DNA of 64,000 bases, from positions 1 through 64,000 of the forward strand of contig REAZ01000009.1 in NCBI GenBank assembly GCA_004294445.1, in the 5' to 3' direction. Origin of the DNA: Cytophagales bacterium (GTDB taxonomy: Bacteria > Bacteroidota > Bacteroidia > Cytophagales > Thermoflexibacteraceae). A program made the translations under genes and the position numbers. Position 1 is the stretch's first letter. Each line of letters starts with the position of its first letter. Shown here in pieces: positions 1-64,000 of this stretch. The notes under the pieces are model-generated. The model was given only the letters and a program-made list of their open reading frames with translations, did not search any database and was not told the origin of the DNA.

Positions 1-1
1 T

Positions 2-139
2 CTAAGCTACCATGAGTTAAGTGAAACTTTTTTGGTACAGTACGGCAAGATACGTTATTTTTACGTATTGAAACGGGTTTCTGGGTGGCTAAGCAGAACG
101 GGGGAAGAATGTCATAAAAAGATTCATAAACAAGACTAA
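2..139 (+). CDS. 3' end of an unidentified gene (45 codons, 5' truncated)
   Basis: The frame is open from the window edge to a TAA at 137-139. The 45 visible residues are basic and aromatic-rich and end GEECHKKIHKQD. The next gene starts one base after this stop, which suggests co-transcription and perhaps translational coupling. The family cannot be told from so short a tail. The tight pairing with a cytosolic DUF4262-like gene would fit a toxin tail followed by an immunity gene, but that is speculation. Confidence 0.45.
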   Translation, partial: LSYHELSETFLVQYGKIRYFYVLKRVSGWLSRTGEECHKKIHKQD

Positions 140-140
140 T

Positions 141-863
141 ATGGAAAAACTTACATTTCATAATATAATAGCTAATAATATTAGAGTAAATGGTTATCAT
201 TTGACCATTGTTAATAGCAATCTATTACCACGTTATGCTTATACAATAGGTTTGACTAACACATTAGGCTTTGAGTTAATGTTTGCAGGAGGTATGAATT
301 ATTATTACAAGGAAGTAGCAAGTATTATCTATCAAATAACAGAAAACTTTAAAAATACAAATAGTATTGATTCTATATTTGAAATAGAGTCAGGCATTTT
401 TTCAATTTTGAAAGTACATGAAAGTTGGAGTAAATTGATGGCTTTGGGAGTTTATGATTATTTTAATAAAACAGATATAAATATTTTTCAAATTTTACCA
501 AATGCAACAAACTTATCCCTTGACATTCCTGATATGAGTTTAGACTATGATTTGGTTAGAAACTCGGTATGGCAATACCTAAAACACGAATGGCAATATA
601 GTTTACCAGAGGACTCTAAAATTACTACAAATACCGATGCATTATTTGGAAAGAAAATCAAAGAAATAGCGAGATGGGAGATAAATGAATGGGAGGGATT
701 TACAGAAAATGGTAATCAGGTAGATGAAAATAATATGAGAGTATTACCTTTATCTGTAATACTCTCAATAGATACATCTATGATGGATGTGATAGACTTA
801 GGTGTTGGGAAAGGTATTTGGCGTGATGAGAGTAGTAATTGGACATGGATAGAATGGGGGTAG
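141..863 (+). CDS. DUF4262-like protein
   Basis: 240 residues with no signal peptide or membrane segment, so probably cytosolic. Residues about 20-60 contain the pattern YAYTIGLTNTLGFELMFAG, which resembles the start of the DUF4262 family (Y-x-YTIGL, then a hydrophobic strand). The C-terminus is rich in W and acidic residues. It starts one base after the stop of the preceding partial gene, so the two probably share a transcript. DUF4262 proteins have no firm function, and some sit beside toxin genes. Codon choice is more A/T-rich than in the monooxygenase gene that follows. Confidence 0.55.
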   Translation: MEKLTFHNIIANNIRVNGYHLTIVNSNLLPRYAYTIGLTNTLGFELMFAGGMNYYYKEVASIIYQITENFKNTNSIDSIFEIESGIFSILKVHESWSKLMALGVYDYFNKTDINIFQILPNATNLSLDIPDMSLDYDLVRNSVWQYLKHEWQYSLPEDSKITTNTDALFGKKIKEIARWEINEWEGFTENGNQVDENNMRVLPLSVILSIDTSMMDVIDLGVGKGIWRDESSNWTWIEWG

Positions 864-1072
864 CAGGATAGGAATTATGCAGGAGAGCAGAGATTATTGG
901 AAGTGTTGTTTCTTTGAAAATACTTTTTAAGCTTGCGCCTCTTACGCAAAACGGGGGAAAACAAACATGCTTATATTTACAGAGTAAAATTAGAAAACAC
1001 AAGGTAATTAAATATTGCGTCCCTCGTTTTTCGGCAAAATAACCTAAAGGATAGGACTTCCGAAAAAAAATG

Positions 1073-1080
1073 TATCTTTG
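1073..1080 (+). promoter_or_regulatory. -7 box TATCTTTG upstream of the monooxygenase
   Basis: This exactly matches the Bacteroidota sigma-ABfr -7 consensus TAnnTTTG. No clear TTTG -33 element lies 19-21 bases upstream. Transcription would begin near 1085-1088, which makes the ATG at 1117 the most likely start of the next gene. Confidence 0.5.
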
Positions 1081-1116
1081 CGTATGCGAAAAATTACCTT
1101 AAATTCAGATGAAAAA

Positions 1117-2442
1117 ATGTCTTCCAAACATACTCTAAAAGTCTGTATTATCGGGGCAGGCTCGTCGGGAATAGCAGCGGCAAAGGTGCTAAAACAACAT
1201 GGCGTAGCTTTTGACTGCTACGAAAAAGGCTCGGCTATCGGGGGAAATTGGCGTTATCAGAACGACAATGGTATGTCGTCTGCCTATTTGTCTTTGCACA
1301 TCAATACTTCGAAATCAATGATGGCTTATTCAGATTTTCCTATGCCCGAAGCGTATCCCGCTTTCCCGCATCACAGCCTCATTTTGCAATATTTTGAAGC
1401 ATATATCGACCACTTTGACATCAGAAAATACATCATTTTTAATACGGGTGTTCAGGAAGTCAAGCGAAATAATGACGGTACTTATACAGTTATTACAGAC
1501 CAAGGCAACTCTGAAACCTACAAAGCGGTCATAGTCGCTAATGGTCATCATTGGAATCCTCGCTATCCTGAACCTGCTTTCAAGGGCAATTTTAAGGGTG
1601 AAATCTTGCATTCGCATTATTATAAAACACCTGATGTTTTGAATCATAAAAATGTATTGGTGGTAGGTGTGGGAAATTCTGCTGTGGACATTGCTTGTGA
1701 GGCGGCGCGCTTGCACACAGGTAAGGTTTTTATTTCCACAAGGAGTGGTGCGTATATTTTGCCTAATTACATTTATGGTATCCCGTTTGACACTTTGGCA
1801 CACCCGCTTGTTTCATACTTACCTTTGTTTTTTCAGAGAATAATCCTGAATATAGCCTTATTTCTGGCGCGCGGCAGGCAGGAAGCGTATGGAATGCCCA
1901 AGCCAAAGCGACCTATTCTGAGTGAACACCCTACCAACTCACAGGATTTGCTCAACTTAGTGGGGCGCGGCAAGGTAAATATCAAGCCAAACATTGCAGA
2001 GTTGCTGGGCGAAGAAGTCCTTTTCGAAGATGGCACAAAAGAAAAAATAGACATCATTGTCTATTGTACGGGCTATAAAATTACGTTCCCCTTCTTCAAA
2101 GACAGTTCGTTTGATGGGCTAAAATTGGAAGAAAACAATGATTTACAACTTTATCAGCGCGTAGTTCACCCCGAATTTGATAATTTGTTTTTCTTGGGCT
2201 TAGTGCAGCCTTTGGGAGCTATCATGCCTTTGGCGGAGGTGCAGTCCGAATGGATAGCCAAACTGCTTACCAAGGAGGTAAAACTGCCGAGCAAGGAGGC
2301 AATGCAAGCCGCTATTCAGAAAGAGCGAAAGAAAATAAAAGAACGCTATAAAGACTCTCCTCGCCATACGATTCAGGTCGATTTTTTCCCCTATAAGCAC
2401 CTTATCCAAAGAGAAATAAAGCGTATGAAAGTAAAAAGCTAA
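1117..2442 (+). CDS. Flavin-containing monooxygenase (FMO family)
   Basis: 441 residues from ATG 1117. An upstream TTG (1078) and ATG (1084) are in frame but overlap or abut a -7 promoter box. The protein has an FAD-binding Rossmann motif GAGSSG at residues 13-18, then YEKGSAIGGNW. It also has the FMO fingerprint FKGEILHSHYY near residue 160 and a second, NADPH-binding motif GVGNSA near 180. FMOs oxygenate nucleophilic N, S or C atoms of small molecules, and the family also contains Baeyer-Villiger enzymes. The substrate is unknown. Its stop codon lies inside a 40-bp copy of the thyA 3' end, which suggests a recombination junction at its 3' edge. Confidence 0.85.
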   Translation: MSSKHTLKVCIIGAGSSGIAAAKVLKQHGVAFDCYEKGSAIGGNWRYQNDNGMSSAYLSLHINTSKSMMAYSDFPMPEAYPAFPHHSLILQYFEAYIDHFDIRKYIIFNTGVQEVKRNNDGTYTVITDQGNSETYKAVIVANGHHWNPRYPEPAFKGNFKGEILHSHYYKTPDVLNHKNVLVVGVGNSAVDIACEAARLHTGKVFISTRSGAYILPNYIYGIPFDTLAHPLVSYLPLFFQRIILNIALFLARGRQEAYGMPKPKRPILSEHPTNSQDLLNLVGRGKVNIKPNIAELLGEEVLFEDGTKEKIDIIVYCTGYKITFPFFKDSSFDGLKLEENNDLQLYQRVVHPEFDNLFFLGLVQPLGAIMPLAEVQSEWIAKLLTKEVKLPSKEAMQAAIQKERKKIKERYKDSPRHTIQVDFFPYKHLIQREIKRMKVKS

Positions 2443-2477
2443 ATCGCAACTGCCGCCCTAATATGCGGATGTGGATT
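2438..2477. repeat. Left direct repeat: copy of the thyA 3' end
   Basis: This 40-bp stretch matches 10391-10430 at 37 of 40 positions, and all three differences are transitions. On the minus strand it encodes [12 protein letters not shown] and a stop, the last codons of thymidylate synthase. Homology ends sharply just upstream of that peptide, so it is a tail copy and not a second thyA gene. The pair brackets the whole 2478-10390 module and looks like the attachment-site duplication left when an element enters the 3' end of a gene. Confidence 0.75.
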
Positions 2478-2744
2478 GCCGACCACTGACACATTGATTA
2501 CAAAACTGATACAACTTTCCATAAACTTTCTTTCTTAAATACTTGTTTATCAAGTTTTTATATTTGAAAATTTGTTAAATGTATTTATTTTTGAATAACA
2601 ATTTCTATAAACATAAGCAAAGTAATTACGGGGAAAGATGTAGGAAAATAGAAGAAAGTTATTTTTGAAAGAAAATCATATTTACTTTCTTATTTTTATT
2701 TTTACTTTTGTATGTGAGTGTGTAATCATTTATAAAAAAAAATA
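2478..2744. other. Intergenic leader of the glycan module
   Basis: A 267-bp A+T-rich stretch between the thyA-tail repeat and the split transketolase. It holds a -7 box at 2703-2710. I found no open frame that resembles a gene, no integrase fragment and no stable terminator hairpin. Confidence 0.4.
2703..2710 (+). promoter_or_regulatory. -7 box TACTTTTG upstream of the glycan module
   Basis: It matches TAnnTTTG and lies 34 bases before the ATG at 2745. No convincing -33 element is seen. It would drive the co-oriented run from 2745 to 9883. Confidence 0.5.
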
Positions 2745-3533
2745 ATGCAAAGCTACCCAGAAATACAAAGAAATTTACGTACAAAAATATTAACCATGTA
2801 TAAGCGTGCCAATGCAGGGCATATTGCTTGTTCTTTGAGTTGTATTGATTTAATGATAGCCTCGTTGATTTTAGAAAAGACAGAGGACGAACAGTTTATT
2901 CTCTCTAAGGGACACGCTGCCGTGGCTTTGTATGTAAGTTTGAATTACTTAGGTGAAATTAGTGATGAGGAACTGCTCACTTTTTACACAGACGGCACGC
3001 GCCTCTCCGCACACCCCTCTGCCAATAAGTTTAAAAATATTCCCTTTGCTTTAGGCTCTTTGGGACATGGCTTACCTATTGCGGCGGGCATCGCAAAAGC
3101 AAATAAAATACTAAAAAACAACGATTTTTGTTATGTACTCATGTCAGATGGCGAAACAAACGAAGGCACTACTTGGGAGGCGATGCACTTTGCTGTTAAA
3201 AATCAGTTAGATAACCTAATTGTAATGATTGATAAAAATCGTGTGCAAGGTTTTGGTTATTTACAAGATGTACTCGGAGATACCGCCAACCCAAAAGTAT
3301 GGAAAGAAATCGGTTTTGAAGTACATGAAACAGGTGGGCATGATGTAGCCCAAATTAGAAATACTATCCAGCACATAAAAAGCCACCAAAATAAAAAGCC
3401 ACGCGTTATTATTGCCAATACTATCAAGGGCAAGGGAGTAAGCTACATGGAAAATACTATAGATTGGCATTATTTGCCTATGAATGATGAGCAATACCAA
3501 CTTGCCTTAAAAGAAGTAAATCACCAAAAATAA
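2745..3533 (+). CDS. Transketolase, N-terminal (TPP-binding) subunit
   Basis: 262 residues, about half of a full transketolase. Visible family motifs are SKGHAAVALY near residue 58, GSLGHGLPIAAG near 105, and the thiamine-diphosphate/Mg signature SDGETNEGTTWEA followed by MIDKN near 135-165. The C-terminal half is encoded by the next gene, 9 bases downstream. Together they should form a heteromeric transketolase that moves a two-carbon ketol unit between sugars. The setting among sugar-epimerase, glycosyltransferase and methyltransferase genes suggests a role in making an unusual surface sugar more than in central pentose metabolism; that is inference. Confidence 0.88.
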   Translation: MQSYPEIQRNLRTKILTMYKRANAGHIACSLSCIDLMIASLILEKTEDEQFILSKGHAAVALYVSLNYLGEISDEELLTFYTDGTRLSAHPSANKFKNIPFALGSLGHGLPIAAGIAKANKILKNNDFCYVLMSDGETNEGTTWEAMHFAVKNQLDNLIVMIDKNRVQGFGYLQDVLGDTANPKVWKEIGFEVHETGGHDVAQIRNTIQHIKSHQNKKPRVIIANTIKGKGVSYMENTIDWHYLPMNDEQYQLALKEVNHQK

Positions 3534-3542
3534 ACTAAGAAA

Positions 3543-4439
3543 ATGCGTAATCTATTTTCTAAAAAAATACAAGAAGTTGTTTTACAAGACGAAAAAATTA
3601 TATTTGTTACTGGTGATTTAGGATATAACGCCTTGGAAAACTTGCGCAATAGTATCCCTGATAGATTTATCAATGCAGGAGTCGCAGAGCAAAACATGAT
3701 AGGCATGGCAGCAGGATTGGCATACAAAGGGTTCAAAGTTTTTTGCTATAGCATTGCTCCTTTTATTACTTATCGTTGCTTGGAACAAATAAGATTGGAC
3801 GTTTGCATTCATAAATTACCTGTTTTTATCGTGGGTAATGGGGGCGGCTACGGTTACGGTATTATGGGGGCTACGCATCACGCCATCGAAGATTTGGCTT
3901 GCCTGAGCAGCCTACCGAATATAGATTGTTGGATACCCAATATTGATGATGACGTGCCTTTTGTGATAGATGAAATATTAAAAAATAAAAAACCTGCTTA
4001 TTTGCGTTTGGGAAAAAATGTAAAAAATCCCTTTGGAACTCCCCCCGAAATTATCTCCCAATTAAAAAAATCTCCTCAACCCAGAGTAACTATTATTTCG
4101 CAGGGTGCAGTTACACAGAACGTGATAGAGGCCACAGAAAATAGTTCAGACATAGATATTTTTACCGTCAGCAAGTTACCTTTGTTAGAAATTCCTATTA
4201 ATCTCAAGCAAAGTATTTTACAGTCTAAAAAGCTACTTATCGTGGAAGAGCACGTATTTAGAGGTGGGCTATCGGAGAATGTAAGTCTAAAATTATTGGA
4301 AAACAACATTCAGTTGGACAAATTTAAGGCTCTGTATGCTTTGGGCTACCCTAATGAGCTATATGGTAGCCAATCCTATCATCAAAAAATTTCGGGATTG
4401 GACAAAGAAAATATTTTAAAAGTTTTGACTGAATTATAA
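3543..4439 (+). CDS. Transketolase, C-terminal subunit
   Basis: 298 residues covering the pyrimidine-binding and C-terminal domains. It has the catalytic-glutamate pattern NAGVAEQNMIGMAAGLA near residues 40-56, then the SIAPFITYRCLEQIR helix and the HHAIEDLACL stretch typical of the family. The C-terminal domain carries VEEHVFRGGL near residue 235. It starts 9 bases after the N-terminal subunit stop and ends 1 base before the next start, so it is clearly in one operon. Split transketolases are common in Bacteroidota, archaea and secondary-metabolite clusters. Confidence 0.88.
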   Translation: MRNLFSKKIQEVVLQDEKIIFVTGDLGYNALENLRNSIPDRFINAGVAEQNMIGMAAGLAYKGFKVFCYSIAPFITYRCLEQIRLDVCIHKLPVFIVGNGGGYGYGIMGATHHAIEDLACLSSLPNIDCWIPNIDDDVPFVIDEILKNKKPAYLRLGKNVKNPFGTPPEIISQLKKSPQPRVTIISQGAVTQNVIEATENSSDIDIFTVSKLPLLEIPINLKQSILQSKKLLIVEEHVFRGGLSENVSLKLLENNIQLDKFKALYALGYPNELYGSQSYHQKISGLDKENILKVLTEL

Positions 4440-4440
4440 C

Positions 4441-6417
4441 ATGACTATTGAGCAAAAAATAAAAGCCTTAGAAGGTCCTATCTTAATTTTTGGAGCAAGC
4501 GGTTTTGTTGGGGCAAATTTATTAGAAAAGATTTTAGCGATACGCAAAGATTGTTACGCAGTTACGCATAACTACAGGGCGGCTTGGCGTTTGAAATTAT
4601 TAGAAATAAGCCCTGAAAACATTGTTTTTTGCGATATTTCTTATAAAAACTCCGTCAAAGATGTTTTTGATACCTACCAAGCCAAAACTGTTTTTAACTT
4701 GGCTGCTTATGGTGCTTATTCCAAGCAAAATAATACAAATTTGATTTATGAAACCAATGTAGTTGGTTTGCTTAATACCTTAGAAGCGTGTTTGCAAAGA
4801 AATATTAAAGCCTACATACACGCAGGGAGTAGCTCCGAGTATGGTTTTAATTGTGAAAACCCAAAGGAAGATGACAGACTTTTGCCGAACAGTCATTATG
4901 CAGTTTCAAAAGTTTCTGCCAATTATTTGATTAAGTTTTATGCAGATGTGCATAAGCTACCCACACTTAACCTGCGACTATATTCCATCTACGGTGCTTG
5001 GGAAGAGCCAGACCGATTAATTCCACGCCTGATTGAGAAGGCACAACAAGGCTCTTTGCCGCCTTTGGTGAATCCTTCTATTAGCCGAGATTTTGTCTAT
5101 ATTGATGACTGCGTAGAGGCTTTTTTGGATGCCGCTTTGCACATCAAACCAGAATTTTATGGCGAGTCTATTAACATAGGTACAGGGCGGAAAACTACAC
5201 TCAAAGAATTGGTAGATGTTACCATCAGTGCATTTGATTTGAGTTTGCAAGCCCAGTGGGGGAGTATGCCCAATAGGAAATGGGATTTGGAAAATTGGTA
5301 CGGAAATTACGAAAAAGCGGAATCTACGATAAGTTGGCAACCTAAAACTTCTCTTAAAGACGGCTTACAAAAATATGCTCAATGGCAGAAAAATATTGAT
5401 TATCAAGAAAAACTGCTGCCTTTTTTTGAGAATCCCGCCAAATTAAACAAACTTTCCTACATTGTTGCGTGCTATAAAGACGAGCAAGCAATTCCTTTTA
5501 TGTATGAAAGATTGGTAAAAGCGAGCCAAAAAATGAATGTGCAGTATGAGATTATTTTTGTCAATGACTGCTCGCCCGATAATACACAAGAGGTAGTTGA
5601 GGAAATTTGTACCAAAGATACCAATGTCATTGCTATCACACACTCTCGTAATTTTGGTTCTCAATCAGCTTTTTCAAGCGGAATGGAAATATCCTCTGGC
5701 GATGCAGTGGTACTGATGGACGGAGATTTGCAAGACCCGCCCGAAGTGATTCCTGCTATGTATGAAAAGTGGTTGGAAGGTTACGAAGTCGTCTATGGGC
5801 GGAGAGTAAAAAGAGAAATGTCTCAATTTATGAACTTTGTCTATAAGTTTTTTTACCGAATATTCAGTTATTTATCTTATATCAAAATTCCTAAAGATGC
5901 AGGTGATTTTTCTGTGATAGACAGAAAAGTGGTCAATGAATTGATAAAACTGCCAGAAAAAGAGCAGTTTTTAAGAGGCTTGCGAGCTTGGGTAGGCTTC
6001 AAACAAATAGGTGTAGATTACCTAAGACCTGAAAGAATGTTTGGTGTTTCAACTAATAACTGGTACAAAAATATAGGGTGGGCAAAAAAAGCTATCTTTT
6101 CCTTTAGTTTTTTCCCCTTAGAAGTGTTGAGTTATACAGGTTTTATTATCACTTCTTTGGCATTTTTGGGACTCCTATTTCAAGTGATTTATAAAGTAAT
6201 ATACCCCGATATTCCTCATGGTATTACTACGATTATTGTCTTAGTTTTGCTCTTTGGCGGTATTCAAATCATGGCTATTTCTGTTATTGGAGAATATGTA
6301 GCCAAAATATTTGAAGAAACGAAAGGAAGACCTAAATTTATACGAAAATCTATTATTTATAAAGGCAAAAAAATAGATAGTACGGCAAAAAATGATACAT
6401 TATTTAAAAATCATTAA
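4441..6417 (+). CDS. Fusion: NAD-dependent sugar epimerase/dehydratase + GT2 membrane glycosyltransferase
   Basis: 658 residues forming two enzymes in one chain. Residues 1 to about 320 are an extended short-chain dehydrogenase: NAD motif GASGFVG at 18-24, active-site serines in GSSSEYGF near 129-136, and catalytic Y153xxxK157. From about 337 follows a GT2 domain of the DPM1/ArnC/GtrB type, with VNDCSPD at 374-380 and the metal/nucleotide site DGDLQDPPE at 427-435. Two transmembrane helices follow near 558-582 and 595-617. The likely job is to make an NDP-sugar and pass it to a polyprenyl-phosphate carrier. The reading frame is continuous, with no sign of frameshift. The fusion is unusual, because these are normally separate proteins. 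Confidence 0.85.
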   Translation: MTIEQKIKALEGPILIFGASGFVGANLLEKILAIRKDCYAVTHNYRAAWRLKLLEISPENIVFCDISYKNSVKDVFDTYQAKTVFNLAAYGAYSKQNNTNLIYETNVVGLLNTLEACLQRNIKAYIHAGSSSEYGFNCENPKEDDRLLPNSHYAVSKVSANYLIKFYADVHKLPTLNLRLYSIYGAWEEPDRLIPRLIEKAQQGSLPPLVNPSISRDFVYIDDCVEAFLDAALHIKPEFYGESINIGTGRKTTLKELVDVTISAFDLSLQAQWGSMPNRKWDLENWYGNYEKAESTISWQPKTSLKDGLQKYAQWQKNIDYQEKLLPFFENPAKLNKLSYIVACYKDEQAIPFMYERLVKASQKMNVQYEIIFVNDCSPDNTQEVVEEICTKDTNVIAITHSRNFGSQSAFSSGMEISSGDAVVLMDGDLQDPPEVIPAMYEKWLEGYEVVYGRRVKREMSQFMNFVYKFFYRIFSYLSYIKIPKDAGDFSVIDRKVVNELIKLPEKEQFLRGLRAWVGFKQIGVDYLRPERMFGVSTNNWYKNIGWAKKAIFSFSFFPLEVLSYTGFIITSLAFLGLLFQVIYKVIYPDIPHGITTIIVLVLLFGGIQIMAISVIGEYVAKIFEETKGRPKFIRKSIIYKGKKIDSTAKNDTLFKNH

Positions 6418-6440
6418 TTCTAAATCATAAAAATTCTAAG

Positions 6441-7178
6441 ATGGGCAAAGAACAATTTCAGCCGATAGCCAATACTTCACCAGATACTACGCTGAACAAA
6501 CTTAAGTTTTTTGGTAGAATGTTGTTAGATTTTCAAATTTTATCTATTTATCAGCACGTAAAAAAGATTGCCCCAAAAATGCAAGGTAAAGTCCTTGACG
6601 TTGGCTGTGGAGATAGCCCATACAAGCATTTACTTAGCCCAGCAGTAGAATATAAAGGCATAGATGTCAATATTGCAGATGATTTTAAGTATAAAAATAG
6701 CAATGTGATTCTTTTTGATGGAAAGCATATTCCATTCGAAGATAATACATTTGACGGAATAATATGTACTGAGGTTTTAGAACACTGCGAAGACTTCAAA
6801 ACACTCGTAGATGAAATGTATAGAGTATGTAAAAAAGGAGCTATTGGTGTAATTACGATACCTTGGAGTGCAAGATATCACTATATTCCTTATGACTATT
6901 TTAGATATACGCCAAGCACACTCAAAAATATGTTCTCGTCTTTCAGTGAAGCAGAAGTGCTAAGCAGAGGCACGGATATTAATGCTATTTGCTCAAAAAT
7001 TGTAGTTTTGTTTTTCAGAAATCTCACAAATTTCGGCAATCCTCTTACATTTTTGTTGGCATTATTATTCAGTCCTATTATCTTACTGCCTGCCGTCATC
7101 ATCAGTCATATAGCACTCTATTTTTCTATTGGCTCGCAGGACGACCCTTTGGGCTACACTATTTATATAAAAAAATAA
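6441..7178 (+). CDS. Class I SAM-dependent methyltransferase with hydrophobic C-terminus
   Basis: 245 residues. The SAM-binding motif I is VLDVGCGDSPYKHLL near residues 51-65, followed by an acidic residue in GIDVN. Motif IV-like FDGIICTEVLEH lies near 107-118. The last 45 residues contain a strongly hydrophobic stretch (about 205-235) that may anchor it to the membrane. It lies 23 bases after the epimerase/GT2 fusion and 4 bases before a second methyltransferase. In this setting it probably methylates a sugar or lipid-linked glycan; the target is unknown. Confidence 0.75.
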   Translation: MGKEQFQPIANTSPDTTLNKLKFFGRMLLDFQILSIYQHVKKIAPKMQGKVLDVGCGDSPYKHLLSPAVEYKGIDVNIADDFKYKNSNVILFDGKHIPFEDNTFDGIICTEVLEHCEDFKTLVDEMYRVCKKGAIGVITIPWSARYHYIPYDYFRYTPSTLKNMFSSFSEAEVLSRGTDINAICSKIVVLFFRNLTNFGNPLTFLLALLFSPIILLPAVIISHIALYFSIGSQDDPLGYTIYIKK

Positions 7179-7182
7179 AATA

Positions 7183-7902
7183 ATGAAAAAAGTAAAAGAC
7201 GATAGAGGTTATAGTCAAATCTACAAAGAAAGTGCCGCCGTACCTATTCGTATGGAAAGGCGTTGTGATTACATGATAGGGCAAATGCCAAAACTCTCAG
7301 CAAAGCATACTATTTTGGAGATAGGCTGCGGCACGGGCGAAGTAGCCTTTATGATGGCAAAAAAAATCCCTGCTATGGTTGTAGGCACAGATTTGTGCGA
7401 ACCTTTTATAGAACTTGCTAATCAGACCTATCAGTTGCCCAATCTCTCTTATAGTATATTAGATTTTAATGATGATGCCCAAATACAAGCCTTAGCCGTT
7501 CAGAAGTTTGATTATATTGTGGGTAATGGTATTTTGCACCATTTGTATCATCATTTGGACAATACCTTAGAGAGGTTCAAAAAATTATTAAACCACGGGG
7601 GAAAAATTATTTTTATTGAGCCTAATATTTACAATCCGTACATTGCAGCCATATTTCAAATACCATTTCTGCGTAAATGGGCAAGTTTGGAGCCTGACGA
7701 AATGGCATTTTCTCCCACATTCATCAAAGAAAAATTGGTAGCTCATGGTTATCAAAATATTGATATTGAATTCAAAGATTTTTTACTGCCCAATACGCCC
7801 AAAGTATTGATACAGCCTATCATTACTATTGGCGATGTGGTTGAGAAAATTCCTGTTCTCAAAGCAGTTTCCCAATCTATTTTTATAAATGCCTCTATCT
7901 AA
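7183..7902 (+). CDS. Class I SAM-dependent methyltransferase
   Basis: 239 residues. Motif I is ILEIGCGTGEVAFMMA near residues 44-59, with the ribose-binding acid in GTDLCEPF. The post-II pattern FDYIVGNGILHHLYHH is near 107-122. The fold is soluble with no membrane segment. It is not obviously a paralogue of the preceding methyltransferase: the motif neighbourhoods differ and it lacks the hydrophobic tail. The 3' end overlaps the next gene's first possible ATG by 14 bases, showing a tightly packed operon. Confidence 0.75.
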   Translation: MKKVKDDRGYSQIYKESAAVPIRMERRCDYMIGQMPKLSAKHTILEIGCGTGEVAFMMAKKIPAMVVGTDLCEPFIELANQTYQLPNLSYSILDFNDDAQIQALAVQKFDYIVGNGILHHLYHHLDNTLERFKKLLNHGGKIIFIEPNIYNPYIAAIFQIPFLRKWASLEPDEMAFSPTFIKEKLVAHGYQNIDIEFKDFLLPNTPKVLIQPIITIGDVVEKIPVLKAVSQSIFINASI

Positions 7903-9883
7903 AGAAACTCCCCCAATGCTTAAAGAAAATATAACTATTTTGAGTAAATACAAGAGTGTTTATACCTTACTTATTGCTTTTTGTGCTTCCTACACATTGA
8001 GCTATTTGCTCTATAGCCTATTTTATTACTTTTCACCCTACTTTTGGACTTTAAATTTAGACGTAAAAACAGAGGATTTAGCTCCTATTGTTAGGTCGTA
8101 CCTCGAAAAAGATGGGGCAGAAGTATATGTTATCTTTTTTGTAGTATCTATTTATCTTCTGCTTACCTACCTAATTTCGAGTTTTATAGTCAAAATACAA
8201 AGTATTTATATTTTTGCACTTTTGGCGGTTATTTCTTGTGCATTTTTGTACAAAATAGGTTTCCATTTCCCCATGCCCCCCGAAAATACCAATAATTTTA
8301 AAGATTTTTTGCTCGCTTTATTCTCTTTTATATCTCTGCCATTTTTTATCAAATTTTTACAATACCGCAGTTATTTACAATATGGATTTGTATTTATTTT
8401 TTGTTTTATAAGTTGTCTGATTTCCACAGGGCATATCTCTCATTTTGATTATGATTTTGTGGTTAGCCCTGCTTTGAGGCTGTACCACGGATATAATTTG
8501 AGTGAAATTTATTTCCAATATGACCTTTTCCTTACTTCTTTTCCTTATCTGCTCATTTTATTGGACATAGACCTGTCTTATCTAATGCTCATCTGCCAAA
8601 TTTCTTTTTTTATATTCTATATCGTTTTATTTCTCTTTGCTCGGCAGTTTTTCAAAGATAGTAATCTACCCTATTACTTTCTTATCTGTGAAATTTCTAT
8701 TAGAATATATGCGCTGTTTTGTGACCATGCGACAATTTTTCAAATCAGTCCGTTGCGCTTGGATATATGGATTTTATTGGTTCTGCTTGCCCATAAAAAA
8801 GGTGTTTTTCACTATTCTATGGGGCTTTTATTGGGATTGCTCTTAATAGTACATAAGAGCTTTGGAACAATTTACACTGCTGTTTACCTTGAAACATTGC
8901 TTTTTTTATTCATCATTGATGTTTTTTCAGATAAAGAACAGCCTAATTTTCTTACCTCGATTAAAAAACAATTTTATATTTATTTCCAAAAAACATACTT
9001 TAATATTGTTATTATCGCTGTATTCTATTTAATCTCTCTATTCATGTTTGGTAGTGATAGTGCCTCTGCCACTTCGCTTTATCGTAGCATAGGTATTGGT
9101 TTCTCAAAAATTAGTGAATTATCTTTTTATTGGCATATCTTTGCCTTCAAAGGGTTTTTCTTCTTCGTTTTGTTGTATTATAAAGGTAAATTAGACCCAA
9201 AATATTTTCAAATTTGTATTCTTATTTTATTTTTAGCAATTGGGAACTCTTTTTATTTTTATGGTAGAAGCCATGAGAACAATCTCATTAACATATCAAG
9301 TATCTTTCTACTATTGCCTTTTATAGCTTTAGATATTATTAACAGCAACAATACTATTTTGAAGATGGGAAAGATATACCATTACCTACCCGCCTTATTT
9401 TTTGCTGTGATTATATACGGATATTACCACCGTATTCAACAAATTGCAGAAATAAAGTTACACCACCTCAAACATGGTAGATTTTATGCACTTGAAAAAA
9501 AACATTTTGAGTATGCCATTGGGAATGAAAAAAATGTGATAATTAAATATACAAAAAATAGCAAAAAAGTGTATTTTATTACACTTGCAGATGGCTATTA
9601 TTACTATACATTAGGCATAAAACCAGAAGGTTTTTTCCAGCCATCAAGCATATTTATCTATAAAAAAGACATGGTTAGCTTTCTTGGTAAATTATTGAAA
9701 GAAAACTATATGCTTGTGATAACTATTCAGGGCGAGTATGACCAGATTATAGATACCATAGCTAAAAACAATAATCTTAAAATCCAACGTGATACTATCT
9801 CTGACAACACAAATCCTCAAAGCAGTTTATCTGTTATTTATTTACAAGGCGAGGCATTGCAGATAAACACCATAAAATATTAA
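7889..9883 (+). CDS. Multi-spanning membrane protein, possible GT-C-like glycosyltransferase or polymerase
   Basis: 664 residues, or 655 if translation begins at ATG 7916. Residues about 20-510 contain roughly eleven to thirteen hydrophobic helices, followed by a soluble C-terminal domain of about 150 residues. The first loop after helix 1 is acidic (DVKTEDLAP), a feature often seen in GT-C enzymes, but no diagnostic catalytic motif is certain. As the last intact gene of a glycan module it could polymerise, flip or decorate the lipid-linked sugar. I do not recognise the family firmly. Codons are markedly A/T-rich. Confidence 0.6.
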   Translation: MPLSKETPPMLKENITILSKYKSVYTLLIAFCASYTLSYLLYSLFYYFSPYFWTLNLDVKTEDLAPIVRSYLEKDGAEVYVIFFVVSIYLLLTYLISSFIVKIQSIYIFALLAVISCAFLYKIGFHFPMPPENTNNFKDFLLALFSFISLPFFIKFLQYRSYLQYGFVFIFCFISCLISTGHISHFDYDFVVSPALRLYHGYNLSEIYFQYDLFLTSFPYLLILLDIDLSYLMLICQISFFIFYIVLFLFARQFFKDSNLPYYFLICEISIRIYALFCDHATIFQISPLRLDIWILLVLLAHKKGVFHYSMGLLLGLLLIVHKSFGTIYTAVYLETLLFLFIIDVFSDKEQPNFLTSIKKQFYIYFQKTYFNIVIIAVFYLISLFMFGSDSASATSLYRSIGIGFSKISELSFYWHIFAFKGFFFFVLLYYKGKLDPKYFQICILILFLAIGNSFYFYGRSHENNLINISSIFLLLPFIALDIINSNNTILKMGKIYHYLPALFFAVIIYGYYHRIQQIAEIKLHHLKHGRFYALEKKHFEYAIGNEKNVIIKYTKNSKKVYFITLADGYYYYTLGIKPEGFFQPSSIFIYKKDMVSFLGKLLKENYMLVITIQGEYDQIIDTIAKNNNLKIQRDTISDNTNPQSSLSVIYLQGEALQINTIKY

Positions 9884-9898
9884 GTTCAAGAATTTTTT

Positions 9899-10362
9899 TT
9901 GTACCATGAAAAAATTATCACTCATAATTTATTGGCTACTCCTATCTTCCTGTTTTTTGCCTATTTATTTCGTTATACGTTAGCTGTGCCAGAGTTAGAC
10001 GATTATTTTTCAGTAGTTGGCTTCATAAATGACTTTGAGAATAGCAGCACTATTGCCGAGAAAATAGCATCGCATCGTACTTAATTGCCTATTAAATCTG
10101 CTACTTTATACCTTGACAAGCAAAACTCAGTTGGCGGGTTTAGTCTATGATGTCGGCAACTTGACAGTCTTACTTTTACTCTTCGTATTTTATCATTCTT
10201 CTTGACTTTTTATGCCTGTTAATTCAGAAAAGATGGCATGATAGCTTCATTTGGTGCTGTTTTTCTGGCGCAGTCGTATTTGTCTGTTTCTTTGATTATG
10301 AACATGATGGATATCTAAAAATTGCGAGTCTTTGGGAGTTCCCTTTTCAACTAATCCAATAA
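9899..10362 (+). pseudogene. Decayed membrane-protein gene with at least two frameshifts
   Basis: The open frame stops after 61 codons (9899-10084), but homologous-looking coding continues in other frames. From about 10071 a second frame reads IVLNCLLNLLLYTLTS and runs to a stop near 10205. A third frame then reads ILLDFLCLLIQKRWHDSF and continues to a TAA at 10360-10362. Joined, these give a membrane protein beginning with a short helix, ELDDYFSVVGF, then a helix-rich stretch. That resembles the N-terminal third of large multi-spanning glycan-related proteins with an early DD motif. The rest of the gene is missing, so this is a remnant beside the right-hand thyA repeat. Confidence 0.6.
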
Positions 10363-10390
10363 GCCTTACATTTTATAGGGTCAAGCCTAC

Positions 10391-10430
10391 GCTAAACCGC
10401 AACTGCCGCCCTAATATGCGGATGCGGGTT
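10391..10430. repeat. Right direct repeat: 3' end of the intact thyA
   Basis: This is the partner of 2438-2477 (37 of 40 bases identical). It covers the thyA stop codon and the last 12-13 codons of the intact gene. An element entering the 3' end of thyA and restoring it would leave exactly this pattern. Confidence 0.75.
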
Positions 10431-11186
10431 ATAATTTTCTAAGGTAAAATCTTCAAATGTGAAATCAAATATATTTTTAATCTCTTTATTAATTTTTATT
10501 TTTGGTAAAGGTCTTACCTCTCTCGAAAGCTGCAAATTTGCTTGTTCCAAATGGTTTGAGTATAAGTGTGCATCTCCTAATACATGAACAAAGTCGCCCA
10601 ATCCCAAATCGCACACTTGCGCCACCATCATTGTGAGCAAGGCATAAGAAGCAATATTAAACGGAACGCCTAAAAATACATCGGCACTTCGTTGGTACAT
10701 CAGGCAGGAAAGTTTGCCATCTGCCACGTAGAATTGGAAAAGAAGATGACAAGGAGGAAGCTTCATTTTGCCAATATCTGCCACGTTCCAAGCACTGACT
10801 ATCATGCGACGAGAATCTGGGTTATTTTTTAACTGCTGAATGACCTCCGAAATTTGGTCTATTTGCCTACCGTCTGGGCAGTTCCAACTTCTCCACTGAT
10901 AGCCATAAACAGGACCGAGTTCGCCCGCTTCGTCCGCCCATTCGTCCCAAATGCTCACACCATTCTCTTTCAGATAGGCAATATTTGTAGAGCCTTTTAG
11001 AAACCAAAGTAACTCATGAATAATTGATTTGAGATGAATTTTTTTGGTAGTTATCATTGGGAATCCCTCGCTCAAATCGAATCTCATTGTATAACCAAAC
11101 ACGCTGATAGTACCCGTGCCTGTGCGGTCTGTCTTTTGTATGCCTTTGTCGAGGATATGCCTCATCAAATCGTGGTATTGTTGCAT
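10392..11186 (-). CDS. thyA: Thymidylate synthase
   Basis: 264 residues, the same length as the E. coli enzyme. It has [12 protein letters not shown] near the N-terminus, the catalytic-cysteine motif [12 protein letters not shown] near residue 146, [18 protein letters not shown] near 165-182, and [10 protein letters not shown] at the C-terminus. It methylates dUMP to dTMP using methylene-tetrahydrofolate as carbon donor and reductant. It lies downstream of metK on the same strand, separated by 226 bases with a hairpin. Its last 13 codons are duplicated at 2438-2477. Confidence 0.97.
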
Positions 11187-11305
11187 TTTTTTTGATGATG
11201 TAAAAATAAGCTAAGCTAATTTTGGAAAACTTACTGAAAAACAGATGTTACACCTTGCGAAACTGATGGACTTGGTATGTTTAGGAGGATATACTAACTA
11301 TAAGC

Positions 11306-11350
11306 AAACTCCATAGAGGCGATATGTATTATTTCATCTCTATAGAGTTT
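11306..11350 (-). terminator. Imperfect hairpin downstream of metK
   Basis: The arms around AAACTCCATAGAG and CTCTATAGAGTTT pair over about 15 bases with one mismatch and a small bulge. It lies about 60 bases beyond the metK stop and is probably its terminator, though it has no long U tract. Confidence 0.5.
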
Positions 11351-11363
11351 ACGATTATGTTTA

Positions 11364-11371
11364 CAAAGTTA
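11364..11371 (-). promoter_or_regulatory. Possible -7 box TAACTTTG upstream of thyA
   Basis: CAAAGTTA on the plus strand reads TAACTTTG on the minus strand. A CAAA (TTTG) lies 17 bases further out, slightly closer than the usual 19-21. A transcript from here would begin just before the 11306-11350 hairpin, so the match may be chance. Confidence 0.3.
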
Positions 11372-11412
11372 AATTCGGAGAGCTTTCCCAAAGCTATGCT
11401 TTGTTACCTAAC

Positions 11413-12684
11413 TTATATTCCGAAAGCGGCTTTTATTTTATCTACATAGTCTAATTTTTCCCAAGTGAAAAACTCCACTACTTTTTTCTCTCTGCGGCGA
11501 ATTTCTTCTTTTGCACCGCCTGTTTCCCTTACTTCCACTCTGAACATTTCTACCTCTTGCTTGTAAGGCTCTCTGCCTACGTGTCCGTAAGCCGCTGTCG
11601 GAGAGAATATTGGGTTTTTTAGCCCAAGCCTATCTACAATCGCTTTAGGACGCATATCGAATAGTCCATTAATAATTTTTGCAATTTCGCTATCTTTCAT
11701 CGATACTTTGGCAGTTCCATAAGTATTGATGTTCAAAGATACGGGGCTTGCCACGCCAATAGCGTATGCAACTTGCACCAATACTTCTTCGGCTATGCCC
11801 GCTGCAACCATGTTTTTGGCAATGTGTCGGGCTGCATAAGCCGCGCTTCTATCTACTTTCGAGGGATCTTTGCCCGAAAAAGCACCGCCACCATGCGCAC
11901 CTTTTCCGCCGTAAGTATCCACAATAATTTTTCTACCCGTCAAGCCCGAATCGCCATGAGGACCTCCGATAACGAATTTGCCTGTAGGGTTTATGTGGTA
12001 AATCGTATTTGCGTCCAATAAATTGGCAGGGATAACTCTTGGAATTAGAATATTGCGAATGTCGTCATTAATTTTCTTGAGCATTTTCTCATCATCGTCG
12101 AAGTCGTCATGCTGTGTAGAAACTACAATCGTATGTACGCGCAATGGCTTATTATTTTCTCCATATTCGATGGTTACTTGAGCCTTTGCATCAGGGCGAA
12201 GGTAAGGCATCAGATGCAACTCATTTTTGCGAATATTAGCAAGCTCTTTCATCAGTCGGTGCGAAAAAGCAAGTGCCATAGGCATCAGTTCGGGAGTTTC
12301 GGTGATGGCGTAGCCAAACATCATGCCTTGGTCGCCTGCTCCCTGTTCCTTACCGCCTGTTTCATCTACGCCCATCGCAATGTCGGGAGATTGGCTATGC
12401 AAAGCCACTACTACGCCACAAGACTCGGCATCAAAACGGTATAAATCGCTATTATAACCAATTCTCTTGATAGTTTCCCTCACTATATCAGGGATTTCTA
12501 CGTACGCCTTTGTTGTAATTTCGCCCGCCAATGTCGCCAAGCCTGTTGTTACTAAAGTTTCGCAAGCCACGCGAGAGTCTGGGTCTTGGGTAAGCATTGC
12601 ATCCAAGATAGCATCAGAGATTTGGTCTGCTATCTTGTCGGGGTGTCCTTCAGATACCGATTCAGAAGTGAATAAATATGACAT
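11413..12684 (-). CDS. metK: S-adenosylmethionine synthetase
   Basis: 423 residues. It begins [20 protein letters not shown], the canonical N-terminus with the methionine/ATP-binding segment. It contains [12 protein letters not shown] near residue 118 and the glycine-rich signature [19 protein letters not shown] near 265-283. It makes SAM from methionine and ATP, the methyl donor for methyltransferases such as the two in the glycan module. The start is set by the conserved N-terminus. No SAM riboswitch is visible in the 64 bases upstream. Confidence 0.97.
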
Positions 12685-12687
12685 ATT

Positions 12688-12726
12688 GAATTATAAATTA
12701 ATGAGTTATGAATTATAAATTAATGA
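12688..12726. repeat. Short direct repeat upstream of metK
   Basis: The 17-bp unit GAATTATAAATTAATGA occurs at 12688-12704 and 12710-12726. Similar A+T-rich words occur at 59503-59520 and 36628-36660. Role unknown; this type of sequence is common in Bacteroidota intergenic DNA. Confidence 0.5.
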
Positions 12727-12748
12727 TTTTGAGCTATTTTTGTACAAC

Positions 12749-13033
12749 TTACTCGCTTTTCGTCTTTTTTGTATAGAATATGGCAAAAAACTCAAACAAG
12801 AAACCTGCCATGACAATAATAGGACCTAAGGTAAGCCCTAAAAAACCAAAGCCATGCGGCTCGCTATCTAAGGACATAATGAAAAAGCCCAAAAGAATAG
12901 CACCTATTCCCGCTAACATGAGTACATAATTATCCCTTGTAAAAGCAAAGTTTGCTTGGACTGCAGTTTTCTTTACTTGCTCATTGGCAACTGCTTTGCC
13001 TTGAATATTATTTTTGATTACTTTTGTAGCCAT
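12749..13033 (-). CDS. DUF3098 family small membrane protein
   Basis: 94 residues from the ATG at 13033 (MATKVIKNN). An upstream in-frame start at 13078 would add an unconserved leader. Two hydrophobic helices lie near residues 36-55 and 64-85, and the loop GFGFLGLTLGPIIVMAGF matches the DUF3098 family, which is confined to Bacteroidota. It is expected in the inner membrane. In other genomes the gene often sits near ftsX, but no cell-division gene is visible here. Function unknown. Confidence 0.75.
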   Translation of the reverse strand: MATKVIKNNIQGKAVANEQVKKTAVQANFAFTRDNYVLMLAGIGAILLGFFIMSLDSEPHGFGFLGLTLGPIIVMAGFLFEFFAIFYTKKTKSE

Positions 13034-13237
13034 TTTTTTAGTTTTATATCGAATTTGGGTGCAAAGTTGCAAAATCAAATTTTACTTTTCAAATTAGTAA
13101 GTTCATTTGAAGTATTTTATTTTTTTCTTAGCCCAAAGCAGTTGAAGTCAGTAATATTGTTTTACCAAAAAAATTAAGTGAAAAAATATACCAGTTATAA
13201 ATTTTTAGGAAATAAGTATGTTTTTTCATTTTTTTCC

Positions 13238-13245
13238 TACCTTTG
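13238..13245 (+). promoter_or_regulatory. -7 box TACCTTTG
   Basis: It matches TAnnTTTG and lies 42 bases before the ATG at 13288. It would transcribe the small exported-protein gene and probably secDF behind it. Confidence 0.5.
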
Positions 13246-13287
13246 CCACCTCAAAAGTTTGGATAATACCAAATAAGCAAATAATTC

Positions 13288-13674
13288 ATGTTAAAAAGCC
13301 GTTTTATCATCAGATTTTATAGTATTTTTTTTCTAATACTTATCCTCTGCTCTCTTATCGGGAGCGGCTCTCACTTGTTGGCGAGCAAGGAGGATGGTAA
13401 AAAAAAAGAAATTAGCACTAAGGCAGACGGCTCAAAAAGCAAACAAGAACAAAAAAAAGACAGCCAAGAGCAGGAAAGATTAATAGAAAAACCATTTAAT
13501 GCAGTTGTAAATGCAGGTTTACAATGGGATTTTCAAAAGCAGTTCTGCCTTGTTGCCCCTTTTGTAGTGTTTCTTGTTCCTCAAAAAATTAATGTAGCTT
13601 CTTACGAAATAATCACACCATTATCGTATTTTGTTACGCTTTTCCATACCTCTATCTGCGTAAACGCACCTTAG
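13288..13674 (+). CDS. Small exported protein of unknown function
   Basis: 128 residues. Residues 1-32 form a signal-peptide-like segment (two Arg, then a long hydrophobic run ending SHLLASK). A highly charged K/E/Q/D/S-rich stretch follows at about 34-65, then a more hydrophobic C-terminal half with one helix-like run near 85-110. I do not recognise it. It precedes secDF by 86 bases on the same strand and shares the upstream promoter box, so co-expression with the secretion gene is likely. Confidence 0.5.
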   Translation: MLKSRFIIRFYSIFFLILILCSLIGSGSHLLASKEDGKKKEISTKADGSKSKQEQKKDSQEQERLIEKPFNAVVNAGLQWDFQKQFCLVAPFVVFLVPQKINVASYEIITPLSYFVTLFHTSICVNAP

Positions 13675-13760
13675 CTTTTGTTTTTTAGCACTTTTTACCA
13701 CAGACTTTTAGTCTGTATCACTATTATTTTATCTTCACAATTCAATAATCTCTTAAATAT

Positions 13761-16700
13761 ATGATGAACAAAAGTTTCATTACAGCAGTAACAATTATTA
13801 TTACTTTACTCTGTTTATATTATTTGTCTTTTACCCTTGTATCTTCGGGAATACAAAAAGATGCAACATCCTACAGCACGGACTCAAAAGGCAATGTAGA
13901 TTACTACAAAAAGCAAAAATACATCGATTCTATTTGGAATCTGCCCGTCTATGATTTGGGATTTGCCCAATATTCTTACAAAGAAGTAAAAGACCATGAA
14001 TTGCATTTAGGTCTTGACTTGCAAGGTGGTATGCACGTAGTTTTGGAGGTTTCTCCCGTAGAAATAGTAACGGCAATGTCGGGCAATAGCAATGATGAAA
14101 ATTTCCAAAAAGCCCTAAAAGCTGCCAAAGAAGTAAAAGGTAGCAAAGAAGATTTTGCATCTGTATTCTTTAACGAATACGAAAAATTGGCAGGGCAAGG
14201 TCAGTTGGGCAAAATTTTCGCAAATTCTGCCAATCAGGGAGTGATAGAGCCAAACACAAGCGATGCTGAAATTAAACGTATTGTAACTTCGGAAGTAGAA
14301 AGTGCGATAGAACGTTCTTATAACATTATCAAAACTCGTATAGATAAATTCGGGGTAACGCAACCAAACGTACAGCGTATTCCTGGTACAGGTCGTATCC
14401 AAGTGGAACTTCCCGGTGCCGACAATCCTGAAAGAGTAAGAAAACTTTTGCAGGGCGTTGCCAAATTGGAATTTTGGGAAGTTTGGGAAGGCAATGAATA
14501 CAGCGAATCGCTGATAGCCATGAATAACTACTTGCTCAAAAAAGAAAAAACAAGCAAGGACACTACTGCAAAAACAAGTGCAGCCAAAAATGAAGACCTT
14601 TCCGCTTTGGTAGCCTCTACGGATACACTAAAATCTGCGGGCGGAGATAGCACAAAAGCAACTGCACAAACAGAAACTGATACAAATGCAGTAGCCAACG
14701 ACTCGGCAACTTTAGCTAAAAAAGATTCCGTACCTGTCCAAGAAGGCGTATCGTCTTTCTTTTCGAAGATGGTGAGAGTGCCAGGTATTCCTGATATGGT
14801 TTTCGAGGCATCAGATACAGTAGCTATCAACAAAATTATCAATGACGAAGGCGTAAAAAGTTTATTGCCAAATAATTTGAAATTTATTTGGGACGTAAAA
14901 GCCATGCAAAAAGATAAAAATGACAATAGCGGCAAATCGTATTACCAACTTTATGCTATTAAGAAAAGCAAAGGCGGGAAAGCACCTTTGGGCGGCGAAG
15001 TAGTGAGCAATGCACGTCAGGGTTTTGATGAGAGAGGCAGACCTGATATTTCTATGAGCATGAACTCCGAGGGGTCAAGAGGTTGGAAAAAACTAACAGG
15101 TGCAAACATCAACCGTAGAATTGCGATTGTATTAGATAATTTCGTTTACTCTGCCCCTGTAGTACAAGACGAAATTGGTGGCGGTCAGTCTTCTATCACA
15201 GGTAATTTTACTGTAGAAGAAGCAAAAGACTTAGCTAATATATTGAAAGCTGGTAAGTTACCTGCTCCTACACGCATCGTAGAAGAGGCTGTGGTAGGTC
15301 CTTCTTTGGGTCAAGAGTCTATCAATCAGGGCTTAACCTCCGTATTGGTCGGCTTCCTTTTAGTAATTGTTTTCATGGCGGTTTACTATGCCTCAAGCGG
15401 ATGGGTAGCTAATGCAGCCCTGATGGTAAACGTATTCTTCATCGTTGGTATTTTGGCACAGTTAAGTGCTTCGCTCACACTTCCGGGCATCGCAGGTATC
15501 GTGCTTACTATCGGTATGGCTGTGGATGCAAACGTATTGATTTTTGAAAGAATACGTGAAGAAATGCGCAACGGAAAATCATTAATAGAAGGAATATCCT
15601 TAGGCTTTGACCGTGCTTTCTGGACTATTTTTGACTCTAATATTACTACTTTATTGACTGCATTTTTCTTGTACTCTTTTGGTACGGGACCTATCAAAGG
15701 CTTTGCAACAACGCTTATGATTGGTATTGTTTGCTCGTTCTTCACGGCGGTATTTGTGTCAAGAATAATCATTGAATTGATAATAGCTAAGAAGGGGAAC
15801 GAATCAAAACTATCTTTCTACTTACCTTTCTCCAAAAACTTGTTTACAAAAATGCACTTTCCTTATATGCAAAAAAGGAAAATGGCGTATGCTTTCTCTG
15901 GGGCTATTATCGTGATTGGTTTTGCGCTCATCGCTTTCAGAGGATTAAACTTCGGTGTAGATTTCAAAGGTGGTAGAACTTTCGTGGTAGAGTTCAAAGA
16001 AAAAGTAATCGCTTCTGACATTCGTTCTGCCTTAGTAGATAACTTTGAAAGCAAAGGTACAGAGGTAAAAACTTATGACACAGACAATAAGGTAAAAGTA
16101 ACTACAGTATATCTGATAGATGACGACTCTGACGAGGCTGACGCAAAAGTATTGGCAGCCTTAGAAGCAGGCTTGAAAGATTTTGACAAAATAAGTCCAA
16201 AAGTATTAAGTTCCTCAAAAGTAGGTGCTACTGTAGCCTCTGACATCAGAGATTCAGCACTTTGGGCGGTCATGACTTCTTTGGCAGCTATCTTTGCCTA
16301 TATCGTATTGCGTTTCCGCAAGTGGCAGTTTGGTTTGGGTGCAGTTGTGGCTTTGTTCCACGACGTACTTGTCGTTTTTGCGATGACTGCCATCGTAAGA
16401 GAGTTGGGCTTGTCTTATGAAATAGACCAAGTATTTGTAGCGGCTATCCTTACCATTATTGGTTACTCCATCAATGATACCGTAGTAGTTTTTGACCGTA
16501 TCAGGGAATATTTGAATAACCATACAGAAAAGAAAACAATGGAAGAAACGCTTAATGAGGCAGTTGGTAGCACATTTAGCCGTACTTTTATCACCGCTTT
16601 CACGACCTTTGTCGTGGTATTTATTTTATTCATTGCGGGCGGTGAAGTGCTAAAAGGCTTCTCTTTTGCCATGATTATAGGCTTGGTATTCGGTACATAT

Positions 16701-16847
16701 TCTTCTATCTTTATAGCAACAGCAGTAGTAGCAGATACTATTACAGCCAAAGACTATAAGCAAATGGAAGAGGAATCGTTGGCGGCAAAGCCTGTAGTGG
16801 CTGCACCCGCCAAGAACACTCCGAAAGGAAAAGTCGCAAAATCATAA
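13761..16847 (+). CDS. secDF: Protein translocase subunit SecDF (fused SecD-SecF)
   Basis: 1028 residues joining SecD and SecF, the usual arrangement in Bacteroidota. SecD shows LGLDLQGGMHVVLEV near residue 84, a large periplasmic region with a low-complexity K/T/D/S insert at about 255-325, and a six-helix bundle. SecF begins near residue 705 with a helix, then FGVDFKGGRTFVVEF and a second helix bundle containing YSINDTVVVFDRIRE. The protein uses the proton-motive force to help SecYEG export proteins. A strong terminator follows 5 bases after the stop. Confidence 0.96.
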   Translation: MMNKSFITAVTIIITLLCLYYLSFTLVSSGIQKDATSYSTDSKGNVDYYKKQKYIDSIWNLPVYDLGFAQYSYKEVKDHELHLGLDLQGGMHVVLEVSPVEIVTAMSGNSNDENFQKALKAAKEVKGSKEDFASVFFNEYEKLAGQGQLGKIFANSANQGVIEPNTSDAEIKRIVTSEVESAIERSYNIIKTRIDKFGVTQPNVQRIPGTGRIQVELPGADNPERVRKLLQGVAKLEFWEVWEGNEYSESLIAMNNYLLKKEKTSKDTTAKTSAAKNEDLSALVASTDTLKSAGGDSTKATAQTETDTNAVANDSATLAKKDSVPVQEGVSSFFSKMVRVPGIPDMVFEASDTVAINKIINDEGVKSLLPNNLKFIWDVKAMQKDKNDNSGKSYYQLYAIKKSKGGKAPLGGEVVSNARQGFDERGRPDISMSMNSEGSRGWKKLTGANINRRIAIVLDNFVYSAPVVQDEIGGGQSSITGNFTVEEAKDLANILKAGKLPAPTRIVEEAVVGPSLGQESINQGLTSVLVGFLLVIVFMAVYYASSGWVANAALMVNVFFIVGILAQLSASLTLPGIAGIVLTIGMAVDANVLIFERIREEMRNGKSLIEGISLGFDRAFWTIFDSNITTLLTAFFLYSFGTGPIKGFATTLMIGIVCSFFTAVFVSRIIIELIIAKKGNESKLSFYLPFSKNLFTKMHFPYMQKRKMAYAFSGAIIVIGFALIAFRGLNFGVDFKGGRTFVVEFKEKVIASDIRSALVDNFESKGTEVKTYDTDNKVKVTTVYLIDDDSDEADAKVLAALEAGLKDFDKISPKVLSSSKVGATVASDIRDSALWAVMTSLAAIFAYIVLRFRKWQFGLGAVVALFHDVLVVFAMTAIVRELGLSYEIDQVFVAAILTIIGYSINDTVVVFDRIREYLNNHTEKKTMEETLNEAVGSTFSRTFITAFTTFVVVFILFIAGGEVLKGFSFAMIIGLVFGTYSSIFIATAVVADTITAKDYKQMEEESLAAKPVVAAPAKNTPKGKVAKS

Positions 16848-16852
16848 AATAT

Positions 16853-16885
16853 AAAAAAGCCCACTCCTAAAAAGTGGGCTTTTTT
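16853..16885 (+). terminator. Rho-independent terminator after secDF
   Basis: AAAAAAGCCCACT and AGTGGGCTTTTTT form a perfect 13-bp stem around a 7-base loop, ending in a T tract. Confidence 0.9.
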
Positions 16886-17062
16886 AATATTTCTGATGAG
16901 CAAGAAACCTACGAGCAAATCACAGAAATCATTACAAAAAGTGTTGCACTTAGTGGTGCAAACTTTGGCATTTTAGTTTTTGCTATAGTAGTTGCTTCGG
17001 TAGGGCTTAAAGTAAGATTAAATAGTTCTGAAGTAAGTATTTATGCCATAGAGAAAGAGTAA
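16874..17062 (+). pseudogene. Remnant of a DUF389-type membrane protein gene
   Basis: A 62-codon frame whose only start, a GTG, lies inside the secDF terminator, so it is unlikely to be a normal gene. Residues about 14-50 (TEIITKSVALSGANFGILVF, then AIVVASVGL) resemble the N-terminal edge of the first membrane helix of DUF389 proteins. In that family the helix is followed by NSxAVIIGAMLIxPLMGP. Here the corresponding NSSEVSIYA stretch runs into a stop and the remaining helices are absent. The best reading is a 5' fragment left by deletion. Confidence 0.45.
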
Positions 17063-17143
17063 TTTAGAAAAAAACAATTCCTATCTCAACTTTGGCATCA
17101 TTTTTTTATAGTTTTTAACAAAACTTTATAACAAAGAAAAACT

Positions 17144-17977
17144 ATGAAGAAACATATTTTTATTCACATTGCTTTGGTATCCATAGCACTGTCTTTATTC
17201 ACAAGTTGCACAAGTACCAAAGATTACAATTCTCTCAAGAGCAAAGTAGCGGCAGAAGCCGACAAAAACCAGAAATTGCTTGCTGAAAATCAGAAGTTAA
17301 AAAAGACAGTAAGCGAGCAAGAAAATGGCGTTGCTTTTATGAAGTCCGAAAATATTGTCCTCAAAGATGAGTTAAAAAAACTCAAGGCAGATTTGGAAAA
17401 TGCACAAAGACGATTAGACGAAAAGTTGCAAGGGGCTATCCAACAAAAAGAAGCACAATGGCAAGAAGCAAAATACCAAGTAGCCAAAACCGCCGCCAAA
17501 GAAAGCTACCTAAGCAGAGAAGAACAAAATGTTTTTTATTATCTCAACTTAGCGCGCATGAACCCACCGCTATTTGCAGAAACTTTTTTAGATAAGTTTA
17601 TGCAAGAAAATGAGTACCATAACAATCCGAGTACTCGTTCTCTTTTTAACGAGCTAATGAATTTGCAACCCTTATCACTCGTAAAGCCCAGCAAAAAAAT
17701 GTTTGATTTAGCCCTATGCCATTCTACAGAATCAGGCAAAACAGGCTATACAGGACATGAGCGAGTGAAAAGATGCGAGAAAGGCTATAAAGCAGAGTGT
17801 TGTTATTACGGAGATGATGCCTATTCGGGCTTGAAAATAGTATTGCAACTTTTGATAGATGAAGATATTAAAACATTGGATAACAGGAAAGTATGCTTAG
17901 GAGAATATGCCGAATTAGGTGTTTCTATTCAGTTGCACAAAACAAACTCCTACGGTGCAGTATTGGATTTCCAATAG
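17144..17977 (+). CDS. Lipoprotein with coiled coil and CAP (SCP/PR1) domain
   Basis: 277 residues. A lipoprotein signal peptide ends in the lipobox LFTSC with the modified cysteine at 22. Residues about 30-115 form a K/E/L/Q-rich coiled coil. From about 125 a CAP-superfamily domain follows: LSREEQNVFYYLNLARMNPP (the NxxR helix), LALCHSTESGKTGYTGHERV, and a closing strand region GVSIQLHKTNSYGAVLDF. It would be tethered to a membrane facing the periplasm or surface, perhaps binding cell-wall or lipid ligands. The coiled coil between anchor and domain suggests a stalk. Function unproven. Confidence 0.75.
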   Translation: MKKHIFIHIALVSIALSLFTSCTSTKDYNSLKSKVAAEADKNQKLLAENQKLKKTVSEQENGVAFMKSENIVLKDELKKLKADLENAQRRLDEKLQGAIQQKEAQWQEAKYQVAKTAAKESYLSREEQNVFYYLNLARMNPPLFAETFLDKFMQENEYHNNPSTRSLFNELMNLQPLSLVKPSKKMFDLALCHSTESGKTGYTGHERVKRCEKGYKAECCYYGDDAYSGLKIVLQLLIDEDIKTLDNRKVCLGEYAELGVSIQLHKTNSYGAVLDFQ

Positions 17978-18013
17978 TTCTTGTAAATTTGTGCTGTTTC
18001 TAATCACAGCAAA

Positions 18014-19075
18014 TTGATAGCATTTATATTTTTCCTATTATTTATTCCTTTTTTTGCCCTCGTAGGTGTCTATGCAGAGCGAAAAATAGCTGCTTTTATC
18101 CAAGACCGCTTAGGTCCGATGGAAGTGGGCAAGTATGGCTTTTTGCAAACTTTTGCGGATATTCTTAAGCTACTTCAAAAAGAGGACATTGTCCCCCTTT
18201 TAGCTGATAGGAAACTGTTTCTCTTTGCCCCCTTTTTGGTCTATGCTTCAGTATTTGCGGGCTTCGCTGTCATTCCTCTTACAAACGCTTTGGTAGGCTC
18301 GCAAGCTGATGTAGGCGTATTCTATCTGCTCACTTTTGTATCTTTGGACATCATAGGCTTGCTTATGGCGGGCTGGGGGGCAAACAACAAATTTGCTATG
18401 TACGGTGCTATCCGCTCCGTAGCACAGATTATTTCTTATGAAATTCCATTGGGCTTATCCGTCATCTGCGTAATAATTACTACTCAAACGCTTGATTTGC
18501 AAGAAATTAGTTTCCAACAAGGCATTTTAAATAATACTGATGAAAAAAGCTATCTATTGGGCTTGGCGTGGGTAGAAGTTACAAATTGGGGGGGCTTTTT
18601 TACTTGGAATATCTTTCGAATGCCCGTCTTGTTTTTTGCTTTCGTTGTTTTTTTTATTGCGAGTTTGGCGGAGTGCAATCGTACCCCCTTTGACTTGCCA
18701 GAGGCGGAATCCGAATTAGTTGCTGGTTTCCAAACCGAATATTCAGGTATGCGGTGGGCTTTTTTGATGCTTGCCGAGTACGGTATGATGCTCTTAGTGA
18801 GTTTTTTAGCAAGTATTTTATTTTTGGGCAGTTGGAATACTCCTTTGCCAAACTTATGGGCATTGAAGTTAGCCACTTATACTACAGGCTTTGCTTGGGG
18901 CATTTTTTGGCTGTTTGCCAAAGCTTTTGTACTTATTTTTCTTCAGATGTGGATTCGCTGGACGTATCCAAGATTGAGAGTTGACCAGCTGATGACACTT
19001 TGTTGGAAATATCTTACACCTTTTAGTTTAATTCTGCTTATATTGTGCGCAATATGGCGATTGACGTTAATCTAA
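18014..19075 (+). CDS. nuoH: NADH-quinone oxidoreductase subunit H
   Basis: 353 residues starting at TTG 18014. There is no ATG before conserved sequence, and the frame is closed upstream at 17984. Conserved features are AERKIAAFIQDRLGP near residue 21, FADILKLLQKEDIVP near 46, and NRTPFDLPEAESELVAGF near 220. There are eight or more membrane helices. NuoH forms part of the quinone-binding cavity of respiratory complex I. No other nuo gene is visible in the window, so it is detached from the usual operon. The TTG start and long hydrophobic N-terminus imply weak or coupled initiation. Confidence 0.93.
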   Translation: MIAFIFFLLFIPFFALVGVYAERKIAAFIQDRLGPMEVGKYGFLQTFADILKLLQKEDIVPLLADRKLFLFAPFLVYASVFAGFAVIPLTNALVGSQADVGVFYLLTFVSLDIIGLLMAGWGANNKFAMYGAIRSVAQIISYEIPLGLSVICVIITTQTLDLQEISFQQGILNNTDEKSYLLGLAWVEVTNWGGFFTWNIFRMPVLFFAFVVFFIASLAECNRTPFDLPEAESELVAGFQTEYSGMRWAFLMLAEYGMMLLVSFLASILFLGSWNTPLPNLWALKLATYTTGFAWGIFWLFAKAFVLIFLQMWIRWTYPRLRVDQLMTLCWKYLTPFSLILLILCAIWRLTLI

Positions 19076-19110
19076 AAAAACAAGCATATCCCCCCCAAAT
19101 AAATAGTAGT

Positions 19111-20508
19111 ATGAAAAAAATAACAATAAGGATTATCGCTAAAATTATCCTCATCATTATTGGTGTAATGGCACTTTATAGCCTCTATGGTTATATAAAT
19201 AATTTGTACCAACAAGACTTTTTTAGCCATATACTTGACTCTGCCAACTCGCTACTCGCACAGCAAGCATACGATTTCACTTTTACCAACGAACTTTTGA
19301 CGATGTATCGACAAAGTTTGGGAGGTTCTATTTTTTATACCTGCCTTTTTGTTAGTTGCCTACTTGTGTTTATTTTCCTGCGTTTTAAAAGTACAGAAAC
19401 TTTTTTATGGACTATTTCTTGGGTGCTTACTGCTACCTTTTCTGTAGCTACTTTGGCTATTTGCGGAGTAGCGATTCGCTATGCTTCCAACCATGACCTC
19501 AAAAAAATTATTAGTAGTAAAGAAGACCTAAGTGATTTTTTGCGTGTTGCAAGCCAATCTCCTTCGGATAGCAGTTATGCACCTCCTGTTTTCATAAAAA
19601 CGGGACTTTTTATCCAAAGTATGCAATTTAATAGTGCTAATGATGTGGTAGTTACTTGCTATATTTGGCAGAAGTACGACCGCAAACAACTCCAAGATAC
19701 TACTCTTCATATAGGCTTTGTACTCCCCGAAGCTACTGCCGTCAACATCAGTCATGCCTATACTAAAGAATACAAAGATTTTATAGTGTACGGATGGGAC
19801 GTGGAAACTACTATTCGTGAAACCTTCAGTTATAAGAATTATCCTTTTGATTTTCAGAATGTATGGGTGAGAATGTGGCATAAAGATTTTGAGAAAAACA
19901 TTGTCCTTATCCCTGACTTGGATGCGTATAAGCAGGTACATCCCGATGCAAAAATGGGGATAGAAGAACATATTGTACTGCCAGGTTGGGAAATTACGCA
20001 GAGTTTTTTTGGCTATATGTACAATGACTACAATGCCAACTTTGGAATACCCGACTACGTAGGTTTGGATGCTTTTCCCGAACTCTATTACTGCATATTG
20101 GTAAAGCGGTTTGTCCTTACAACCTTTATTTCAGAACTTCTGCCTATTCTTACTATTCTATTTATTCTGTTTGTGTGCGTGAGCATAGCCCATGACGAGG
20201 CTTCTGACGATTTTTTCAAGTTCAACGTCATGGAGTTACTAAGCCTTGCAACGGCAATCGTGTTTGTAATTATCTTACTCCAAGTGGACTTGCGCCGCAA
20301 AATTTCTTCGAGCGAAGTCCTATATATCGAGTATTATTATTTTATGCTCTATGCTGTTATTTTTGGAATTCTCTTTGACTACATTATGCTCAATAGGTTC
20401 AAGCACTTCAAAATCATACAGTATGGAGATAATATTCTGATAAAAGTAGGCTTGCTTCCATTGTGTACAGGGTTCATTCTTTGCGTTACCTATATCACTT
20501 TCACATAG
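19111..20508 (+). CDS. Candidate pentameric ligand-gated-channel-like membrane protein
   Basis: 465 residues from ATG 19111; an in-frame ATG at 19045 would overlap nuoH. Hydrophobic helices lie near 5-25, 72-91 and 98-120. A beta-rich extracytoplasmic domain spans about 160-330, and four helices follow at about 334-360, 373-391, 401-428 and 443-462. The beta domain carries YPFDFQ at 244-249, like the FPFDxQ/YPFDxQ signature of Cys-loop-type channels. It also has PGWEI at 291-295 and RFVLTTF leading into the first helix, whose ELLP sequence matches the family's conserved M1 proline. Domain order and the four-helix C-terminus agree with prokaryotic pLGICs. The three extra N-terminal helices are unusual. 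Confidence 0.6.
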   Translation: MKKITIRIIAKIILIIIGVMALYSLYGYINNLYQQDFFSHILDSANSLLAQQAYDFTFTNELLTMYRQSLGGSIFYTCLFVSCLLVFIFLRFKSTETFLWTISWVLTATFSVATLAICGVAIRYASNHDLKKIISSKEDLSDFLRVASQSPSDSSYAPPVFIKTGLFIQSMQFNSANDVVVTCYIWQKYDRKQLQDTTLHIGFVLPEATAVNISHAYTKEYKDFIVYGWDVETTIRETFSYKNYPFDFQNVWVRMWHKDFEKNIVLIPDLDAYKQVHPDAKMGIEEHIVLPGWEITQSFFGYMYNDYNANFGIPDYVGLDAFPELYYCILVKRFVLTTFISELLPILTILFILFVCVSIAHDEASDDFFKFNVMELLSLATAIVFVIILLQVDLRRKISSSEVLYIEYYYFMLYAVIFGILFDYIMLNRFKHFKIIQYGDNILIKVGLLPLCTGFILCVTYITFT

Positions 20509-20621
20509 ATTGGGGTAAAAAAAGCAAGTACAAAAAACTTTGATACTTTAATTGAACTTATTACTCAAATTAATGTTTTTTGAATATACACAATCCAATT
20601 TAACAAAAAATTAAAAATAAA

Positions 20622-20942
20622 ATGGCAAAGACAATTGTAGCAACTGACAAGACATTTGACGAGATTATCGCTTCTGATAAGCCTGTACTGATAGATTTTT
20701 GGGCTGAGTGGTGTGGACCTTGCCGCATGGTAGGCCCTGTGGTAGAGGAATTGGCTGCTGATTATGACGGGAAAGCTGTAGTTGCGAAAGTAGATGTGGA
20801 TAGCAATCCAGAAATCTCTGTTAAGTATGGCATCCGCAGTATTCCGACTCTGATGTTCTTCAAAAACGGGCAAATGGTCGACAAAATTATCGGAGCTACT
20901 ACTAAAAACGTATTGGCGAAAAAATTAGAAGCTCAAATGTAA
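20622..20942 (+). CDS. trxA: Thioredoxin
   Basis: 106 residues, typical thioredoxin length. It has the redox motif WCGPC with cysteines at 31 and 34, preceded by LIDFWAE and followed by GIRSIPTLMFF with the cis-proline, and GATTKN near the C-terminus. It reduces disulfides in cytosolic proteins, with electrons from thioredoxin reductase (not in the window). A strong terminator follows, so it is probably a single-gene transcript. Confidence 0.97.
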   Translation: MAKTIVATDKTFDEIIASDKPVLIDFWAEWCGPCRMVGPVVEELAADYDGKAVVAKVDVDSNPEISVKYGIRSIPTLMFFKNGQMVDKIIGATTKNVLAKKLEAQM

Positions 20943-20962
20943 TTTTCAGAAATATATTTTCA

Positions 20963-20998
20963 AAACGCTTGTAGGTAGCTCCCGCAAGCGTTTTTTTA
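20963..20998 (+). terminator. Rho-independent terminator after trxA
   Basis: AAACGCTTG and CAAGCGTTT pair around a 13-base loop and are followed by a T run. Confidence 0.85.
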
Positions 20999-21004
20999 TT
21001 TCTC

Positions 21005-22048
21005 TTACTTCTTTCCCAGGGTAATCATGCCATCATTACTAATTTTCATCGGCACTTCAGGCAAATCTGTTTTCATTAGGTTACGAATCACCTCAATCAC
21101 ACGCTTTTGCCCATCTATCTGCACGCCTCCTGGGGCAGGCTGGATAATCGGTGTAACCTGTGCTTTGAAAAACTTACCGCTTTTATCTGTAAACACTTTG
21201 ACAATCGGGGCTAAACCACTTACCCCCGAAAGACTAAACTGTCTATAAGTGCAAAAGTTGCCCAAGCTGTAGGCTATAAAACGGTCTTTGTAAACTTCCA
21301 TTGCCCTTGTAACGTGGGGTCCGTGTCCAAAAACTATATCCGCACCTACATCTATTAATTTGTGGGCAAAGTCATAGACATTCCCTCTATTTTCACCATA
21401 AAAAGTTTCTGTTTTGCGAGTAATGTGCTGATGCTTTGCCCCTTCTGCCCCTCCATGAAAAGAAACAATGACAATATCTACCTTTGCTTCCAACTCTTTT
21501 ACCAATTTGATAGCATTAGGTAAATCATTGATATTCAGCGTACCATTATTTGGTGCAAAAGCGACCAAGCCAAATTTTACACCCTCTTTCTCGAAAGTTA
21601 CCGTAGGGCAAGAAGTAAGCCCTGCATAGTACAAGCCTTTTTCTTTCAATACTTTTACTGCATTTTTTTTCCCTTCTTCCCCGAAATCGCCTACATGATT
21701 ATTGGCAATACTCATCACATCAAAACCTGCGGTAATAAGATTATCGAGGAGGTGTTCGGACATACGAAAGGCATAGCAAATGCTTGGGTCTGAGCATTTT
21801 TTTACCGTACCTCCGCTATTCAGCACCGTACCTTCTAAGTTACCAAAAGTAACAGTTGCATTTTTCAAAATATCGTTTACTTCCTTCATCAGGTCTTTGC
21901 CTTTGTTGGGAGGAAGGTAAGATTCCGAAGGGTAGTTGGAGCCGAGCATCATGTCGCCAACGCCAATGACTGTAACGGTGTCTGTCTGGCTAAACGACTG
22001 ATAATGAAATACTAATAATAAAGCAATGGAAAGACATAATTGTTTCAT
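21005..22048 (-). CDS. CapA family protein (poly-gamma-glutamate/capsule type)
   Basis: 347 residues from the ATG at 22048, chosen because a signal peptide (MKQLCLSIALLLVFHYQSFS) begins there; the 22072 start adds an unconserved leader. The metallophosphatase-like CapA fold is shown by VIGVGDMMLGSNYP near residue 28, FGNLEGTVL near 70, SIANNHVGDFGEEG near 110, VSFHGGAEG near 180, and DIVFGHGPHVTRAMEVY near 220. CapA proteins take part in poly-gamma-glutamate or capsule synthesis, but most homologues are uncharacterised. It is expected to be periplasmic. No capB or capC is nearby. Confidence 0.85.
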   Translation of the reverse strand: MKQLCLSIALLLVFHYQSFSQTDTVTVIGVGDMMLGSNYPSESYLPPNKGKDLMKEVNDILKNATVTFGNLEGTVLNSGGTVKKCSDPSICYAFRMSEHLLDNLITAGFDVMSIANNHVGDFGEEGKKNAVKVLKEKGLYYAGLTSCPTVTFEKEGVKFGLVAFAPNNGTLNINDLPNAIKLVKELEAKVDIVIVSFHGGAEGAKHQHITRKTETFYGENRGNVYDFAHKLIDVGADIVFGHGPHVTRAMEVYKDRFIAYSLGNFCTYRQFSLSGVSGLAPIVKVFTDKSGKFFKAQVTPIIQPAPGGVQIDGQKRVIEVIRNLMKTDLPEVPMKISNDGMITLGKK

Positions 22049-22068
22049 TTCTGTTGATGTGAGTATAT

Positions 22069-22107
22069 GCAAAACAGCCGTTCTTTTCTCAAAAACGGCT
22101 GTTTTGC
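22069..22107 (-). terminator. Hairpin terminator downstream of clpP
   Basis: GCAAAACAGCCGTT and AACGGCTGTTTTGC form a perfect 14-bp stem with an 11-base loop. It lies about 20 bases past the clpP stop and just before the capA start. It has no long T tract, but the stem is very stable. Confidence 0.75.
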
Positions 22108-22127
22108 GGTTATCTATTTATTTTCTA

Positions 22128-22721
22128 CTAAAAAGTGGTCATTACACCATCTACGATGCCATAAGCTACCGATTCTTCGGAGTTCATCCAATAATCGCGG
22201 TTCATGTCTTTCATCACTTTTTCATAGGACTGATTACAGTTTTCAGCCAATACTTTTGCTCCTAATTCTTTGATTTTCAAGATTTCTCTTGTCGCAATTT
22301 CTATATCGGCAGAAGTTCCTTGCGCTCCGCCGCTTGGCTGATGAATCATCACCCTTGCATACGGATAAACGAATCTCCTCCCCTTTGCGCCCGCAGAAAG
22401 CAAGATAGAACCCATCGAAGCTGCCAATCCCATACAAACCGTAGAAACGGGAGAAGTTATCGCCTTCATTACGTCATAGATAGCAAAGCCCGAAGTAACC
22501 ATGCCGCCAGGACTATTGATGTAGAGCGTAATTTCTTTGCCCGGATTTTCAAGTTCTAAGTAAAAAAGCCTGTCAATGACGTGCTTGGCAGAGGCATCAT
22601 CTACTACGCCCCAAAGGAAAATTTTTCTTTCGTCCAAAAGTCGCTTTTCAATAGCGGGAGAGCCAGCAATTTTTTCTGGCGGTGCTTCTGGTGTGTCTTC
22701 GGAATTATTTTTGAAATTCAT
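22128..22721 (-). CDS. clpP: ATP-dependent Clp protease proteolytic subunit
   Basis: 197 residues. The catalytic triad can be placed: Ser102 in GLAASMGS, His127 in MIHQPSGG, and Asp176 in NRDYW. The INSPGG oxyanion-loop motif is at 69-73. The N-terminus begins with about 25 acidic/proline-rich residues that could be a propeptide. ClpP forms a two-ring chamber that degrades proteins fed by ClpX or ClpA/C. No clpX or tig is adjacent, so this may be a secondary ClpP copy in this genome. Confidence 0.93.
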   Translation of the reverse strand: MNFKNNSEDTPEAPPEKIAGSPAIEKRLLDERKIFLWGVVDDASAKHVIDRLFYLELENPGKEITLYINSPGGMVTSGFAIYDVMKAITSPVSTVCMGLAASMGSILLSAGAKGRRFVYPYARVMIHQPSGGAQGTSADIEIATREILKIKELGAKVLAENCNQSYEKVMKDMNRDYWMNSEESVAYGIVDGVMTTF

Positions 22722-22890
22722 GTTTTTTTATTTGATGTATCTATTTTTGGTCAAAAAAGCTCATTTGTTACAAAAATGAGTATTTACAAATCTTAAGCCT
22801 TAAAATATACAATGACAAATTGACAGCGATTTATTACCATTTGCCCTCGACAAAAATACAATAAATTATTTTAATGGTTTTGAAAATACT

Positions 22891-22898
22891 TACTTTTG
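22891..22898 (+). promoter_or_regulatory. -7 box TACTTTTG
   Basis: It matches TAnnTTTG and lies 31 bases upstream of the ATG at 22930. No -33 element is evident at the right distance. Confidence 0.5.
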
Positions 22899-22929
22899 TA
22901 AAAGTATTTTATCACCAATTGATAACCCG

Positions 22930-24633
22930 ATGGAAAACAAATTTTTAGAACTTACCCGCGCCCAAGAATCTCGTGCCGCTATCGAGAAACTCTACATAGA
23001 GATGCGTCATCTCTTCAATCGTGGCTTTTATAAGCCCGCAGGCATCTCTGGCAGAGAGGTCAGCAAAGCCCTGCTCACACTTCGTCCCGAAATTTACGGC
23101 TCTATCAACGACCCTGCTAAAGTGGAGTTAGAAGGCTTAGTGTATGTGATAGACCGCCTGCCCAAGGGCATAGAGGAGTGCCGCTACATCAAATTGGTGT
23201 CCGAAGAGGGATACTACAGCTCCGAATTTGATACCATCATTCCCCCAAAAAGAAAAAGAAATTGCTACAGAATAGACAAGGAGCAGATGTTCATGGAAAT
23301 CACAAGAGGGAGAAGCGAAATATATGACATTCTGACACATCTCACTTTCCTGTTCATAGAAGCCGACAAAATAAAGCGGAGAGCCGCAGATGAAAAAGGC
23401 AGAGAAACAAGGGAATGGAAAAAACTTTCAGAAATAATAACCAACGGCTTTGATGCTGACGACACGAGCCGCGAAGTCGCTTTTACCTACCTAAGCACAA
23501 TTCTGGGACGCACTTTCGAAGAAACCAAATATGCCCACAACCGATTGGAAGACAACAGACAAAGCAATAATGGACTTTTTCACGTAGTTTATTGGTTGGG
23601 GAAAATTGCCTTAGACGAGGAAAGAGAGGAAAAAGACAGGGAAATTAGCTTTACTTCTGCCCTCCGAGAGCGAATAGGGCATCATATCTACGGAGAAATT
23701 TGGGCTTGGAATATCAAACAATTATTGGCTGAAAAAGGCTTGCTCAACCGTCCTATTCATATCATCAGTGCCAATTTGCACAGCGTTTTGAATAGCTTGT
23801 TTGCATATAGTGCCTTAAAAGACGTATTTAAGGAAAAAAAACTTGACGAAATAGCCGCTGAACTTAGCCGCCCACAAAATAAAGCCCTGATGGAGGAAAT
23901 AGAGGAGTATGCCGACCAGCATGGAATGTACGTGCTTCACGACCACACAGGAACTAATATTACGGTGCAGATTTTTGATACGGCAAAAATTGATATAAAA
24001 ACACTACACCCTGATATTCAATATGATGAAAGCTATTTGAAAGATGCAAAGCCCGTTATTTTTGTGATGGATTATGCCTTCGGAGAGCAAGCTTATGAGG
24101 TAATGGACGAGCTACTCAAACCTTATAATTTTAACGAGGAAAACCATCACCTAAACGTAGCATCTATCGCTATTATGGGGAAAGCTGGAATTTTGACAGG
24201 GGAAAAAGGAGATTTGATGATACCTAACGCCCACGTTTTTGAGGGGACTGCCGATAACTATCCTTTTGAAAATGACTGCAAAAAAGCTGATTTTGCAGGC
24301 AACGGACTCAATGTCTATGAGGGGGCTATGATTACCGTTTTGGGTACTTCTTTGCAAAACAGAGATGTACTTTCTTACTTCAAAAACTCCTCTTGGGACG
24401 CTATAGGTTTAGAAATGGAAGGGGCGCATTACCAAAAAGCAATTCAGGCTGCCTCCCAAATCCGCAAGAATATTTCCAAAGATGTCGTTTTGCGCTATGC
24501 TTACTATGCCTCTGATAATCCGCTTATTACGGGAAGTACGCTTGCTTCGGGTAGCTTGGGAATGGTTGGCGTAAAGCCAACTTACCTCATTACTATTCAG
24601 TTTTTAAACCAAATTTTGAAAGGCAGAAAATAG
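22930..24633 (+). CDS. DUF6909-like conserved Bacteroidota protein
   Basis: 567 residues, soluble, with no signal peptide. The N-terminal half is charged and helical, with a conserved-looking start (RAAIEKLYIEMRHLFNRGFY) and HLTFLFIEADKIKRR. The C-terminal part has the look of a nucleoside phosphorylase/MTA-nucleosidase fold: IPNAHVFEGTADNYPF near residue 430, AIGLEMEGAHY near 495 (compare the MEMEG motif), and a closing helix. I place it tentatively in the DUF6909 group. Whether it hydrolyses a nucleotide is not established. It has its own promoter box and is monocistronic. Confidence 0.65.
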   Translation: MENKFLELTRAQESRAAIEKLYIEMRHLFNRGFYKPAGISGREVSKALLTLRPEIYGSINDPAKVELEGLVYVIDRLPKGIEECRYIKLVSEEGYYSSEFDTIIPPKRKRNCYRIDKEQMFMEITRGRSEIYDILTHLTFLFIEADKIKRRAADEKGRETREWKKLSEIITNGFDADDTSREVAFTYLSTILGRTFEETKYAHNRLEDNRQSNNGLFHVVYWLGKIALDEEREEKDREISFTSALRERIGHHIYGEIWAWNIKQLLAEKGLLNRPIHIISANLHSVLNSLFAYSALKDVFKEKKLDEIAAELSRPQNKALMEEIEEYADQHGMYVLHDHTGTNITVQIFDTAKIDIKTLHPDIQYDESYLKDAKPVIFVMDYAFGEQAYEVMDELLKPYNFNEENHHLNVASIAIMGKAGILTGEKGDLMIPNAHVFEGTADNYPFENDCKKADFAGNGLNVYEGAMITVLGTSLQNRDVLSYFKNSSWDAIGLEMEGAHYQKAIQAASQIRKNISKDVVLRYAYYASDNPLITGSTLASGSLGMVGVKPTYLITIQFLNQILKGRK

Positions 24634-24641
24634 ATTTTTTA

Positions 24642-24680
24642 CCCTTTTGCAGGTCTTAGCGTGGCGCAGGTGCAAAAGGG
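24642..24680. repeat. Inverted repeat after the DUF6909-like gene
   Basis: CCCTTTTGCA and TGCAAAAGGG pair perfectly over 10 bases around a 19-base loop. A related word, TGCACCTGCAAAAAGGG, occurs at 26815-26831. It may act as a terminator or be part of a dispersed repeat. Confidence 0.5.
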
Positions 24681-24860
24681 GGATTTGGTGAGTTGTACTT
24701 AACAGCCAATAAAGGGATAAAAATGTAATTGCGTTTATACATATATTTTTAAGTTTACGGTTTATTTTTTAGGTTGATTATTAAGAATTTATGTATGAAA
24801 AACATATAGTTTCATTTAACAACATCTATTGGTTTGTATAAATAGAGATTAAAGAAGCGT

Positions 24861-25433
24861 TTAACCCAATAATATAGCTAAAAGCAACCAATAAGCGATA
24901 ATAATTCCTATAATTATATTTCTTTGTGTTTTTGTAATTTCTTTATTACTAAAGGTAGAAAAAATACCTAAAAAGCCAAGCAAAAATAAAAAAGGCACAA
25001 GTGCTAATTTGATATGCTTTCTGTTGTTATTAATTGTCTTTATATCAATATATTCTGTATCTTTTTTCCTTAATCCATATATTTCTATAAATCCTTGTGT
25101 TGTATCTTTATTTACTTGATTAGTAAGGACTTTTATATATACTTTATCCCACAGCCTAATATTTTTCTTTAATTTTATAGTATCTAATGCGATATGTGAA
25201 AAATTTTTAATTAAATACATTTTTCCATCTTCAAAATGAACGAAAATAGTATTTTTATCAATTATTTTCAATGGATATTGTAGTATAATTTCTTGTTCTA
25301 AAAAATCCGTGCTATTTAGTTCTCTGAGATTATACCAACCAAAAATAGATAACGCAATAAAACCAAGAGATATTATTAAATACAATATTTTTTTTGAAAA
25401 AGTAAAAAAAGTTTTTATATTATTCATTATCAT
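24861..25433 (-). CDS. Hypothetical membrane protein
   Basis: 190 residues. One helix lies near 15-32, then an extracytoplasmic beta-rich domain of about 105 residues, then two helices near 145-160 and 172-189. Low-complexity K/I/N-rich codon use reflects very high A+T. The layout resembles DUF3592-type membrane proteins, but no diagnostic motif is present. The neighbouring plus-strand gene at 25712 encodes a protein of the same general type. Function unknown. Confidence 0.5.
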   Translation of the reverse strand: MIMNNIKTFFTFSKKILYLIISLGFIALSIFGWYNLRELNSTDFLEQEIILQYPLKIIDKNTIFVHFEDGKMYLIKNFSHIALDTIKLKKNIRLWDKVYIKVLTNQVNKDTTQGFIEIYGLRKKDTEYIDIKTINNNRKHIKLALVPFLFLLGFLGIFSTFSNKEITKTQRNIIIGIIIAYWLLLAILLG

Positions 25434-25483
25434 TGTTTTGCAGTAGTTTATTTTTGCTTTTCACGTGATGATTAATCAATTAT

Positions 25484-25663
25484 GTGTGTGTTATTACACT
25501 CATCACTAAGCAAACAAAAGAATTTAGCACCCCAAATAACGGAACAAAAAGCCAAAGAAAATGCAAGAACTTGGTAGGAACTTACGCATTTTTCTATTAC
25601 AGAGACGGGAAAGTGAGGGAATTTATTTTTGGGAACAACAGAAATAAAACTTTCTCTAATTGA
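25484..25663 (+). pseudogene. Short remnant ORF related to 26853-26921
   Basis: A GTG-initiated frame of 59 codons ending at TGA 25661-25663. Its middle, NNGTKSQRKCKNLVGTYAFF, is matched by NNGMKEPNCKNLVGIYLFF encoded at 26862-26915, and the nucleotide similarity continues for about 95 bases. It is probably the tail of a vanished gene, duplicated on both sides of the small-gene pair 25712-26802. No family recognised. Confidence 0.35.
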
Positions 25664-25711
25664 ACCTCGTTAATATCCTCAATTTAATTTTTAGAAACAA
25701 GTATAATAATT

Positions 25712-26239
25712 ATGATTGAGCAATTGAGTGAAGAAGATAATAAAAAAATTGATGTATGGAAAAAAGGAGATAGAAGTGAATTAAAGTTTATTCTTTTTAT
25801 TGCAGGAATGGTAATTTTTGTAGTTTTGGTAGCTGGTTCGAAGTGGTTAGTTGATGGATTTAGTTATAGAGTAAAGGTAGGTGTTTTATATGTTCCTATT
25901 ATGTCAATTACCTTCCTCATTTTTTACTACTTAAAAAAATGCTGGTATTATGGATTACCCCTTTTTGGTAATTCACCAGAAAGCCCAGAACTCACTGCTT
26001 ACAAAGAAAAAGTAGATATTGATATAGATAGAAATTTCAAAATGGTGGATAAAGTCTTTATTTTATCTAAAACACGAAAAAAAGGCAGATATTCTATCAG
26101 ATTTACAAATGGATTAGTTTTAGAAGATTCATGGCTTTCTACTTATAATATTTTATTAGATGATTTGACGAATAAGACTCCCTTAGAAATAGAATATTTG
26201 CCCAAAAGTAAGCACATTTTGAATATCAGGAAGCTGTAA
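25712..26239 (+). CDS. Hypothetical membrane protein
   Basis: 175 residues. A charged N-terminus is followed by two helices at about 28-48 and 60-80, then a soluble C-terminal domain of about 90 residues that looks beta-rich (KGRYSIRFTNGLVLEDSW). This resembles small membrane proteins whose cytosolic domain carries an SH3-like barrel. Very A+T-rich, like its neighbours. It probably forms an operon with the next gene, whose likely start is 32 bases downstream. Function unknown. Confidence 0.5.
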   Translation: MIEQLSEEDNKKIDVWKKGDRSELKFILFIAGMVIFVVLVAGSKWLVDGFSYRVKVGVLYVPIMSITFLIFYYLKKCWYYGLPLFGNSPESPELTAYKEKVDIDIDRNFKMVDKVFILSKTRKKGRYSIRFTNGLVLEDSWLSTYNILLDDLTNKTPLEIEYLPKSKHILNIRKL

Positions 26240-26271
26240 GTTAGTTGAGTTTTAAATACTTAAAACCCCAC

Positions 26272-26802
26272 ATGAAAGTTACCAAAGCAGATTTTTTAGC
26301 AATCAGAGAGATTCATAAATCTTTCCTAAAAACTCCTTTTACAGAAGAAAATATACCTGTTTATGAGAAACTGACTGAAAAGGTAATCAAAATTTTAAAA
26401 AGGTATTTTAAAGAAGAAAGTGGAGTATTAGAAGACCAACTTACGTATCATCAAATCTTTGTACGAAAAATTATGCTATATGAACGAGATGCAAAATATT
26501 TTAGCCCTTCTGAAAGTTTATACTATTATCTATCAATGATTTATGAGAAAAAATTGGATATACTTAAGTCCTACTATGAACACTTTATTAGTATCAAACC
26601 TGTTAAAGAAAATATAGAACAATTAGCTAACCTAATTGATAATTTTTCTTTAACAATGTTAGCAGGGAAAACTACCAAAAAATCATTTGAAATATCTAAA
26701 AATCAATTACATATCAAAGATAAAGATGGATACTCAGTAGGTCATCAGAGAGCAAAAGATACTATGAAAAGTGTTATTGATACAATTGAAATGTATGTAT
26801 AA
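26272..26802 (+). CDS. Hypothetical helical protein
   Basis: 176 residues from ATG 26272; an in-frame TTG at 26245 would add nine residues. It has no signal peptide or membrane helix. The sequence is predicted mostly alpha-helical from its K/E/I/L/Y composition, with a conserved-looking SVGHQRAKDTMKSVIDTIE segment near the C-terminus. It sits between two copies of a short degraded repeat (25527-25630 and 26853-26950), so this small-gene pair may be a transferred or reshuffled cassette. No family recognised. Confidence 0.45.
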   Translation: MKVTKADFLAIREIHKSFLKTPFTEENIPVYEKLTEKVIKILKRYFKEESGVLEDQLTYHQIFVRKIMLYERDAKYFSPSESLYYYLSMIYEKKLDILKSYYEHFISIKPVKENIEQLANLIDNFSLTMLAGKTTKKSFEISKNQLHIKDKDGYSVGHQRAKDTMKSVIDTIEMYV

Positions 26803-26852
26803 ATTTTCAGTATGGTGCACCTGCAAAAAGGGTTTGTAGAGCGTTATGCTAA

Positions 26853-26921
26853 CAAACAAACAATGGAATGAAAGAACCAAACTGCAAGAACTTGGTGGGA
26901 ATCTACTTGTTTTTTGAGTGA
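26853..26921 (+). pseudogene. Short remnant related to 25484-25663
   Basis: A 22-codon open fragment after a TAA at 26850-26852, ending at TGA. It shares NNGxK and CKNLVGxYxFF with the upstream remnant. There is no credible start codon, so it is a degraded copy. Confidence 0.35.
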
Positions 26922-26955
26922 TTAGGTAAGGAAAAGCAAATTTATTTTATTTTCC

Positions 26956-26963
26956 TACCTTTG
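26956..26963 (+). promoter_or_regulatory. -7 box TACCTTTG
   Basis: It matches TAnnTTTG, 60 bases upstream of the ATG at 27024. Confidence 0.5.
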
Positions 26964-27023
26964 GCTGAAAATAAACAAAGCCGAGATAAAAGGCTATCCA
27001 ATTCATAAAAATTATTTGAGCCA

Positions 27024-28136
27024 ATGAAAACAAATACTATTCTTTTTTCGGTGCTAACTATCAGTACCTTTTGTGCATTTATTCTTTCTACTAAAAAAAA
27101 TACAACATTTTCTACTGAAAATCAAACAAATGCAGCAGATACACTCACTTATAAAGAGGAAAAACATCTCAAAAATCTTAAGCAGCTTACTTTTGGTGGC
27201 GATAACGCCGAAGCCTATTTTAGCTTTGATAATCAAAAAATAGTTTTCCAATCCAACTTCAAAATGTGGGGGCTGGAGTGCGACCAAATTTTTTATTTTG
27301 ACCTCAACAAAGGCAATATGAAAGATAGCAAGCCCAAAATGATTAGTACCTCCAAAGGTAGAACTACTTGCTCGTATTTTCTGCCCGGTGATACTACTAT
27401 AGTCTATGCCTCTACGCACAGAGGCGGCGATGCTTGCCCACCTACTCCCGACCGAAATACAGGAAAATACGTTTGGTCTATTCATGACGACTACGATATT
27501 TTTGTGGCGGACTTGAAAGGAAATACCAAAAAACAGCTTACCAAGAAAAAAGGATATGATGCCGAAGCCACAGTTTCCCCAAAAGGCGACAAAATTGTGT
27601 TTACTTCTACCCGTAGTGGAGATTTGGAACTATGGACGATGAATATAGACGGCTCAAAACCCAAACAAATTACGAAGGGATTGGGCTATGACGGCGGTGC
27701 GTTTTTCTCTCCCGATGGTTCAAAAATCGTTTTCCGTGCTTCCCGCCCAAAAACTCCAGAAGAAATAAAAGAGTACAAAGACTTGCTCAAGCAGGGATTG
27801 GTACAGCCTACAAATATGGAAATCTATATTTGCAACGCCGATGGCTCTGACCTCCGACAGGTTACCAAATTAGGCAAGGCGAACTGGGCACCTTTTTTCA
27901 CGCCCGATGGCAAGAAACTCTTGTTTAGTTCCAATCATGCGTCTGCACGCGGTTTCCAGTTCAATATCTATATGATTAATTTAGACGGAACAGGCTTAGA
28001 ACAAGTTACTTATGACAAAGTTTTTGATTCTTTCCCTATGTTTTCACCTGATGGTAAAAAACTCATTTTTAGCTCCAACCGCAATAACAACGGCACAAGA
28101 GATACTAATCTGTTTATTGCCGAGTGGGTAGATTAA
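27024..28136 (+). CDS. TolB-like/PD40 beta-propeller protein, exported
   Basis: 370 residues. The first 22 residues are hydrophobic after MKTN and look like an export signal or membrane anchor. The rest is built of about six repeats of the WD40-like PD40 type. Each has the form xxSPDGxKIVFxSxR (for example FSPDGSKIVFRAS near residue 233 and FTPDGKKLLFSSN near 292). Such propellers occur in TolB and in peptidase-associated domains and usually bind proteins or glycans. No OmpA or peptidase domain is attached. It is probably periplasmic or cell-surface; the partner is unknown. Confidence 0.8.
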   Translation: MKTNTILFSVLTISTFCAFILSTKKNTTFSTENQTNAADTLTYKEEKHLKNLKQLTFGGDNAEAYFSFDNQKIVFQSNFKMWGLECDQIFYFDLNKGNMKDSKPKMISTSKGRTTCSYFLPGDTTIVYASTHRGGDACPPTPDRNTGKYVWSIHDDYDIFVADLKGNTKKQLTKKKGYDAEATVSPKGDKIVFTSTRSGDLELWTMNIDGSKPKQITKGLGYDGGAFFSPDGSKIVFRASRPKTPEEIKEYKDLLKQGLVQPTNMEIYICNADGSDLRQVTKLGKANWAPFFTPDGKKLLFSSNHASARGFQFNIYMINLDGTGLEQVTYDKVFDSFPMFSPDGKKLIFSSNRNNNGTRDTNLFIAEWVD

Positions 28137-28268
28137 TGGTAGTTTGTACGGTCTGACGGTGATAGTCTGATAAAAATAATATTTGCCTGCATAGGGGGAA
28201 GTTTAAGTTGGCTTGTCTTATTGATGAAAACATAAAAAAGATATTCAAACTTAAACTTCTTTATTTTA

Positions 28269-28931
28269 ATGAAAACTTTAAAAAAAATCTTCTCAAAAAA
28301 TCAAATTAGTATTTTATCTTTCGCTTTATCGCTCATCTTTTTTTCAGCGAATGCTCAAGAAAGTGAAACAATGCAGACGCTATTTTCAGGTAAATCTCGC
28401 ATTTCAGGTTTTGGCTCCGTAGTCAATCAAGTAAGTTTTGCTAACAATGCCAAACTTCGCAACTTTTATTCTCTTGGGGCAGAAGGTGGCGTTCTTTTCA
28501 ATCACCGTTTTTATATTGGCTTGTACGGCTTGACTTCTCTTGCTTCTACGGAAATCAATACTTGGAGCAACGGTATGGGTAGCATTACTAACGACAGCCG
28601 CAATATCCGCCTCATTCAAACGGGAGGACTCATCGGATATAAATTATTCCCCACCAAAATACTTCACTTTAACATAAATACAAAAATGGGTGGCGGATTT
28701 ATGATAGATGAAAAAAACATCGGGAATTACAACGCCGATGTCCAAGTATCTACTGCTTTTTTTACTGTCAATCCTACTATAAATGTAGAACTTAACTTAT
28801 TTAAGTGGATGCAAGTATTTGCAGGCGTGGGCTATAACTTCATGTCGGGCAGCAAAACTTTTGACATAAACCCCAGCGAAGACCTGAGCGCACCTACGTT
28901 GCAGTTTGGGCTTTCTTTTGGGAGATTTTAA
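28269..28931 (+). CDS. Outer-membrane beta-barrel protein
   Basis: 220 residues. A signal peptide of about 29 residues ends SANAQ. The mature part consists of alternating polar/hydrophobic strands (GVLFNHRFYIGLYGLTSLAS, LNINTKMGGGF, MQVFAGVGYNFMSG) and ends in aromatic LQFGLSFGRF. This is typical of small porin-like barrels in Bacteroidota. It lies between the propeller gene and a Tat-exported oxidoreductase; any functional link is unproven. Confidence 0.7.
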   Translation: MKTLKKIFSKNQISILSFALSLIFFSANAQESETMQTLFSGKSRISGFGSVVNQVSFANNAKLRNFYSLGAEGGVLFNHRFYIGLYGLTSLASTEINTWSNGMGSITNDSRNIRLIQTGGLIGYKLFPTKILHFNINTKMGGGFMIDEKNIGNYNADVQVSTAFFTVNPTINVELNLFKWMQVFAGVGYNFMSGSKTFDINPSEDLSAPTLQFGLSFGRF

Positions 28932-29043
28932 AGTATTTTAGTGGAAATTTCTGCCTTTTTGGTAAATAAGATTTACTTTAGTAGCTCGTGCGAAACGACC
29001 ACGAAAAGCAAAAATTTATCTTATATCCAAAATCTTTAAATGT

Positions 29044-30480
29044 ATGTCTAAAAAAGAAAATGAAGTGCCTGAAAAAGAAGGTATTTCACGCAGAAGTTTC
29101 CTCAAAAGTGCAGGTCTGGCTTCTGCGGCTTTCACCATTGTGCCTCGCTTCGTCTTGGGCGGGAATGGCTTTATTCCGCCAAGCGATACGCTCTACATAG
29201 CAGGCATCGGGGTAGGTGGCAAGGGAGAGTCTGATTTGATGGGTTTTGCCAAAAACCCAAAAGCCAAAATAGCTTTCCTTTGTGATGTAGATGACAGAAT
29301 GACTGCCAACTCAAGGAAAAATTTCCCTACGGCGAAATTTTATGTAGATTTTCGGGAGATGCTCGACAAAGAAGCAAAAAATATTGATGCAGTTTCTGTT
29401 TCTACCCCCGACCACACACACGCCGTAGCAACGATGGCAGCTATACAAAGGAGAAAGCACGTTTACGTACAAAAACCGCTTACGCACAGCATTTATGAGG
29501 CGAGAATGCTTACCGAAGCGGCAAGAAAATACAAGGTAGTAACTCAAATGGGTAATCAGTATGCCTCTGCCGACTATGTACGTACTGCCAAAGAATGGGT
29601 AGATGCGGGACTTATTGGCGATGTAACCAATATCCTTGCATGGACAAACCGCCCTGTATGGCCTCAGGGAATCCCTGCCCCTACAGGAAAATATGACATT
29701 CCAAAAGAGCTGAATTGGGATTTGTGGCTCGGCCCCGTAAAGCCTATAGATTACAATCCCGCTTATCTACCTTTTAATCATAGAGGTTGGTGGCAATTTG
29801 GTACAGGTGCGCTCGGCGACATGGCTTGCCATATTTTGGACGCTGCTTTCCGCATTCTGCCAATAGACTTCCCTTCGGAAGTTGAATGTAGCTCTACTAC
29901 GGCGTGGGAAGGATTCTTCAAAGAAGCTAACTATACAGAGAGTTGCCCTGCTTCCTCCATCATACACCTCAAATTCCCTCGCAAAGATGGCAAGGGAAAT
30001 ATTGGGCTTACTTGGATGGACGGCGGACTTGTTCCCAAAAGACCTGAAGAGCTACTCCCCGAAGAGCAAATGGGCGTGGGCGGCAATGGCTATATTTTTG
30101 AAGGTACGAAAGGCAAAATCATGGCGAACTATGCCTCGCCTCCCTTGTTACTCCCTACTACACGCATGAAAGAGGAACTTCCCAAGCCAAGCATCAAACG
30201 CATAGCGGGCGGCGAAGCAGGTCATTACACTGAATGGGTGGACGCTTGCCTCAAAGGGTTTGGCAAAATGGAGCTAAGTTCTGCTTTTGACTTTGCAGGA
30301 CCTTTCACAGAAGCCGTTTTGATGGGTAATTTGGCTATCCGTAGCTATGGAATGAGAAATGGCAGAGAATACCCTGGTAGAAAAAAACTACTATGGGATG
30401 CTAAAAATATGAAAATCACCAACTTTGATGACGCAAACCAATTTGTAAAGAGAGAATATAGAGAGGGCTGGAGTCTGTAA
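29044..30480 (+). CDS. Tat-exported Gfo/Idh/MocA family oxidoreductase
   Basis: 478 residues. A twin-arginine signal is clear: SRRSFLKSAGLASAAFTIV near residues 15-33. The NAD-binding Rossmann domain follows (GIGVGGKGESD near 54, FLCDVDDR near 79). The catalytic region contains SVSTPDHTHAVATMAA and VYVQKPLTHSIYEA, whose K in the QKP motif is typical of the family. The C-terminal domain carries GTGALGDMACHILDA. These enzymes oxidise or reduce sugars, or cleave glycosides by NAD-dependent redox. Tat export places this one in the periplasm with pre-bound cofactor. A strong bidirectional terminator follows. Confidence 0.9.
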   Translation: MSKKENEVPEKEGISRRSFLKSAGLASAAFTIVPRFVLGGNGFIPPSDTLYIAGIGVGGKGESDLMGFAKNPKAKIAFLCDVDDRMTANSRKNFPTAKFYVDFREMLDKEAKNIDAVSVSTPDHTHAVATMAAIQRRKHVYVQKPLTHSIYEARMLTEAARKYKVVTQMGNQYASADYVRTAKEWVDAGLIGDVTNILAWTNRPVWPQGIPAPTGKYDIPKELNWDLWLGPVKPIDYNPAYLPFNHRGWWQFGTGALGDMACHILDAAFRILPIDFPSEVECSSTTAWEGFFKEANYTESCPASSIIHLKFPRKDGKGNIGLTWMDGGLVPKRPEELLPEEQMGVGGNGYIFEGTKGKIMANYASPPLLLPTTRMKEELPKPSIKRIAGGEAGHYTEWVDACLKGFGKMELSSAFDFAGPFTEAVLMGNLAIRSYGMRNGREYPGRKKLLWDAKNMKITNFDDANQFVKREYREGWSL

Positions 30481-30482
30481 AT

Positions 30483-30518
30483 AAAAGAGGCTGTCCAACT
30501 TTTTGGACAGCCTCTTTT
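30483..30518. terminator. Bidirectional terminator between convergent genes
   Basis: AAAAGAGGCTGTCCAA and TTGGACAGCCTCTTTT form a perfect 16-bp stem with a 4-base loop and A/T runs on both sides. It serves the oxidoreductase (+) and the OmpA/PD40 gene (-). The core CCAACTTTTTGG is shared with the hairpins at 34988-35010 and 63503-63540. Confidence 0.9.
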
Positions 30519-30538
30519 TATTATGCTAATTGAAAAAA

Positions 30539-32488
30539 TTATCTTTTCAATACAGGTTTGAACTCAACACGACGGTTCAAAGCTAAGTTAGCAGGAGAGT
30601 TGTTCGGAACAGATGGAGATTTCTCGCCAGATGCACGAATTTCTAATCTATCAGCAGAAATACCTTTTGTTTTAGTCAAATAGTGTTTTGCTGCTGCTGC
30701 TCTACGCTCAGATAAGCCTTGGTTATAAGCATCACCGCCACGGTCGTCAGTATGCGCCTCTATGCGGATACTCACCTTTGGATAGTCGGACATAAACTTA
30801 TAAACTTTGTCAAGTTCTGCTCTTGCTTTTGGCAAAAGTGCTGCATCAAGTTCTTTCTCAACCAATGTGCGAGGTCTTGCAGTTTCGAAGTTAATGTTCT
30901 GGAACACTATCTTAGATAAGTCAAACAAGAATATTTCTCTGTTGATAGTATCACCAGCAACTTTGTTTTTCAAATCTAAAGAAACAGAAGAAGGCTCATA
31001 CTGGTCTGCAGTACCATTAGCTGTGTAAGTAGTACCAGGCTCTAACAATGCGAAGAATTTACCAGGACCTGTCTTTTTGAATTCTGAAACTTTTCCTTTG
31101 CCGCTTTCATCAGGTTTGATGTCTGCATTAGATTCAGCGATTAGTTCATTAGTTAAGCCGTCAAGAATAGTAACAGTAGCCAAAACGCCTTTCTTACGCA
31201 TTTTTACCATTTTGCTACACTCCCACTCCGACATATCTTTTGTCAAATCAACTACAAAAGTAACAGGCTCATAGCCATCTAATTCGAATAAGAATCTGTA
31301 TTTGTTACCTTCTGTAAGCACAGTCTTGAATTTACCTTCGTCAGACATCTTGTCATAGCTCAAAGGGTCGCGAGTCAAGTTACTTACTTTTACAGTAGGC
31401 TTCAACTTCTTCAAATCAGAAGAATCTACTATAGTAGCATTAAACCAACAAGTTCTTTTTGGCTTAAATCTCTCTTGTAATGGATAAGTGAATAGCTCAT
31501 GCGAAGCACCCATGTAAGCGTTAAAATACGCCAATACGTGCGGGTTGTCGTTAGGAGCTACTGAAACCAACATATCAGGTTGGTAAGAATACATCGTAGA
31601 TTTTACCCAAGGACTCATGTCTGTTAGTACTGGAGCAGTCCAAGCACCACCTGGCTGCATCATAGAGTAGTACAAGTCGAAGTCCTTAGAATCTTTTGGA
31701 GATAGCCAAGTACGCGTAGATGAAAAGAACAATGACTGACCGTCAGGCATAATTCTTACGTGCTTGTCGCAATCACCAGGGATTGGAGAAGGAAGCTCGG
31801 CAGGTTCGCCAAAGCTACCATCTAATTTTCTCTTAGCTACAAACATTTTGTAGCAAGAAGGGTACTTTGTAGCGGCTTTGCTGTCTTTGCCTTTGTCAGA
31901 CTCTGCGCCAGCAGTTGATGATGATGAGCCGCCATCTTTTTTCCTTACAAAGTATAGGAACATACCGTCTGGAGAAATAGAAGGAAATCCTTCATAATCA
32001 CCAGAGTTGATAGCACCTGCTACTTTTTCAGGTTTGCTCCACTTTCCGTCAGCTCCTTTTGTGGATTGATAGATGTCTTCTGAACCTCCATCGCCCATTT
32101 TGGCGAAGAAGTACAGAGTCCTTCCATCATAGCTGAGGGCTGGACCGCCGAAAATGTCACCTTGTTTGAAATCGCCATTGATTTCGTCAATTGGCTTGGG
32201 TTCTGTCCAAAACCCTGTTACAGTATCGCGCATGGAATGCCACAATCTGTAATACTCCCAAGTTTTACCGCCCTTGTTTGACTGATAAACCAAGGTTCTC
32301 CCGTCTGGGCTGATAGCCGGTGCATACTCATCGTGTAAAAGTGTGTTAATGACGTTAGGCATTCTTTCACGCTTTGGCTGCACATCAGCTTTTGTAATTC
32401 TATCCGCAATGGTTTGAGCTTGAGTTTTCACGCTCAAAAACAAAGCGAACAAAATCATCAGACTTACATAGTTCACTCTTTGTTTCAT
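30539..32488 (-). CDS. OmpA family protein with PD40 beta-propeller
   Basis: 649 residues from the ATG at 32488, where a signal peptide (MKQRVNYVSLMILFALFLSV, then KTQAQ) begins; the more distal ATG at 32551 lies inside the promoter box. The mature protein has a PD40-type propeller with repeats such as ISPDGRTLVYQSN and ISPDGMFLYFVR at about 60-330. Two carboxypeptidase-regulatory-like folds follow (about 345-530), then a C-terminal OmpA domain with the peptidoglycan-binding pattern AHTDDRGGDAYNQGLSERRA and NRRVE. It would sit in the outer membrane and bind peptidoglycan. PD40-OmpA proteins are common in gliding Bacteroidota and sometimes linked to type 9 secretion. Confidence 0.88.
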   Translation of the reverse strand: MKQRVNYVSLMILFALFLSVKTQAQTIADRITKADVQPKRERMPNVINTLLHDEYAPAISPDGRTLVYQSNKGGKTWEYYRLWHSMRDTVTGFWTEPKPIDEINGDFKQGDIFGGPALSYDGRTLYFFAKMGDGGSEDIYQSTKGADGKWSKPEKVAGAINSGDYEGFPSISPDGMFLYFVRKKDGGSSSSTAGAESDKGKDSKAATKYPSCYKMFVAKRKLDGSFGEPAELPSPIPGDCDKHVRIMPDGQSLFFSSTRTWLSPKDSKDFDLYYSMMQPGGAWTAPVLTDMSPWVKSTMYSYQPDMLVSVAPNDNPHVLAYFNAYMGASHELFTYPLQERFKPKRTCWFNATIVDSSDLKKLKPTVKVSNLTRDPLSYDKMSDEGKFKTVLTEGNKYRFLFELDGYEPVTFVVDLTKDMSEWECSKMVKMRKKGVLATVTILDGLTNELIAESNADIKPDESGKGKVSEFKKTGPGKFFALLEPGTTYTANGTADQYEPSSVSLDLKNKVAGDTINREIFLFDLSKIVFQNINFETARPRTLVEKELDAALLPKARAELDKVYKFMSDYPKVSIRIEAHTDDRGGDAYNQGLSERRAAAAKHYLTKTKGISADRLEIRASGEKSPSVPNNSPANLALNRRVEFKPVLKR

Positions 32489-32548
32489 AGGTTTAATTAT
32501 TAGATTTAGGTTATTCAAGTTTAAAGATTTGAACATAAATTTAGGTAT

Positions 32549-32580
32549 CAAAAATAGTTCTTAAAATTAAAAGACTGCAA
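32549..32580 (-). promoter_or_regulatory. Promoter of the OmpA/PD40 gene (TTG-N21-TATTTTTG)
   Basis: On the minus strand TATTTTTG (32556-32549) matches the -7 box, and TTG (32580-32578) lies 21 bases upstream of it. Predicted transcription starts near 32543, giving an untranslated leader of about 55 bases before ATG 32488. Confidence 0.6.
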
Positions 32581-32952
32581 TTTTATCTTGAAATTTTTAA
32601 ATTTGCTAATTTTCAAGTATTTAAAATCACATTTATAATCTTTTAATCCTAAATGTTACCCTCAATACGGTTAAATTGAAATTTAGGTTTCTAAGAATTA
32701 AAATGTAGTTTACTCTCATTTTTTGCAAATTTAGGAGATTAAATTGATAATTCACACTATCGAGTTGCGAATTTTTGATTATTTTATATAAACTTGTATA
32801 AAATATCGAGATAAACCCTATATTTAGTCAAATATTTGATTGTTTTATCGGTTTTTCACGCCATGCCTTTGGCACTAACAACAAATTTGTAACAAAAGAA
32901 ATGAACAAATAGCAAGGAAAAAATTATTAACCAATTACTCACTCTTGTAAAT
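32581..32952. other. A+T-rich divergent intergenic region
   Basis: 372 bases between the OmpA/PD40 promoter and the acyl-CoA ligase. It is very A+T-rich, with no open frame worth calling, no tRNA and no strong hairpin. I found no exact -7 box for the plus-strand ligase gene. Confidence 0.4.
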
Positions 32953-34728
32953 ATGGAATTGAAACGAGCATTCGACTTTATCAATTATCAGTTAGAGCAA
33001 TATCCGCGAACTGATGCTTTGAACGGAAAATTAGATGGGAAATGGATAAATTACAGCACACAGCAAGTAATAGATATTGCTAACCGACTAAGTATCGGCT
33101 TGCTTAAGTTAGGCATCAAAAAAGGCGATAAGGTGGCTATTGTTGCTGGAAACCGCCCTGAATGGAATCTGTTAGATATTGCTACGCAGCAGATAGGTGT
33201 AATTAATGTGCCTATGTACCCTACCATCTCTATAGCCGATTATGAATATATATTCAATGATTCGAAGGCTAAAATAGCTTTTGTAGCAAACCAAGACCTG
33301 CACGACAAGGTAAAACAAGCTACTGCTAAGTTAGACGTGGCGGTTTATACTTTTGATAAGTTGCCAAAAACAAGGCACTGGACGGAGGTAGAGGACTTGG
33401 GCAAGAATGAAGATATGAAGCAGCTGGAGGCACATAGGGCAAGTGTGAAAGAAAATGATTTGCTTACGCTTATATATACTTCAGGTACTACGGGCGTGCC
33501 TAAGGGTGTAATGCTGACCCATAAAAACGTAGTAAGTAACGTGCTTGCGGTGGGCAAGGGACTCATCGATATGGCTCAGGCGATGAACTACAAAATTGGC
33601 TATACAAAGGCTGTAAGTTTTTTGCCTCTTTGCCACATATACGAAAGAACGGCAAGTGTGATGTATTGGTATTTGGGCTGTGCTATCTACTACGCTGAAA
33701 GCATGGAAACTATAGTGCCTACTATCCAAGAAATAAAACCCGACAACTTTACGGCGGTGCCTCGAATTTTTGAGAAACTCTATAACGGCATTGTCGCTAA
33801 GGGTATGGAACTCAAAGGCATGAAAAAGAGTATTTTCTTTTGGGCATTGAAACTTGGCGAACAATACGAGCCAAACAAAGATTTGGGGTGGTGGTATAAT
33901 AAACAGTTAGAAATTGCCAACAAATTAGTTTTTAGCAAATGGCGGGCAGCTTTGGGTGGAAATATAAAGTACGTAAACTCTGGGGCGGCAGCCTTGCAAC
34001 CTCGCTTGTGTCGAGTATTTTGGGCGGCGGGCATCAAAATTTATGAAGGGTATGGCTTAACAGAAACTTCTCCCGTGATTACCTCCTCGATGACTACCGA
34101 CGACAAAGTGCGTATTGGCTGCGTGGGTGAGGTCATAGACGGAGTGCAAGTGAAAATAGCCGAAGATGGTGAAATTCTTTGCAAGGGAAATAACGTAATG
34201 CTTGGCTACTACAATCAGCCCGAACTCACCGACCAAGTATTGAAAGATGGGTGGTTTCATACGGGCGACATTGGAGAGTTGGTAGAGGGCAAGTACCTAA
34301 AAATTACTGACCGCAAGAAAGAAATTTTCAAAACTTCGGGCGGCAAATACATTGCCCCGCAAATGATGGAAAACAGCCTCAAAGAAAGTCCTTTCATCGA
34401 GCAAATTATTGTTATTGGGGAAAACAAAAACTTCCCTTCGGCACTCATTGTGCCTGCTTTCGACCAGCTCAAAAAATGGTGCGAACACAAGGTAATTACC
34501 TACACAACGCCCGAAGAAATGATAAAAAACCCAAGGGTGATAGAAAAGTTTGATGAAGAGATAAAAAAAATCAACGAAAAGTTTGGAAATTGGGAAAAAG
34601 TAAAGAAATTTACGCTGTTATCTGCTCCTTGGGGAATAGATAGCGGAGAACTCACACCCACGTTAAAGTTAAAACGTAAGTCGATTTATAGTAAGTATGA
34701 AAAAATAATCGATGAAATATATTCGTAA
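32953..34728 (+). CDS. Long-chain fatty-acid-CoA ligase (AMP-binding)
   Basis: 591 residues. The AMP-binding P-loop is LIYTSGTTGVPKGVMLTHKN near residues 174-193. Further family motifs are YEGYGLTETSP near 361, GWFHTGDIGEL near 434, and LKITDRKKEIFKTSGGKYIAP near 450-470 with the hinge and catalytic lysines. It activates long-chain fatty acids to acyl-CoA at the cytosolic membrane face. The length fits the bacterial FAA/LACS branch that carries a C-terminal extension (WEKVKKFTLL). It stands alone, with a terminator about 105 bases downstream. Confidence 0.92.
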   Translation: MELKRAFDFINYQLEQYPRTDALNGKLDGKWINYSTQQVIDIANRLSIGLLKLGIKKGDKVAIVAGNRPEWNLLDIATQQIGVINVPMYPTISIADYEYIFNDSKAKIAFVANQDLHDKVKQATAKLDVAVYTFDKLPKTRHWTEVEDLGKNEDMKQLEAHRASVKENDLLTLIYTSGTTGVPKGVMLTHKNVVSNVLAVGKGLIDMAQAMNYKIGYTKAVSFLPLCHIYERTASVMYWYLGCAIYYAESMETIVPTIQEIKPDNFTAVPRIFEKLYNGIVAKGMELKGMKKSIFFWALKLGEQYEPNKDLGWWYNKQLEIANKLVFSKWRAALGGNIKYVNSGAAALQPRLCRVFWAAGIKIYEGYGLTETSPVITSSMTTDDKVRIGCVGEVIDGVQVKIAEDGEILCKGNNVMLGYYNQPELTDQVLKDGWFHTGDIGELVEGKYLKITDRKKEIFKTSGGKYIAPQMMENSLKESPFIEQIIVIGENKNFPSALIVPAFDQLKKWCEHKVITYTTPEEMIKNPRVIEKFDEEIKKINEKFGNWEKVKKFTLLSAPWGIDSGELTPTLKLKRKSIYSKYEKIIDEIYS

Positions 34729-34831
34729 TAAGGGAAATTTATCTCAACTTTAGCTATTTTAAGATAACAACGCAAACTAAGTACCCTTGTGATAACCTCC
34801 TGAGTAAAGAATTTTCATCTGATTGCAAACC

Positions 34832-34866
34832 AAAAAGAGGCTATCCCAAAAGGTTAGCCTCTCTTT
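34832..34866 (+). terminator. Hairpin terminator downstream of the acyl-CoA ligase
   Basis: AAAAAGAGGCTA and TAGCCTCTCTTTT pair around TCCCAAAAGGT, with a T-rich 3' side. Its right arm overlaps the edge of the 156-bp dispersed repeat. Confidence 0.75.
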
Positions 34867-35010
34867 TATTTTAAGAGAACTTGTAAAGACTGATTTTTGA
34901 ATGTTATCTTAGCCACAATTACTGTCGCTTTTTGTTGGTTAAAGATAAAAATAATCGGCTAAAAAATAAAAAGGTACACAAAAAAAAGACTGCCCAACTT
35001 TTTGGGCAGT
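34855..35010 (-). repeat. 156-bp dispersed repeat, copy A
   Basis: It is the reverse complement of 63511-63666 with only a few differences (single-base changes and changes in A/T run lengths). One end is the hairpin ACTGCCCAAAAAGTTGGGCAGT, which ends 10 bases from the gldM stop. The other end is TAGCCTCT. Inside, one frame gives KITFKNQSLQVLLK and a stop in both copies, which may be a transposase tail. It could be a MITE-like element or a conserved IS end. Confidence 0.8.
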
Positions 35011-35020
35011 TACTAACTGT

Positions 35021-36619
35021 TTAATTTACAATTGGGTAGCTTGCTACCTGCAAACCCAAACCACTTACTATTTCCGTTTGGTTTTTGAAATTCATCCGCT
35101 TTACTTCGTGTACTTGAATAATCAGTCGGTCTCCAATCCTCGCGTCCGCCGCAAAAGCATTAAGGTCTATGCGTGTGCCATCTGTAAATCGCTGATTTTT
35201 CACCATTTGTCGCCCTCTTGCCAACGTAATTTCCACATTTGTAACTTTGTAGCGCGCATCGTCAGGTAAAAACTCCTTAAAATCGGCATCGGGTACAGCC
35301 CGAATCGAAACCTCGCGAACTGCCGAGCCACCTTGCACCACATTGAGTTGCCTGCTGCCGCTAAGATACTGAATAGTTGGCAAAGGAATCCTTTTGACCT
35401 TAAACTTCTGATTGCCAAGCAAGAATCCCTTGTTTTTGACAGCCAAGTCCACCTGCGAATTATTGGGAATCACCGTAATAATACCCTTTTGCGAAGTAGT
35501 ATTTACCTCTGCTCCCGTTGCCGAAAAACTTGGCTCATAATAACTTCCTAATTCTGGTACTTGTACGTTTAGCTTATTTCCACAGTTCAGATACAGGGCT
35601 TGCACATTTGCTGCTTGTATTTGAATATTCGGTTTGGCAACAAAATATTCTTGCTGCACTTCGAAAGTAGAATCTCCATTAGGCGTAGGCACAACAAAAG
35701 TACCCTTCCAAACCCTTTTTGCTCTGCCCGTAGCATCAAAATCATTGGCTTGGGCGATAAATTCCACACTTCCTGCCCCATCTTCTCCTATTTTCACATT
35801 GCCGATGCTCGCCGTAAGTTTTGGCATATTGCTCGATGAGCTTACGGTTACATACATCTTTGCTTTGTAGGGCGTACCTGCCGTAACTACTTGTGATTCA
35901 GTACTAATTACAGGAATAATTTTATCAAAAACTTGCTTTACCCCAACCAAACTCGCCATTCTATCTAAGGCTTTTGTTTCTACTTTTGCTACTTCGGTCT
36001 GTAGCTGACTTAGCACTGCCAAGGCTGCTGCTGTAGGCGTATTTTCAAAATTAAGGTGTGCGAAATCCTTATTTTTCTGCCCTTCCTTATTTTTGAACTG
36101 CTCAATCTGGGACGCATCTAATGCCAAAGGTTTGATTTTCAAAGCTGTATCATACTCTGCTATTTTCTTTGCATACTCATTGAGCATAGTTTGAAGTTTG
36201 TAAGCCCGCCCATTTTTGCTATTCCCCGCCCCAAGTGCTATCTGCATTACCTCATCATAAGAGGCTGCCCCTTTGTAAGTGCCGTCTTTGTCTTTTCCGC
36301 CCGAAACTTCTACTACTTGCGTGCGAAAATCTTCGAGTTCCCGCATCACAACTTCTGTTTCTGCAACTATTTGATTTGCTTTCTGCCAAATAATCAAGTC
36401 TTTCGGGCTTTTATTTCGCCTTTCTACGGCTTCCTTAATGCCTTGCAGAATGAGGTCGTTGTCTTTGCGGGCTTCGCTAACGCCGTACTGCAAACTATCG
36501 TCAATGAAAAGCAATTTTTCTAATACACTGTTATCGACTTGCAAAGCCAATAAAGCGGTGAGTACTAAGTACATCAGGTTTACCATTTTTTGTCTTGGTG
36601 TGTCTTTTATTCCTGCCAT
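35021..36619 (-). CDS. gldM: Gliding motility/type 9 secretion protein GldM
   Basis: 532 residues, matching the usual GldM/PorM length. It starts MAGIKDTPRQKMVNLMYLVL, the family's conserved N-terminus. One membrane helix (about 14-35) crosses the inner membrane. A helical periplasmic region and several beta domains follow, including GTYKGAASYDEVMQ and QVVTAGTPYKAKMYVTV. GldM spans the periplasm and, with GldL, forms the proton-driven motor of type 9 secretion and gliding. It normally lies in a gldKLMN cluster, but here it is alone, with rseP upstream and no gldK, gldL or gldN. Confidence 0.9.
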   Translation of the reverse strand: MAGIKDTPRQKMVNLMYLVLTALLALQVDNSVLEKLLFIDDSLQYGVSEARKDNDLILQGIKEAVERRNKSPKDLIIWQKANQIVAETEVVMRELEDFRTQVVEVSGGKDKDGTYKGAASYDEVMQIALGAGNSKNGRAYKLQTMLNEYAKKIAEYDTALKIKPLALDASQIEQFKNKEGQKNKDFAHLNFENTPTAAALAVLSQLQTEVAKVETKALDRMASLVGVKQVFDKIIPVISTESQVVTAGTPYKAKMYVTVSSSSNMPKLTASIGNVKIGEDGAGSVEFIAQANDFDATGRAKRVWKGTFVVPTPNGDSTFEVQQEYFVAKPNIQIQAANVQALYLNCGNKLNVQVPELGSYYEPSFSATGAEVNTTSQKGIITVIPNNSQVDLAVKNKGFLLGNQKFKVKRIPLPTIQYLSGSRQLNVVQGGSAVREVSIRAVPDADFKEFLPDDARYKVTNVEITLARGRQMVKNQRFTDGTRIDLNAFAADARIGDRLIIQVHEVKRMNFKNQTEIVSGLGLQVASYPIVN

Positions 36620-36932
36620 GATTTTTTGAAATTATAAATGATGAATGATAAAATATAAATATTTGTTGTTTACAATTAATATGTGTATATGCGTTTAGGC
36701 AAATATTTAAAACCTCGCTAAATGCGAGTTTTTCAAGATGAGCCTTAACCATAAAATAAATACTAAAACTAAATTCTGTTTTTCAACCTTTCAATCTTTA
36801 TAATGCAGGTTTTTGGAAAAGGTACAAGAAATAGGAAAATTTTTGTGTTTTTTGTAAACTACTTAGGGAGGGTAAAATAAAAAAGCCACTTTTTTAGAAA
36901 AAAATGGCTTTTTTATCATTCAATTTCTTAGG
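36620..36932. other. Intergenic region between rseP and gldM
   Basis: 313 bases containing the rseP terminator (36879-36917). The remainder is A+T-rich, with repeats of AATTATAAATGATGAATGAT type just upstream of gldM. No exact -7 box was found for gldM, and there is no open frame of note. Confidence 0.4.
36879..36917 (-). terminator. Rho-independent terminator after rseP
   Basis: AAAAAAGCCACTTTTTT and AAAAAAATGGCTTTTTT pair as AAAAAAGCCA/TGGCTTTTTT, with T runs at both ends. Confidence 0.8.
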
Positions 36933-38258
36933 TTACAAGTATGACTCTACCAATTTATAAATATCATTGCCAAAAGCAAAAACCATTAAGCCGAGCAAGA
37001 TGACCATGCCGACCTTTTGAGCGTTTTCCAAGAATCTATCCGAAGGAGCGCGCCCAGAAATAATTTCGTAGGTAATAAAAACGACATGACCGCCGTCAAG
37101 GGCAGGAATTGGGAGCAGGTTCATAAAGGCAAGCACCATAGAAAGCATCCCCGTAATCGTCCAGAAGCGAATCCAATCCCAAGTACCCCCAAATACTTTG
37201 GCAATACCAATAGGGCCGCTCAGAGATTTGGTTGCAGAAACTTCTCCTTTAAATATCTTCCCGAAGGCTTTTACTTGCGTCCCTACTACCTCAAAAGCAT
37301 TTACCGTACCTCTTGGGATAGAAGAAAGCAGGGAATATTGGGCTGTAGCAGGTGCCAAACTCGATTCAGGTCTGAACCCGATAATGCCATCTTCGCCTAC
37401 TTCTATTTTTAATATTTGTGATTCTCCCTTGCGTTCTACCTTTACATCTACCGTTTTCCCCTTATTATCTTGCAGCACTGTTCTCAAATCTTGGAAATAG
37501 ACAATCGGAGAACCGCCAATTTCTACTATTTTGTCGCCCGTTTGCAGTCCTGCTTTTTTTGCGGGCATTCCGTCAGCTACCTCGCCTACCACAAAAGTAA
37601 ACAAAGGCTCTATGAAGTTACCGCTATTTTCTTTGTCAGAAAGTTTGTCTAAAAAATTGGAAGGGATAGGCACTTTTATCTCTTGTCCTGCACGCAATAC
37701 AGTGTAATAACTTTGGTTTTCCAATAGGTATTTAGGGTTTCTCAAATCTTCGAATCTTTCCACAGTATTGCCGTTGATGGCAATAATTTTATCGCCTGTT
37801 TGCAAGCCAATTTCTTCTCCTAATTTGGAAACATATACCCCATATTTATTTGCCTCTTTTGCAGGAATATATGACTCTCCTATGAAATATACCATCGCGA
37901 TAAAGATGATAATGCCTGTAACTACATTGACAAATATGCCACCAAGCATCACTATTAGGCGTTGCCAAGCGGGTTTGGCACGAAACTCCCAAGGTTCGGG
38001 CTTACTATTCATCTGCTCCGTATCCAAAGACTCATCAATCATACCTGTTATTTTTACGAACCCCCCCAAAGGCAATGCCCCAAGTCCATATTCTGTTTCC
38101 CCATATTTGAAACCTATAATCTTAGGAGGAAAACCAATAAAAAACTTTTCTACTCTCATACCAAACATTTTGGCGGTGAGCATGTGCCCCGCCTCGTGTA
38201 ATCCTACCAAGATAGACAAACCCAAAAGTAGCTGGGCGGTCATTACCAATCCTTCCAT
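36933..38258 (-). CDS. rseP: Site-2 zinc metalloprotease RseP
   Basis: 441 residues. The zinc site HEAGH is at 21-25 within the first membrane helix, and the second metal ligand region NLLPIPALDGGH lies near residue 385. Two PDZ domains are visible between them (GLQTGDKIIAINGNTVERF near 150 and GLQTGDKIVEIGGSPIVYF near 250). RseP cuts anti-sigma factors and signal-peptide remnants inside the membrane. The window also encodes an ECF sigma/anti-sigma pair at 59731-61506, a possible but unproven substrate. Confidence 0.95.
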   Translation of the reverse strand: MEGLVMTAQLLLGLSILVGLHEAGHMLTAKMFGMRVEKFFIGFPPKIIGFKYGETEYGLGALPLGGFVKITGMIDESLDTEQMNSKPEPWEFRAKPAWQRLIVMLGGIFVNVVTGIIIFIAMVYFIGESYIPAKEANKYGVYVSKLGEEIGLQTGDKIIAINGNTVERFEDLRNPKYLLENQSYYTVLRAGQEIKVPIPSNFLDKLSDKENSGNFIEPLFTFVVGEVADGMPAKKAGLQTGDKIVEIGGSPIVYFQDLRTVLQDNKGKTVDVKVERKGESQILKIEVGEDGIIGFRPESSLAPATAQYSLLSSIPRGTVNAFEVVGTQVKAFGKIFKGEVSATKSLSGPIGIAKVFGGTWDWIRFWTITGMLSMVLAFMNLLPIPALDGGHVVFITYEIISGRAPSDRFLENAQKVGMVILLGLMVFAFGNDIYKLVESYL

Positions 38259-38351
38259 GCGTTAGTTTTGTATATTAAAATTTAATGTATTTTGTTTTAA
38301 AACCTCTTGTCATTAACGCCCTTGCATATAACAAAGTTTGTTAAAAACTCA

Positions 38352-38380
38352 CAAAGATAAGCGAAAATATGCCAAATATA
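38352..38380 (-). promoter_or_regulatory. Two -7 boxes upstream of rseP
   Basis: On the minus strand, TATCTTTG (38359-38352) and TATATTTG (38380-38373) both match TAnnTTTG. Leaders of about 90-110 bases are predicted. Neither has a -33 element at ideal spacing. Confidence 0.45.
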
Positions 38381-38465
38381 GGATAGTCTGCTTTGAAAAT
38401 AGATAAAAGTTGTGAAAACGAATAAAAAAGTGGCTTACTTAAGGCAATAATTTTTATTAGCGTAT

Positions 38466-38473
38466 TATTTTTG
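38466..38473 (+). promoter_or_regulatory. -7 box TATTTTTG
   Basis: It matches TAnnTTTG, 84 bases upstream of the ATG at 38558. Confidence 0.5.
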
Positions 38474-38557
38474 TGGACAAAATTCATCGCTTCAAAAGTT
38501 TATTTACTTTAAGTAATTATCAAAACCAAAGTTCACTGTTTAAAATCACAAAATATC

Positions 38558-40096
38558 ATGAAAAAATTATTATTCTCGCTTGTCGTTTGCTTTGCATTAG
38601 CTACTACTTTTGTCCAAGCCCAAGAGGACAAGGAAGTAACCAAAGCAGCGAAAGATGCAGTAAAAAATGCAGAAAAAGCATTGAAAAAGAATGACTTTGC
38701 TACTGCAAAAGTAGAAATAGAAAACTCACTAAAGTCCGAAAAAATTAAATCAGAAGCCAAAACATGGCTACTACGTGGGCAGGTTTACCAAGGGCTATCT
38801 ACTGCGGGCGATACTACTAATATGCCTGAAATAGAAGGTAATATCAAAGAAATGCTAAGTTCTTATAACAAAGCCAAAGAAATAGATAGCAAAGTAGGCA
38901 TCTTGAATGTGGACCCGCAGCTAAATGCGGCTTGGAGTGCTTTTTTTAATAGAGGAGTAAATGCCTATAATTTGAATGAAAATAGATTGGCAATGCACTA
39001 TTTTGAAAAAGCTGATTTTATTTTGCAAAAAGATTCGTCTGCGCTTAATAATGCCTTTTTGGTAGGTATGAGTGCCAAAGACAAAGACAACGCAAAAATG
39101 AAAGAAATAGCGAATCGAATCATAGTTTCTAAAAATTTTACAGACAAGGCTTTAGCTTATTATATGCTTGCAGATATGGCAAATAGGACAGACGGAAAGC
39201 CCGAAGAAGCATTGGCAATCGCCAAAAAAGGGTCTGCTGAGTATCCAAATAACAAAGACTTGATGCTCATGCAAGTTGATTTGTACAGCAAACTCAACAA
39301 AATTCCCGAAGCAATAGCAAGTTTGGAGCCTGCTATTGCCAAAGACCCTACCAACGACTATTTGCAGTACGTATTAGGTTATTTTTACCAAAAAATGAAT
39401 AATCCAGAAAAAGCAATAGAAAGTTTCAAAAAAGCCATAGCATTAAAACCCGAAAAATACGATTATAACTACGAACTTGGTGCCGCTTACTACAATCAGG
39501 GAGGCAGCATAGGCAAGCAAATTAATGCACTAAGTTTGGAAGAACAAAAAAAGAAGGAAAAAGATGGCTCTTTTGCTGCTATGCAAACGCAGATGAAAGA
39601 CCTTTATAAGTCATCTTTGCCTTATTTTGAAAAATGTGTGAAGTTAGCACAAGCAAAAGCAGAAGGGACAGACGACAATTCAGCATTGAATAGCTTGGGA
39701 GCATTAATGAGTGCGGCAGTAAGTACAGAAAGTTTTACATTGGTATTGCCGTATGTAGAAAATGCCGTAAAAGCAGAGCCTAAAAATGTGGAATACTTGC
39801 AACACCTTACTACACTTTATAGTAAATTAGGTAAGCCAGAGGCTGCTGTCCCTTATTATGAGGCGGCAGTCAAAGAAGATGCATTGAATTTAGAACTTTT
39901 AGACGGACTATTTAATGCCTTCAAAAATGCAAAAAAATACAAAGAAGCCGTACCATACATCGAAAAAGCAGCTTCTACACTTGGTACAGAAGTAAGTCTT
40001 TGGGAAAACCTTTCTACACTTTACTATTTCTTGGGTGAAAAAGCAAAAGCTGACGCAATAGAAAAGAAAATAGAAAAATTGACAAAGAAAAATTAA
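38558..40096 (+). CDS. Exported tetratricopeptide-repeat protein
   Basis: 512 residues. A signal peptide (MKKLLFSLVVCFALATTFVQ, then AQ) is followed by about ten TPR-like helical repeats. The clearest are YLQYVLGYFYQKMNNPEKAIESFKKA-type units in the middle and EAAVPYYEAAVKEDALNLEL near 430, with W/L/G/Y/A/F/A/P spacing. TPR arrays bind partner proteins, and the export signal places this one in the periplasm or at the outer membrane. Composition is rich in A, K and E. It has its own promoter and terminator. Function unknown. Confidence 0.8.
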   Translation: MKKLLFSLVVCFALATTFVQAQEDKEVTKAAKDAVKNAEKALKKNDFATAKVEIENSLKSEKIKSEAKTWLLRGQVYQGLSTAGDTTNMPEIEGNIKEMLSSYNKAKEIDSKVGILNVDPQLNAAWSAFFNRGVNAYNLNENRLAMHYFEKADFILQKDSSALNNAFLVGMSAKDKDNAKMKEIANRIIVSKNFTDKALAYYMLADMANRTDGKPEEALAIAKKGSAEYPNNKDLMLMQVDLYSKLNKIPEAIASLEPAIAKDPTNDYLQYVLGYFYQKMNNPEKAIESFKKAIALKPEKYDYNYELGAAYYNQGGSIGKQINALSLEEQKKKEKDGSFAAMQTQMKDLYKSSLPYFEKCVKLAQAKAEGTDDNSALNSLGALMSAAVSTESFTLVLPYVENAVKAEPKNVEYLQHLTTLYSKLGKPEAAVPYYEAAVKEDALNLELLDGLFNAFKNAKKYKEAVPYIEKAASTLGTEVSLWENLSTLYYFLGEKAKADAIEKKIEKLTKKN

Positions 40097-40121
40097 AATA
40101 TCTTCATACATCGTTAATATC

Positions 40122-40160
40122 AAGATTACATCTTTTCCCAAAAAGATGTAATCTTTTCTT
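40122..40160 (+). terminator. Terminator after the TPR gene
   Basis: AAGATTACATCTTTT and AAAAGATGTAATCTT form a 15-bp stem with a short loop, followed by TTCTT. Confidence 0.8.
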
Positions 40161-40235
40161 AAGGAAGTCAGTATTTTTCTAATAAATTTTTGCAATTTTG
40201 TATCGTCATTTTTTCTTTACTGACTCCTCTTTTTT

Positions 40236-42131
40236 ATGAGTGATATAATTAAGCATGAGTGCGGTGTGGCGCTCATCAGGCTCAGAAAGCCTCTCTCTTA
40301 CTACATCGAAAAGTATGGAACACCTACTTACGCACTCGATAAGCTGTACCTACTTATGGAAAAGCAGCATAACCGAGGGCAAGATGGTGCAGGTGTCGCA
40401 AATATTGTTCTCAATGCAAAGCCAGGCTATCCGTACATCTTCAGAGAACGTTCCGTAAAAGCACAGCCGATTGCCGATATTTTCAAAACGGTTTACAAGA
40501 GGTTCAAAAAGGCGCAAAAACAGTTCCCAAAGGAATATAACAATGGAAATTGGCTACGGCATAATGTTCCCTTCTCTGGAGAATTACTCTTAGGACATCT
40601 TCGCTACGGTACGCATGGAGAAAATTCGATAGAAAGTTGCCACCCGTTTATCAGAAAAAATAACTGGCGAAGCAGAAACTTGGTCGTTGCGGGTAATTTT
40701 AACATGACCAACGTAGATGAACAATTCGAGAAATTGGTAAGCCTTGGGCAGCACCCCAAAGAAAAAGCCGATACAATTACCGTACTTGAGAAAATTGGGC
40801 ATTTTTTGGATATGGAAAACCAACGCCTATTCGACATTTATAACGAACAAGGCTACTCCAACGAAGAAATTACAGACCTTCTTGCTGATAATATCGATTT
40901 GCAACGAGTTTTGCAGCGAGCCTGCAAAGATTTTGACGGCGGCTATGTAATGGCAGGACTTACGGGCTACGGTGCTGCATTTGTGGCAAGAGACCCCGCA
41001 GGTATCCGCCCCGCTTACTATTATGCAGACGATGAAATAGTAGTAGTTGCTTCTGAAAAGCCCGCCATCAAAACAGCCTTTGATGTCGAATATAGTGCCA
41101 TCAAAGAAGTTTCTCCTGCCCATGCCCTTGTCATTCAGCGAAATGGCGAGTTTGAGGAATTCCAATTTACGGAAACATTGCCACAGAAATCATGTAGCTT
41201 CGAGCGAATTTATTTTTCCAGAGGCACAGACCCCGATATTTATAGAGAGCGAAAGCAACTTGGTAGATTGCTCACCAATACCGTCCTCAACTCTATAGAG
41301 TACGACTTGGCAAATACGGTTTTCTCTTATATCCCTAATACTGCCGAAACTGCATTTTTAGGGCTTACCAAAGGTGTAGAGCATTTTTTGATAGAGCAGC
41401 GAAAAAAAGCAATAATAGCGGGAAACTTGACCGCCGAAGACATGGATAAAATATTGTCATTCAGACCAAGAGTCGAGAAATTGGTACTCAAAGATGCCAA
41501 AATGCGAACTTTTATCACTGATGACAAGCACCGCGATTATATGGTCGCCCACGTCTATGATACTACTTATGAGGTCATTAACAAGCGGGTAGATTCTGTA
41601 GTAGTCATTGACGACTCTATAGTGCGGGGAACGACCTTAGAGAAAAGCATCATCAATATGCTGGAAAAATTAGAGCCTAAGCGTATTATCATTGTTTCCT
41701 CTGCTCCCCAAATCCGTTTCCCCGATTGCTACGGGATAGATATGTCGAGGATGCACGATTTTATTGCATTTCGGGCGGCTTTAGCTTTGCTCAAAGATAC
41801 AAAAAATCAATATTTGTTAGAAGAAGTTTATCATAAATGTCTGGATTCCATGAAGTTAGAAACGCATAAAATTCAAAATCATGTCAAAGAAATTTATGCA
41901 CCTTTTTCGTATGAGCAGGTTTCCAACAAGGTAGCAGAAATAGTAAAGCCAAAGCACGTAAAAGCAGAGGTGAAAGTTGTTTTCCAGACGGTAGATAATC
42001 TGCATCTTGCCTGCCCAAATCATAGCGGGGACTGGTACTTCACAGGTAATTACCCAACTGCAGGTGGTAATAAAGTTGTAAATAAGGCTTTTATTAACTA
42101 TATGGAAGGGAAAAGTGGAAGAGCGTATTAA
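40236..42131 (+). CDS. purF: Amidophosphoribosyltransferase
   Basis: 631 residues, the long form found in Bacteroidota. The N-terminal class II glutamine amidotransferase domain starts MSDIIKHECGVALIRL; Cys9 would be the nucleophile. RGQDGAG and LGHLRYGTHG follow. The C-terminal phosphoribosyltransferase domain has the PRPP loop VVVIDDSIVRGTTLE. It converts PRPP and glutamine to phosphoribosylamine, the first step of purine synthesis. The eight residues before Cys9 would have to be removed or tolerated. purM, a later gene of the pathway, lies about 4 kb downstream on the same strand. Confidence 0.93.
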   Translation: MSDIIKHECGVALIRLRKPLSYYIEKYGTPTYALDKLYLLMEKQHNRGQDGAGVANIVLNAKPGYPYIFRERSVKAQPIADIFKTVYKRFKKAQKQFPKEYNNGNWLRHNVPFSGELLLGHLRYGTHGENSIESCHPFIRKNNWRSRNLVVAGNFNMTNVDEQFEKLVSLGQHPKEKADTITVLEKIGHFLDMENQRLFDIYNEQGYSNEEITDLLADNIDLQRVLQRACKDFDGGYVMAGLTGYGAAFVARDPAGIRPAYYYADDEIVVVASEKPAIKTAFDVEYSAIKEVSPAHALVIQRNGEFEEFQFTETLPQKSCSFERIYFSRGTDPDIYRERKQLGRLLTNTVLNSIEYDLANTVFSYIPNTAETAFLGLTKGVEHFLIEQRKKAIIAGNLTAEDMDKILSFRPRVEKLVLKDAKMRTFITDDKHRDYMVAHVYDTTYEVINKRVDSVVVIDDSIVRGTTLEKSIINMLEKLEPKRIIIVSSAPQIRFPDCYGIDMSRMHDFIAFRAALALLKDTKNQYLLEEVYHKCLDSMKLETHKIQNHVKEIYAPFSYEQVSNKVAEIVKPKHVKAEVKVVFQTVDNLHLACPNHSGDWYFTGNYPTAGGNKVVNKAFINYMEGKSGRAY

Positions 42132-42196
42132 ATCGCTTAGTTTTGAGAGAAACAACAAATAAAATAATTTTAAAAATAAAAAATTGAATTAAAACA

Positions 42197-42865
42197 ATGA
42201 AATTCAGAATTTTAGCTCTAATAATGGGCATGGCAGTTGTCTTTTCTTCTTGTGGAGAAAGCAAAGAAGAAAAAGAACGCAAAATCAAACAGTTACTGAT
42301 GAATGCAGCAAATGGTGTTGCTTGTGTTTCATTAACGCTTACGCCTGACTCCCTCGACAAAGAAATGCAAATCGCCATAGGAATCATGGAAGATAGCTCA
42401 AGAGTGGAGGCGTACATCAAATACAATGACAAGGACGAACCAATGGCACGCGAAACCTTTAGCTCTTTTTTAGCAAGGGAAATAGGCACAAATGTAGGAA
42501 TGCGTATTACTGATATGAGCTTGAAACAAATAGACAATGCAGAAAATTTCAAGGGAAAAGCACTCCTTAAATCTGGCGAAAAAATTAATTTTCATGCAAA
42601 TCCCAATAAAGGCTGGTATCCTGAAAACGAAATACCAACCTTAGAAACCATTGTAAAATACCAAGTAAGCAAGGGCTTACCAGCAGGGCAAAAAGTAGAT
42701 AGCATAGGCATTTATTTGGAAGCACCAAGCAGGTACAGAGGCAAGTATAAACTGAATTCGGGCGTAGAACAGTGGATATATGTGGCACATACAGGTACTG
42801 ATTTTTCTTGGACTTTATCGCGGGCATACACACCGCCTACTACGGCAGAAGAAAAAGCAAAATAA
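42197..42865 (+). CDS. Lipoprotein of unknown function
   Basis: 222 residues. A lipoprotein signal ends in the lipobox VFSSC (Cys19), followed by a charged linker (GESKEEKERKIK). The remainder is a soluble domain with no motif I recognise; it is rich in acidic residues and ends PPTTAEEKAK. The next gene begins 3 bases after its stop, suggesting translational coupling. It probably faces the periplasm or cell surface. Confidence 0.6.
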   Translation: MKFRILALIMGMAVVFSSCGESKEEKERKIKQLLMNAANGVACVSLTLTPDSLDKEMQIAIGIMEDSSRVEAYIKYNDKDEPMARETFSSFLAREIGTNVGMRITDMSLKQIDNAENFKGKALLKSGEKINFHANPNKGWYPENEIPTLETIVKYQVSKGLPAGQKVDSIGIYLEAPSRYRGKYKLNSGVEQWIYVAHTGTDFSWTLSRAYTPPTTAEEKAK

Positions 42866-42868
42866 TAG

Positions 42869-43852
42869 TTGGGTAAGACAAAAATACATTATTTTACTCA
42901 TTTAGAGATAGATAAAAAAAAATGGGACGAGTGCATACATCAATCTTCACAAGGATTGGTCTATGCACTTTCTTTTTATCTGGACATCGTCAGCCCAAAT
43001 TGGGATGCAGTCATCGAAGAAAACGAGCAAGCCTATACAGCAGTCATGCCCTTGCCTAAAAAAAGAAAATATGGCATTACATTTTTACAGCAGCCCCTCT
43101 TTTGCCAGCAGTTGGGCATTTTTTCGGTAGAAAATGAAGTTTCAAACGCCAAATTAGAGATATTTATGGCATTGATAGTGCAAAAATACAAATTAGCCTC
43201 GCATTATCACTTTCATACCAACGTTAGGCTAAGCCAAACTCCAAACATGGAGATTACTTACCTCCATACGCATCATCTCAATCTTTCTTGCTCATATACA
43301 GCTATTTACAAAAATTACTCGGCAGATAGGAAGCTAAACCTAAAGCTAGCAATAAGGGCAAACTTGCAAATCGTTGAAAGTGCGGACATAGAGCCTCTGA
43401 TACAGATGTTTGAAAAAGACATTGCCCATAAAATAAGTGGCGGAGTAGCTGCAAATGCGTATGATATGCTAAAAAAACTCTATAAAGCATTGCATAAAAA
43501 AGGCTTATGCAAACTTTTCTATACAAAAAATCAGAAAGGACAAATTGGGGCAGGTGGCTTATTCGTCTTTTATCAGCATCAAATTATCTATCTTTTCAAC
43601 GCCGCCTACCATACCCACCGCAAAGAAAACGGTAGGACTTTGCTCATAGACCATTTACTAAAAAAATATGCTCAAAGTTCATACACTTTTGATTTCGAAA
43701 GCCCTGAAATAGTGCAAATTAGTCAGTTTTACAAGAGTTTTGGGGCAGAAGCAATCCCATATCCCAAAGTGAGCTACAATCACCTGCCCGACTGGATAAA
43801 CAACTTATGGAAAGTGAAAAAGAAAATTTATGAAACCATTTTCCCAAAATGA
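42869..43852 (+). CDS. FemAB/GNAT-like acyltransferase family protein
   Basis: 327 residues starting at TTG 42869, the only start between the previous stop and conserved sequence. The N-terminal segment (KKWDECIHQSSQGLVYALSF, then YLDIVSP) and LQQPLFCQQLGIF resemble a family of uncharacterised Bacteroidota proteins with a FemAB-like double GNAT fold. The second half has GAGGLFVFYQHQIIYLFNAA and a final helix. FemAB enzymes attach amino acids to cell-wall peptides, using aminoacyl-tRNA or acyl-CoA. The role here is inferred from fold resemblance only. Confidence 0.55.
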   Translation: MGKTKIHYFTHLEIDKKKWDECIHQSSQGLVYALSFYLDIVSPNWDAVIEENEQAYTAVMPLPKKRKYGITFLQQPLFCQQLGIFSVENEVSNAKLEIFMALIVQKYKLASHYHFHTNVRLSQTPNMEITYLHTHHLNLSCSYTAIYKNYSADRKLNLKLAIRANLQIVESADIEPLIQMFEKDIAHKISGGVAANAYDMLKKLYKALHKKGLCKLFYTKNQKGQIGAGGLFVFYQHQIIYLFNAAYHTHRKENGRTLLIDHLLKKYAQSSYTFDFESPEIVQISQFYKSFGAEAIPYPKVSYNHLPDWINNLWKVKKKIYETIFPK

Positions 43853-43932
43853 AAACAAATTCTATTTACTTTGCAGAAAATAATCAAACGCAGAATGTTA
43901 GCAAATAACAGAATGCCCAAACCAATAAGACA

Positions 43933-45048
43933 ATGATAATAGGAGTTCCAAAAGAAATAAAAAACAATGAAAATAGAGTTGCCCTTACGCCATCAGGTGC
44001 TGATGAGTTAGTAGATAGAGGGCATACCGTTTATATGCAAGCGGGAGCAGGTGAAAATAGTGGATTTTCAGACGAGGAATACAAAGAAGTAGGAGCAAAA
44101 ATATTAGGCACAGCCAAAGAAGTATTTGATATTGCCGAAATGATAGTGAAGGTAAAAGAGCCTGTAGCTCAAGAATACGACTTGATAAGACCTAATCAGT
44201 TGGTTTTTACTTATTTTCACTTTGCTTCTTCCGAAGATCTTACGCATGCTATGGTTAAAAGTAATGCTGTTTGCTTGGCTTATGAAACCGTAGAACGCCC
44301 TGACCGCAGCCTTCCCTTGCTTATCCCAATGTCAGAGGTAGCAGGCAGAATGTCGGTGCAGCAAGGTGCAAAATACTTGGAAAAACCAATCAAAGGGCGT
44401 GGCATTTTGCTTGGCGGCGTACCGGGAGTCAAAGCGGCAAATGTACTGATTTTGGGTGGCGGTATCGTAGGCACTCATGCAGCAAAAATGGCAGCAGGCT
44501 TAGGAGCAAATGTAACAATTATGGACGTAAGTTTGCCACGTATGCGTCAGCTTGATGACATCATGCCCGCTAACGTAACTACTGTCATGTCAAGCAGATA
44601 CAATGTTATCCAAGAAATAAAACATTCGGATTTGATAATAGGTGCTATCCTTATTCCGGGTGCAAAAGCACCTAAACTGATTACTCGTGATATGCTCAAA
44701 TATATGCGTGCAGGTACTGTAATGGTAGATGTGGCTATAGACCAAGGTGGCTGCTTCGAGACGAGCCGAGCAACTACACACGAAAATCCTACTTACATCA
44801 TAGACGATATTGTGCATTATTGCGTGGCAAATATGCCCGGAGCGGTGCCTTATACTTCTACTGTAGCCCTTACAAACGCTACTTTGCCCTACATAGTGCA
44901 GTTGGCGAGTCATGGCTGGCAGTCTGCCTGCAAAGCAAGCAAAGATTTGATGCTTGGTCTGAATGTGGTCAATGGAAAAATAGTCTATAAAGGTGTTGCA
45001 GAGGCGTGGAATCTGCCCTATACAGACGTAAGTGAAGTATTAAATTAA
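43933..45048 (+). CDS. ald: Alanine dehydrogenase
   Basis: 371 residues, typical for Ald. It begins MIIGVPKEIKNNENRVALTP, the family's N-terminal signature, followed by DEEYKEVGAKIL. The NAD-binding motif is VLILGGGIVGTHAAKMAAGLGANV near residues 170-193 (GGGIVG). The substrate-binding region contains MVDVAIDQGGCFETSRATTH. It interconverts alanine with pyruvate and ammonia using NAD. It precedes yebC by 11 bases and probably begins the ald-yebC-purM transcript. Confidence 0.95.
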   Translation: MIIGVPKEIKNNENRVALTPSGADELVDRGHTVYMQAGAGENSGFSDEEYKEVGAKILGTAKEVFDIAEMIVKVKEPVAQEYDLIRPNQLVFTYFHFASSEDLTHAMVKSNAVCLAYETVERPDRSLPLLIPMSEVAGRMSVQQGAKYLEKPIKGRGILLGGVPGVKAANVLILGGGIVGTHAAKMAAGLGANVTIMDVSLPRMRQLDDIMPANVTTVMSSRYNVIQEIKHSDLIIGAILIPGAKAPKLITRDMLKYMRAGTVMVDVAIDQGGCFETSRATTHENPTYIIDDIVHYCVANMPGAVPYTSTVALTNATLPYIVQLASHGWQSACKASKDLMLGLNVVNGKIVYKGVAEAWNLPYTDVSEVLN

Positions 45049-45059
45049 AAAATTATATC

Positions 45060-45770
45060 ATGGGAAGAGCATTTGAAGCCCGCCGCTCACGCAAAGAGAA
45101 AAGGTGGGACTTGATGTCAAAAACATTTACAAAATTAGGGCGAGAGATAGCCATGGCGGTAAAGCAAGGAGGAGCAGACCCCGAAACGAATGCTCGCTTG
45201 CGTATGGTAGTACAGAACGCTCGCGGTGCGAATATGCCCAAAGACCGCATAGACAATGCCATCAAGAAGGCTTCTTCAAAAGAAGAGGGTAACTTTGAAG
45301 AAATGGTCTATGAAGGCTATGCCCCGCATGGCATAGGCGTAGTCGTAGAATGTACTACTGATAACCCTACCCGTACTGTAGCGATGGTACGTATGCACTT
45401 TAACCGTTCGGGAGGTGCTTTGGGCAAATCTGGCTCTTTGGATTTCAATTTCCAACGCAAAGGTATTTTTACGATTGCCTCGCAAGGTTTGAGCAAAGAC
45501 GACCTTGAGCTTGAGCTAATAGATTTTGGGGCAGAAGAAATTTATGACGGTGAAGAAGGAAGTTTTGTTGTCCAAACCTCTTTCACAGATTTTGGAATCA
45601 TGCAAAAAGCGTTAGAAGACAAAAAAATAAACGTCATCAGTGCAAAACTACAACGCCTCCCCAATACAACAACAACGCTTACCGAAGAGCAAGCGGAAGA
45701 AGTATTGGACTTGATTGATAAGTTTGAGGAAGAAGATGACGTGCAGGCTGTTTTCCATAATTTGGCATAA
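45060..45770 (+). CDS. YebC/PmpR family regulatory protein
   Basis: 236 residues. It starts MGRAFEARRSRKEKRWDLMS and has KTFTKLGREIAMAVKQGGADPE and NMPKDRIDNAIKKAS, all hallmarks of the family. Known members bind DNA as regulators or, as shown more recently for some, help ribosomes through difficult sequences. The length is normal. The next gene's ATG follows the stop directly, so it is co-translated with purM. Confidence 0.93.
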   Translation: MGRAFEARRSRKEKRWDLMSKTFTKLGREIAMAVKQGGADPETNARLRMVVQNARGANMPKDRIDNAIKKASSKEEGNFEEMVYEGYAPHGIGVVVECTTDNPTRTVAMVRMHFNRSGGALGKSGSLDFNFQRKGIFTIASQGLSKDDLELELIDFGAEEIYDGEEGSFVVQTSFTDFGIMQKALEDKKINVISAKLQRLPNTTTTLTEEQAEEVLDLIDKFEEEDDVQAVFHNLA

Positions 45771-46940
45771 ATGAAAACGCAAGAACGCTATCAGCAACGA
45801 GGGGTTTCTGCCTCCAAAGAAGACGTACATAGTGCTATCAAAAATTTAGATAAAGGCTTGTTTCCGCAAGCCTTTTGCAAAATAGTCCCTGACCTGCTTA
45901 CTGCCGATAGTGAGTACTGTTGCATCATGCACGCTGACGGAGCGGGTACAAAATCTGCGTTGGCGTACCTCTATTGGCGAGAAACAGGCGATATATCAGT
46001 TTGGAAGGGCATAGCTCAAGATGCCATAGTGATGAATCTCGATGATTTGCTATGCGTAGGTGCTACTGATAATATTTTGCTTTCCTCTATCATTAACCGC
46101 AATAAAAACCTTATTTCTGGGGAAATTATTTCGGCGATCATCAACGGAACTGAGGAAATTTTGGAAACCCTACGCAATTACGGCATTGGCATCTATAGCA
46201 CAGGCGGCGAAACCGCAGACTTGGGCGACTTGGTGCGAACTGTAACCGTAGATAGCACTGTAGTAGCCCGAATGAAAAGAAGTGAGGTAATTTCTAACCA
46301 TAAAATCGCTGAAAATGATGCAATTATAGGATTCGCCTCTTCTGGGCAAGCCAATTATGAAACCGAATACAACGGCGGCATGGGCAGCAATGGACTTACT
46401 TCGGCACGGCATGACGTTTTCCATAAGCTATTAGCACAAAAATATCCTGAAAGTTTTGACCCCGCCCTTCCTTCAGACTTGGTGTATTCGGGTAGCCGAA
46501 GCCTCACCGAAAATTATAAAAATCTGCCTATTGATATTGGCAAATTGGTACTTTCGCCCACCCGTACCTACGCCCCCGTGATGAAAAAAATATTGGAAAA
46601 TCATAGGCAAAATATTCATGGTTTGGTGCATTGTAGCGGTGGTGGGCAAACGAAAATCTTACATTTTGTAGATAATCTGCACATTATCAAAGATAATCTG
46701 TTTGCTTGTCCTCCTCTTTTCGAGCTTATTCAGAGCGAAAGCGGCACAGATTGGAAAGAAATGTATAAGGTGTTCAACATGGGGCATCGAATGGAAGTAT
46801 ATATTGCTGAAAAGCACGCCCAAGAAATCATAGATATTGCACTCTCTTTTGGCATAGAAGCCCAAATTATCGGCAGGGTAGAAAAAGCAGATACAAAAAA
46901 ACTCACTATCAAGAGTGAGTTCGGAACGTTTGACTATTAG
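45771..46940 (+). CDS. purM: Phosphoribosylformylglycinamidine cyclo-ligase (AIR synthase)
   Basis: 389 residues, of the longer Bacteroidota type. Motifs are MHADGAGTKSALAYLYW, the metal-binding stretch IVMNLDDLLCVGATDNILLS, STGGETADLGDLVRT, and GMGSNGLTSARHDVF. It closes the imidazole ring of AIR in purine synthesis using ATP. It begins immediately after the yebC stop. The 3' end is followed by a hairpin at 46979-47009. Confidence 0.92.
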   Translation: MKTQERYQQRGVSASKEDVHSAIKNLDKGLFPQAFCKIVPDLLTADSEYCCIMHADGAGTKSALAYLYWRETGDISVWKGIAQDAIVMNLDDLLCVGATDNILLSSIINRNKNLISGEIISAIINGTEEILETLRNYGIGIYSTGGETADLGDLVRTVTVDSTVVARMKRSEVISNHKIAENDAIIGFASSGQANYETEYNGGMGSNGLTSARHDVFHKLLAQKYPESFDPALPSDLVYSGSRSLTENYKNLPIDIGKLVLSPTRTYAPVMKKILENHRQNIHGLVHCSGGGQTKILHFVDNLHIIKDNLFACPPLFELIQSESGTDWKEMYKVFNMGHRMEVYIAEKHAQEIIDIALSFGIEAQIIGRVEKADTKKLTIKSEFGTFDY

Positions 46941-47288
46941 AAATATAAGATAGCAGTACCATAAGATTTTTGGAAAAAAACAGAGATTGTTAGTAATCAC
47001 AATCTCTGCTTTCTGAAAATTTATACACCTGCTATAAAAATTTTCTATATTTTCCAATAAAAGCCCATCACTTTTAAAATCTATCAAATTATACCTTATC
47101 CTGCCTTTGCCATCTTTATCTTTGTAAAGTAGGCTTTGAGGGGAAACATCTATATCCGTAAGCAAGCAAATTTTTGAATTGTTTTCATATAAATTTTGTG
47201 TTTGATTTACAGTACAATATTCGCAAAAGGGCAGCGAAATGTTTATGAAGGAAAAGCTAAACAAAACTTAAAGGTGGGAAAATGAGGC
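46941..47288. other. Intergenic region after purM
   Basis: 348 bases. Besides the hairpin at 46979-47009, a minus-strand frame runs through here into purM, but it reads straight through the hairpin and is not credible as a complete gene. Part of it (NLYENNSKICLLTDIDVSPQ) has protein-like composition and could be a worn gene fragment. Confidence 0.35.
46979..47009 (+). terminator. Hairpin after purM
   Basis: CAGAGATTGT and ACAATCTCTG pair perfectly around an 11-base loop, about 40 bases after the purM stop. Confidence 0.65.
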
Positions 47289-47984
47289 TTACTTTTTCTT
47301 CAGTCCTACGCCTTCATAAATCTTTTTAATTGGCAGCTTTACATTTACGGAGGGCATTTCTACCGTTTTGTCTAAGCCTTCTATGAGGTTATTTTCCCAC
47401 TTTTCTTTGGTTTTTTTGATGTACTGCTCCGCTTTGGCTTCGTCTTGGGAAAACATGATGTATTCTTGCAAAGAATCTATGCTTCGGTACTCCTCCAATT
47501 TGTCCGTTTTGTCTATTTTTTCAGTCGAAGGCGACCAAATCTCTATCAAGGCTATAGGATTAGTGAGTTGATTTTTTTCGTTAAAAATTTTCTCTTTAGT
47601 AGTAAGTATGCCATCTGCAATTCTGCTATTCGTTTTGTTAGGAATAGCAAGGTTGTTGGTTTCAGCCACATAGTCAAACTTTTCTTCATCTAACTGTTTT
47701 GCTATCTGCATATTAAGATTGGTAGCAATAATTTGATGTTCTTTGCTTGATTTCATAAGGTTGTATGATTCAATAAGTTGTAAAAATTTTTCCCAAGAGT
47801 AGGCAGGGCTTAAAATAAAATCGACAAGGTCTATCGGCAGGAGTTCTTGGGTATATCTCCAGTAAATCTCTCCTTCTACATACTCAAAAGGCGAGCCTTC
47901 CCCTACTTTTTCGCAGATTTGCTCATACTCTTCCCAAGTATAAAGCGAAATCTGTGGCTGTTTTATCTCTGTTTGGATAAGCAT
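47289..47984 (-). CDS. Uma2 family (DUF820) putative endonuclease
   Basis: 231 residues. The PD-(D/E)xK-type core is suggested by NSRIADGILTTKEK near residue 117, PIALIEIWSPSTEKIDKTDKLEEY near 140-163 (E-x-W-SPST-x-D-x-K is the family signature), and QEYIMFSQDEAKAEQY. Uma2 proteins resemble Holliday-junction-type nucleases and are often multicopy; their role is unknown. It is divergent from the two-component operon. Its codons are A/T-rich. Confidence 0.8.
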   Translation of the reverse strand: MLIQTEIKQPQISLYTWEEYEQICEKVGEGSPFEYVEGEIYWRYTQELLPIDLVDFILSPAYSWEKFLQLIESYNLMKSSKEHQIIATNLNMQIAKQLDEEKFDYVAETNNLAIPNKTNSRIADGILTTKEKIFNEKNQLTNPIALIEIWSPSTEKIDKTDKLEEYRSIDSLQEYIMFSQDEAKAEQYIKKTKEKWENNLIEGLDKTVEMPSVNVKLPIKKIYEGVGLKKK

Positions 47985-48124
47985 ATTTTTCTATTTTTGA
48001 GCTAATTTACTAATTTTTACTGAATTTTTCGCCTTTTTCCTTTATTTTTTTCTGAATACAATGAAGGAAAACTTAAACAAAACTTAAATCTTTGAGGGAT
48101 TTAGACTATTTTTTTCTTTATTTT

Positions 48125-48132
48125 TACTTTTG
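48125..48132 (+). promoter_or_regulatory. -7 box TACTTTTG four bases before the kinase ATG
   Basis: It exactly matches TAnnTTTG, but its last base is 48132 and the ATG is at 48137. Transcription would begin at or next to the start codon, implying a leaderless mRNA, unless translation begins at a later ATG (48176). Confidence 0.45.
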
Positions 48133-48136
48133 AGGC

Positions 48137-49594
48137 ATGAAAAAGTCAGTATATATTATCCTTCTTGCTTTGATGAGCTTTCCAGTAGGCTTAATAACGG
48201 GCTTGGAAGTAGCCATGCTACAACGGCTATATGACAAGGCAAAGACAAACTTCGCTAATGACGTAAAAATGGCTGTAGGTGAAGCGCAGTATGTCTATTC
48301 GTTATGGGTAAGCCATACTTCTAACGAAAAAGACAGTAAATCTTATAGCTCACTCTATGTCAATCCAGATAGTACCTTTTGGTTACTTACTGCTTTCTCT
48401 ACGCAGGCTTATCCCAAGCTCGATTTCAAGCCAGATACGTTACTCCCTCAAATTAGAAAAGCACAATTTGAGAGATTTAGGAACGAGTTAGAGCAAAGTC
48501 GGAGAAAAGAAAATAAGCGGCTGAAGGAATATTATGTACTAAGAAGTATTCAATATTGTGTGGATTGTGATAAAAATAGCGTAAGCATTGCCCAGATTTT
48601 CCCGATGGATTCTTTGCTCAAAGCCAAATTGGCAGAGAAAAAAATAAAGCAGGATTTTGAATTTGCTTTTTTCAACGAGCAAGAAAATAAATATAGTTTT
48701 TTGCCCCAAACTATTGATAAGCAGCTTTTTGATAGTACAAAACACAAGTTTGCTTTTAATGAAAGAGAAGAATTATGCTTGTATTTTCCGAAAGAAAATG
48801 AGGAAGTTTGGCGTTCTTTGCTTGTACCTTTTATCGCCTCTTTGGTGTTGGTGTTGATTTCTATGATTTGCTATGGCTTGGCAGCACGAATGCTTACTAA
48901 GCAAAAAAAGTTAGATGCTATGAAAAATGACTTTATCAATAATGTAACACATGAGCTAAAAACCCCAATAGCAACCATTGCTTTTGCTACGGCAAACATT
49001 GAAAATGAGCAAGTTTTACAAAATCCAGAGGCAATTAAGCAGTTTACTAAAGTCATCAAAGAAGAAAATAAGCGGCTTAATTTGCAGGTAGAGAAGGTTT
49101 TACAGGCGGCAATCATAGATAAAAAAGCATTAGAACTAAAAAAAGAGAGTGTAAATATGCACTTGCTCATCAATCAGTTGGCTGATGCTTACGAGTTAAA
49201 AATTGGAAAAAAGGGCAAAATTAATAGGCGACTCAATGCGGCAAAGGCTGAAGTAATTGGCGATAGTTTTCACCTTTCCAATGCCATTTCTAATTTGTTG
49301 GACAATGCCATAAAGTATTCTTATGAAGAAATTGATATTAGCATCCTGACGGAAAGTAATGATAAGTATTTGAAAATCAGGATAACGGACAGGGGCTTGG
49401 GAATCAGCAGAGAGCAGCAAAAAATGATTTTCGAACGATTTTATCGTGTGCCTACTGGCAATATTCACAATGTAAAAGGCTTTGGCTTGGGACTGAGCTA
49501 TGTCAAAGAAATAGTAGAAAAGCACAAGGGGAAAATTTTTGTAGAAAGTAAGTTAGGCAAGGGCAGTATCTTTATCATAGAGTTACCATTATGA
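48137..49594 (+). CDS. Sensor histidine kinase
   Basis: 485 residues. A membrane helix at about 5-28, a periplasmic domain of about 200 residues, and a second helix near 230-252 lead into HisKA. The H-box is NNVTHELKTP with phospho-acceptor His272. The ATPase domain shows the N box SNLLDNAIKYS, the G1 box ITDRGLGIS, an F box FERFYR, and GFGLGLSYV. It overlaps the response regulator gene by 4 bases (ATGA), so they are translationally coupled. Its architecture resembles the RprX-type kinases of Bacteroidota. The signal is unknown. Confidence 0.92.
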   Translation: MKKSVYIILLALMSFPVGLITGLEVAMLQRLYDKAKTNFANDVKMAVGEAQYVYSLWVSHTSNEKDSKSYSSLYVNPDSTFWLLTAFSTQAYPKLDFKPDTLLPQIRKAQFERFRNELEQSRRKENKRLKEYYVLRSIQYCVDCDKNSVSIAQIFPMDSLLKAKLAEKKIKQDFEFAFFNEQENKYSFLPQTIDKQLFDSTKHKFAFNEREELCLYFPKENEEVWRSLLVPFIASLVLVLISMICYGLAARMLTKQKKLDAMKNDFINNVTHELKTPIATIAFATANIENEQVLQNPEAIKQFTKVIKEENKRLNLQVEKVLQAAIIDKKALELKKESVNMHLLINQLADAYELKIGKKGKINRRLNAAKAEVIGDSFHLSNAISNLLDNAIKYSYEEIDISILTESNDKYLKIRITDRGLGISREQQKMIFERFYRVPTGNIHNVKGFGLGLSYVKEIVEKHKGKIFVESKLGKGSIFIIELPL

Positions 49595-50295
49595 AAAAAC
49601 AACAAATTCTTCTCGCAGAAGACGACACAAACTTCGGCATGATGCTCAAGATATTTTTGGAAATGAATGGCTTTCAAATCACGCTTTGCGAAGATGGAAA
49701 TTTGGCGGTGCAGTCATTCAAAGAAAATGACTTTGATTTGTGTATTTTAGACATTATGATGCCACATTTAGATGGGTTTTCGGTCGCAGATACGATTATC
49801 AAAAGCAAAAAAGATATTCCTTTTGTTTTTCTTACTGCCAAAGCCCTCAAAGAAGACCAAGTAAAAGGCTATAAATTAGGGGCGGCAGACTATCTGATAA
49901 AGCCTTTTGACCCTGAAATTTTGTTGCTGAAAATCCAAGCTTTACTCAAAAATAAAGAAGGGAAATCAAGAGAAATTACCATTTTCCAACTTGGTAACTT
50001 TACATTTGATTACGAAAAAAGATTGCTCATTTTGAATGAGAAAATAGAAAAACTAAGCCCGAAGGAAGCCGAACTGCTCAAACTTTTGTGCGAAAGAAAA
50101 GATGATATACTTTCTCACGAGGAAGCCTTGATAAAAATTTGGAAAAATGATGACTATTTTACCAAGCAAAGTATGAACGTTTTTATCACAAAACTTCGCA
50201 AATACCTAAGCCAAGATAGTGACTATGAGATAGAAATAGAAAATTTACACAGCAAAGGATTCGTGCTGAAGTGGGAAAAGGTCAAGTATTCATAG
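49591..50295 (+). CDS. OmpR/RprY-type response regulator
   Basis: 234 residues. The receiver domain has acidic residues Asp11/Asp12 in LLAEDD, phospho-acceptor Asp54 in ILDIMMPHLDG, the Thr in FVFLTAK, and Lys in YLIKPFDPE. A winged-helix DNA-binding domain follows from about 130 (KLSPKEAELLKLLCERKDDI and TKQSMNVFITKLRKYLSQDS). It pairs with the overlapping upstream kinase and should act as a transcription factor. Targets cannot be told from the window. Confidence 0.93.
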   Translation: MKKQQILLAEDDTNFGMMLKIFLEMNGFQITLCEDGNLAVQSFKENDFDLCILDIMMPHLDGFSVADTIIKSKKDIPFVFLTAKALKEDQVKGYKLGAADYLIKPFDPEILLLKIQALLKNKEGKSREITIFQLGNFTFDYEKRLLILNEKIEKLSPKEAELLKLLCERKDDILSHEEALIKIWKNDDYFTKQSMNVFITKLRKYLSQDSDYEIEIENLHSKGFVLKWEKVKYS

Positions 50296-50587
50296 AAAAC
50301 GCATTACTTCACCCTCAAATTCAGCTAATAAAGAAGAAACTTTTGAATGGTACAAGCAACAGCACATTCGTCTGTTTGGCATGGAGATTATTTTTTGTGC
50401 TGAAACCGTTTATGCCTTTTCTTTCTTATTTTTTATTGCTTTATTTAGGAAAGGGATGGCGAAAGTATTGGAAATAATATCAGAAAACCTAAGTATTATG
50501 ATTCGTAGGCAGGCTAAAGAAAAAGGTAGTCCCCTTTCCCTGCTCACTTACTATCCATATAATCTCATTGTCTTTGCTTGGCAATAA
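50282..50587 (+). pseudogene. Possible remnant of a membrane-protein gene
   Basis: One plus-strand frame is open from within the response-regulator end to a TAA at 50585-50587. It has protein-like sequence: FEWYKQQHIRLFGMEIIF, a hydrophobic helix, then GMAKVLEIISENLSIMIRRQ. The only ATG is internal (50381), so at best it makes 68 residues. It may be the 3' end of a lost gene. This covers most of the 332-base gap between the response regulator and the GHKL gene. Confidence 0.3.
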
Positions 50588-50592
50588 ATATA

Positions 50593-50624
50593 TTTGTAAG
50601 AATTGCAAAAAACTATTATTTTTG
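50593..50624 (+). promoter_or_regulatory. Promoter of the GHKL-receiver-HNH operon (TTTG-N20-TATTTTTG)
   Basis: TTTG at 50593-50596 and TATTTTTG at 50617-50624 are separated by 20 bases, the ideal Bacteroidota -33/-7 layout. The ATG follows 3 bases after the -7 box, so the mRNA would be leaderless or nearly so. This rules out the TTG at 50568 as the start. Confidence 0.65.
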
Positions 50625-50627
50625 AAT

Positions 50628-53246
50628 ATGGAAACTAAAAAAATACCCTTCACTGTAACTGCAAGAACAGCACGACTCATAGGACGTGAAAACGTAACCA
50701 ATGCCGAAGGTGCAGTGATTGAGTTGGTAAAAAATGGTTATGATGCAGACGGTCGTGTATGTTTGGTGTATATTGACAATAGGTATCACAAAATACCAAG
50801 CAGTTTAACTACCGAAGAATATCAATTATTTTGCGAAGAAACTAAGCATAACTCCTTGATTAGCAAGTATTATGAATTTAGTTTAATTGCTTATAATCTC
50901 AAAAATAATATTCCTGAAAACATTTTATCTGAATTACGTAGTTTTTTTAGACAAAAAAACGTGATGTATATTTTTGATAATGGCGTGGGCATGACAGATG
51001 ATATTATCCTTAAACAATGGATGAAGATAGGAACAGCCAATAAACTCGATGACTATGAATCAGAATTAGGGAGAGTAAAAGCAGGTGCGAAGGGAATTGG
51101 TCGTTTTGCTCTTGACCGTTTAGGAAGCAGATGTAAGATGTTCACTTTTCCAAAAAATAAGGAAAAAAGCAATAGTTTATGGGAAGTAAATTGGGAAGAC
51201 TTTGAAAAACAAAATGCTACTATTCAAGAAGTTACTGCAAATTTGACTACAAATATTCCAAAACAATATGCAGATATTTTGCAAGAAGAATTTTCAGCTA
51301 CTCGAGATTCAAAATTACAAGAAACTCTCACCAAATATGATTTTCGACACGGCACATTATTCAAAATTTCGGGCTTGCGTGATGAATGGCACGAAAAAGC
51401 TATGAAAAATTTGTTTAGCAGTTTAGAAATTCTTACACCACCCAATAGCGAAACAACAGATACCGAAAATAATAAATTTGCAGTTTTTTTATACTCTACT
51501 TTCTACGAAAACTATAATGGAAAAGTAAATCACGAGGCTTTTGATGATTATGATTATAAACTTTTTGCAGAATATTTAGCAGACGAAAAGCATACCATAC
51601 GCATACATATATGGCGAAATGAAATTAACAAGCAATTACTGTTAGCAAATAAAGATATTTTTGAATATCCTGATATGAAACAATTCCCTTTTGATAGAAA
51701 AACTATTGAAAAAGGAGATTTTGAACAATATTATACTGTTTTTGACCTTTTAAAAGGCGAACAAACAGAAGAATTAGAAAGATTAGTTAAGCAATTAGGG
51801 AAATTTGATTTTACCTTTTATTTTCTAAAAGGAAGTATTGGAAAAGGAGAAGACCGTCTTAAATTTTATTTTAGAGAATTTAATGCTTCACAAAGACGAG
51901 AATGGTTGAGTAAGTTTGGTGGCATTCGTATTTATAGAGATAATTTTCGAGTAAGACCTTATGGAGAACCAAATACAAGTGCCTATGATTGGCTGCAATT
52001 AGGTGAGAAATCAAGTGGTTTGTCTGTTGTTGCTAAAAAATATAATTTTAAGGTAAGACCTAATCAAGTAACAGGAATTATCAATATTTCACGAATTTAT
52101 AATGAAAACTTAGCAGATAAATCGGGCAGGGAAGGATTGCAAGAAAATGAAACTTTTGCTTTATTCAAAGACATTGTAGATGGCATTATTAAAATTTTTG
52201 AAGATGACCGTAGTACCATTGCTTACAATTTAGATAAATTATATAAATCTAATAGAAAAGCTGAGGAATTAAAAGAGAAGGCTGAATTAGCATTGGAAAA
52301 GCAAAAAATTGCAGACCAGCGTAACGAAAATTTGTTACAAGGGGCAAATATTTTTAGTAACTTTATTGGAAAAATAGAAAAAGGAGAGAAACCGTCAGAA
52401 AATGAAATTCAAGAAGCTAAAAATGCTTTCGAGCAAAGTAAAACTTTTCAAGATGCTTATATTGCTATTCGTGAGGAAGTAGAGGAAAAAGATGAAGAAC
52501 TTAAATTAATGCGAAGTTTGGCAAGTGCAGGGCTAATGATTGCAGGTTTTGCACATGAGTTTAATAGGTTAAGTAAGGAACTTAACAGTCAAGTTCCCTT
52601 TTTAATAGACTATACAAAACGTCTTATCCCAGAAGATAAATTAGCCACATTGAGAAAGCAGCAAAATCCAATTCTTATTGCTGAGGAAATCCAAGAATTA
52701 CATAATCAATTAGAAACTTGGATAAGTTTTGCCTTTGGCATTACACAAAAAGAAAGACGTAAAAGAAAATTAACCAACTTAAATGCTTATTTTGATAAAT
52801 TTATTCAGACTTGGACACATTTATTAGCAGATAGGTATGTAAATATCACATTTACAGCTTCTGAGGAAAATATTTATTTAAAAATTTTTGAAATAGATTT
52901 CAATACTATTTTTGAAAATCTCTTAATAAATTCTATTGAGGCTTTTCAAAAAACAAATAATAACGCAGTAGAAAAAAGTATTACGATTGAATTGATAAAA
53001 TTAGATAATCAAATTAGTATTAATTATCGTGATACAGGTACAGGTTTGTCTCCAATTTTTAAAGACCCTTATTTGATTTTTAGACCTTTTGAAACAACGA
53101 AAAAAGATGATTTAGGCAATGATACGGGAACAGGTTTAGGAATGTGGCTGCTAAAATCTACTGTTGATGAGTATAAAGGTGAAATAAAGTTGTTAGAAAT
53201 AGTGAATGGTTTTGCTTTAAATATTACTTTTGAATATAAAAATTAA
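50628..53246 (+). CDS. Double GHKL ATPase: MORC/Hsp90-like N-terminus plus histidine-kinase-like C-terminus
   Basis: 872 residues from ATG 50628, a start set by the promoter. The N-terminal GHKL ATPase has its N box at E32-L-V-K-N36 with Asp39, G1 at DNGVGM (117-122) and G2 at GAKGIG (153-158), as in paraMORC, MutL and Hsp90 proteins. A long middle region follows, ending in a K/E-rich coiled coil (about 545-620). Then comes a HisKA-like helix GLMIAGFAHEFNRL with His643, and a second ATPase domain: N box ENLLINS ending near Asn768, G1 DTGTGL from 802, and G2 DTGTGLGMW from 832. There is no signal peptide or membrane helix. I infer a cytosolic sensor that could phosphorylate the receiver protein encoded 6 bases downstream. 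Confidence 0.82.
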   Translation: METKKIPFTVTARTARLIGRENVTNAEGAVIELVKNGYDADGRVCLVYIDNRYHKIPSSLTTEEYQLFCEETKHNSLISKYYEFSLIAYNLKNNIPENILSELRSFFRQKNVMYIFDNGVGMTDDIILKQWMKIGTANKLDDYESELGRVKAGAKGIGRFALDRLGSRCKMFTFPKNKEKSNSLWEVNWEDFEKQNATIQEVTANLTTNIPKQYADILQEEFSATRDSKLQETLTKYDFRHGTLFKISGLRDEWHEKAMKNLFSSLEILTPPNSETTDTENNKFAVFLYSTFYENYNGKVNHEAFDDYDYKLFAEYLADEKHTIRIHIWRNEINKQLLLANKDIFEYPDMKQFPFDRKTIEKGDFEQYYTVFDLLKGEQTEELERLVKQLGKFDFTFYFLKGSIGKGEDRLKFYFREFNASQRREWLSKFGGIRIYRDNFRVRPYGEPNTSAYDWLQLGEKSSGLSVVAKKYNFKVRPNQVTGIINISRIYNENLADKSGREGLQENETFALFKDIVDGIIKIFEDDRSTIAYNLDKLYKSNRKAEELKEKAELALEKQKIADQRNENLLQGANIFSNFIGKIEKGEKPSENEIQEAKNAFEQSKTFQDAYIAIREEVEEKDEELKLMRSLASAGLMIAGFAHEFNRLSKELNSQVPFLIDYTKRLIPEDKLATLRKQQNPILIAEEIQELHNQLETWISFAFGITQKERRKRKLTNLNAYFDKFIQTWTHLLADRYVNITFTASEENIYLKIFEIDFNTIFENLLINSIEAFQKTNNNAVEKSITIELIKLDNQISINYRDTGTGLSPIFKDPYLIFRPFETTKKDDLGNDTGTGLGMWLLKSTVDEYKGEIKLLEIVNGFALNITFEYKN

Positions 53247-53252
53247 AAGCAA

Positions 53253-53915
53253 ATGGAAAATACATATAAATTGGGTATTGTTGATGAATATGAAGGAGAT
53301 ATTAATACGCTTTTTCGTTTCTTCGATTTATACTATCCTGAAATAGAAATAGTTACCATAGAATTATCACCTGATATAAATCAAATCATAGATAATATCA
53401 TTAGTAGTCATGTTGATGCAGTAGCTATTGACTTTAATTTGAATGAATATGCAAAAATACCATTTCCTTTTCAAGGAAATATAATTTTAGACACATTGGA
53501 AAAGCTATTGCCTGACTTCCCAGCTATGATATTTACAAACTATACTGCGGATTCCGAAAAAACATCTCCAAAACCTGATTCTTTTTTAGTGATACAAAAA
53601 AAGTATTTTACTCCTAAGTATAAAGATAGTGAAGGTTTAGAATTTGCTCGCAAAATCAAAAGTAAAATAGAAAAATACAAACGTAACCTTGCCGAAAAAC
53701 AAGAACAACTAATTGCTTTACACAACAAACAAATGAAGGTCGAGCTTACGTTGCCTGAACAAACAGAGTTAATAGAACTTGACGAATATTTGGAAAAGGC
53801 AACAGGTGGAAAGTCTTTTTTACCAAAAGATTGGAAAAAGCCTGATACGCTGAAAAAAATTAATGACTTAGCAGATACAGCAGAAAAACTATTAGCAGAA
53901 CTCAAAAAACAATAG
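53253..53915 (+). CDS. Receiver-like response regulator without DNA-binding domain
   Basis: 220 residues. The N-terminal 125 residues follow the receiver pattern: acidic pair D11-E12 after strand 1, phospho-acceptor candidate Asp60 in AVAIDFNLNEY, Thr95 in MIFTNYT, and Lys116/117 in VIQKKYF. The rest is a K/E/L/Q-rich coiled coil plus a short helical tail; there is no winged helix or HTH. Output is therefore likely to be protein-protein contact, perhaps with the nuclease encoded 3 bases downstream. Spacings of 6 and 3 bases to its neighbours show a single operon. The fold call rests on motif spacing. Confidence 0.7.
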   Translation: MENTYKLGIVDEYEGDINTLFRFFDLYYPEIEIVTIELSPDINQIIDNIISSHVDAVAIDFNLNEYAKIPFPFQGNIILDTLEKLLPDFPAMIFTNYTADSEKTSPKPDSFLVIQKKYFTPKYKDSEGLEFARKIKSKIEKYKRNLAEKQEQLIALHNKQMKVELTLPEQTELIELDEYLEKATGGKSFLPKDWKKPDTLKKINDLADTAEKLLAELKKQ

Positions 53916-53918
53916 ACT

Positions 53919-54491
53919 ATGGCTATATTTCGTAACCAAACACCACAAAGACGCACAACTGTTAAAATAAAAGCTAAGTATGGATATTACAAAGATGATT
54001 TACAAAGAGATTTTAATTTTCGTTGTGGCTATTGTGATGACCTTGATAGTTATAGAAAGGCAGATTATCAGATAGACCATTTTGTGCCTCATGAATATTG
54101 TAAAACTATTCAAAAAAATACTTATTCCAACTTGGTATATAGCTGTCGTAACTGCAATAGGGCAAAATGGCATAAATTTCCAACACAAGACGAAAACATA
54201 CATCATGATGGTAAAGTTGGTTTTATTGACCCTTGTCATAATGATTATGCAAATCAATTTGAAAGAGAAAGGGGCAAAATAATTCCAATAACTCCACTTG
54301 GAGAGTATATGTGGCGTGAAATTCACCTGTATTTATTAAGACACGAATTGATACATACCTTAGAAAGACTTGATGATAATATTAGGGAATTACGCAACTT
54401 AAATCTTCCTGATGGGCATATTGCCAGAGCTATTCTGTCCCAAATGTGCGAACAAGCATGGGAAATTCGTGAGCAGTTAACAAACGGTTAA
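53919..54491 (+). CDS. HNH endonuclease
   Basis: 190 residues. The zinc-supported HNH fold is complete: CGYC at 36-39, the catalytic DH at 53-54 in YQIDHFVPH, Asn71 in NLVYSC, CRNC at 76-79, then N80 and K83. The N-terminus is basic (RRTTVKIKAKYGYYK). The C-terminal 80 residues are helical and acidic and could be a control or partner-binding region. It is the last gene of the GHKL-receiver-HNH operon, 3 bases after the receiver gene, and is the presumed effector. The general type resembles HNH proteins found in other defence modules, such as PtuB. Confidence 0.85.
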   Translation: MAIFRNQTPQRRTTVKIKAKYGYYKDDLQRDFNFRCGYCDDLDSYRKADYQIDHFVPHEYCKTIQKNTYSNLVYSCRNCNRAKWHKFPTQDENIHHDGKVGFIDPCHNDYANQFERERGKIIPITPLGEYMWREIHLYLLRHELIHTLERLDDNIRELRNLNLPDGHIARAILSQMCEQAWEIREQLTNG

Positions 54492-54539
54492 TCCATATCG
54501 CCCAAATTATTTAGTAACTCACCATATTCTAAAAAAACA

Positions 54540-54582
54540 ACTGTCAGTAGTTCCACTAGGGGTCTTGCGACCTACTGACAGT
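54540..54582. terminator. Bidirectional hairpin between convergent operons
   Basis: ACTGTCAGTAG and CTACTGACAGT pair perfectly over 11 bases. The 21-base loop itself contains GGTC-TTGC-GACC. It separates the HNH gene (+) from the caspase-lipase gene (-). Confidence 0.75.
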
Positions 54583-54597
54583 GTTTTATAAAAATTC

Positions 54598-57500
54598 TTA
54601 CAAAAACTTCACTCTTTCTATCGCTTTTGCCATCGCTTCAGTGCCTTCTTTGGTAGAGAAGTAGCTCATGTGGTCGCAGGCAGAGTAGATAATTTCTTCT
54701 TCTTTTACCCACTTTACATTTTTGATACTGTCCAAACTTACCGCTATGTCGTTTTCAGAGCCAAATAGGAACTCATCAAGCACTTTGCTCTGTATCTTGC
54801 CCAATAGTCTTTGTAGGGAGCCATTTTCTGCCGAACCTGCCGTCAGGAGTGGTGTCAGTTTCGTATTCCCCGCTATGATGGTATAAGGCGTTTTTGGTTG
54901 CGCTGTTTTTGCTAAGTTTTGCAAGAAAGGTTCGTTGCCGTTGAGTTGTTTTAAGCTCACGCCAAGCTCTTTCATGGTTTTGTTGAAAAGGAAAACCATA
55001 GGTGCGGTAGCCCAAGCAAACATTGCTAATTTGCTCATAGCCATAGAGATTGCCATTTGTACCCAGTCTTTGAGGGCAGAAATAGGGCTACCTCCGTTAG
55101 GCGTGCCAAGCATGATGAGGTGATTGGCTATCTCGTCCCCGCGCAAGTTTTCTATCATGTAGCGACTCACCAATCCGCCCATCGAGTGTGCATAGATATG
55201 TACGTTTTTGTCGTGTCCTGATTTCAAACCGATATGTTCTAAGCGTTCTTTGAAAAACTGTGCATTTGCCTCTATTGGCGTGTTCAGGTTTTCGTAATCT
55301 AAGGTAAGCACTGCATCATATTTACTTAGCAGCGTATTTCCTTGAGCGTCCCTACCTATAGCCAAACTTTGGGGCATAGTTTCCGTATCGCCAATGATGC
55401 CATGCACGAAAACGGCAATGTTTTTCACATTTTTGTCTTCTACTTTGCGGGCTATCTGATCGAGTACGTTGCCGTAGTTTTGCTCCTCTTGCACTTTTCG
55501 CAAATAAGTGAAACTATCTGATTTGACGTTCATTGCCAAGTCGAGCAGGGGATATTCAAACTCTCGCCCTAACTTCTTGCTCACCACTTTTTGGAAGAAA
55601 ATCTTGACCGAACCTGTGAGGCTACGTGTCTGCGTATTTGGGTCGACTGTAGGCTCTGCTGCTTCTTTTGGCAAATTGTTCACGCTAATAATGGCGTTGC
55701 CGTCTGCATCTACCTCCGTACTTGCATTGATAGGCAAGAAAAACTCGCCATCAAAAGTGATGGGGAAAATGACATCATCAGCGTCCATGTGTGCGTCTAT
55801 CTTCATGTCAAAGAGAGGTTTGCTCTCGTCTGACTTTTTCAAGTTAGAGATGCCTTTCATCTCCAAAATGCTCAAATCGGTAGTGTCGCCGTCTTGGTTG
55901 CTGAAGCTAATTGGTTGGAATTGGCTGCTTTCTTGAAAAACAGAAGGCACTGCAAAGTCTTTTGACTTCTTTTGGCTTACATCTCTGGTTGCTACCTGCT
56001 GTTTTGGGCTTGCCAAAGCTACTTCTACACCGCTTGCAAAGTTACTTGTAATGCTATTTTTCCCTATGAGGTTATCTGCCTTGCCTGTAGCTACTTTTTT
56101 GGCTTGCGAAGGCATCGTTACGGTAACGAATAGGTTAAATACCGACCAATCGGAACCTGAAGTCTTTTTGACCAATCCTCTCGTTGCCGAATCTACGTCT
56201 GGAGCGGCAGGGAAAGGCAAAGGTGCTTGCTTGAACATCTTGATAAAGTCAGGCGAAAACTCCTCTGTGCTGTAGATGAGCTTTATCACGATTTTTTCCT
56301 GAAACTCACCGCCAAGCAATAAATGCTCGTGTACGGTCAGGTTTACGGGCGAACCATCGAGAACGTCAAAAGAAGTATTTGGCTCTAAGTGCCTGTTTAC
56401 TATCTGTAAACTTGCATCACTTTCAGCATCGATACCGAAGTTTTGCGACATCCAAAGGGCGGTGCAGTAGAGTTTTTTGCTTGTGTTGTTGCGAACCCTC
56501 CAATAAATATCGGGGGTAAGCATCGTGCCTTCGTAATCCTGATTTGCCAATAAGTTCAAACCGTTAGAAGCAATATCCATTGGTTTTTGCTGGGCAATAG
56601 GATTATTGATTTGTTCGCTATCAATGACCTCAATCACTACGGAATTATCTGAAAATGAAGTATCTGGGTTGTTAAGTTCCAAAGTTTTTTCCCACTTCCC
56701 TATAGTTTGTATATAGCTCCACGCCGCTTGCGCCATTGCTCCTTCGCCATGCGTATTGGAGTTTTGTGGCGTTACAGCCTGCCTTCCTCTGATGTCCTTA
56801 CATACTTTTTTGCCGTCTTCATTGAGCAAAAATTCATATTTCTTAGTAAAATCACCTTGAGTAACTTGTATTCTGTATTTTGCTTCGGCAGCATTTGCGG
56901 TGATGCGTGAATATGGATTTACACTTACATCTGACTCTATTTGTTGTTTTAGGAATTTGGTATCCTCCTCTTTGCCATCTATGAAGAACAAAATTGGCTT
57001 CATTGCCGAAGAAATTAATTTCGCCTTATAAATTGCATTGGCATCGACAGCAAAAGCGGAACGGTTCGGATTGTCTTGGAACTCAATGAGGCTGTAATCT
57101 TTCTCTACTTTCTTGATGATTGCCTTCGCTACGTCATTGCCTTTGAACTCATCAATAGAGAGTTTATATTCTTTGTTTCCTGTTTTGTCGGCATAATCGA
57201 ACACCGCCAAAACGTTAGGGTCACTTGGTGAAAAGTTCTTTGATAAGCCGTGCATCTGCCCAAAGTTCACTATCCAGCCCTTGAGGTCATCTCTGTAATA
57301 AATGCGCAAGAAGTCTTCTTTTGGGGGCAAGCCGCCCAAAAATGTTCTGTCCAAACTTGCAAGTTCGGTAACACCTTCCAAACTTGTAGGCACGCAAATT
57401 TCCAACTGCGGATTCTGCTCTGGCACAAGGCTAATTACTTTTGCCTTTACTTTTGACATCAAATCGCCGTAGCTCATGTCGCCTTTGGCACATTTGAGTG

Positions 57501-58212
57501 TTTCGATGAGTGAAAAGTTGAACGCTCCACGTTTTTGCCCATCAAGTGTTGTTTCTTTGGCAAATTCGTTGCTTCTTGCCGCTGCAAGTGCCACATAATT
57601 ACCTCTTTCCATCTGCACGATGCCATCGGCACGTAGCTTATAAAAACCTTCCTCATAGCCCAAGTACGCACTCAAAGGTCTTGCTTTGTTGGTAGTTGGG
57701 ATTTGCCGAGTCGTAATATCTGCCTTTGAAGGAGCAACGCTGCGTGTGCCGCCTCCTGAGTGGCAGCAGTCCATCACTACTACTAATCTTGGGCTTTTTT
57801 TGCTCACTTTCCAAAGCAAATAAGCCGTTTCTTTATCTACCAAATCGCCTACGCCTCCGTCTTCGGTGCGGCTATCCACACAGACCATAGATTCGTTGAG
57901 CTTGTCTGGCTCCATCTGCCAAAACTCTGGCGGTGCTGCCTCCTGCGCCCCATGCCCACTATAGTAGAAAAAAGCATCATCTTGGTCAGTAGCTTGGCTA
58001 AGATGCTCCAAAAAACCTTTGACTACATTCGCCCTTGTAGCTTCCTTATTTAAAAGTTTGACTACTTTGAGGTTAAGTCCATCAGCTTTGCAGCGAAAAT
58101 CTAAAAATTCATGAATGGCATTTACATCATTGGCACAGCCATTAAGCTTGTGGCTTGGAATTGGATAATCGTCAATTCCGACTAAGAGGGCATAAATATT
58201 CCTTTTTGACAT
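54598..58212 (-). CDS. Caspase-family peptidase fused to an alpha/beta-hydrolase (lipase)
   Basis: 1204 residues from the ATG at 58212 (MSKRNIYALLVGIDDYP); the distal ATG at 58245 adds an unconserved leader. The N-terminus is a C14 caspase/metacaspase domain with catalytic His87 in YYSGHGAQ and Cys150 in VMDCCHSGG. A middle region of about 600 residues holds beta-rich segments, some resembling DUF4384-like domains (SKKLYCTALWMSQNFGID). The C-terminal 260 residues are an alpha/beta-hydrolase: IAVFVHGIIGD, nucleophile Ser1010 in AHSMGG, LGTPNGGSP, and a possible catalytic His in CDHMSYF. There is no signal peptide or membrane helix. I infer that proteolysis by the caspase could release or control the lipase, a suicide-type design. 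Confidence 0.85.
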   Translation of the reverse strand: MSKRNIYALLVGIDDYPIPSHKLNGCANDVNAIHEFLDFRCKADGLNLKVVKLLNKEATRANVVKGFLEHLSQATDQDDAFFYYSGHGAQEAAPPEFWQMEPDKLNESMVCVDSRTEDGGVGDLVDKETAYLLWKVSKKSPRLVVVMDCCHSGGGTRSVAPSKADITTRQIPTTNKARPLSAYLGYEEGFYKLRADGIVQMERGNYVALAAARSNEFAKETTLDGQKRGAFNFSLIETLKCAKGDMSYGDLMSKVKAKVISLVPEQNPQLEICVPTSLEGVTELASLDRTFLGGLPPKEDFLRIYYRDDLKGWIVNFGQMHGLSKNFSPSDPNVLAVFDYADKTGNKEYKLSIDEFKGNDVAKAIIKKVEKDYSLIEFQDNPNRSAFAVDANAIYKAKLISSAMKPILFFIDGKEEDTKFLKQQIESDVSVNPYSRITANAAEAKYRIQVTQGDFTKKYEFLLNEDGKKVCKDIRGRQAVTPQNSNTHGEGAMAQAAWSYIQTIGKWEKTLELNNPDTSFSDNSVVIEVIDSEQINNPIAQQKPMDIASNGLNLLANQDYEGTMLTPDIYWRVRNNTSKKLYCTALWMSQNFGIDAESDASLQIVNRHLEPNTSFDVLDGSPVNLTVHEHLLLGGEFQEKIVIKLIYSTEEFSPDFIKMFKQAPLPFPAAPDVDSATRGLVKKTSGSDWSVFNLFVTVTMPSQAKKVATGKADNLIGKNSITSNFASGVEVALASPKQQVATRDVSQKKSKDFAVPSVFQESSQFQPISFSNQDGDTTDLSILEMKGISNLKKSDESKPLFDMKIDAHMDADDVIFPITFDGEFFLPINASTEVDADGNAIISVNNLPKEAAEPTVDPNTQTRSLTGSVKIFFQKVVSKKLGREFEYPLLDLAMNVKSDSFTYLRKVQEEQNYGNVLDQIARKVEDKNVKNIAVFVHGIIGDTETMPQSLAIGRDAQGNTLLSKYDAVLTLDYENLNTPIEANAQFFKERLEHIGLKSGHDKNVHIYAHSMGGLVSRYMIENLRGDEIANHLIMLGTPNGGSPISALKDWVQMAISMAMSKLAMFAWATAPMVFLFNKTMKELGVSLKQLNGNEPFLQNLAKTAQPKTPYTIIAGNTKLTPLLTAGSAENGSLQRLLGKIQSKVLDEFLFGSENDIAVSLDSIKNVKWVKEEEIIYSACDHMSYFSTKEGTEAMAKAIERVKFL

Positions 58213-58354
58213 AGAGATTAGTGGGTTACGTTTATTTAAAAACATTTTGAGTAGAAATACGATAAAATTTCGATATAATGTTAAATAGAAATCTTTGAAA
58301 AAACCAATTTCTGCAAAATATAATTTTGTAATCTCACTTCTTGGAAAGTTTTTC

Positions 58355-58362
58355 TAATTTTG
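58355..58362 (+). promoter_or_regulatory. -7 box TAATTTTG
   Basis: It matches TAnnTTTG, 61 bases upstream of ATG 58424. A second match lies at 58321-58328. Confidence 0.45.
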
Positions 58363-58423
58363 TAAGGTATATTTATAGCGGGGAGTGAGCTACCTCCAAA
58401 CACAAATTTTATCAAAAACACAA

Positions 58424-59494
58424 ATGAATTTTCTAACACCTGGTCCCTCACAGTTATATTTTACGGTAGAAACACACATTAAAAGTGCATTGAAAAATGA
58501 TATATGTGCCATTTCGCACCGCAGCAAAGCATTTCAGCAGGTCATAGGGCATACCATAGCCCAGATTCGCCAACTTATGAACGTGCCTGACGATTATTAC
58601 ATTACTTTTACCGCCTCTGCCACAGAGATTTGGGAGAGAATCCTGCAAAATCTATCTGCCGAATATTCTTATCATTTGGTAAATGGCAGTTTTTCCAAAA
58701 AATTCTATGATTTTGCCGTCAGTCTGAAGCGAAATGCCTCCAAACATGAGGTCGCTTTAGGGCAGTGTTTTGACTTAAATAGTTTTACCGTGCCGAGCCA
58801 AACTGAAGTGCTTTGCCTTACACACAATGAAACAAGCACAGGCGTAAGTATGCCTTTGTCAGATATTTATGAGCTAAGGAAGCAGCATCCCGATAAACTC
58901 ATTGCCTTAGACATGGTTTCTTCGGCTCCCTATCCTGACCTCGATTTTCGGCATATAGATACCGCTTTTTTTTCGGTACAAAAGTGCTTCGGCTTGCCTG
59001 CGGGCTTGGGCGTTTGGATTTTTAACGAAAAATGCTTGGAAAAAAGTTTGGCTTTGGAAAAAGCAGGCATGAGTACAGGTACGTATCACACTATCAGCTC
59101 ATTAGTAAAAAACATCAGAACTAATGAAACGCCCGAAACGCCAAATATGCTTGGCATTTACCTATTAGGAAAGGTTTGCGAAGACATGAATAACAGAGGC
59201 ATCGGGGCAATTAGGAACGAAACGAACTACAAGGCAGCACTTATGTATCACACTATTCAGCAGGGGGAAAACTTCAAAGCCTTTGTAGAAAATGAGAAAT
59301 TCCGCTCCAAAACGGTGATTGTTGCTGACGTAATCAAACCAAAAGCGTCTTTTTTCATCAATAAATTCAAAGAACATCAGATAACTGTAGGCAGTGGCTA
59401 CGGTGCGGGCAAAGATACGCAAATACGCATCGCCAATTTCCCAACGCACTCAAAGGAAACTTTTGAACTGTTGGCTGAACTGATGAGTAAATAA
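58424..59494 (+). CDS. Class V aminotransferase, SerC-like
   Basis: 356 residues from ATG 58424 (MNFLTPGPSQLYF), where family similarity begins; a GTG at 58385 is also in frame. Motifs are the N-terminal TPGPS, ISHRSKAFQQV, LTHNETSTGVS, ALDMVSSAPYPDLDF, and the PLP-binding lysine Lys187 in FSVQKCFGLPAG. The fold is that of phosphoserine aminotransferase or a related alanine-glyoxylate-type enzyme. SerC would make 3-phosphoserine for serine synthesis. No serA is adjacent, so the exact substrate is left open. Confidence 0.8.
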   Translation: MNFLTPGPSQLYFTVETHIKSALKNDICAISHRSKAFQQVIGHTIAQIRQLMNVPDDYYITFTASATEIWERILQNLSAEYSYHLVNGSFSKKFYDFAVSLKRNASKHEVALGQCFDLNSFTVPSQTEVLCLTHNETSTGVSMPLSDIYELRKQHPDKLIALDMVSSAPYPDLDFRHIDTAFFSVQKCFGLPAGLGVWIFNEKCLEKSLALEKAGMSTGTYHTISSLVKNIRTNETPETPNMLGIYLLGKVCEDMNNRGIGAIRNETNYKAALMYHTIQQGENFKAFVENEKFRSKTVIVADVIKPKASFFINKFKEHQITVGSGYGAGKDTQIRIANFPTHSKETFELLAELMSK

Positions 59495-59600
59495 GCATAA
59501 GTAATGATGAGTTATGAATTATTTTAAATTGCTCATTATGAGTTTGTTATTATTCTATCCTAAAAAACTTTTGTATTAGAAATCCGTATTTTATCCGCCA

Positions 59601-59647
59601 AATCTGTGTTATCCGTGTGCTATTTTAGAACACAGATGACGCAGATT
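59601..59647. repeat. Imperfect inverted repeat of a common Bacteroidota type
   Basis: The arms around AATCTGTGTTATCCGTGTGCT and AGAACACAGATGACGCAGATT pair at 17 of 21 positions. Words like ATCTGTGTCATCTGTGTTCT are widely dispersed in Bacteroidota genomes. It lies between the aminotransferase and sigma-factor genes. Confidence 0.6.
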
Positions 59648-59730
59648 ATACAGATTTTTACTTTATATTCTTATTACCAATAAGATTTTAAAAAAATTAG
59701 GGCAGAGTAAAAAACTCATCACTACTTATC

Positions 59731-60363
59731 ATGATTTTTAAGAAGTTATTTCAGAAAAAACAAACAGATGAGCAGCTCATAGAGCAGTATCGGCAAACGG
59801 GCAATCTTGCAGATGTAGCCGAGCTATACCAACGCTATGCAGCTATGATTTTTGGTGTTTGCCTGAAATACCTCAAAGACGAAGAAGATAGCAAAGACGT
59901 AAGTAGGTCGCTTTTTGAAAAATTGGCGAAGGTGCTAAAAGAAAATGAAGTACAAAACTTTAAAAGTTGGCTGCACGTTATCGTTCGGAATCAGTGCCTG
60001 ATGCACATTAGGTCGCAAAAACTGAAAAATGCAAAAACAGTCCCGCTTAACGACCGCTTTTCATCAGGGGCAGACGGCGAAAATGATGATTTCCAAGAAA
60101 TTTCTGATAAAAATACTACAGGAAGTATGGAAAATCAAGTATTTTGGAATCCTAATGATGAGGACTTGCTGGAGGAAAATTTGGGCTTGCTCGAAAAGGC
60201 AATGACAAACTTACCCATCGAGCAGCAAACCTGCATCGACTTGTTTTATTTGAAGGAAAAATGTTATAAGGAAATTTGTGAAATTACGGGTTATGAGCTA
60301 AATAAGGTAAAAAGTTATATCCAAAATGGGAAACGCAATTTGAAAATTTATTTGGAAAAATGA
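59731..60363 (+). CDS. ECF RNA polymerase sigma factor
   Basis: 210 residues. Region 2 is at about 10-95 (DEQLIEQYRQTGNLADVAEL, AAMIFGVCLKYLKD, FKSWLHVIVRNQCLMHIR). A charged linker follows at about 96-145, and region 4 at about 150-208 (LPIEQQTCIDLFYLKEKCYK and KVKSYIQNGKRNLKI). It directs RNA polymerase to a small regulon. The linker is longer and more acidic than usual. The gene 39 bases downstream encodes a one-helix membrane protein, its likely anti-sigma factor. Confidence 0.88.
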   Translation: MIFKKLFQKKQTDEQLIEQYRQTGNLADVAELYQRYAAMIFGVCLKYLKDEEDSKDVSRSLFEKLAKVLKENEVQNFKSWLHVIVRNQCLMHIRSQKLKNAKTVPLNDRFSSGADGENDDFQEISDKNTTGSMENQVFWNPNDEDLLEENLGLLEKAMTNLPIEQQTCIDLFYLKEKCYKEICEITGYELNKVKSYIQNGKRNLKIYLEK

Positions 60364-60402
60364 GATGGTAGCAAAGCAAATAAATATTTTGTAAAAGGTT
60401 TG

Positions 60403-61506
60403 ATGCAAAAAAATAAGCAACATATAGAAAAAGAGGAGTTTTTGAGTGAGGAGATGCTTTTGAAGTATCGGCAAGGGGAACTTTTGCCTTCAGAAATGAG
60501 GCGAGTAGAGGCTTTGTTGGAAAAATACTCCTTATATGCGGATGCTTTGGAGGGCTATGAACTATTGGACGCAGAAAAAATACGCACCAATACCGCTTTT
60601 CTCAAGGCAAGCATACGAGCCCAAGTTCCCGCTAAAACCATTTACCTTCGTCAGTCAAGGCTGATGCGTGTTGCTGCTGCTATTGTTTTTTTGCTTGTCT
60701 GCTCATTTGGAATTTACTTTTTTGCCAACCAAAGTAGTAGCTTACAAAACGAAATGGCTCAAGCCACTTCCGTAGCTGATGAGGAAAATAAACTTGCAAC
60801 AGCACCACAAACAGAAGAAAAAGCTATAGAATTTCCACAAAAAGAGGTTGCAGACGAGCAGCCCAAGATTACAGAACGAAAGGAAATAGCAAATAATCAT
60901 ACAATTAAACTAAAAGATGAGATTGAAAAAATAACAGATAGAGAAATAAGTAAGCCAGAAAATAATGCAAGTCTATCGCAAGCAAAAATAAGCAAAGATA
61001 CTATAGCTACTCCTCTCGCACTTGCAGAGAAGGAAAAGCCAAGCCAATTAGACGACAAAATAGTGGGAGAAGCCGAAGGAGTAATACCAGCTAAACCGCA
61101 AATAATCAGCGACATAACGGTTGCAAAATCTTCTCCTGCGGCAGAGAACCGCAAAATGGAAAGCGAACTTGCCGAAGAAACAGCGAGCAAAAAAGACAAA
61201 AAGAGAGAGAAGAAAATGACCGAAAAAAAGACTGCCCAAACATCGCTACCTGCAAGAGAAGAACTCATAAACCTGCTCAAAAAAGAAATTTTACTTTTTG
61301 CCAAAGAAAAAAATGAAACCCTCAAAGGCAAACTTTTACTTACTTTCTCCACCTCCAAAGAGGGCGTTGCCGAAAATATTGTCATCAAAGAAAGCCCATG
61401 CCTATCTTGCAATGAGTTGATTATCCGTTTGATAAAAGAATTTAAAAATACATCAGCGACTTCAAATAAAAATGAGCCAAACCAAACAATAGAAATTACT
61501 TTCTGA
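60403..61506 (+). CDS. Putative anti-sigma factor with C-terminal TonB-like domain
   Basis: 367 residues from ATG 60403; a TTG two codons earlier overlaps the same region. A cytosolic N-terminal part of about 80 residues (EEFLSEEMLLKYRQGELLPS) is of the kind that binds sigma factors. One membrane helix lies at about 88-108 (AAAIVFLLVCSFGIYFFA). A long E/K/A-rich low-complexity periplasmic stretch follows, then a final domain (LLLTFSTSKEGVAENIVIKE, SPCLSCNELIIRLIKEF) resembling the TonB C-terminal fold. The layout suits an anti-sigma factor that senses an envelope partner. The last 11 bases overlap the convergent hydrolase gene. Confidence 0.7.
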   Translation: MQKNKQHIEKEEFLSEEMLLKYRQGELLPSEMRRVEALLEKYSLYADALEGYELLDAEKIRTNTAFLKASIRAQVPAKTIYLRQSRLMRVAAAIVFLLVCSFGIYFFANQSSSLQNEMAQATSVADEENKLATAPQTEEKAIEFPQKEVADEQPKITERKEIANNHTIKLKDEIEKITDREISKPENNASLSQAKISKDTIATPLALAEKEKPSQLDDKIVGEAEGVIPAKPQIISDITVAKSSPAAENRKMESELAEETASKKDKKREKKMTEKKTAQTSLPAREELINLLKKEILLFAKEKNETLKGKLLLTFSTSKEGVAENIVIKESPCLSCNELIIRLIKEFKNTSATSNKNEPNQTIEITF

Positions 61507-62317
61507 TGTACGAGCCTTCATACGAGCTACTTAGCTTTTCCATCACCGCCTGCACGAGTTTGTGATGCCCGCAATCTAAAATTTCTATTTCCGATTTTTC
61601 TAAAAGATGTGTAAAAGACTTTACAGTTTGAATATGAATGAGTCTATCGTATTTCCCTAAAAAAATCTTTACCCCCACCTGATGCTTGTTAAATATTTCC
61701 GCCAATTTCTTTCTTTCTATTTCCAAAAAGCGATAGAGCATCCAAGTCTGATAAACACGCCTTCGTTTTTTGGGGGTAGCCATCTCCGTTTCAGCCAGTT
61801 TTAGCACCGTCTTATGCACCAAGCCATACTTGCCTAAGTTTTTTACTACCTTCTTATATATATTAGTTTCCGAATGAGTGAAGTATTTGAAAATGTGCTG
61901 TAAAGACGAAAATTTGGTGGCTACTCTATACCACGCATTGATTTCTATGCCATCGGGAGCAAGCAAATAGAGCATTTGTACTTTTGTTGCAAAGAGGCTT
62001 GCCGTAATCAATGCAATTCTGCCACCCATAGAGAAGCCAAGCAAATCAAACGTATCTATTTGGTTTTCAAACATAAAATCTTTGATAATTTTTTCCCAGT
62101 AGGCAAAATTCAAGCTATCCAAGCCGTCATGCCATTCACTTTTGCCATGAAAAAACAAGTCTATACTATAGATAGTATGATTGGGAAAAGCAGGAGCAAT
62201 ATTTTGGTAAATACTATTTTCCTGACCGTAGCCATGAAAAGCAAGCAGTTTTGAATCTCCACTGCCAAAAATTTGACAAGCAAGCTGATAGTTCTCTTTT
62301 TTGATAAGTTGGGACAT
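61496..62317 (-). CDS. Alpha/beta-hydrolase
   Basis: 273 residues. The hydrolase core shows LLAFHGYGQENSIY (oxyanion loop HGYG), IYSIDLFFHGKSEW, the nucleophile elbow LLGFSMGGRIAL with Ser near residue 95, and a late catalytic-His candidate in ILDCGHHKLV. A lid-like helical insert of about 90 residues lies in between (VATKFSSLQHIFKYFTHSET). It is cytosolic, with no signal peptide. The substrate is unknown; possibilities include esters, thioesters and MenH/BioH-like substrates. It is convergent with the anti-sigma gene, with an 11-base 3' overlap. Confidence 0.8.
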   Translation of the reverse strand: MSQLIKKENYQLACQIFGSGDSKLLAFHGYGQENSIYQNIAPAFPNHTIYSIDLFFHGKSEWHDGLDSLNFAYWEKIIKDFMFENQIDTFDLLGFSMGGRIALITASLFATKVQMLYLLAPDGIEINAWYRVATKFSSLQHIFKYFTHSETNIYKKVVKNLGKYGLVHKTVLKLAETEMATPKKRRRVYQTWMLYRFLEIERKKLAEIFNKHQVGVKIFLGKYDRLIHIQTVKSFTHLLEKSEIEILDCGHHKLVQAVMEKLSSSYEGSYIRK

Positions 62318-62684
62318 AAAATTTAGGATTGACTAACTTATAACCAAATATACATCAAATTTATAAATCCGTATGTAGTCCCCAATTCATTGTAATCTAT
62401 CAATGTAATAAATATCAATATTATTAACTTTTTTGAATCAAATGCCACTTAATATTAATCACTGTCTTCCAAAAAAATCAAAACGTATGATAATACTCCC
62501 AAATAGTTTGCTTTTTTTAATACAATTTAAACTCTATTTTAGCCAATTATCTCTTGTTTAAATCCTATTTTTTTAAATAATTGTACTTTTTGAATATATA
62601 CATTGTACTATGCAAAGAGGAAAAACCTGCTTTTATATTTCTTTTGTATGTTTTGTGTTTTTTTTTAATTATTTTGTCAAATTA
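62318..62684. other. Very A+T-rich divergent intergenic region
   Basis: 367 bases between the hydrolase and the promoter of the secreted-protein gene. It holds the minus-strand -7 box at 62345-62352. A plus-strand frame at 62581-62802 encodes only hydrophobic low-complexity residues, contains the 62807 gene's promoter, and is not called. No RNA gene or hairpin found. Confidence 0.4.
62345..62352 (-). promoter_or_regulatory. -7 box TATATTTG for the alpha/beta-hydrolase
   Basis: CAAATATA on the plus strand reads TATATTTG on the minus strand, 27 bases upstream of the start at 62317. Confidence 0.45.
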
Positions 62685-62717
62685 TTTGCTTTTATATAAT
62701 TTTATATACTATATTTG
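62685..62717 (+). promoter_or_regulatory. Promoter TTTG-N21-TATATTTG
   Basis: TTTG at 62685-62688 and TATATTTG at 62710-62717 are 21 bases apart, fitting the Bacteroidota consensus. Predicted transcription starts near 62723, giving a leader of about 85 bases before ATG 62807. Confidence 0.65.
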
Positions 62718-62806
62718 TAGTGTCAGTATTTCAGTAACAAAAACAGAGCGAAATCTGACTTTTAAAATAAACATGATTATTCTCACTTTATATATATATT
62801 AAGGAT

Positions 62807-63463
62807 ATGAAAAAAATTACAACATTAACACTCGCTTTTATCTGTACTTTATTTGTCATAAACATGGCTACTGCTGCAGAGTTCGTTATCAAAGGTACTT
62901 ACAATGGCAAAAACTTGTATATTCACAATCCTCACAACGAAGATGAAGATTTTTGCATCACTGAGTTTTATGTAAACGGTGTTCGCTTTACCGCTCCTAA
63001 GTCAAGTGCTATTGATGTAGATTTATCTCACCTTATTGTAGAAACTAATGTTACTATCAAAGTAATTCACACAGAAGTATGCGAGCCTAAACTAATGAAT
63101 ATGAATGTGTTGCGTAAAAACCAAGAATTTCATTTTTCAGCAGTAGAGTTCAACAAAAACCAATTAAATTGGATTGCAAAAGGAGAACAAAAGCATGGCG
63201 TTTATTTCTTGGAGTCTTTCAAAAATGATTCTTGGAATACTATAAAAGTAGTGAATGTAAAAGGTAGCGTAAGTAATCTTTATTCAGAAGAAGTTGCATT
63301 GCACAAGGGCATCAATAAATTCAGAGTTCGTTATGTAAACAATCATGGTAAAATGTTTTTTTCTAACGAAGTAGCTTGTTTCTCAAACAAGAAAGAAAAT
63401 CTTGCAGAAAGCATCACAAATGAAAAGACAAATCTTGCCGCACAGGTTACAGATATAAAATAA
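62807..63463 (+). CDS. Secreted protein of unknown function
   Basis: 218 residues. A signal peptide (MKKITTLTLAFICTLFVINM, then ATAA) precedes a beta-rich mature protein. Residues about 24-75 (FVIKGTYNGKNLYIHNPHN and CITEFYVNGVRFTAPKSSAI) look like an immunoglobulin-like or carboxypeptidase-regulatory fold. A second beta domain spans about 105-185, and the tail is polar and helical. Codons and the strong consensus promoter suggest good expression. A terminator follows about 40 bases after the stop. I do not recognise the family beyond similar Cytophagales hypotheticals. Confidence 0.65.
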   Translation: MKKITTLTLAFICTLFVINMATAAEFVIKGTYNGKNLYIHNPHNEDEDFCITEFYVNGVRFTAPKSSAIDVDLSHLIVETNVTIKVIHTEVCEPKLMNMNVLRKNQEFHFSAVEFNKNQLNWIAKGEQKHGVYFLESFKNDSWNTIKVVNVKGSVSNLYSEEVALHKGINKFRVRYVNNHGKMFFSNEVACFSNKKENLAESITNEKTNLAAQVTDIK

Positions 63464-63502
63464 AGAAAACAACTCTCTCATTGTTATTAGAAAATGAGCG
63501 CA

Positions 63503-63540
63503 AAAAAAAGACTGCCCAAAAAGTTGGGCAGTCTTTTTTT
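63503..63540 (+). terminator. Rho-independent terminator after the secreted-protein gene
   Basis: AAAAAAAGACTGCCCAA and TTGGGCAGTCTTTTTTT form a 17-bp stem with a 4-base loop and a T tract. It overlaps one end of the 156-bp repeat. Confidence 0.88.
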
Positions 63541-63666
63541 GTGTACTTTTTTATTTTTTAGCCGATTATTTTTTATCTTTAGCCAACAAAAAACGACAGT
63601 AATTGTGGCTAAGATAACATTCAAAAATCAGTCTTTACAAGTTCTCTTAAAATAAAAAAGAGGCTA
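63511..63666 (+). repeat. 156-bp dispersed repeat, copy B
   Basis: It is nearly identical to the reverse complement of 34855-35010. It runs from ACTGCCCAAAAAGTTGGGCAGT to AGAGGCTA. Here the hairpin end is complete and followed by T's, whereas in copy A the pairing stops at 35010. Both copies lie in intergenic DNA directly downstream of genes. Confidence 0.8.
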
Positions 63667-63733
63667 CACTTTTTTTGTTGGCAAATATAACTTACGTTAT
63701 TCATAAATTACTAACTACACCATCATATTTAAA

Positions 63734-64000
63734 ATGAAATCAGACTTCGAAACTATTGTTATAGGAAAGGGCTTAGTAGGCTCTTCGGCGGCTAAATATC
63801 TTTGCCAAAACGGTGAAAAAGTTGCCGTCATCGGTGCTGATGAGCCTGCACAGAATACATCTGCTCTTGTATATGCAAGTCATTACGACCAAGCAAGGGT
63901 TCAGAGGATTATAGGAAAAGATGAAACTTGGACAAAACTCAATGCCGATTCGGTACAAGCATACGAAAAAATACAAAGAGAAAGCAAAATAGATTTTCAT
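63734..64000 (+). CDS. FAD-dependent oxidoreductase (DAO type), 3' truncated by the window
   Basis: The frame is open from ATG 63734 to the window end (89 codons). The N-terminus MKSDFETIVIGKGLVGSSAA, then KYL, carries a dinucleotide-binding strand with GxGxxGSSAA, followed by KVAVIGADEP where the ribose-binding acid is expected. This is the pattern of D-amino-acid-oxidase/GlcD-type flavoproteins. The first glycine motif reads GKGLVG, as in many DAO members. The substrate is unknown and the rest of the gene lies outside. Confidence 0.75.
   Translation, partial: MKSDFETIVIGKGLVGSSAAKYLCQNGEKVAVIGADEPAQNTSALVYASHYDQARVQRIIGKDETWTKLNADSVQAYEKIQRESKIDFH

What the first reader, a model, noticed from the sequence alone, without database searches (positions are those of the whole stretch)
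54598..58212. Caspase-lipase fusion convergent with the nuclease unit
Seen: one 1204-residue frame with a C14 caspase domain (His87, Cys150) at the N-terminus and an alpha/beta-hydrolase with Ser1010 in AHSMGG at the C-terminus, separated by about 600 residues. Known: bacterial caspase-like proteases act in several abortive-infection systems, and lipases or phospholipases are recurring membrane-damaging effectors. Inference: a single-protein module in which a protease controls a lipase, perhaps with self-cleavage in the middle region. Its position next to the GHKL-receiver-HNH unit and a Uma2 gene hints at a defence or stress island.
Basis: partly seen in the sequence, partly recalled or inferred. 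Interest (0 to 1): 0.68.

Follow-up and report, generated by a model that had tools for sequence, protein, structure and literature searches.

The report
Bacterial caspase fused to a lipase
One bacterial protein carries a caspase-like protease at one end and a lipase at the other, with conserved caspase-type cutting sites in the floppy links between them, so it looks like a membrane-damaging enzyme that sits inactive in the cell until its own protease, or a partner's, cuts it free.

Summary
On the minus strand, 58212-54598 encodes 1204 aa with an intact caspase domain (H87, C150) and an intact lipase-type alpha/beta-hydrolase (S1010, D1155, H1181). It is no isolated accident: I found 47 full-length fusions (this one included) in Bacteroidota and on plasmids of cyanobacteria, Rhizobium and Deinococcus. 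Caspase residues are conserved in 47/47, the hydrolase Ser in 46/47. The first ~700 residues form a 'chassis' (caspase plus unnamed beta-sandwich domains) that in relatives carries an unrelated GDSL lipase or an N-terminal cell-wall amidase instead. The caspase has the acidic pocket of Arg/Lys-cutting metacaspases. The window protein contains exactly four TR[SGD][VL] motifs (R157, R678, R743, R863), all in loops AlphaFold leaves disordered; these Arg are conserved in divergent homologues. In 20 of 47 loci a CHAT, caspase or STAND-NTPase gene lies within 5 kb, and one Nostoc protein fuses the module to a caspase-STAND receptor. Best reading: a self-gated pro-lipase, executioner of a STAND/CHAT-triggered suicide or immunity pathway. 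The defence-island reading of this particular window is not supported. Cleavage, lipid hydrolysis and trigger are untested.

The parts
54598..58212 (-). Whole gene, 1204 aa caspase-chassis-lipase fusion
57400..58194 (-). Peptidase_C14 caspase domain (residues 7-271); H87 codon 57952-57954, C150 codon 57763-57765, S1-pocket acids D29 and D148
   Evidence: Foldseek best hits metacaspase 9/4, GSU0716, MALT1
56107..57399 (-). Remainder of the conserved chassis (to about residue 702): beta-sandwich / Ig-like domains without any Pfam family
57742..57744 (-). R157 codon (GTRSV) seven residues after the catalytic Cys, in a pLDDT<50 segment; Arg or Lys in 47/47 fusions
56179..56181 (-). R678 codon (ATRGL), candidate self-cleavage site in disordered loop 670-685
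55984..55986 (-). R743 codon (ATRDV), candidate self-cleavage site in disordered loop 741-752, in the spacer between chassis and lipase
55624..55626 (-). R863 codon (QTRSL), candidate cleavage site just before the hydrolase; may instead be structural
54940..55413 (-). alpha/beta-hydrolase (DUF7379) core; S1010 codon 55183-55185
   Evidence: Foldseek: BlEst2, Proteus, Pseudomonas and Burkholderia lipases
54670..54750 (-). Rest of the catalytic triad: D1155 codon 54748-54750 and H1181 codon 54670-54672
54540..54582 (.). 11-bp perfect inverted repeat between the convergent HNH gene and the caspase-lipase gene, terminator-like (the terminator scan itself listed none; its loop limit is 8)

Best explanation
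The gene encodes a cytosolic, self-gated pro-lipase. An N-terminal metacaspase-like protease with Arg/Lys P1 specificity is tied through beta-sandwich domains and disordered links to a C-terminal lipase that is held inactive or sequestered in the intact chain. When triggered, the caspase (in cis, or a partner caspase, CHAT or STAND-NTPase protein acting in trans) cuts after Arg in the TR(S/G/D)(V/L) motifs and frees the lipase with its hydrophobic lid. The lipase then attacks the cell's own membrane lipids and kills or arrests the cell, most likely as an anti-invader (abortive-infection-type) or programmed-death response. Shown by sequence: the two active sites, their conservation, the conserved Arg motifs in disordered loops, exchange of the payload for a GDSL lipase, and linkage to CHAT/caspase/STAND genes in relatives. 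Inferred: the cleavage, the release, the lipid substrate, the trigger and the biological role.
For: Both active sites intact: caspase H, C and D148 in 79/79 chassis, D29 in 78/79 (one gap); hydrolase Ser 46/47, Asp 47/47, His 47/47. Whole-chain AlphaFold model (pLDDT 80) matches metacaspases/MALT1 at the N-terminus and true lipases at the C-terminus. Asp95/Asp211-type acids that hold basic P1 residues in TbMC2 (PMC6426788) are present as D29 and D148. All four TR[SGD][VL] motifs in the window protein fall in pLDDT<50 loops; none of 20,000 shuffles reached four. Conserved Arg are over-represented among conserved columns in disordered loops (4 of 8, against 6 of 168 other conserved columns; p=3e-4). 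Where Arg is replaced at R157, R743 and R863 it is mostly by Lys. A second model on another alignment gives the same two disordered loops. Payload exchange for GDSL lipases or Amidase_2 points to envelope damage. CHAT genes lie within 5 kb of at least 10 of about 36 fusions against 2.4% expected (P~1e-8), several overlapping the fusion gene's end. Nostoc 5183 fuses the module to caspase-nSTAND1-ligand-binding domains. Precedents: protease-activated pro-nucleases and Canu (PMC12799240); caspase with neighbouring alpha/beta-hydrolase gene in VMAP systems (PMC7159879).
Against: No biochemistry. Single-chain AlphaFold does not show whether the lipase is blocked in the intact form. R678 is also conserved in chassis-only proteins (24/32), where there is no fused payload to release, so it may serve chassis activation or structure. 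R863 lies in a longer conserved RSLGGSxK motif and persists in two caspase-less, degenerate copies. The motif was defined after seeing the loops, so its P-values are partly circular. More than half of the loci, including this window and T. ruber, have no detected partner gene. 'Lipase' rests on fold and lid; substrate unknown.
Confidence: 0.6

Rival explanations
1. The same caspase-gated lipase, but serving developmental or stress-induced lysis (or cell-cell competition) rather than anti-invader defence.
For: In the window's own family it is a standalone chromosomal gene found at some level in 7 of 7 genera, without an adjacent sensor in most members; it branches with its own family in the tree.
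Against: Copies on conjugative plasmids in other phyla, association with CHAT/STAND genes, and fusion to a STAND receptor point to conflict systems.
Confidence: 0.22
2. The conserved loop arginines are structural or binding residues, and caspase and lipase act on separate outside substrates without self-cleavage.
For: R678 is kept in chassis-only proteins; R863 sits in a longer conserved motif and persists in caspase-less copies.
Against: The sites lie in low-confidence loops of variable length, share P2/P1'/P2' preferences (cross-ranking of two sites supports this moderately) and tolerate Lys, as expected of a metacaspase P1.
Confidence: 0.2
3. A secreted or housekeeping lipase with a built-in maturation protease.
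For: Pro-forms of lipases exist (BlEst2 has a propeptide-form entry in the PDB).
Against: No N-terminal hydrophobic segment (best 19-residue mean 0.49) and no clear membrane span (best 1.42, in the lid); relatives next to CHAT/STAND genes; no Pfam family of secreted enzymes in the middle.
Confidence: 0.08
4. Part of a local defence island with the GHKL-receiver-HNH unit and Uma2.
For: Physical proximity only.
Against: Separate convergent units divided by an inverted repeat, unlike GC, not conserved in two congeners.
Confidence: 0.04

Closest known systems
Canu caspase-nuclease systems (KaeCanABC) and Hachiman/AVAST gated nucleases (PMC12799240)
   Same: Protease of caspase or trypsin type unlocks a pro-enzyme by cutting disordered gating segments; both active sites and the cut sites needed for defence; MALT1-like caspase followed by an Ig-like fold.
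   Different: There the payload is a nuclease on a separate chain and the caspase sites hold conserved Gly; here the payload is a lipase on the same chain and the candidate sites hold conserved Arg.
VMAP / MoxR-vWA ternary conflict systems (Kaur et al. 2020, PMC7159879)
   Different: There two separate genes with VMAP, MoxR and vWA; here a single chain, and no MoxR or vWA gene was recognised beside it.
Amidase_2-caspase-GDSL lipase protein of Chitinophaga pinensis (Asplund-Samuelsson et al. 2012, PMC3501461)
   Same: Caspase combined with a lipase in one protein; by Pfam content the same kind as the chassis relatives L070-L072.
   Different: GDSL lipase instead of DUF7379; no cleavage motif, chassis or partner genes were described there.
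Metacaspases / orthocaspases (AtMC4, AtMC9, TbMC2, GSU0716)
   Same: His-Cys dyad, fold, acidic S1 pocket for Arg/Lys.
   Different: Those solved proteins carry no lipase.
Bacterial gasdermin systems
   Same: Works like them in outline: caspase-like protease releases a membrane-destroying effector (general knowledge; reviews listed).
   Different: An enzyme instead of a pore-former; no gasdermin domain found.

Membership tests
Peptidase C14, metacaspase/orthocaspase type | His-Cys catalytic dyad in a caspase fold | tested here: met
   H87/C150, 47/47 fusions and 32/32 chassis relatives; Pfam 65.7 bits against cut-off 21.4; Foldseek E 2e-12 to metacaspase 9
Peptidase C14, metacaspase/orthocaspase type | Acidic S1 pocket (TbMC2 Asp95/Asp211 equivalents) | tested here: met
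   D29 and D148 conserved; family feature from PMC6426788; equivalence by motif position, not by superposition
Peptidase C14, metacaspase/orthocaspase type | Cleavage after Arg/Lys | not testable with these tools
   needs enzyme assay
alpha/beta-hydrolase, lipase type (PF24096 DUF7379) | Profile match over the curated cut-off | tested here: met
   56.4 bits against 33
alpha/beta-hydrolase, lipase type (PF24096 DUF7379) | Ser-Asp-His triad and nucleophile elbow | tested here: met
   S1010/D1155/H1181
alpha/beta-hydrolase, lipase type (PF24096 DUF7379) | Hydrolysis of membrane lipids | not testable with these tools
   hydrophobic lid segment is suggestive only
EACC1-associated caspase (NF047832) | Score above the NCBIfam cut-off | tested here: not met
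   42.2 bits against 140
VMAP ternary conflict system | MoxR ATPase, vWA and VMAP genes at the locus | tested here: not met
   the eight window proteins scanned give no MoxR, vWA or VMAP; not tested for every ORF or every relative
Canu caspase-nuclease defence | Partner MBL-type pro-nuclease | tested here: not met
   payload is an alpha/beta-hydrolase on the same chain; no such nuclease among the window proteins scanned
Bacterial gasdermin system | Gasdermin pore-forming protein | tested here: not met
   no gasdermin match in Pfam or PADLOC for the protein or the neighbours scanned

The most novel reading that the evidence does not exclude
A cross-phylum family of single-chain 'caspase-activated lipases': a common caspase chassis with exchangeable envelope-destroying payloads (DUF7379 or GDSL lipase, amidase) that frees its payload by cutting repeated TR(S/G/D)(V/L) sites, and serves as the executioner of STAND- and CHAT-based bacterial immunity, an enzymatic counterpart of gasdermin.
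Probability: 0.45. Interest if true: 0.8.

Novelty: new variant of a known kind. Interest (0 to 1): 0.62.

Why it matters
Protease-activated killers in bacteria are known for pores (gasdermins) and nucleases (Canu, Hachiman, AVAST). A caspase-gated lipase would add membrane-lipid destruction, in the simplest possible form: protease and payload on one chain with the candidate cut sites visible in the sequence. It would give a function to the described but untested pairing of caspases with alpha/beta-hydrolases in conflict systems, and the four Arg motifs, C150 and S1010 make the idea directly testable with point mutants.

Tried and rejected
(1) Reading the finding on the + strand gives only stops; the gene is on the minus strand. 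(2) 'Linker is unstructured': rejected; most of it folds with confidence. (3) Lipase-only homologues as a natural control for the Arg sites: of four candidates, two (L028, L062) are probably cut off by contig ends, and the other two (L063, L065, sister genomes) are degenerate (AQGMGC instead of AHSMGG); R678 became Lys there but the R743 and R863 equivalents stay, so this is inconclusive. (4) Whether the loop motifs share one consensus: cross-ranking by profile is better than chance (mean percentile 0.12 and 0.22) but could partly reflect loop composition. (5) Viral contigs and phages: no fusion found. (6) Foldseek on the middle region: only weak hits to Ig-like/beta-sandwich proteins, whole-length rmsd mostly above 20 A, so no specific homology is claimed. 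(7) Literature: no paper found for DUF7379 or 'caspase-lipase' in the held library; subscription papers and preprints are mostly not held.

Full report
What is there. The finding is real and correctly placed, but lies on the minus strand: ATG 58212, stop 54598, 1204 aa. Residue numbers below count from that Met. Pfam places Peptidase_C14 at residues 7-271 (E 6e-18) and DUF7379, an alpha/beta-hydrolase, at 934-1091 (E 5e-15); nothing matches between.

It is a family. The host is close to Thermoflexibacter ruber (orthologues 77 and 81% identical). Some match is found in all seven genera of the host's family, full-length in most. Searches over about 1,000 genomes plus the plasmid collection gave 47 full-length fusions, the window's included: the host's order, the order of G462 (27 of 299 genomes by my count of full-length rows), and plasmids of Anabaena, Nostoc, Rhizobium and Deinococcus at 28-31% identity over 97-99% of the length. 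NCBI calls the plasmid ones only 'caspase family protein'. The plasmid copies form one group nested among Bacteroidota sequences, while the window protein groups with its own family: mobile in part, but apparently inherited within Thermoflexibacteraceae.

A chassis with exchangeable payloads. A further 32 proteins match only model positions 1 to about 655, i.e. residues 1 to about 702. Some end there; others carry a GDSL-type lipase at the C-terminus (L173, L183, L186, L189, L190, L068), or an N-terminal Amidase_2 with or without GDSL (L072, L185). Two unrelated lipase folds and a cell-wall amidase on one chassis point to the cell envelope as target (inference).

Structure. The whole chain minus five residues was modelled (mean pLDDT 80, pTM 0.64). 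Foldseek matches metacaspases 9 and 4, GSU0716 and MALT1 for the caspase part and true lipases (BlEst2, Proteus, Pseudomonas, Burkholderia) for the hydrolase. A separate model of residues 285-865 on a 67-row alignment (pLDDT 83, pTM 0.80) is made of beta-rich domains with weak Ig-like/beta-sandwich matches only, and no Pfam family recurs among the 67 rows.

Candidate cleavage sites. Segments with pLDDT below 50 include 151-163, 670-685, 741-751 and 852-866 (+5 offset; the second model repeats 670-685 and 741-752). The window protein has exactly four TR[SGDN][VLI] tetrapeptides - with Arg at 157 (TRSV), 678 (TRGL), 743 (TRDV) and 863 (TRSL) - and all four lie in these segments; 20,000 shuffles never gave four. 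Among 35 fusions below 50% identity to one another, these Arg are conserved at 97, 80, 80 and 91%; R678 and R743 are the only isolated conserved residues in otherwise variable stretches of the fusion. In all 47 fusions Arg or Lys occupies the R157 and R863 columns in 47/47 and the R743 column in 44/47; R678 is Arg in 39/47, several of the rest having an Arg shifted within the loop. The caspase has both S1 acids (D29, D148) that accommodate basic P1 residues in TbMC2 (PMC6426788). Protease specificity and candidate sites therefore agree. Caveats: the motif was read off the loops first; R157 may be part of the active-site loop; R863 is part of a longer conserved motif; R678 is also kept in chassis-only relatives.

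Neighbours. In 20 of 47 fusion loci a CHAT, caspase or nSTAND1 gene lies within 5 kb (detection by a few query sequences and some loci cut by contig ends, so a lower bound). For CHAT alone the genome-wide density (331 in 193 Mb over 33 genomes) predicts 2.4% per locus; at least 10 of about 36 have one (P~1e-8). This treats loci as independent, which related genomes are not. Several CHAT genes overlap or abut the end of the fusion gene (L109, L150, L156, L161, L166). L056 has a divergent caspase-nSTAND1 gene, L031 (81% identical orthologue) a divergent caspase-FGE gene. In Nostoc 5183 one 3057-aa protein joins the caspase-lipase module to a second caspase, nSTAND1 and a periplasmic-binding-type domain. 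The window's own copy and that of T. ruber have no such neighbour; if the mechanism holds, they must be triggered in cis or by a partner elsewhere. G000 holds 7 CHAT matches and 5 further PF00656 matches despite being only 62% complete.

The local 'island'. The GHKL-receiver-HNH unit is convergent with the fusion, separated by 106 bp containing an 11-bp perfect inverted repeat, and is 30-34% GC against 44% for the fusion gene. Neither congener has it next to the fusion.

Known kinds. Kaur et al. 2020 report that in VMAP systems a caspase domain always has a neighbouring alpha/beta-hydrolase gene (PMC7159879); Asplund-Samuelsson et al. 2012 noted a C. pinensis protein with amidase, caspase and GDSL lipase (PMC3501461); Tuck et al. 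2025 showed protease-unlocked pro-nucleases, including a caspase-nuclease system (PMC12799240). The present protein works like these but joins protease and lipase in one chain with visible Arg motifs; I found no description of it in the held library. I rate it a new variant of a known kind.

Shown versus inferred. Shown: gene, domains, conserved residues, disordered loops with conserved Arg, payload exchange, neighbour enrichment. Inferred: that the Arg are cut, that cutting activates the lipase, that the substrate is the cell's own membrane, and that the trigger is an invader.

Noticed in passing
window 50568-54491 (+): Three-gene low-GC unit: protein with two GHKL/HATPase regions (892 aa), a 220-aa receiver-like protein without Pfam match, and an HNH nuclease resembling the PtuB HNH protein of Septu (PADLOC E 4e-13).
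   Followed up: no
window 47289-47984 (-): Uma2-type putative nuclease, matches PADLOC candidate PDC-S03.
   Followed up: no
window 54540-54582: Perfect 11-bp inverted repeat between two convergent genes, terminator-like.
   Followed up: partly
L105:3491-12664: 3057-aa Nostoc plasmid protein: caspase-chassis-lipase, second caspase, nSTAND1 and Peripla_BP_6 ligand-binding domain in one chain.
   Followed up: partly
L068:1570-6660 and L069:6087-11165: About 1,700-aa proteins; L068 joins the caspase chassis to a GDSL lipase, an MPAB/rubber-oxygenase domain and DUF5995 (L069 is similar in length and chassis match but was not scanned).
   Followed up: partly
L063:5267-7600 and L065:282-2615: Caspase-less copies of the linker-lipase part whose nucleophile elbow has decayed (AQGMGC); possible pseudoenzymes.
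   Followed up: partly
L067:2354-7573: 1,739-aa fusion with about 630 extra N-terminal residues (weak leucine-rich-repeat matches) before the caspase-lipase.
   Followed up: no
L031:105-2768: Divergent caspase-FGE (sulfatase-modifying) gene 203 bp from the 81% identical orthologue, absent from the window locus.
   Followed up: no
L181, L182, L191 (N-terminal ~250-280 aa): Chassis proteins with N-terminal extensions that match no Pfam family: possibly further payload types.
   Followed up: no
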